In this document: positions 1 through 29,420 of the stretch, one piece after another
Layout: each line of letters opens with the position of its first letter
Numbering within the stretch: the stretch's first letter is position 1
Position numbers and translations under genes: made by a program
Notes under the pieces: generated by a model
Databases searched by the model: none
What the model was told of the DNA's origin: nothing
The model's input: the letters and a program-made list of their open reading frames with translations, nothing else
Assembly: GCA_022925895.1 (NCBI GenBank)
Contig: JAKSYS010000733.1
Span: forward strand, 1 to 29,420
Length of the DNA: 29,420 nucleotides
Direction of reading: 5' to 3'
Source of the DNA: Fragilaria crotonensis
Lineage: Eukaryota; Bacillariophyta; Fragilariophyceae; Fragilariales; Fragilariaceae

Positions 1-410
1 TGCCTTAATATTCCTTAAAATCAAACTTTAAGACTTGACCCAAAATCACTTTTCCAGTAGATGTTACTCGCCCCCACACAATTATTTCTCATGCATGCAT
101 GCCTTCTGGGGTCTATCAGTAGATCCCTGCTTGATTTGAAGTCAAGCTGTGAACAATCAAGGCATTAGAAGAATAGTGAAGTCAACATGGCAGCATTTGG
201 CACCAACTAAACAACTGCCACCATGCACTCCAATACCTGGCTGGTAGCTCTCAACAGAAGCACTGCAGCTTTCAACACAGACGACCAAAAGCAGATAAAG
301 AATTCTCAATTGTTGACAACTATACTCAACTTGCATTTGCACAAAGAATCAACTAGAAGGATACAACTTTGAAAGCATCCTCAGAAGCAACAACTGCAAA
401 ATGGTAGCCC

Positions 411-525
411 TACTGACATGTCAAGAAGGAATAGAGTAGATGAAGGCTGCCAACAGGATGATGAGATTGACAATGCAGTGAGTATTTTGGGAGTGCCTAT
501 GTTGACTACAAAGATTGACAGTTGA
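411..525. repeat. Degenerate direct repeat, copy 1
   Basis: Similar to 572-692. Both copies start around TGACATGTCAAGAAG, continue with matching AATAGA, TAGATG and CAACAGGATGAT blocks, and end with CAATGCAGT and TTGACA blocks. The offset is about 161 bases. The copies differ by substitutions and small indels, so the duplication is old. No coding function is apparent. Confidence 0.7.
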
Positions 526-571
526 TAGCTAATCAAACATATTTGTAAGTATCAACAAACACAAGTGGCCC

Positions 572-692
572 AGTTGACATGTCAAGAAGAAATAGAATAG
601 ATGGAGGTAGTCAACAGGATGATAATGGGATTCTTGGCAATGCAGTCAGTGTTCTGGGAGACCTTTGATGAGTACATAAGATTGACACTTGA
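572..692. repeat. Degenerate direct repeat, copy 2
   Basis: Second copy of the unit at 411-525, with the same order of sub-blocks and a few extra bases before GGCAATGCAGT. Origin unknown; it could be remains of a satellite or of an old element. Confidence 0.7.
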
Positions 693-959
693 AATTTAAC
701 CAGCAAATGAAGAGGCTGCTAAGTTGCACCTTGTTCTTGTGGTGAACGTGCCTATTGAGGATCAGCATTTAAGGTAAAACATGGTATCAAGAAGACGTGC
801 TGGCATCAACCACCAGGAGGACCAATGGCGGTGACCAATACAACAGTTGCATATGTTGGTGGAATCAATGTCTACTTGCTTTTTATTCACAAAAAAGTGA
901 TGCCTACAAGAATCATTATGTTGTTCTGGGATCCCAATTATTGCTGGTGAGCTTTTACT

Positions 960-974
960 ACTAGTAGAGTCACA
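960..974. repeat. Target-site duplication, left copy
   Basis: ACTAGTAGAGTCACA is repeated exactly at 10461-10475. The two copies bracket a complete set of LINE-type reading frames, which is what target-primed reverse transcription leaves. The match can be extended one base leftward (T at 959 and 10460), giving 15-16 bp. Confidence 0.9.
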
Positions 975-1075
975 CACAATTTTCTAATTTAGTTTTACGA
1001 GTGTACGGTCTGTCCGCAGTCCGAACGTACGTACTCTGAATAGGAAGTTGTCGCGTAACCAACCGTTGATTGACC

Positions 1076-4000
1076 ATGACCGAAGAAGCGGCGATGCTGC
1101 CACCCCCAGCATACCCCACCTTCGAGGAAGTAGAGCACTCTGTGTACGGGTTTGAGTGTGACCAGTGGGAAGAAATTCCCTATCCTCCAGATGGACCTGA
1201 TTGGTTTACAGAAAGTGAACGCAGTCGTCGAAACGAACATGCAAGTCGTTACCAAAAGTATGGAGGAACGCCGACGGGATGGTCTCGTTACTTGGAACTT
1301 GGGTACTTTGGATATGAAGATTGTAATGACTTTGAAGAAGTTTGGAAAAATTTCGATGCAAACCCCTTGGCCGTCCATAAAGCAATCTGGTATCAATTTA
1401 TGTACCATCTGGACAGAGAGGTATGAAATCCCCGAGAAACTGCAAGAGTGGGCTACAAATTATAGCCATGTTTACATGGCATATTATGAACCTGAATCGT
1501 TGCAAGTGGATACCAATGTGCCGTTGACAGAGTGGAAAGTTCTAGTTGATATGGATACTGCCATGGAAGATACAAGCATTAGCACCGAAGGGAGTTGGAT
1601 CAATGTACCAGAACGAGGCCGACGAAGAGGAAAAAGTCCACCACAGGAACCAGAGAATGAGAAACGAAACGAACCTGGGGGAAACATGGAAGCACAGCAC
1701 CATCCTAAAGAAGCGGAGACACAGAGAGGAATTCCGGCAAGGCAGGCAATTAAGGAGCTCCACAATCAACTTAAGCAATCTAAAAGATACCAAAAAACAA
1801 TGAAACCGGCCTCCAAGTTACCTCAGGTGTCAACCGTCCACGAAGAAGATGAGGATGAGGTTCTTATGGAGGATAACGACAGTAACAACAAGAGCACATC
1901 CACCACGTGGTCAGAGGCACTCCCGCGGTTGAAACCATTTCAGAATGTACCAGTGAATGATGGTACGCATCGGTTGACAGTAAGGTGGAAACCAGAAGGA
2001 GGGATCCAACAATATGAACACGATAAACAGCAACTCAACACCGCAATCCATACACTGTTGTCGTCTGTACTTGAAGACAATGATGGAATGTTGTACCGTT
2101 GGGAGAGCAAAGATCTTCAAGCGTCTGCCGTTATGTCACAACTCACAGGTATGAAGCTGCGAGATTATGTGTCCCCACATATCTCGTTTATCCAAGCAAC
2201 GTCGCAGATTATATTTGGAGTTCGAGTGGGTTTCACCGACAACCCAATGAAGTGGCAACATGCGCCAAGTAAGAAACAGCAACTAAAAGAAAACAACGTG
2301 GAAATTAAGGTATCCAATTCCAGCAGCGCGGGCGGTAAAGCTGTTATAGCAGGATACATATTGTTGAAAGCGCCCAACACAACGTCAACACATCGGTACA
2401 CTCAATTTCTACGAAGCAAGATGCCAGATGCAACACCATACTTCGACATTGAGAGATACAAGAAAACTCCATTCGGTCAAGTCATTCCCCATCTGGTTGT
2501 CCAATGCGGCGAACGGCACATAACCCCAGTGTGCCAAGCCTTGCTTCAAGTCTTGACGGGTAACGGCACGGCCACTTTCCTCCCCCGGTATGTATTCAGC
2601 GCAATGACGGACGAGCAAATTAACAACCAGTTCCAGTTTCACGAAAAATGGCTCCACTCGATTAAAGCACTACAACTATCTCCCACCATTTTCCACTTGG
2701 ACCAACAACGCATTGAATACTGCGACGATGGCAGGATCATCAAACAGTCAACACGCGAATGGGCAGGAACGCTCAGACTTCCAGACGGGTCAACCGCACT
2801 GTGCGATGTGGTCAACGGGACAAAAGAGCGACAGGCATATCTTCTAACGCCGGCACATTATTTTGACCAAGCAAAGGAGGAGTTACGGTTGTACCGGTTG
2901 CGTCTATCGCCTCCAAGCCATCGCGAAGCGAGGTTCCGCGATAGTGTTCCAGATCTCCCGGATGAGATACACATCAAAACCGCAGCAGATTCAAAAGTCT
3001 CCATGATGGACAATTTATCGATGGCTGATGTTTGGCAACACTTGCCAACGTACAAGGAAAAGGTGAACGTCCAAAGTAGTATGGCTAGTGAAAGAAAGAC
3101 AAGGAGAAAGCAGTCTCAGATATCAACTCCAAAGAACGCGTGGGTAATCCCATCGGAGGCATCGACACATCCTTCCTCAACAAGATTTGCAGAGCAACAA
3201 CAGGTACTAAACGAGGATGATTCGTTCAGTACAGAAGGACGAAATTCCCTGGGAACCGATGAATTGAGTACTGCATCTACCCAATCGCTCACATTGACAT
3301 CCGAATCCAAGTACCAAGCCAAATTGCGAGAGCTCGAAACATCTACGAAGAAAAAGCTTGATTCCCTTCACGTTGCCGGGCGAGCGGCATCAAAGCAATT
3401 GGAGTCCCTGGAAGATAAGTTCAACGCCTTCGCAACGGATACGAGCACAAAGATTGAAGCAGTGCAAAGTGAATTGAAAACGGTGGTACAACAGCTGGAG
3501 GCGTCCGTTGATACTCAACAGCACATCTCCGGAAGTTTGTCTGCCATTCAAACACACACAGCTACACAATTCGAACAAATGGGGGACCATCTCTTGACGA
3601 CCGGCGAGAATGTTAGCTCCCTGACCACCTCTATGACGGAAATCAGAGCAGAGCTTGCAAGGTTGTTCGGATTGATGGCCCAGGACATAGCATTTCGGAA
3701 TGCGTCGTCACAAGCTACGCATCTAGTTAAGCAAACAAAAGAAGCGACGAGTCTGCGATCCCGGCACACCAACAGAGACGTCTCATCAAAGCAAGACTTG
3801 GTACGAGATACACCAGCAGCTTCAATTGATCCTAACCAGGAAGTCTCTCTTAGGTCTCCGCCGCCAAAACGACTTCGAGAAGGGGTGACACTACATCACG
3901 AACAAGAAGAGGATCGAGCGACTGACGAGATGCAGATGGACGAGAACGAGGATACGTCGCCGATGGCCCTACTTGCTACAAACTCAGAAATTGGGTATGA

Positions 4001-4295
4001 CGACAACACAGAAACATCAAACGAGGAAATTGAGTATGAATGGTCCTCACAGGAGGAGGAAGAAGCATGTACGAATCTAAGTGATCGTTTCCAAGCTGCT
4101 ATAACCGATGACACAGTATCGGACAATGGCACTCCTATCTATGCGACATCCCAGACGTCAGTGACACCGCGGGCCACTAATGTCAACGTTCTTCAGTCAG
4201 TCCACAGCAGAAAATCTCCTCGTCCCACCACGCCAGCTCCCCTGGGCCCCCAATACACATCAGAAATGGGTCCAGCTGGAGCGGCAGATTCATGA
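1076..4295 (+). CDS. Retrotransposon ORF1 protein (one apparent frameshift)
   Basis: First ORF of the element. I take the ATG at 1076, the first after the leader; its frame runs to a stop at 1424-1426. The longer frame 1152-4295 takes over near 1420. Reading the GG at 1420-1421 as a single G joins the two smoothly, so I treat this as one protein of about 1,070 residues. The N-terminal ~120 residues are rich in Pro, Tyr and acidic residues. The middle is polar and charged. A long stretch encoded by about 3310-3680 has heptad-like Leu/Ile spacing and is predicted coiled coil. The tail is acidic and Ser/Thr-rich. I see no zinc knuckle or RRM. By analogy with other LINE ORF1 proteins it probably binds element RNA and oligomerises; that is inference. 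The stop overlaps the ORF2 ATG (ATGA). Another frame, 4180-4530, also looks protein-like, so the C-terminal end is uncertain. Confidence 0.75.
4292..4295 (+). promoter_or_regulatory. ATGA stop-start overlap of ORF1 and ORF2
   Basis: The ORF2 ATG (4292-4294) overlaps the ORF1 TGA (4293-4295). In the silkworm LINE SART1 a similar stop-start overlap supports translation of ORF2 by termination and reinitiation; the same mechanism is inferred here. The alternative is that ORF1 really ends in another frame, in which case the overlap is longer. Confidence 0.6.
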
Positions 4296-7200
4296 ATTGG
4301 AGGCAAGGAGAAATCATAACGGATGGAGGGAATCTACGAGAGACTCCTCTGTCACCAAGTGTAGAAGGTCAAGGAGGAGTAGATTTGCGCCCGATCAATG
4401 CGTCGCCCCGAACTGCGTTACAGAGAGCCCAAGCTCAATGGAGACGTCTTTTGTCACTTCGTCCAGACCAGCAGAGAGTCGACAACACAAACCAGAGACG
4501 CGACACAGTTCTCAGTACAGCGAATTCTAGAGAAAATAACCCGTGGGGGGACGAACGGGGCGAAAAATTAGAGAACACAACTCGGGTGTATGCAATAAAT
4601 CTTAATGGGTTACAATTGGATGCAAAAGGAGGTAAGTTTGACTCAGTGTGCCGTTCCATCAAGGAGATTCAGGCGGATGTGTTCTGTGGCCAAGAGCATA
4701 ATGTGGATACCACGCAAGCGAACGTAAGGAATATCATGTTTGACACTGCAAAACAACATTGGGAACGCAATCGACTTGTACTCGGGACATCCCCCATTTC
4801 ATTTACAACCCAGTTTAAACCGGGAGGAACAATGGTTATGACAGTGGGATCACTTACTGGTCGATTATGTAAACAAGAACGCGATAAATGGGGTCGATGG
4901 TCGAGCCAAATATACCAGGGCCACGCAGGGAGAAAAATTGCTATTATCTCCGCATACCAACCGATAGTAAAAGGAGGCACGGCAGGAAAGATAACAGTTG
5001 CAGCACAACACCTAAGCTTGTTGATGCAATCGGAAGACAACACGACAAACCCAAGGGTTGCGTTCCGGCGAGACTTATCCAGGTGGTTGACTGACTATCA
5101 GCAACAAGGCTATGAAATTTTGTTGATTGGCGACTTCAATGAGCCCTTGGGTACAGACCCAGACGGTATGAGCAAGATTGCGGGAGATCACCGACTTATG
5201 GATATAATGGCACGTCGCCATTCGTCGGAACCACCAGCAACGTATGCACGCGGATCGCGCCGTTTGGATTACGCACTGGCAAGCGCACACATCTGCAATG
5301 CCTTAGTACGAGCAGGCTATGATGCGTTCAACAATGGTATTGCAACTGATCATAGGGGATATTTTATGGATTTCAGGACGGACATTTTATTCGGGTCGGA
5401 AACTCAGACGTTAGTAACTCGCACTCGGCGTGAACTGTCGTCAAGTAATCGGAAACAAGTGACAGCATATATTCGCCGAAAACACGACTTACTTACAAAA
5501 TGCAACGCGTTCGAAAGGTTGCTCCGCCTCCAGAACCCAGGCGACCGCCATATGTTTGCGGAGCGCTTGGATCAGGACCTTCTCGATGCTAGTTTAAATG
5601 CGGAAAAGGATCTTCCAAAATTTCTCGAACCAGCGTGGTCCGTCGAACTAGCGCAAGCACGCAAGAAAAAGCTCATACTGGCAAAGCAATTAACAGCTCT
5701 GAAGACAGGCTTGAACCATCTGGCAGTTCTACAACATGATATTGAAACGCTCGACATACCCTTTGAATTACCAGGCACAATACAAACCTGTTCTAATGCC
5801 ATGCGCCTCATTAATGTTGAAATCAAAGGACTGGTGGCGACAAGCACTGAAAGACGAGACCAAGAACTAAAGCGGAAGCTCCAAACTCTAGAGCAATCCG
5901 CGGATCCGGTAGATCAAAAGACGGCAATCAGGCTGCGACGACTCAAGAAAGCAGAGGATATTAACCAATTGTTTCAAAAACTAGCGCGGGTACGGAGAAC
6001 ACAGGAACGACAAGGTGTGACAAGAGTGGAAATTCCAAGGTTGGACAGCGATGACCCCAAAACATGCACGGATTGGGTACAAGTTGACGTTCCTACTGAA
6101 ATTTTGAGACTCTTGCAAGCACGAAATCGAAACCACTTTGGACAAGCGTTTGGCACGCCTTTTACAGTCCCACCACTATCAACTGAATTGGGCTTTGATG
6201 GGGCAACGGTGCACGGAGATCAGATTCTTGACGGAACGTATGATAGTACAACATTAGACGCCAACGTGCAACTCTTGTTACGTCATATGGAAAAAGTGCA
6301 CGAAATTCACCAACATCCATCCAAACCAACTATAACGGACGCGGAATTCGAAGACAAACTCAGGGTGTGGACCGAATCTACGACGACGTCCCCATCAGGG
6401 CTTCACCTAGGTCACTATAAGGCGCTCATTGCACGGCACAGCTTCCAGACAGACGCTTCGGACGAGGAATTAACCACAGAATTTAAGCAGCAACGAGATG
6501 AACTGGACCTCAAGCAAAAGGAGCTCCGAGACTTACATCTCGGCATGCTCAATTACGCACTGGCACGTGGTTACTCATACAATCGTTGGCACACCATTGC
6601 GAATACCATTCTTTTCAAAGATTCGGACAACGTTCGCCTCCATCGCACCAGAGTGATACATATATATGAAGCGGACTTCAATCTTGCTTTGGGAGTGAAA
6701 TGGCGCGAGGCCATGCATAAAGCTGAAGACAGTAACGCCTTTAATGACGGACAATATGGGTCTCGCTCTGCTCGATGTGCACCAGATCCAGTTTTTATTG
6801 AAGAACTGCAATGCGAAATCTCTCGGGCAACTAGGAAACCAGTCATTTTAACAAACTATGATGCTACAGCATGCTACGACCGAATTGTACCAAATTTGGG
6901 TATGCTTGCTAGTCGAAAGTATGGAGTCCCGTTGGAAGTGACGAAGTCGAATGCACGAACCTTGTCCACTGCAGAATATCGGATCCGCACAGAATTGGGG
7001 TTGGCTCCTACTGGATACCGGCATCATGATTCATTCCCAATCTACGGCACCGGGCAAGGGAGTGCAAACTCCCCGGGAATATGGTGCATGCTATCTAGCG
7101 CTCTCCTAGATGGATATGATCAAGTTGCAGCCCCGGCTCAGTATACAGACTCCGAGAATACGACAGAGGTTTCCTTGGGTATGATAAGTTTTGTTGACGA

Positions 7201-10200
7201 CTGCAATGGTCAAACCAATCAATTTGCGTCCGACGGGTCGACCGCAACAGTGGAGAAACTTTTCCAACAAACTCAGCAGAATGCACAACAGTGGAGCGAC
7301 TTACTCTATGCAAGTGGGGGAGCGCTAGAACTCTCCAAATGTTCAAGCCATGTTTTGCAATGGAAATTTTCCCTTCAAGGCGCTCCGGTGTTAGTCCCGT
7401 CTCACGAGGAGTTCCAAGATGTACTTCATGTTCGTGACCGGCAAACACGAGAAACTCATAAACTTCACCTACTGTCAGTCTATGACGCCCACAAAACCCT
7501 TGGACACTATAAGGCGCCGGTAGGGAACCAACTGGAACAGTTTCGTCAGCTAAAACGGAAGAGTGACGAAGCCGTAGCGTTCTTATGGACCTGTCCCTTG
7601 TCGAAGTTAGAAGCGTGGACGTACTATTACGCTTGTTACCTCCCGAGCGTAGGGTACCCGTTGGCGTGTTCGTCGCTGACAAAGAAACACCTCGATATCG
7701 TGCAACGGAAGGCTATGTCGATCATTGTGGCACGCTGTGGTTATAACAGAAACACAAAGAAGGAAATTCTCTACGGTCCCTTGGAATTGGGTGGTGCAAA
7801 CTTTCGACATTTATATGTGCAGCAAGGAGTAGGACAGATCACAATGTTTATCCGACACTGGAGATTGAAGTCGACCGCTGGTAAACTTCTTCGAGTTGCT
7901 CTGTCGTGGTTTCAACAACAGACAGGGGTTTCGTATGCAATATTGGAGCACGTCAAACCGCCGCTTCCCCATTTGGAGTCTAAATGGATCGGTTCACTGA
8001 GACAATTCTTGGCGGAAACGGATATGTATTTACAGGTAGATGCCCCGTCAATTCCTAAGCTCCAGCGGCGGTATGATTACCACCTGATGGATGCGATTTT
8101 GGATTCAAAGAAATTTACAGATGCGGAGATAAGAAGACTCAATTACTGTCGATTATATCTAAACGCGGTCACATTGGCAGATATTACAGTCGTAAAAGGC
8201 GATTATCTGGATAAAACGAAGACGACAGGACATCCCTCATTGGTTAGCAGCAGTACACATGGCAATGTAATATATCAGGAACGACCATCCGACCGCGAAT
8301 GGGCGTTATGGAGAAAAATGTGTCAGATTCTGTGGAGCGACGCCGACGGGAAGTTGCGCGAACCACTCGGCCATTGGATATTGCCGACCCACCAACAACG
8401 ACAGCACCACCAGGCATACCTCGAACATTTAGAGCTTTGTGGCTCGGACACTATCCTGTGGGTTCGTTGCTGTCCTGGAGAGGTGTACACGAAGTGTACT
8501 CAGACGGCGAGCCCGTGGGTGTATCGCGAGACCAAGAAGACAACTCGATTATGGAAAGAACTACCGTCTCATGCCGCTCCTTGCGACGTCGAACTCATTG
8601 GACTTGACCTCTGGAATGTACGTCATCAGGCTACCACGGATTTCCCAAGGACACGTGTACAACCCGCGGCAACGTTTTCACAATTTGTGAGCGGCCTCCC
8701 TATCTGGGAAGCTGAATTACTGCAAGAAGTGGAATTGTCAGAAGACCCGTTTACGGTGAGTGAGGTCCTATCACACGGTATAAGAGCAGTAAGTGATGGT
8801 TCCGTGTGGACAGATAATCAAGGCGCCTTCGGATGGATGCTCAGTTCGGACCTAGGTGACAGAGTGGCGCGAGGAATGGGACCAGCAAGGGGCGCCAAAG
8901 TCGACTCGTATCGCGCTGAAGCATATGGAATGTTGGCCATCTTGTGCTTCCTCCGCCGATTGGCAGAATTCACCACCCAAATGGAGCCGTGGACGGGGAT
9001 TCTGGCTACGGATAGCGAAAGCCTTTTTAGAGACTCTCACAGTCAAACCACAGAAAGAGGAAAACGCGCGGCCGCTGTACGACAAACAGAAACAAGTCGC
9101 ACAACTCGACGTGAAGTGCCCGGAGTGGGATTTACTGAGTAGTATCCTCACCGAGCTTCAAAGATGGCCAGGATTGACGCTACAGCACGTGAGAGGTCAC
9201 CAAGATCGGAAAACAGGTTACAACCGCCTACCGCTATTGGCCCAACTCAATGTGGATGCCGATCTCATGGCAACGACTTATCAATGCGAACAAGGCATGT
9301 CCCGACCAGTTGTTCTCCTCACGGATACGGCAGGGGTGCATCTAGTGACCCACAATGGTAGCATGACCAAAAACTATGACGCGGTCATCCGATATCAAGC
9401 TACGCAGCCTGGCCTAGCTCAATACATCCAAAAAAAGGTATGGGTGGTCGGACAAAGTGATGGGTAACGTCAATTGGAAAGCCCATGGATCAAGTCTGCG
9501 CAGGAAGATCCAGCGGAAGACACACTATACCAAATTAGTTCACGGGATCCTTCCGACAGGGAAACAGGTACACCGGAGAGACCCAACCCGAAACAAGTGC
9601 CCTCTTTGTCACACTACCGAGGAAGACTGGAGTCACATTATCAAATGCCCGCACGAAAGTCGACGAGCATGGAGGGTCCAAGTCATTCCAACGGTGGAGG
9701 CGAAATGTAAGTCCTTGCAAACGCGTCCATTGCTGACGCGAGTGTTAAGCGACGCATTGACCGGTTGGTTCAACCACGTTAACGACGACTACACCCTCAA
9801 TTCCCAGCAATACCCAACAGAGGTCCATCAACTCATTCGGCAACAAAATGAAATCGGTTGGCACCAACTGTTTTTAGGACGGTTCAGCAATGAGTGGAGT
9901 GATGTCCAAGATATTTATTATGCACAAAAGGATGCGGAAGCAGTACACAACAAGAAAAAGAAGAAGAAAAACACGGGTCAAAGGTGGCAAGTCCACATTA
10001 TCGGGCTGTTATGGGACCAATGGTGGGCACTGTGGGAAAGTCGGAACCGAGATCTACATGGGGAGGATGCACGCTCTCGAGCACAAGCCGAGACGAGAGA
10101 GGTGCATAGGACCTTACGCGAACTATACGATTATCGAGCGAGGCTGAGTACGGAGGTACAAAACCTAATGTACGCCGATGTTACAGAGCATTTCGGTCGA

Positions 10201-10332
10201 CCCCTGTGGGTCAACAAAAATTGGATTGCAGTTCACGAGCCACTCATCAGGGCGGATTTGAAGCGAGTGGCGACGCGGATAAGAGCAGGAACAAGATCTA
10301 TCCGCCAATACTTGATTTCGCGGATGTCGTAA
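4292..10332 (+). CDS. Retrotransposon ORF2: endonuclease, reverse transcriptase, RNase H (two apparent frameshifts)
   Basis: The replicase of the element. The main frame starts at ATG 4292 and stops at 9142. Domains by residue: AP-like endonuclease about 97-362 (N103, the QE pair ending at E135, Y222, GDFN at 280-283, D326, DH at 353-354); reverse transcriptase about 700-1000 (motif A YDATACYD with Asp857, motif B GQGSANSP, motif C FVDD at 967-970); RNase H from about 1498 (DGS with Asp1502, then YRAEA and ATDSES). RNase H continues in the next frame (HVRGHQD, LNVDAD), which ends at 9467. A third frame to 10332 holds the zinc finger CPLCH...HIIKC and a basic C terminus. Dropping one T from 9024-9028 and one A from 9430-9436 restores one continuous frame with no loss of motif. 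Expected function: nick the target, prime and copy element RNA. As read, this copy would not make the full enzyme. Confidence 0.9.
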
Positions 10333-10460
10333 TTAATACATGGGACAAATGTATGGGTGCGGGGGCTTGTTTGTAGAAGACAAGGTTTCGCCGTGTGGGT
10401 CGAGTGTTCTTGGTATGAACATCGCGGCAATACGTTAAAATAGAGTTCGGGTTTTTTTTT
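10333..10460 (+). other. Retrotransposon 3' UTR ending in T9
   Basis: Non-coding tail between the ORF2 stop and the right target duplication. It ends CGGG followed by nine T (10452-10460). No poly(A), AATAAA-type signal or simple tandem tail is seen at the junction, which is unusual for a LINE read in its coding orientation. Confidence 0.75.
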
Positions 10461-10475
10461 ACTAGTAGAGTCACA
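10461..10475. repeat. Target-site duplication, right copy
   Basis: Exact copy of 960-974 directly after the T-run, marking the 3' boundary of the retrotransposon. Confidence 0.9.
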
Positions 10476-10525
10476 ATAACCCAAAACCAGTGGAGACAAA
10501 AATTTCAGACATTTTTGAGTGAGGC

Positions 10526-10600
10526 GTAATCTTCAATCAATGGAATGGGACCAGTATCGATTGACTAACTTACAAATGAGTGATGCCTGAAGTACTCACA
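10526..10600. repeat. Degenerate repeat segment, copy A
   Basis: Aligns with 10711-10780 (shared TCAATCAAT, ATTGA, TTACAAA and AGTGATGCC blocks, same order). Read on the minus strand, both give similar peptides with an HH(S/Y)FV start and a PI-LI-D core, so they may be remains of a duplicated coding exon. A weaker relative may lie at 855-915. Confidence 0.5.
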
Positions 10601-10710
10601 AGTCTACGGAGATACCTGAGTACCATGAGTTATACTAAGAAAATGTGTAAAATAGTACAAGAGCCCCAAGCTGAGGAAACAGAAAGTTGTGATTCCATTT
10701 CTTAGTCTAG

Positions 10711-10780
10711 GAACATCATCAATCAATCCAATTGGAGCAAAATTCATTGAGTTACAAACAAAATAGTGATGCCACATTGA
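10711..10780. repeat. Degenerate repeat segment, copy B
   Basis: Partner of 10526-10600, offset about 185 bases. Identity by eye is roughly two thirds, with a few small gaps. Function unknown. Confidence 0.5.
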
Positions 10781-11882
10781 TTGGCAACAGAAATGTTGAG
10801 TCATGTACGTGCACTGTTGCGAGCATACTAGGGAATAAATAATGCCAATATGCATTAAACCATGGTACTGTACACAAATGTCTACATTACCGTGTATTAG
10901 ATACTGTCGAATTTTGCGTTTAATGCAAATAGGGTATAGAGCCCATACTAGGCCAATTTCGCCGAGTACCTGGTGTATCTGGTTCTGGTCATTTAGAAGG
11001 TGTGCTGCACCGACAACTTGTCATCAGATTTGCTGGTGTCTGTGTATGAAGTATGAAGTAGCATGGGCAACAGTAAACCATGGAAGTAATCCCTAATTTG
11101 ATCCTCCAACAGCTCCAAGACACTACTACTGGCTTTCCCAGATCTCAAAAATTGATCAACTTGCTTGCAAGCTGATGCTACTTGTAATAAGTTCTTATGC
11201 CTAGAGTCAATCTTCTGCAAACAAGGCAGATGTACTGCACTTGCGGTGCATTTAATTCAGATGCCTCCATGGACAACAAGACTCCCGCCCCGTCAAACTT
11301 TAATGTCGGTATAACAAAGGACTCAGGACTCACATGTTGTTGCCGCCCCAACTCTTCGTGGACAACCAATCGATACCCCCCGGTCCACTGGCGGTCACCG
11401 GCCACTCACCTGTTGCTGCCAGACGCTTTCAGAGCCCTCCAGACAACGTCCCTCCTCGCCCACTTTTCGATTCGGCGACTAGTACGACACTTACTGAAAC
11501 CTTCACCGGTACTCCGGCCGACTTGTATGCACCCAATTTTGCCTGAGGTTACCTTCGGTGCGGAGTCTTTTGAATACATGTGTCAATTCATGCGTGGCGA
11601 GGTCAAGTTCAAGGGTTTTTTGAAAGGCGAGTGAGTATCCGAAAGTTCGACTCATCTAAAAATGATTTGTTTGTCCATTGGTATGAGCTGTTTTGTTCAA
11701 CATGCCTTCGGTGGGGAGGATGGTGTCTGCTGTGCCAATCCGCTCAGCAAGATTCAATCCGGTGGACTTGGCTTCCCGCTTCCGTGGTACAGCAGGAGAA
11801 AGACTCGTTCATATCGGGGCTAATCTATGCTGCTCGAGGCCAGAGACGAGGGTGCGCGGAGAGTAGTGGAGCAAGCAGCTCG

Positions 11883-12239
11883 TTAGAACCTGGGATCACG
11901 GCGCTGAAAGACTGGGCCCGGGCAGCTGCACCGAGATTGATCGAATAGCGGCGGAAAACCCCCCCATCCTCTAATTGCTAGCAAGTGGACCAGAATGCAA
12001 GCAACGCCGCCCGGGTTGATCTGCGGTTCGTAGCAAAGAAGGCTGAAGACCCCGGGCATGTCCGAGGCATCTGCCAAAAACAACGCAGTCTTGATAACCG
12101 CAGAGAATCCCATCGGGATGAAGGCGTCTCTCCCTATTATTTTTTGGAGGAAATAGTGGATGTGTGGTTGGTTCTGCACGTATGCAACATTGCTGAGGGA
12201 AAGGATATCTGCAAGTGATTGGACCGGACAAATCGGGAC
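11883..12239 (-). pseudogene. Unassigned protein-like fragment
   Basis: A minus-strand frame open for about 119 codons directly after a TGA, with no ATG near its start. The middle part, containing GRDAFIPMGFSAVIK, has a natural, moderately hydrophobic composition, unlike a random shadow frame. I do not recognise the family. Other frames overlap it on both strands, so it may be chance. If real, it is a broken gene or exon. Confidence 0.25.
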
Positions 12240-12826
12240 TCATCCCTGGGCATCGCGTTCCGACACAAAGAGTATCATTCTCTTTGTTGACGGTGGGAAC
12301 AAGTCAAACCCCGCCTTCGGCCAGGAGGTTTGATCTTCACATGTTGCTCACACTCCATGCATTTGGTTGCTATGATGGAGATAGTAGGTTGATGAATTAC
12401 CAAAAGCTGAACCCATGAGGGTTGAGCTCACTGTTCCTCAGCCCACCGCTGTCTAGATCTACTACTTTGATACATGTGCCATGATTGAGAGGCACAATAA
12501 CAATATGGTGCAATTTGAGGTTTGGTTTAGCTTAGCTACTAGTGGATTCTTCCTTGCAGTTTGTTAAAGAAGTACTTGTGCATGATAGAAAGCAAGGAGT
12601 TGGGAATGGCTATTGGATGGGCCCTCCTATCGGACAGAGGCTTATGCGATTGTTGTCCTTGTCGATGTTTTTGATCCGACTGAAGCGAGTTCTCGACTAT
12701 GCATGAGGATTTGTTGGGTACTTGGTACTACAAGTACTAGCTAGTACAAGTACTTCATGTATTGGGTCGAGCTACCGGTAGTACTACTCTCTCTATTCAT
12801 TTCGGTTTAGAAATCACCCAAAACGC

Positions 12827-12836
12827 TTAATTCAGT
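12827..12836. repeat. piggyBac left end: TTAA plus TTCAGT
   Basis: TTAATTCAGT is the inverted copy of ACTGAATTAA at 15279-15288. With one more base on each side (C at 12826, G at 15289) the match is 11 bp. Interior similarity continues weakly (TC and ATTTT blocks). Confidence 0.5.
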
Positions 12837-13030
12837 CGATCACATTTTCAATTCTATCTTCATCAAAAAACATCGTTGCACGAATCGGAAAGAGCTGTAA
12901 ATCAATCATGCAATCCTCTACAATAATGCAACTGGAAGCAGTTTAGAGGCTCTGATAGATAGAAAGTTATTAAATGTAGAACTGTCGCAAAAAAATTCAA
13001 TTTTTTGATTTCCTTAATTACGTCGGTCGC

Positions 13031-15090
13031 TCACGAGGCTTCAGCTATTTGTGCAATGTGCATACCAATACAAGCAGGACACATCCAGAAACCTATCATG
13101 CACTTGCAATAGGTTCTTATGCGTTTTTTGCAGCCGACTGTCTTGCAAATGTGCTGCGGGTATTTGGTTGAGAGGAACTGCCATTGCGTTCCAGTCCAAT
13201 TTCCAGCGTAGACAGGAGCCGTTTCCACGCCGCAAACAGATGCCACGGGCTCCATACTCCGCCTCGTCCTCTTTCTTGTGCCTGTATTAACAACAAACGA
13301 GAATTCCATCAACTCCTTAGCAAGTAATCGCCTGAACTCCAGTTGGCTAAGCGTATCAGATTGAGAAAAGTATGAGTGTGCGAGTCGTGCATTCACCTCG
13401 ACCACAGCAAGGATAAAGGTGAATACTCGTATCTTCCAATCCTTGGTGTTGATACTCTCCTCCAATGATATTGAGAGTGTCTGGCATTGTTATGGTCATC
13501 AACTTGGTGCCTGAACTTGAAATGGTTAAAAAGGGCTCGGTGTAAACAAAACTCACATTTTCCCGAATGCCGCTTCGACGAGTCACGCTTCGTTGCGTCA
13601 ATCCTCCATCCATCGGTCGCAGCGCTCCATACGTTGCCATCAATTTCATGACGTAGTCTTCCTCCTTCATACAGAAGACTTTAAAGTTGATGCCGTCCAA
13701 AGTGCCTGGGAGGCTGTCGGTGGTGCCGATCTCCTTCAAATCAAAATGTGAGTCGATCGCCGCGCCGTCAATATACTTCGGCCAGTAACGACGCTTTTAA
13801 TTACTGCCGATGCGTAGACACCGACAGAAGCCAACTGCACCAGTCCTTTCAGCACACAGAAACCGCTGTCCATGATCACCACTCTTCCTGAGTGGTGAAT
13901 GGACTCGGTCAATCTCATAAGCAGACCAGTCGTCTTACCGTGTTCCGAATATTTTTCGTTCGGAATTTGCGACGGTCGGTCCTTACCTTGCACGAGCTCA
14001 ATTGCAAACATTATTCCACTCAAGCCACAACAAATTGAATGATATTCATTCCCCTTTGGATGGGGTTTTCTTGGAACAAAGACCCAGCCAGGGCACGTCC
14101 ACATGTTCGTCCAGACCGACATGGACTCATCCAAACAAGAGACCCAGCTCGGACTGAAGCAAGCCTGCGTGTGTTTGTTGAAAGCATCAATAATATCATT
14201 GACAGGATGGAATGGATGTTTGAATGCAGGTGGAGGCGTTGTTGTGAGCTTTAGATGCTTCAGGATCGCCTCAAAACGTCTCCTGGACATGTAAGCATGC
14301 AGACGAAACGGGGCACCACAAAATATGTCTGGCATGTCGTTTGCCCAAAACATACGTCTTTGTACTCCCTGAGTCGTTCCCAAGAGAAACAGAATCGCCA
14401 TGAACCGCAGAAACTCATCCCATGTAAGAGGGTCAAAAGTGTTTCGTTTGTGGCTTGGAGAATGGTTGTTTTGAAGAACTCCTGCGGCAAAAAGTGAAGG
14501 AAGAAACCCAACGCGGTGTGCATTGATGGATCAGCACTTACCAAGGAAGGCTGGACATCCCTGACGCCAGCCACCCTTCTAGCATCTAAGGGTTCACTTC
14601 CCCAGGGTCGGTATATATCACCAGTGTCAGTGTCGTTTGAAGTTGGAACGTTTTGGGAGCAGGCTCATTATCGTCGTCAACTGCAAATCCCTGTGCGAAA
14701 ACTCGAGACGTCTTCATTCAAGACTGACGGGATTTCACGCTCGTCGTTCTCGTTGCCCCCAACAGCCACACTCCTGTCGTTTTCCACATCGTTCGTTGGT
14801 ATAACATCGAATAAGGATTCAATGGGTCCTTCTTGAGTGACCTTGCAAAATCGAGCGACCGCATGCAGGATTTGACCATCGTCAAAATCGTCGTGTCGCA
14901 TCGTCAAACAGACCTGCAAACGCCTGGAAACCATTCTCTCCTCCTGTCCAATGACAAGGAGGTTGTCCAGCACATCATTCTTTGATGCATTTGGATACCT
15001 TTTTGAAATGACAGCCCTTGGGTGAAGGAACTTCTTGTAGACGGTGATCTTGGCTCCGACGCCATGGCGTAACCGTTTAGTTTTCGGCAT
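13031..15090 (-). pseudogene. piggyBac transposase, about 690 codons, multiple frameshifts
   Basis: DDE-type cut-and-paste transposase of the piggyBac/PGBD family. The start is the ATG at 15090. After a basic N terminus and an acidic linker comes the catalytic domain: YMSRRRFEAIL, LDESMSVW (first Asp), PRKPHPKGNEYH, GKDRPS, MDSGFCVLKG (second Asp), then PMDGGLTQRS (probable third Asp). The C terminus (13031-13170) is Cys/His-rich (CKTVGCKKRIRTYCKC and CPACIGMH), the zinc-binding tail of this family. The reading moves between frames at about 14430 (CCC in sense), 13795-13798 (AAAA), 13528-13532 (TTTTT) and 13473 (a lone C); each fits loss of one base. The linker has two further shifts near 14689-14691 and 14651-14654. 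In the frame-corrected stretches I read I found no nonsense codon. Either a young dead copy or an intact gene with homopolymer errors. Confidence 0.88.
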
Positions 15091-15278
15091 GATTTTTTTT
15101 TAACGATAAAAAAATTCGGTACAGAGACCAACTTCTATTAATCATATCTCGACTTCTACCGCTTCAAACAAGTGCATCTTGATAACCTGTATTGCACACA
15201 ACTAGTACTTTCATATCGTACTGAGCCATAGAACTCGAGAACATGAAGCCCAAATGATCACTTATTTTAAAAAATGAC

Positions 15279-15288
15279 ACTGAATTAA
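15279..15288. repeat. piggyBac right end: ACTGAA plus TTAA
   Basis: Inverted copy of 12827-12836. It sits inside a larger hairpin: CACTGAATT (15278-15286) and AATTCAGTG (15303-15311) are perfect inverted arms about 16 bases apart, so the end motif is present again just outside the element. Confidence 0.5.
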
Positions 15289-15577
15289 GTCGAAAAAAAC
15301 TGAATTCAGTGAGGGTGGTCCAATATCCGATTTATAGATGACTGCAGTCAAAGCTTGTTTTTCAGTGGCCCGTAGTATAAAATGTACAGAAAGCGTCTTG
15401 CACATAGGCAAACGGTCCGGGCAAATAGACAATAGACACTATCATAGAGCTAGTAGTAGACTAGTAGTACGTAATACGTGGTACAATGTACTGTACCTTA
15501 TAAAGTAAATTCAACCATGTACATATCACGATGATATGCTACCAGGTACTGCGTCTGAGGCCAGGCCAGACTTGATT
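15289..15577. other. Spacer between piggyBac element and ferric reductase gene
   Basis: Non-coding. It contains the outer arm of the ACTGAATT hairpin and a tract near 15450-15500 full of CTAGTAGTA, TACGTA and GTAC strings of the kind seen in the other intergenic regions here. It is the 3' side of the reductase gene; I see no obvious terminator. Confidence 0.5.
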
Positions 15578-17947
15578 TCATGACGATGGGTTTAGGATGA
15601 CAAGATTCACGTCAGCTGGCCCTTGATGGTTCGAGTCTCGATTGCGAACACGTCGCAGCATATGAACTTCATCAGTTACACTGCGGATGAATGACGGCGA
15701 ACCACACACTACAACTGCAGCCTGTTTGTTTGATTCTCGTTGTGGAGAGTATTCTTGGCAGTTGTGGACATAACCCTTCAAGACATCTGCAAGTTCTGGC
15801 CTCCTGTATTCCACCTTGATGTGATTTTGAATCACATCGTCGCCAATGGGTCCATCACTCCTCCTTGTTGATTGCTCACTCTCAGCCACAGATTCATATT
15901 GTTCGCTGCTGTGAGCACCGTTCCAGGCAGTACCAGTGATAGGTAATGCTGATCTTCTGCAGCAACAGCCATTGCCTTTATTGACCAGCCGTTTGATTCG
16001 ATGAAAGACATATAGCAGGGCTAGGGCAAATAATGGAGCAAAGAACAAGGACAAGATTGCTGGGAGCCCTCGAAAGCAGTACAGGCATATAAGAGGTTTG
16101 CAACAAGGAAGCATAAGAATGTCGCCTCTCTTGATGGTCTCCGCGTCACACGAGACACATGTGGTGGAATCACCAAAAAAGGAACATTTGCTGAAGGTTG
16201 TGCCATCCTTCTCTACCACAAGGGAGTTGCAGCAGATGGCCCGGCTTACTGCAAAGCTTAATGCGACGCTCACTATAGAGGCAACTGTTGTGGAGATGGG
16301 ATCGTAAAACGACTTTAAGTGCCCGGAAAACTTGACTTGGTAACTTCTCACAAGTTTCGTCGGTTGAAACGGTTGGCTTCCCTCAGTTGATCCTGTAACA
16401 AACACATGGCACTGTGTTGCTCCATCCCGACTACAAGGCAACAAATCTTGAGACAAAAATTCCATTTCATCCGCAGCGCGAACTAGCCAAACCAACCATG
16501 TTCGTCTGCCTGTGTCAACGCTGCGGTTGCGTATAGTCTCCGATACGCCAGTCAACCCAACACCGCCGACTAGAAAGAGGCAATTTTCGTAGCAATCCAA
16601 TGATGCGTGCAGATCAACCCCGTACGGGCCTTCGATTTCAAAGTCGAAGGTTAACGCTTGGAAATTGCTTTCAGCGCTTCTGAAGGTATTTCCATGTAGC
16701 GATTGTTGCTGGTTGGGTAGATCAGCCAGCGATGCAGGACTCGAAAAGAGAGACGCTTCGTGGACTTTGGATGCGAATGCGGAAGTCCAATCACCCAATG
16801 CTTTGATGTGCAAGCTTATTGTCTGATTTGTTGGATCAATTTTGCTTATTGATATCGGGTGAGACTGCCAAATCGAAATTGAAGGGACTTTAAGGTACAC
16901 AAACATTCCTGGCCTTGGCACTGAAGTCCATGACTTGGGGATGCTGAAAGTCAATGCGATAATCTTGGCGTCTGCTGCTGGCTGTTCCGAGGATTTATGA
17001 TTAATGCAGATTTTCAGGTCACCGTCATCAAATGTATTCGAGTTGCCGGCCGCGTGTGTTGCAGTTACTCGAGTTTGCAGTCTGGAATACTTTCGTAACA
17101 ACCGTTCGGTAATCCATGCCACTAAGGCCGGCTGGACGAAGTGAAGGGTATTGTAATCATGGAGATTGGAAAAGAAGATCAATAATGCGGTAGAGGAAAG
17201 ATGGAATCCATTGAATCCTTCATACCAGTGCCTACGAAACCACGGTTGTGACGTGGCAACCAACGCAAGCAGCATGAGAAGACCTGCCCAACCCATCGCA
17301 TTCACCACACCTTCGGTGTAGTAGCCCCGAAAAGGAAGCATCGACTCCCACCATTCTTCCCAAGATAGTCGCATTGCATATGCAGAGGAGATGAATGCGA
17401 CGTGGACTAGAAGCCAGAAAAGTATAGCGTTCCCCATCCAAATGTGCATAATAGCGGTTTCCTTGTGGGACAAAGAGCTCTGAACCTCAAGGCGTTGCAG
17501 TGGTGAAATCCTTTGCACTGGAAAGATTACAGCTGCTAAATTCCAAAGAGCAGGCCAAGCGGCTTTCGCTCCTAATATTTCAAGGACACCTACGACTGAA
17601 GGAGTTCGATGCCGATTTCGAAGGGATGGTTGTATGAGTGATGCTACGAACCATAGCAAGTTTATTACGAGGAACGTGCGCAATTTCAGTGGGCAAGAAC
17701 CCAACAACGCCTGCTGTCGCTTGAGAGTGTCAACATTAATTCTTTTGCAGCACCACGGTAGAGCGGTTGGAAGAAGAACTAGACTGCTTGTTGCGAAAAT
17801 CCAAATCCATTCTGCTGAGGTGGTGCAGGTGTTTCCGACTTCGCCAGAATGGTTTAGATACAGAATCGAACTTGAGTCGGGCCACAGTTGAAAAGCAACG
17901 GTGCCCAGAATCAAGCCAGCCCCGAAAGTAAGGCAAAGTCTAGCCAT
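15578..17947 (-). CDS. Ferric reductase, FRE/FRO type (flavocytochrome b superfamily)
   Basis: A 789-residue membrane protein starting at ATG 17947. It passes electrons from NADPH through FAD and two haems across the membrane to ferric (or cupric) iron. The haem ligands fit the family: H168 and H182, and H249 and H263 (FHLSSTALLIFFSNLH), each pair 14 residues apart on helices near 165-190 and 247-265. FAD-site motif HPISISK starts at 363. The NADPH half begins at LFLVGGVGLTG (457-467) and ends with VVVCGSP (745-751). Between these lies an insertion with two predicted membrane helices (about 553-571 and 627-648) separated by a Cys-rich loop (C588, C597, C600, C615, C616, C621, C624). Plant FRO proteins, as I recall, also carry helices in this half, so this resembles FRO more than NADPH oxidase. 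Hydrophobic N terminus; no EF-hands. It is divergent from the NikA-like gene. Substrate is inferred. Confidence 0.88.
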   Translation of the reverse strand: MARLCLTFGAGLILGTVAFQLWPDSSSILYLNHSGEVGNTCTTSAEWIWIFATSSLVLLPTALPWCCKRINVDTLKRQQALLGSCPLKLRTFLVINLLWFVASLIQPSLRNRHRTPSVVGVLEILGAKAAWPALWNLAAVIFPVQRISPLQRLEVQSSLSHKETAIMHIWMGNAILFWLLVHVAFISSAYAMRLSWEEWWESMLPFRGYYTEGVVNAMGWAGLLMLLALVATSQPWFRRHWYEGFNGFHLSSTALLIFFSNLHDYNTLHFVQPALVAWITERLLRKYSRLQTRVTATHAAGNSNTFDDGDLKICINHKSSEQPAADAKIIALTFSIPKSWTSVPRPGMFVYLKVPSISIWQSHPISISKIDPTNQTISLHIKALGDWTSAFASKVHEASLFSSPASLADLPNQQQSLHGNTFRSAESNFQALTFDFEIEGPYGVDLHASLDCYENCLFLVGGVGLTGVSETIRNRSVDTGRRTWLVWLVRAADEMEFLSQDLLPCSRDGATQCHVFVTGSTEGSQPFQPTKLVRSYQVKFSGHLKSFYDPISTTVASIVSVALSFAVSRAICCNSLVVEKDGTTFSKCSFFGDSTTCVSCDAETIKRGDILMLPCCKPLICLYCFRGLPAILSLFFAPLFALALLYVFHRIKRLVNKGNGCCCRRSALPITGTAWNGAHSSEQYESVAESEQSTRRSDGPIGDDVIQNHIKVEYRRPELADVLKGYVHNCQEYSPQRESNKQAAVVVCGSPSFIRSVTDEVHMLRRVRNRDSNHQGPADVNLVILNPSS

Positions 17948-18872
17948 CGTGTGTGGGCATTCTATCGTGAGCCGAGAAAGTTATGATACCCCCATAATTC
18001 AAGCACTCTACTAGGAAATGATACCATCAGGCCATTTTAAAACCATGTTTATATGAACATGGTAACATGGACTACCTTTTTCTTTTATGTTTGTCGCGGT
18101 ACCAGTATGCTCCTGCAGAGTCCAGAGGGTGAGGCCATATGCGTGCTATCACCTGGCTATCACCACGAATCGTGCGATGTGGGGTTATGGCCTTGGAACA
18201 AGCCCAGCGTGCTGCGTGTATGCATATGCATATTCCGAGTACTCGAGTAGTAGACTACTGGTAGTACAATACGGCTAGTACAGAATACAAGAAAGACATT
18301 TGTACACAAGTGCTACTAGTAGTACTATACTACAAGTATGTACTGCCACACTTTTGCTAGTAATCGGAATACGTAGAACGGGTTGGTCCTCCGGAGCTCC
18401 GAGCTGTATGCATATGTACTCGAGTACCAGGGACGTTTGTACTTGGAGTAACCCTGCTGATAAATCGTCGGGAAGAAAGAAGAAAGGCCATAGGGTTTGG
18501 AGTTTTTTCTAGATCTTGCTGCATGAGAGGGGGAAAGGGCCTGGACTGTGGATCCCTCACCACCGAAACATCAAAAATGTATCGATACACTCCTTTTTTC
18601 TGTACTTCCTGAGTTATTGAGTACTACTACTATGCATGTAGTACATGGGGAGGACCGGAGACGGGGGGCCACGAGGACATGTGTAGTATTCGTATGCATA
18701 AGCCTGTGTCAACTGTAAACAGAGTCAACAAAGGCCTTGGCTAAGCGTATGTTCGTTTGGCCTTCGACAAGAAAAAGATTATGCAAGATCCTGGGTTTAT
18801 ACTCTCACATTTTATCGGATTACCACCCAGTAGTGCTCACAAATTATCCTCAACCGCCCTCTATCCACCGTG
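17948..18872. promoter_or_regulatory. Shared divergent promoter region of ferric reductase and NikA-like gene
   Basis: A 925-bp gap between two divergent starts, so it should hold both promoters; core elements cannot be fixed by eye. Visible structure: hairpin CCATGTT/AACATGG (18043-18062) about 100 bp upstream of the reductase ATG, and a repeated composite motif, GTATGCATATG with the palindrome TACTCGAGTA, at 18218-18228 with 18240-18249 and at 18406-18416 with 18417-18426. A TACTAGTAGTACTATACTAC tract starts near 18314. TACTCGAGTA-like palindromes also occur elsewhere in the window, so they may be background repeats and not operators. I found no CACGTG-core site. Confidence 0.45.
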
Positions 18873-20723
18873 ATGATTATGGATACTCACCTTCGCATGG
18901 TCGGAGTGCTATTGTGCTCGATGGCATTCCTCGTCGCCCAGGTATGGGGTGCGGACGCAAACTGTGCTCATCACAATATTGACTTCATCATGATAGATGG
19001 CGATGCCAACCTGCAGGCAGTAGAGGACGATATTCGTTCTCAGCTCGCGCGAGCAGGGTTCAACGTATCTTCACGAATGCTCTCGAAAGAAGCATTCAAT
19101 GCGGCTCATCAGAATGGAGACTTTCACATGTCTTTCACGGAAACTTGGGGCGCACCCTACGACCCTCATAGCTACGCCAGTGGGTGGATTGCCGGTGATG
19201 AGGGGCATAAGCAAGCAATGGCAAATTTTGAACCGCCTGATTCTCGAGACGTGCTGTTTCAAGATATTGAGAATGTCTTGCTTGAGTCCTCACACAAAGG
19301 ACGTGAAACGCAGTGGAAGTCAATTCTCACAACACTCCACCAGCAAGCTATCATGTTACCATTGTGGGGAAAACGAATCCCCACAGTTCTCAGCAATCGC
19401 TTGACAGGATATGAAGCCGGCATGCAGCAGTTTGACTATCCTGTTCACAGACTTATTGTTCAGTCAGGTCCGACCACCGTAAGGTGTGCTCCAGGAGCCC
19501 AAACTGGCATGTTTCAGACAGTCGGTCGTCTCGACCCTCACACATACAGACCCAACGAATTCTTCGCCAACAACTGGGTTTACGAAGGCCTGGTCAAATA
19601 CGGCCCACAAGGGCAAGTTCTACCAGCGCTGGCCACGTCTTGGACAACAGAAGACAGTGCCAACGGTGGTCAGCAATACATTTTCTCTCTTCGTCCTAAT
19701 GTAACCTTTCACGACGGCACGCAATGGAATTGTCAGGCCGCGAAGCTTAACTTTGATCATGTGCTTGCGGAGCCACTCAAGTCAGTTGACTATCATGGTT
19801 GGTACGGTGTTCCCAACATGATTTCGTCTTGGACCTGTGCCAGTGATTTCGAATTTGTCGTAACTTTGAAGGAGAAGTACTATACTTTCCTGCAAGAGCT
19901 GACTTACATTCGACCACTCCGCATGCTCTCGCCTGCCTCATTTGTGGGAAGTGGCGACCCAGTGAAGGAGAACTCATGCCATGCGGGGTGGGGTGAGCTA
20001 TCCACCGAAGGTGTTTCTGTCACATGTGTTGGAATCACCAATGTTTCCGGAACTGGCCCGTTCGTATTTGCTTCGCGAACTCCTAGCTCATCGGAAGATG
20101 GCGTCGACGATGAGGTTGTATTTGTGCGCAACGAGAAATATTGGGAAGGAGTGAGTGTTATTGAGCGTCTGGTGATTGTTCGTTATGAAACGCCTGCGGA
20201 CGTCAAGGCAGCACTCCTTAATGGGTCATTAGACATGGTTTGGGGAGCAGGAGTTTTGACTGCGCAGGATCTTGTGGATCTTGAAGATGAACCAAACCTG
20301 TCAGTCTTTCACTCGGGAGATATCCAGAATACCATCCTTCTGTTGAACTCCGGAAAGCCGCCGCTTGATGACATCACGATCCGCAAAGCAATCATTCATT
20401 CCGTGAACAAGATCGACATCATTGACAACGAATTGGGAGGTTTTGAGCGTCCCGTCGATAACATTTTTCCATTGGATGCTCCTTATTGCGATCTTGATCT
20501 GACGCCGCGCTGGGACTATGATTTCGAGAAAGCCATCTTCTTGAACTGTAAGACGTCTTCGGAAGGTAGCGGCAACGGGGATCTGGCCTTGATCCTGGGC
20601 TGTGTGTTGGGAGCTATCTGCTCCGTTCTCTTGGTGGGGAGTGTGCTATGCTATATGCGATACCGATATGCTGAGCATGCACTTGAGGAACTGCGTCGAG
20701 AAGAGAAGGCTGTCTCTGCATAA
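18873..20723 (+). CDS. Membrane-anchored NikA-like (SBP_5) solute-binding protein, apparently circularly permuted
   Basis: 616 residues from the first ATG (18873). A signal peptide (about 1-27, hydrophobic core VGVLLCSMAFLVA) leads to a lumenal or extracellular domain, then one membrane helix (about 570-593) and a short charged tail. The domain matches bacterial family-5 binding proteins, closest to nickel-binding NikA, but in swapped order. Residues ~36-195 match the C-terminal NikA block (TWGAPYDPH at 91-99, LHQQAIMLPLWG). Residues ~196-560 match the N-terminal block (RLDPHTYRPNEFFANNWVYE, FLQEL and RPLR near 339-350, GTGPF, VRNEKYW, PYCDLDLTP). The total is about one NikA, not two. NikA ligand-pocket residues as I recall them seem kept: W92, Y96, W310, R347, possibly H112. 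A role in binding a metal chelate at the surface is inferred; peptides or other ligands are possible. Eukaryotic SBP_5 genes suggest bacterial transfer. No ABC permease genes are in the window. Confidence 0.85.
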   Translation: MIMDTHLRMVGVLLCSMAFLVAQVWGADANCAHHNIDFIMIDGDANLQAVEDDIRSQLARAGFNVSSRMLSKEAFNAAHQNGDFHMSFTETWGAPYDPHSYASGWIAGDEGHKQAMANFEPPDSRDVLFQDIENVLLESSHKGRETQWKSILTTLHQQAIMLPLWGKRIPTVLSNRLTGYEAGMQQFDYPVHRLIVQSGPTTVRCAPGAQTGMFQTVGRLDPHTYRPNEFFANNWVYEGLVKYGPQGQVLPALATSWTTEDSANGGQQYIFSLRPNVTFHDGTQWNCQAAKLNFDHVLAEPLKSVDYHGWYGVPNMISSWTCASDFEFVVTLKEKYYTFLQELTYIRPLRMLSPASFVGSGDPVKENSCHAGWGELSTEGVSVTCVGITNVSGTGPFVFASRTPSSSEDGVDDEVVFVRNEKYWEGVSVIERLVIVRYETPADVKAALLNGSLDMVWGAGVLTAQDLVDLEDEPNLSVFHSGDIQNTILLLNSGKPPLDDITIRKAIIHSVNKIDIIDNELGGFERPVDNIFPLDAPYCDLDLTPRWDYDFEKAIFLNCKTSSEGSGNGDLALILGCVLGAICSVLLVGSVLCYMRYRYAEHALEELRREEKAVSA

Positions 20724-21182
20724 TCGTTAGGCACCAGGCGTAAAGCACTTCGTGTTACTGTTAACGACACCTTGAAAGCAACAGCTCTACCAATGTAGAT
20801 GTATGTAGTATGTACCGAGTGTCAGGATATGGTCGCATGTCCTGCATCCATTCCATCCACGTCTCCAACCAAGCCAGCACATCGGAGTAGTAAAAATACT
20901 CTATTCAGGTTGTCGTTATTCCACGACGAGACTTCAGCATTCTGTGTTTGTGCGTTTGAAAGTCCTTCTGGAAAAATAGAACATAAGATGCATTGGATCA
21001 TTGGTGATGAAGCAGAAGTTGTCACAAGAGGAAAAACAGAGGTGGAAAATACTGGCTCATCATGGTCAATTCGGTAGTCTGGACGTGGCATCAGGAATGC
21101 TTCCGGTCACGCAGTGTCACTACTGGTACAAGGCGCCCAATGAAGGATAAAGCGCAAAATTTATACCAGAAGCTACTGGAGG
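20724..21182. other. Spacer between NikA-like gene and Tc1-type transposon
   Basis: Contains the 3' UTR of the NikA-like gene. Open frames on both strands are short and mutually overlapping, with no recognisable motif. I see no RNA gene or clear repeat. Confidence 0.5.
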
Positions 21183-21184
21183 TA

Positions 21185-21198
21185 TGGCTGGTTTCATC
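21185..21198. repeat. Left terminal inverted repeat
   Basis: TGGCTGGTTTCATC, preceded by the target TA at 21183-21184. It lies 105 bp from the transposase stop. Confidence 0.75.
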
Positions 21199-21303
21199 CT
21201 TGGCCTGAATATCGTAGCAACACGTACACTCAGTACTCTAAAAATTTAGTTGACGCCGAAATTCTTGGCATCAATCGTATCCATCTCATTTCTCATTCAT
21301 TAT

Positions 21304-24300
21304 TCACTCATCGATCACAATCGCTCCATCGTTCATTGCAGGCACAAAGCCATAAACAAAGCCTGCATCAAAGTCTATCGCCGCTCGATGTGATTTAAAT
21401 GCCTTAACAATCCGTTCGATTAGGGGAAGTGAGACTTTCGTAGTGTCATCTCCCCTGTTTGCGCTCTCGTAAAGTGAGTAATAAGCGCAGATGTAAGATC
21501 TTGCTCGCCTTGAAAGTTTGCGGATCGTCTCGGTTGTGAGAACTTCCCTGTTTGTTACATCGTTGACTAACTTCTTGAATGTTTCTTTGCTTTTTTTAGA
21601 GATCAATGGCTTTCGTCTGTACATTCCCTTCGCAATACCCCAACTGTATTCAACTCCCTCGCCAGCCAATTCAGCATGAAATTTCGGCGTGATGATGACT
21701 GAGACACCCAATTGTTGGCCAACGTGCTGCAACGCAGTCAGTTCTTCCGCAAAGTCGAGGCAACTGGCCATGAGACACTTTAAGCTCCAATCCTCGGCAC
21801 CCTCTAATACTTCGCCATCGCCATCGGTGGCAACATCTATTGTATACTTGTCAAGCTGTGCCTCATCTATCCATCCCCTTTCCCAAAGAACTTGTAAGAG
21901 ACCTTTTGGTCGACCCTCCCAACCTTTCTTTTCTCTTGATCTCACCTTTTTTGTTTCAATGTTGTTGTTTTTTGCAAGCTCTTGCAATTCAGTCAGACGA
22001 TAGTTGCGGCGATCACTCAGGATACCAATTGGACCAAGCTCTGCTTTTAGTTCACTTATTGTTTTGTTTTGCATCCGAGAAGCACCAGGAGGAGAAGGAA
22101 GGATTCGGTCGTGGCGATTAACCTCTCGCTCTGCTTCGCTCATCCAAAAAGGCCCGTCGTCGGTCGGTAGAAAGATAAAACTCTGGATGTCGCCAACATT
22201 TAAGGTACGTCGATGCATCCCGAGATAGCCATCATGATCCTTTATAATTGACTCACGCATCTGAGGTTGCACTCCACCATAGCCCTTGTTCATGCTATAG
22301 GCGTCTAATCCATTCGAGAGCTTTTTGGCATGCCCTTGTGAATGGTCAAAAGGAAGGAGAAATCGAAATGAGGATAGACAACTTTGAGACTATCGACACA
22401 ATCTTCAAATTGGATGGACATGTGATTATATGTCCAATAGCCTTCGTTGTTTGCTCGAGCTCAAAATTGATAACAAAGGTGAGTCTTTGAGGTCTTTCTT
22501 TGTTGCTTGTCCGTGGATTGCCATCGCGGCATCCACATCAACGTACGTCTTGCCACGTCGCGATTCATTGATCTCATCAAGTTGCATCCTACTCAGGTTT
22601 AGCCCAAACCCGGTTTCTCGCGATTGAAACGCTGATAACATCAAACTCAAACCGTCCGTCTTTGGAAGAAGCGCACGCTGTCCTTCAGGTCCAACCCATT
22701 GTCGATTGCCGAGTAGAAACTGATTGAAAACACTCTCGTCTTGCCCAAATATCATGAGCGGTTTCGATGGCGATTCTGGCTTTCTGACACTCAAGTTTCC
22801 TCCCATCAAACCGTACCCCATTTCGTTTGCAACATTGTGAAGAAAGCTGTGATCGTCGACATGAAATTCTACCATTTGAATGTTGTCGTCGGAAAGGTAC
22901 GAGTATCCCTTTGCATTGTGGTTAAATTCTGAAGGCTTTTTCTCACGTTTCCAGTTCTCTGCAGTTTCTCTTGTCACCTGGATCCACCGATGGCATCGCG
23001 GCTCCAATTTAGAAAGATAATCCTTGCAAAACTGATTCCTGTGGAACACAACATTTGGGCGTTCGTGCCCGTCAACGAAGAACGTTTTCTTTCGTGCGTC
23101 GTATGAGAATCCGAGGCGACGTAGCCAGCGCCAGGTCGTAGATAACGAGATCGGTGACTCTAAATAAACACTCAGTAGACAGTCTGCTTTAGTTCTTTGT
23201 AATCTGTTGTTCTTGTCGTTGTCTGTCTCGTCGTCTTCATTGTCTTCCACGTTCTGCTTATATTCTTCGTTGGTGCCTCCTCGCTCCTCGTCGTTAGTCA
23301 CGACGATGCCATTGTTCGCCTCCGTTGCGCGTGGAAGAATTTTCGATATCAACTCGTTTCGTGCCAACTCAATTGTGAGATCGGCAAGGTTCTCAATGCA
23401 GTACTGATGCCATGGAACTGTAACCTCCTCCTGGAAGTAAGCAAGTAGATCTGGAAGCGGTTTCTTCTGCTTGTGAATCTTCGGGTTTGGATGTGGAAAG
23501 CGCTCGCGATTGGCTCTCAAGAGAATGTTCCATCCTGCGACTGTCCTTTCGTTTGTACCCGCAGCTTCAATTCCCATCTTGCTGCTTTCAAAGATGGCTT
23601 TTGCACAACAATCTTCAACCCATCGTGCGGAATTCATCTCCTCGAGTGCGAAAGTGTAGGCTAAGCAAATAATAGAACATCTCTGTCTACAGATGAAAAT
23701 ATCATACGGAGAACAGAGATTGTCCTTATCATGCTTATCTACAAGATCTCTCCATCCGTCCATAGTTCGGTTGACTTGCTGTAGCCGCTCAATCCGTTCC
23801 TCCAGGACTTCAACAACATCGCGGGCATCACTTGAATTACCAAGGAACAGTTTCTTTGCTTCCGGACTGTCCCAATACGTCTCGACTACAATCTTTGCTG
23901 ATGCAGGGCCATGTCTAGGTTTCTTTGCTTTGTCCTCTGCTTCAACTCGCGCTCGAGCTTTCCGTTTTGCAGTTGATTGCTCCGCAATTTCGTTCGTCAA
24001 ATCGACGACTTCTGGAACACCGCGAGCAACACTGTAATGGTCATTAATTGTTGAATCTTTCAACAACGATATGAAACTCTTCTTTCCACCATCTGGCGGG
24101 CGTTGCACCAACCCTCCTGGGGTTGTTATGTAGTATCCCCAAATATTCCGTTTTGGATTGCCGAAGGATCCTGACCGAAACTACAACGTCGGAATCGACC
24201 AGTTTGGTTAGAATCCGTGAAATCATCAAGTACCACGCCACCACACGATGAAATTGCTTTGTTCAGCATACCCCTATTGAAACCAAGGGTCTCAAGAGTT

Positions 24301-24416
24301 GGAAACTGAGCCTTGATTGCGCGAAAGAAGGTCTCGTCTGACAGCCATTTGTCTTGGTATCGTTTGTGCTTGACTACTTCGAGCCAACATTGGAAATATG
24401 TCTGTAGGGTCTTCAT
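21304..24416 (-). pseudogene. DDE transposase (IS630/Tc1-mariner-like), about 1,035 codons, frameshifts
   Basis: Starts at ATG 24416. The N-terminal region (24416 to about 23200) is poorly conserved and carries a basic KRKARARVEAEDKAKK stretch, a possible nuclear signal. A helix-turn-helix-like segment follows (LSTTWRWLRRLGF), then VDGHERPNVV. Catalytic triad: Asp in FGQDESVF (about 22733-22750), Asp in FDHSQGHAKKL (about 22310-22345), Glu in PKFHAELAGEGVEYSWG. The C terminus ends in an AFKSHR motif common in this family. Frames shift at about 24175 (GG), 22475-22477 (TTT), 22456 (lone G) and 22348-22351 (TTTT), sense bases given; each fits loss of one base. The short piece NNEGYWTYNH and the second catalytic Asp are recovered only after allowing these shifts. 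Role: cut-and-paste mobilisation of this element. As read, it cannot give full-length protein. Confidence 0.85.
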
Positions 24417-24673
24417 TTCGCCTTAACTGCCCTAGCTAGCAAGTCAAACACTATGCTCGGGTGGGCGACGGAGTCAGATGCAGTAAAAGCTTGGGCAGTT
24501 TCAAAGTGGAAGTGAATCAAATTGTCGCAACAATGTCATCGTCGGGAGAGTGCTTTTTTGTGTGGTGGCACTCGTGTTGTTTGGGTATGCGAGGATGCCG
24601 GATAAGATTTTACTTTTTGACGTCAGTGGATTTTGTACTATTCCTACGCAACTTGTACTACATGTAATTTCGA

Positions 24674-24687
24674 GATGAAACCAGCCA
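24674..24687. repeat. Right terminal inverted repeat
   Basis: GATGAAACCAGCCA, followed by the target TA at 24688-24689. It lies about 257 bp upstream of the transposase ATG. Confidence 0.75.
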
Positions 24688-24689
24688 TA

Positions 24690-25271
24690 GGATTGAGTTT
24701 CGCTGTGTGGAATTTGGATCAACCGTGTGCACTCGAACCGCCGCATTGGAGCTACTACCTGGTAGTATGTATGTAGTTCTGTAGTAAAGCGGCGGCCTCG
24801 CGAACTCTCTCAGTCATGCATGGCAAGCCCCAGAACTGAATCGACTTTCTTAGCTCGTACAGGTGCAGTACAATGTAGTAGTACAAACTTGTTCGATACC
24901 CCAACGAATGCAGGACTGAGAATTCCTGCCAGTACCAGGTACTTGTACATTGTACATGTACTTGTAGCCTACTTGTAGCACTGAATTCTGATTGGTAAGC
25001 ATACATGCATACTCGTACACAATATATTGCATATCATTGCAGCTGCTCAGTACGTTAGAGCTGGTACTGGTATCTTCCTTCCAGAACTCAAAACATCAAG
25101 AAACTTGGTAACCTGATTTCCTGCTGTCGTGTAACCTTTTTCCAAACTTATGGTCGACTGTGAATCCACAAGCAGCGACAATAATCACTGACATTTCTTT
25201 GCAGTTTCATCGTTCTCTCTTCTTCACTTCGTCCTCTGCATCCTCTGCACATCAACCATCAACAATTGATC
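24690..25271. promoter_or_regulatory. Upstream region of NAPRT, rich in GTAC palindromes
   Basis: Non-coding DNA between the transposon and the NAPRT start. 24930-24970 is a nested palindrome of GTACTTGTAC, ATTGTACAT and GTACTTG blocks. The last ~90 bases before the ATG are pyrimidine-rich (TTCTCTCTTCTTCAC, CCTCTGCATCCTCTGC) then CATCAACAATTGATC, which would suit an initiator and 5' leader, but no core element can be assigned with confidence. Confidence 0.45.
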
Positions 25272-26929
25272 ATGCCCACTCTTGAAAAACCGTTGAATAC
25301 GTTGGTAACCCCGTTGTTGACTGATTTGTATCAATTAACCATGACGTACGCTCACTGGAAGAATGGTCGAGTGGACGACCCGGCGACCTTTGAGCTTTTC
25401 TTTCGCAAGAATCCTTTTGGAGGAGAATTCACCATCTTCTGTGGACTCGACGAAGTGCTCAAATTCATCGACAATTACAAATTCTCTGAAGAGGATATTG
25501 ATTACTTGAAGAAAACGCCTTCGCTCAATCACTGCGATCCTGGCTTCTGGGACTTTCTTCGCAACATTGATTGTTCGGGCATCACAATCCATGCCATGAA
25601 GGAGGGGACTCTGGCCTTTCCACGCATTCCTCTCATTGTCGTGGAGGGACCCCTGGGCATCACACAGCTGCTAGAAACTACCTTGCTCACACTGGTCAAC
25701 TATCCCTCCCTCCTTGCAACGAACGCCGCACGCATGGTGGTGGCATCGAAAGAAGAGAATGCGTACTATACCAAAAGGAACATCAAGGGAGAAGGAGAAT
25801 CCAGGAAACCAAGGTGCGTCGAATTTGGGCTCCGACGCGCACAGGGACCCGATGGAGGGTTCAGTGCATCCAAGTATTCGGCGATTGGTGGTTTCGTTGG
25901 AACTTCCAACGTGCAGGCAGGCAAATTGGTCGGTCTCAGCATTGTGGGGACGCACGCCCATTCCTTTGTACAAGCATATGGGACTCTAGAGGAAGTCAGC
26001 AATTTGACGTTGATGGATAAGAATGAGGGGGATGAGAAACTTCTTTTGCCATTGGTACTAAAGTATCGTGAAGAGTACGGTGATCGGTACTTGACGACGA
26101 ATGATGGTGAATTGGCCGCTTTCATCGCATACGCCAGCGCCTTTCCCGATACCTTCCTTTGTCTTATCGATACGTATGACACGCTGGCGTCGGGTCTGCT
26201 CAACTTTTGCCTCGTGTCGCTCGTTCTAGATGATTTGGGATACACGCCCGTGGCATTCGCCTTGACTCGGGAGATTTGGCATACCTCAGTCTCACGTGCG
26301 CCGACAAGTTTAATGAATTCGACCGCACTTTCTTTGCCACGCTCGACATTGTTGCTTCCAACGACATTAATGAAGAAGTCTTGCATGCCCTCAACAAACA
26401 AGGACATGCAATTACCGTCTTTGGAATTGGCACAAACCTTGTCACCTGCCAAGCTCAACCGGCGCTTGGCTGTGTCTTCAAGTTGGTTGAGATTGATGGA
26501 AGGCCTCGCATGAAGTTGTCACAGGATATTGAAAAGGTTTTAATTCCGGGAAAGAAGAAACCCTACCGCTTGTATGGTGTTGACGGCTGGCCGTTGTTGG
26601 ACCTGTTGGTGCGCTCCGAAGAGGAGATCCCACAGGTCGGCCAGCGTCTAATGTGTCGCCATCCCTTTGTCGAACGAAAGCGCGCCGTCGTCACTCCGAA
26701 AAAGGTGGAAGCGCTTCACCATGTATTCTATCAAAATGGTAGGCCAACCATGGATTTTCCGACTCTGGAGGAAACAACAGCCTACGTACAAGAGCAGTTA
26801 TCCCACCTCCGATCCGATATCCTGCGTCCCATCAATCCTACACCCTACAAGGTATCTGTGTCGCAAGACTTATTCACCTTTTTGCATGATTTGTGGCAAG
26901 CAGAATCGCCAGTGGCGGAAATCTATTGA
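25272..26929 (+). CDS. NAPRT: Nicotinate phosphoribosyltransferase (one apparent frameshift)
   Basis: Converts nicotinate and PRPP (with ATP) to nicotinate mononucleotide, the first step of the Preiss-Handler NAD salvage route, in the cytosol. I use the ATG at 25272. N-terminal TDLYQLTM (about 18-25) and FELFFRKNPFGGEF, EFGLRRAQGPDGG (from 184), GTHAHSF and LIDTYDT (about 298) are family motifs. The first frame then diverges, and the conserved SGDLAY region is read only in another frame that runs to 26929. Adding one G to the GG at 26252-26253 joins them (PVGIRLDSGDLAY). The joined length, about 552 residues, is close to human NAPRT (about 538). The C-terminal half keeps a normal sequence with no stop codons, so a sequencing error in an intact gene is more likely than a pseudogene. 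Continuous homology across the join argues against an intron. Convergent with the DDX56 gene. Confidence 0.93.
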
Positions 26930-27072
26930 GAGAAATTGGTTGTAATGGTATCGTACACTGGTTATCCTTTTAGTTGGGCTTGCTTGTGCCCGAAGTGAAA
27001 TTGATGGCAAGGTAGGGGATGCTACAAATACACGCAGGCTATACGCATACGTAGACGAAAACTAATAGGCGA
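26930..27072. other. Convergent 3' intergenic gap
   Basis: Only 143 bp separate the NAPRT stop from the stop of the oppositely oriented helicase gene, so both 3' UTRs and polyadenylation sites must lie or overlap here. No other feature is seen. Confidence 0.6.
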
Positions 27073-28947
27073 TTAGATTCCAATTCGTCTTCTCTTGGGA
27101 TCTGATTTCCGTTTCTTGTTGCTGAACTTCCCCTTCTTGTGCTGTTCTTTCCACGCGGTTCGACCTGACGTGCTCTTGCCCAATCCATCCTTCGTGGACG
27201 AATAGATTTTCTCCTCGGTCTCAGACTTGGCCTTTTTCTTCTCGGCGGCGTCGCCGTCCTCGAAGAATTCGTCAAAGGCACCCTCCGCATCAGGGGTTTC
27301 ATCGAAATTTTGGAGAGGATCATTGTCGGTGCGCCTCTGACCGTTCCCTGTCGCAGAGTGGATCTTTCTCTTCTTCCTTCGCTTATGCAACTCTGCTACC
27401 TGCATACCACGTGGCAACATGTATTTTGGTATATGTTTCAAGTGTTCTTGCATCTGCGTGGGCTTCCCAGCAATGCGATCGTGGCGGAGTAGCTGTAAAT
27501 CAGCCTTATCCAAATGATTCGCCAAACGCTCGCTATTGAGCAATTCTGCCTTCAATTCATTGGCACGAGCTTCCTTGATTGCCGCCTTGGTGACAGCACG
27601 TGACACATCCTCGACACGATACCGAAATCCTTCCGCCTCGTCCAAATCAAAATCCAATGGCGATGGCTGAGGAATATCTTGCAGTTCAACATTCTCTCCG
27701 GGCCGTTGCGCTTGCAACAGACCTCCGGAATTGGGGGCCTTTTTAAGAACCGGCTGCGCCTTTTGTACCTCTGCCAACAGATCCCAATCACTCTGCGATT
27801 CCTGACTAATAAGTGTCAAGGCCACACCCTTGTGACCACCACGTGCTGTACGTCCGACCCGATGCGTGTATTCTTCCACTGTGGTGGGTAATTCCACGTT
27901 CACGACAAACGACACCATGCGAAAGTCAGTTCCTCGACTAAACCCTTCAGTGCAAATGAGGTATTCGAAATTTCCAACATTGTAGTGGTCCAGAATGTGC
28001 AATCTGGATCGAAGTGGTAGTTCGGCATTCAAGACAGCGCTTCGGATGTGAAAAAGTTCGAAGAATAATTTCAACCGGTAGGCAGCATCCGTACTATTGA
28101 CGAAGAATAAGCCCTTTCCTTTCAAGAGACCAAGTTTCAGAAAAACGTAGAGGACCAAGTTCTTGTCCTTCTTGGGTACGCCCAAGTAAAACTGCGACAT
28201 CAACTTTTTCTTCTTCCCGTCCTCTTGATCGTCATCCTCTTCTTCCAGCTTGACAATTGCTGGAGAATTTAGCATGACAGATTTCAATTTCGACAATTCG
28301 TCCGGTAGAGTTGCAGACATTAAGAGCGATTGACAAATTTTGGGCAGACACGTGATAATTTCCGAAATGTCTTCCGTGTATCCAAAGCTTAGAACCAAAT
28401 CAGCTTCATCAACGACGAGAGTTTCTACGGTATCCCGGACTTGCAATTGGAACTGCAGGTTATTGTTCAAGAAATACAGCAACGATGCCGGGGTCGCCAC
28501 AATCACATTGGGAACATCGCGCAACATGGCTTGTTGTTTGGCCCGATCTACCTTGGAAGTTCCGGACAAGACTGCAGTCCGAATGGTATCAGTCGCGTAA
28601 TACGATAACGAGTCGACAACTGCCGATACTTGGGCGCACAATTCCTTGGTCGGGACCAGAATGATACCCTGCACCCCGTCCGCAACTTGTCGCTGATGTT
28701 GTTCGTTTTCTTTCATCAAGATCTTTTGTAATAATGGCAGACAGTATGCCAGAGTCTTTCCAGATCCAGTCCGCGCCTTGACCAACAAGTCGCGACCATC
28801 GCGAAGGGCGAGGGGCAAACATTGCGCCTGTACCAATGTGGGACGCACATGACCCAAGCGACTAACGCCCTTTTGGAGACGATTGTCCAATCCAATCGAT
28901 GTCGCAAGGTCCTTGAAGGTGAGGTTGGGGTCTAACAATGAAGACAT
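27073..28947 (-). CDS. DDX56: DEAD-box RNA helicase, DDX56/Dbp9 type
   Basis: 624 residues from ATG 28947. ATP-dependent RNA helicase, expected in the nucleolus for 60S ribosomal subunit assembly (Dbp9 in yeast, DDX56 in animals). Q motif region RPTLVQAQ (about 35-42), Walker A ARTGSGKT (58-65), motif Ia PTKELCAQ (99-106), motif Ib-like ATPASLL, DEAD in VVDEADLVLSFGY (D180-D183), SAT at 211-213, motif V RGTDF (338-342), motif VI HRVGRTARG (362-370). The FGY after DEADLVLS and the acidic-basic insert EEEDDDQEDGKKKK (235-248) between the two RecA-like domains fit DDX56/Dbp9. The C-terminal ~250 residues are charged and end in a Lys/Arg-rich nucleolar-type tail. The single frame is intact, unlike most genes in this window. 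Length is close to yeast Dbp9 (594) and human DDX56 (547). Confidence 0.93.
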   Translation of the reverse strand: MSSLLDPNLTFKDLATSIGLDNRLQKGVSRLGHVRPTLVQAQCLPLALRDGRDLLVKARTGSGKTLAYCLPLLQKILMKENEQHQRQVADGVQGIILVPTKELCAQVSAVVDSLSYYATDTIRTAVLSGTSKVDRAKQQAMLRDVPNVIVATPASLLYFLNNNLQFQLQVRDTVETLVVDEADLVLSFGYTEDISEIITCLPKICQSLLMSATLPDELSKLKSVMLNSPAIVKLEEEDDDQEDGKKKKLMSQFYLGVPKKDKNLVLYVFLKLGLLKGKGLFFVNSTDAAYRLKLFFELFHIRSAVLNAELPLRSRLHILDHYNVGNFEYLICTEGFSRGTDFRMVSFVVNVELPTTVEEYTHRVGRTARGGHKGVALTLISQESQSDWDLLAEVQKAQPVLKKAPNSGGLLQAQRPGENVELQDIPQPSPLDFDLDEAEGFRYRVEDVSRAVTKAAIKEARANELKAELLNSERLANHLDKADLQLLRHDRIAGKPTQMQEHLKHIPKYMLPRGMQVAELHKRRKKRKIHSATGNGQRRTDNDPLQNFDETPDAEGAFDEFFEDGDAAEKKKAKSETEEKIYSSTKDGLGKSTSGRTAWKEQHKKGKFSNKKRKSDPKRRRIGI

Positions 28948-29420
28948 CTTCTTACTGAAGTCGTAGGGATTTGTGTGAATGGATATAAACCAAAGGTTTT
29001 ATTGACGAGACAATCCTTGTGTTGTTCGAGAATCTGAATTGTGCTAATGCAGGAAGCGTAGTCGAATTTTTATGCACTGCAGCAGTCCACCCTCACGATG
29101 AGTGGTTGTAGGTACAGATCCGTCTGCCCGTCATGTCCAACTTTTTGACTTTTCACACTACCGTAGAAACCGGTACAGTAGTCCAAGCATAAAACATGTA
29201 CTCGGAGTACAGTATGATACATACGCTGAGTCGAGAATACAGTACCAGTAGGCCGTAGGAATTCGTACCTGGTACTCCGAGTACCAGTAAAGCACTTTGT
29301 CTTCCCAAAAACCATACAGTTTGCTAGAGTACGTATGCTTCTATCATCCGCCTGTGAACCTTGCACTGGAGTACTGGAGTGGTTAGTAATACTGGACTAC
29401 TGGAACTCGGAGTACGCTTG
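28948..29420. promoter_or_regulatory. Upstream region of the DDX56 gene
   Basis: Promoter side of the helicase gene to the window end. 29160-29420 is dense in GTAC-centred palindromes (GTACTCGGAGTAC near 29199-29211, GGTACTCCGAGTACC near 29272, repeats of AGTACTGG and TACTGGA). The minus-strand open frame at 29070-29366 crosses these repeats and has no family features, so I do not call it a gene. Confidence 0.5.

Follow-up and report, generated by a model that had tools for sequence, protein, structure and literature searches.

Bacterial NikA passes metal complexes to ABC permeases. A diatom relative, ZCRP-B, is about 30% (30.5%) identical to E. coli NikA, is found at the plasma membrane, is more abundant at low zinc or cobalt, and has been proposed to capture metal at the surface for ZIP transporters or endocytosis (Kellogg et al. 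2022; excerpts of PMC9010474). Receptors like it have been put forward as one means by which marine diatoms may hold their own in the competition for zinc and cobalt at picomolar levels; the excerpted main text of PMC9010474 mentions neither "permut" nor "reductase". In Phaeodactylum tricornutum, FRE2 and FBP1 are encoded by divergent genes ~1.5 kb apart, and both are needed for siderophore use (excerpts of PMC6876252). The phytotransferrin ISIP2a is surface-anchored, with one membrane helix, binds Fe(III), and works through endocytosis (excerpts of PMC9010474). Finally, under iron limitation no protein of T. pseudonana was down-regulated more strongly than one annotated as NikA (-2.87 fold; excerpts of PMC3797725), which argues against an iron role in that homologue at least.

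Here we describe a locus of the diatom Fragilaria crotonensis on contig JAKSYS010000733.1 of a 62.1-Mb assembly; the contig, 29,420 bp long, was analysed whole and is called the window below. It encodes P0001, a NikA homologue that fits the ZCRP-B kind, with one helix and an outside body as judged by hydropathy only, and P0002, a protein of the ferric reductase family. P0001 and ZCRP-B are both NikA-like diatom proteins, mostly extracellular, with one membrane helix and without a NikB/NikC partner seen, but the membrane domain of ZCRP-B is described as lying near the N-terminus (excerpts of PMC9010474), and the predicted one of P0001 is near the C-terminus. P0001 also has His416 and Arg97 of NikA changed. 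With FBP1/FRE2, the locus shares a divergent reductase gene and, by prediction, a surface receptor of bacterial origin; FBP1 resembles the FhuD/DesE siderophore receptors, whereas P0001 is NikA-type. ISIP2a, too, is a metal receptor anchored at the surface and has a single membrane helix, but it binds Fe(III), and no sequence similarity between it and ZCRP-B is reported in the excerpts of PMC9010474. E. coli NikA and S. aureus CntA are of the same fold class as P0001 and are its best matches; unlike them, P0001 is permuted, C-terminally anchored, and eukaryotic, with changes at His416 and Arg97 and no match to an ABC permease in its genome.

A divergent reductase and receptor gene pair

The reductase gene (15578-17947, minus strand) and the NikA-type gene (18873-20723, plus strand) are both uninterrupted open frames, and their start codons face apart with 925 bp between them (17948-18872), the divergent arrangement that an earlier note on this DNA had described. 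That note compared the pair with FBP1/FRE2, and the layouts are indeed similar, with 925 bp here against ~1.5 kb there (excerpts of PMC6876252). The gap may act as one shared promoter region for both genes. In a search of the assembly that skipped simple repeats, bases 17960-18860 of the gap matched only themselves. A promoter motif common to the gap and to 1278 bp that run from upstream into the paralogous receptor gene was also considered; the longest common word was 12 bases (one case), with four at 11, and the motif was rejected because these lengths are about what we estimate for chance.

P0002 (789 aa) carries three Pfam domains over cut-off, all on the minus strand: Ferric_reduct (aa 131-258, 17174-17557, 7.1e-12), FAD_binding_8 (aa 327-444, 16616-16969, 6.8e-13), and NAD_binding_6, found in two stretches, the best of them at aa 682-759 (15671-15904, 2.8e-9). 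Paired HX13H histidines bind haem, and two such pairs, H168/H182 and H249/H263, are present. The three domains and two histidine pairs place P0002 in the ferric reductase/NADPH oxidase superfamily, so that the FRE-type identity read earlier from the letters is upheld. At window 16001-16300, hydrophobic stretches (aa 550-568 and 619-649) lie around a 9-cysteine loop (aa 572-624), and loop and stretches together precede the final portion of the NADPH-binding domain.

P0001 (616 aa) matches SBP_bac_5 (PF00496) at 157.7 bits against a gathering score of 32.4 (E 5.8e-46). Its best relative of solved structure by phmmer is E. coli NikA (6.1e-59, three stretches), all of its best matches are NikA or CntA, and blastp gives 34.1% and 27.7% identity with E. 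coli NikA for its two parts. On the NikA equivalog TIGR02294, which has a cut-off of 393 bits, P0001 scored 294.6 and its paralogue P0003 308.1, both below the cut-off and in split stretches. These matches agree with the earlier description of a NikA-type rather than an FBP1-type receptor; PF01497, which we take to be the Pfam family of the FhuD/DesE-type fold and which may cover FBP1, had no match in this genome. By hydropathy only, a stretch at aa 7-25 (18891-18947, plus strand; value 1.82) reads as a signal peptide, and a stronger one at aa 571-589 (20583-20639, plus strand; 2.68) as a C-terminal membrane helix, in keeping with the membrane-anchored bacterial-type binding protein that had been proposed. 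We infer that P0001 lies at the cell surface with its body outside. It has five N-glycosylation sequons and shares seven cysteines with P0003 (P0001 positions 31, 287, 322, 369, 385, 539, and 559); in seven bacterial NikA proteins, the part beyond the first 25 residues contains 0 to 2 cysteines.

Several transposable-element proteins are encoded in the window around the pair. Plus-strand frames at 1134-10332, one of them carrying Exo_endo_phos together with a weak, below-cut-off hit to RVT_1, read to us as a LINE-like retroelement, and a DDE_Tnp_1_7 transposase frame (9.5e-44) occupies 13736-14530 on the minus strand. Two long minus-strand frames of 361 and 584 aa (21304-24180) had no family match over cut-off. 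At 25185-26929, a nicotinate phosphoribosyltransferase is split over two overlapping plus-strand frames, by either an intron or a frameshift.

Circular permutation of the NikA-type receptor

Phmmer paired P0001 with E. coli NikA in three stretches: P0001 36-164 with NikA 342-467, 215-358 with 12-148, and 387-557 with 155-318, leaving ~23 NikA residues (319-341) without a match. As aligned, P0001 is a circular permutation of NikA, with the last third placed first and the old ends joined. On the plus strand, the segment placed first (aa 36-164) spans 18978-19364, the stretch in which the two old termini are joined (aa 165-214, between the phmmer stretches) 19365-19514, and the segments matching NikA 12-148 and 155-318 (aa 215-557) 19515-20543. 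The hydrophobic signal-like stretch and the transmembrane helix are placed at the new chain ends. Since C31 and C559 flank the point at which NikA has been opened, a disulfide between them, joining the new ends, is likely. The numbering in the earlier note already had W92 and Y96 ahead of W310 and R347, opposite to NikA, and passed over this without comment.

Blastp against bacterial NikA placed the C-terminal segment first in 7/7 comparisons for P0001 and 7/7 for its paralogue. For a rotation test, the ectodomain was shifted by 20-residue steps, and P0001 and the paralogue were each scored by local alignment against the seven bacterial NikA proteins. The best offset was 160 or 180 in all 14 comparisons, with a rise of 86-185 points, and none of six bacterial control pairs gained score. 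We also examined the best 80 of 553 prokaryote stretches encoding relatives, 29 of which scored for both parts and 51 for the N-terminal part only. All 29 had the normal, unpermuted order, so that no permuted prokaryote form was seen among the both-part loci from these best 80. In the literature, too, the titles and abstract starts among the matches listed showed no binding protein permuted in this way. The permutation is a structural fact that can be checked; it would bring both chain ends to one site, and a bacterial binding protein can then hang from a C-terminal anchor.

Structure models were built with AlphaFold2, in both cases from shallow alignments. The first, of the whole protein, was poor (mean pLDDT 45.7, pTM 0.43) and was dropped; the second, of the ectodomain, reached a mean pLDDT of 53.9 and a pTM of 0.49. 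Nine fragment alignments were made for modelling; seven misplaced one part and went unused, and two were right in the inspected columns, short stray ends aside. In the ectodomain model, only residues 185-455 (protein 211-481) match NikA/CntA well, with Z 25.0 over 230 residues at 2.6 A against CntA 5yhe_B and Z 24.4 over 235 residues at 3.5 A against NikA 1uiv_A. The first-placed segment was modelled at low confidence, and the pocket correspondence given below is therefore read from sequence alignment; likewise, the permuted fold is supported by sequence rather than by the model.

The sequences make an origin of the diatom receptors within the NikA/CntA kind clear. A tree of 38 rows groups the two diatom proteins at 100/100, and their stem, 1.52 changes per column long, sits at an unresolved fork with a Bacillota NikA group and a group of CntA-like and proteobacterial NikA proteins (group names ours). 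No donor was named. A search of a collection of genome contigs returned 276 stretches matching weak peptide patterns, none of them a relative, and a search of viral contigs with two alignments as queries found no relatives of the receptor.

The binding pocket and a more NikA-like paralogue

In the structure of NikA with Ni-AMA, the pocket residues surround the complex; His416 is the axial metal ligand, and Arg97 and Ser415 make bonds to a carboxylate (excerpts of PMC11091072). According to the title of PDB entry 3qim, E. coli cannot take up nickel without His416. In mature E. coli NikA numbering, our alignment agrees with the four counterparts named in the earlier note, Trp100 = W310, Arg137 = R347, Trp398 = W92, and Tyr402 = Y96, and adds Tyr22 = Y225 to the residues kept. 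Six positions are changed: Thr23 to R226, Met27 to F230, Arg97 to Y307, Tyr382 to N76, Ser415 to D109, and His416 to E110 (19200-19202, plus strand). By alignment, then, the metal-contacting residue of NikA is gone from P0001. The NikA-like pocket that had been proposed stands for its four named residues and falls short at His416 and Arg97; because these two are lost, the pocket is only partly that of NikA, and metal binding by P0001 is itself putative.

A profile search of the genome with SBP_bac_5 gave four matches in two genes, those of P0001 and the paralogue P0003. P0003 is an open frame of 624 aa on contig C276 (49086-50960). It is 44% identical to P0001, is permuted alike, carries a hydrophobic helix at its C-terminal end, and closes with the identical four residues. 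No ATG precedes its hydrophobic N-terminus, so another start codon or a 5' intron may be involved. Within the surrounding 9.9 kb lie minus-strand frames that we read as a retroelement and an ankyrin-repeat frame; two of the retroelement-like frames were tested and gave no Pfam match.

P0003 keeps Arg97 (R300), Ser415 (S106), and His416 (H107). Taking Arg97, Trp100, Arg137, Trp398, Tyr402, and His416 as a set, P0001 has four of the six and P0003 all six, as do six of the seven bacterial NikA proteins. The seventh, a Priestia protein annotated nikA, has two, being without Arg97, Trp398, Tyr402, and His416, so the loss of His416 and Arg97 is not unique to P0001. As judged from these residues, P0003 is more NikA-like than P0001, and the changed His416 and Arg97 suggest that P0001 does not do exactly what P0003 does. 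The paralogues thus differ both in the metal-ligand histidine, which P0003 alone has kept, and in the reductase neighbour, which P0001 alone has, and this makes specificity directly testable.

Proposed metal capture and a possible role of the reductase

A search for PF00528, the ABC permease family of NikABCDE-type partners, gave no match in this genome at E 0.001, while all 14 control genomes gave matches; the search was made exon by exon on an assembly that may be gapped, so this absence is not final. It points to a non-ABC route. A literature search on nickel ABC transporters of diatoms found no paper. The most likely use of P0001 is therefore as a tethered receptor that would concentrate metal complexes at the membrane, by analogy with the proposal for ZCRP-B. 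Because ZCRP-B responds to zinc and cobalt scarcity, zinc or cobalt would be at least as likely a substrate of P0001 as iron or nickel.

Our preferred reading, to which we give a probability of about 0.42, is an anchored metal-complex receptor, ZCRP-B-like, that works with the divergent reductase in a non-ABC route. A bacterial NikA-type protein would have been permuted and would have gained a signal peptide and a C-terminal anchor to become a diatom surface receptor. At the plasma membrane it would capture metal, as the ion or as a chelate, and hand it on without an ABC importer. The divergent reductase would most likely reduce the captured metal, Fe(III), Cu(II), or Co(III), which would then leave its ligand and enter by ordinary transporters. 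P0001 would presumably bind such a ligand and be co-expressed with the reductase. The partnership is plausible from the position of the genes, on which the coupling is based, and from the analogy with FBP1/FRE2; that receptor and reductase form a functional pair we put at roughly two in five. The earlier interpretation, capture of a metal chelate followed by reduction at the membrane, is partly supported: it was right in layout, family, and four residues, left the pocket incomplete, and missed both the permutation and ZCRP-B, and the reductase partnership it proposed would be a candidate one. Counted against our preferred reading are the paralogue on contig C276 without a reductase, the zinc/cobalt response of ZCRP-B, the fall of the T. 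pseudonana NikA under iron limitation, and the loss of His416 and Arg97 in P0001.

Uptake of zinc and nickel involves no reduction, and a reductase step brings their complexes nothing. It is quite possible that P0001 is a ZCRP-B-like receptor for zinc, cobalt, or nickel that hands its cargo to ZIP-type transporters or endocytosis and that the reductase is a neighbour by chance. The ZCRP-B data favour this (excerpts of PMC9010474), as do the several transposable-element proteins of the window and the paralogue's contig, on which none of the genome's nine FAD_binding_8 places lies, so that one of the two SBP_bac_5 genes found has a reductase neighbour. Against it, a divergent reductase so close is improbable under uniform placement, with a chance of ~1.4-4.3 in 10,000 that one of the nine FAD_binding_8 places in 62.1 Mb starts divergently within 1-3 kb upstream of either SBP gene, a rough figure calculated after the pair was seen, when other neighbours would have drawn notice too. 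The changes at His416 and Arg97 also suggest a task not exactly that of the NikA-like paralogue.

Should the reductase act with the receptor, as in our preferred reading, diatoms would have reached reduction-coupled capture twice, from two bacterial receptor types. A stronger version, which we regard as somewhat unlikely, is that the pair is a second, independently assembled diatom receptor-reductase module, in which a permuted NikA-type receptor with Glu for the metal-ligand His would be paired with its own reductase, so that a redox-active metal such as Fe(III), Co(III), or Cu(II) is freed from its organic ligand, and the unpaired paralogue would keep the ancestral Zn/Co/Ni pocket.

Drift of P0001 to another SBP_bac_5 ligand (a peptide, opine, or amino-acid derivative), with metal handling lost, appears improbable: PDB titles do show peptides, opines, and further small molecules among the ligands of this family, and Arg97, Ser415, and His416 are changed, but the best matches are all NikA or CntA, and Trp100, Arg137, Trp398, and Tyr402 are kept. 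That the segment order or the gene pair arose by misassembly, or that the gene is decayed, is scarcely credible, even on a short contig rich in transposable elements, because the 44%-identical paralogue, open over 624 aa on another contig, is permuted alike, and both frames are uninterrupted.

Other families were also noted in the genome. PF02492 (CobW family), to which ZCRP-A, described in the literature as a companion to ZCRP-B, belongs, has 10 matches, and Fea1 (PF07692), which we take to be the family of phytotransferrin, has three over cut-off, on contigs C54 and C108. The silicon-transporter family PF03842, which marks the genome as that of a diatom, has 19 matches (best 4.0e-193), and one of 14 control genomes gave a match, below cut-off. 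Three of the silicon-transporter matches fall in one 1456-aa open frame (contig C97, 29749-33762) and two in a 1008-aa frame (contig C771, 21664-24330).
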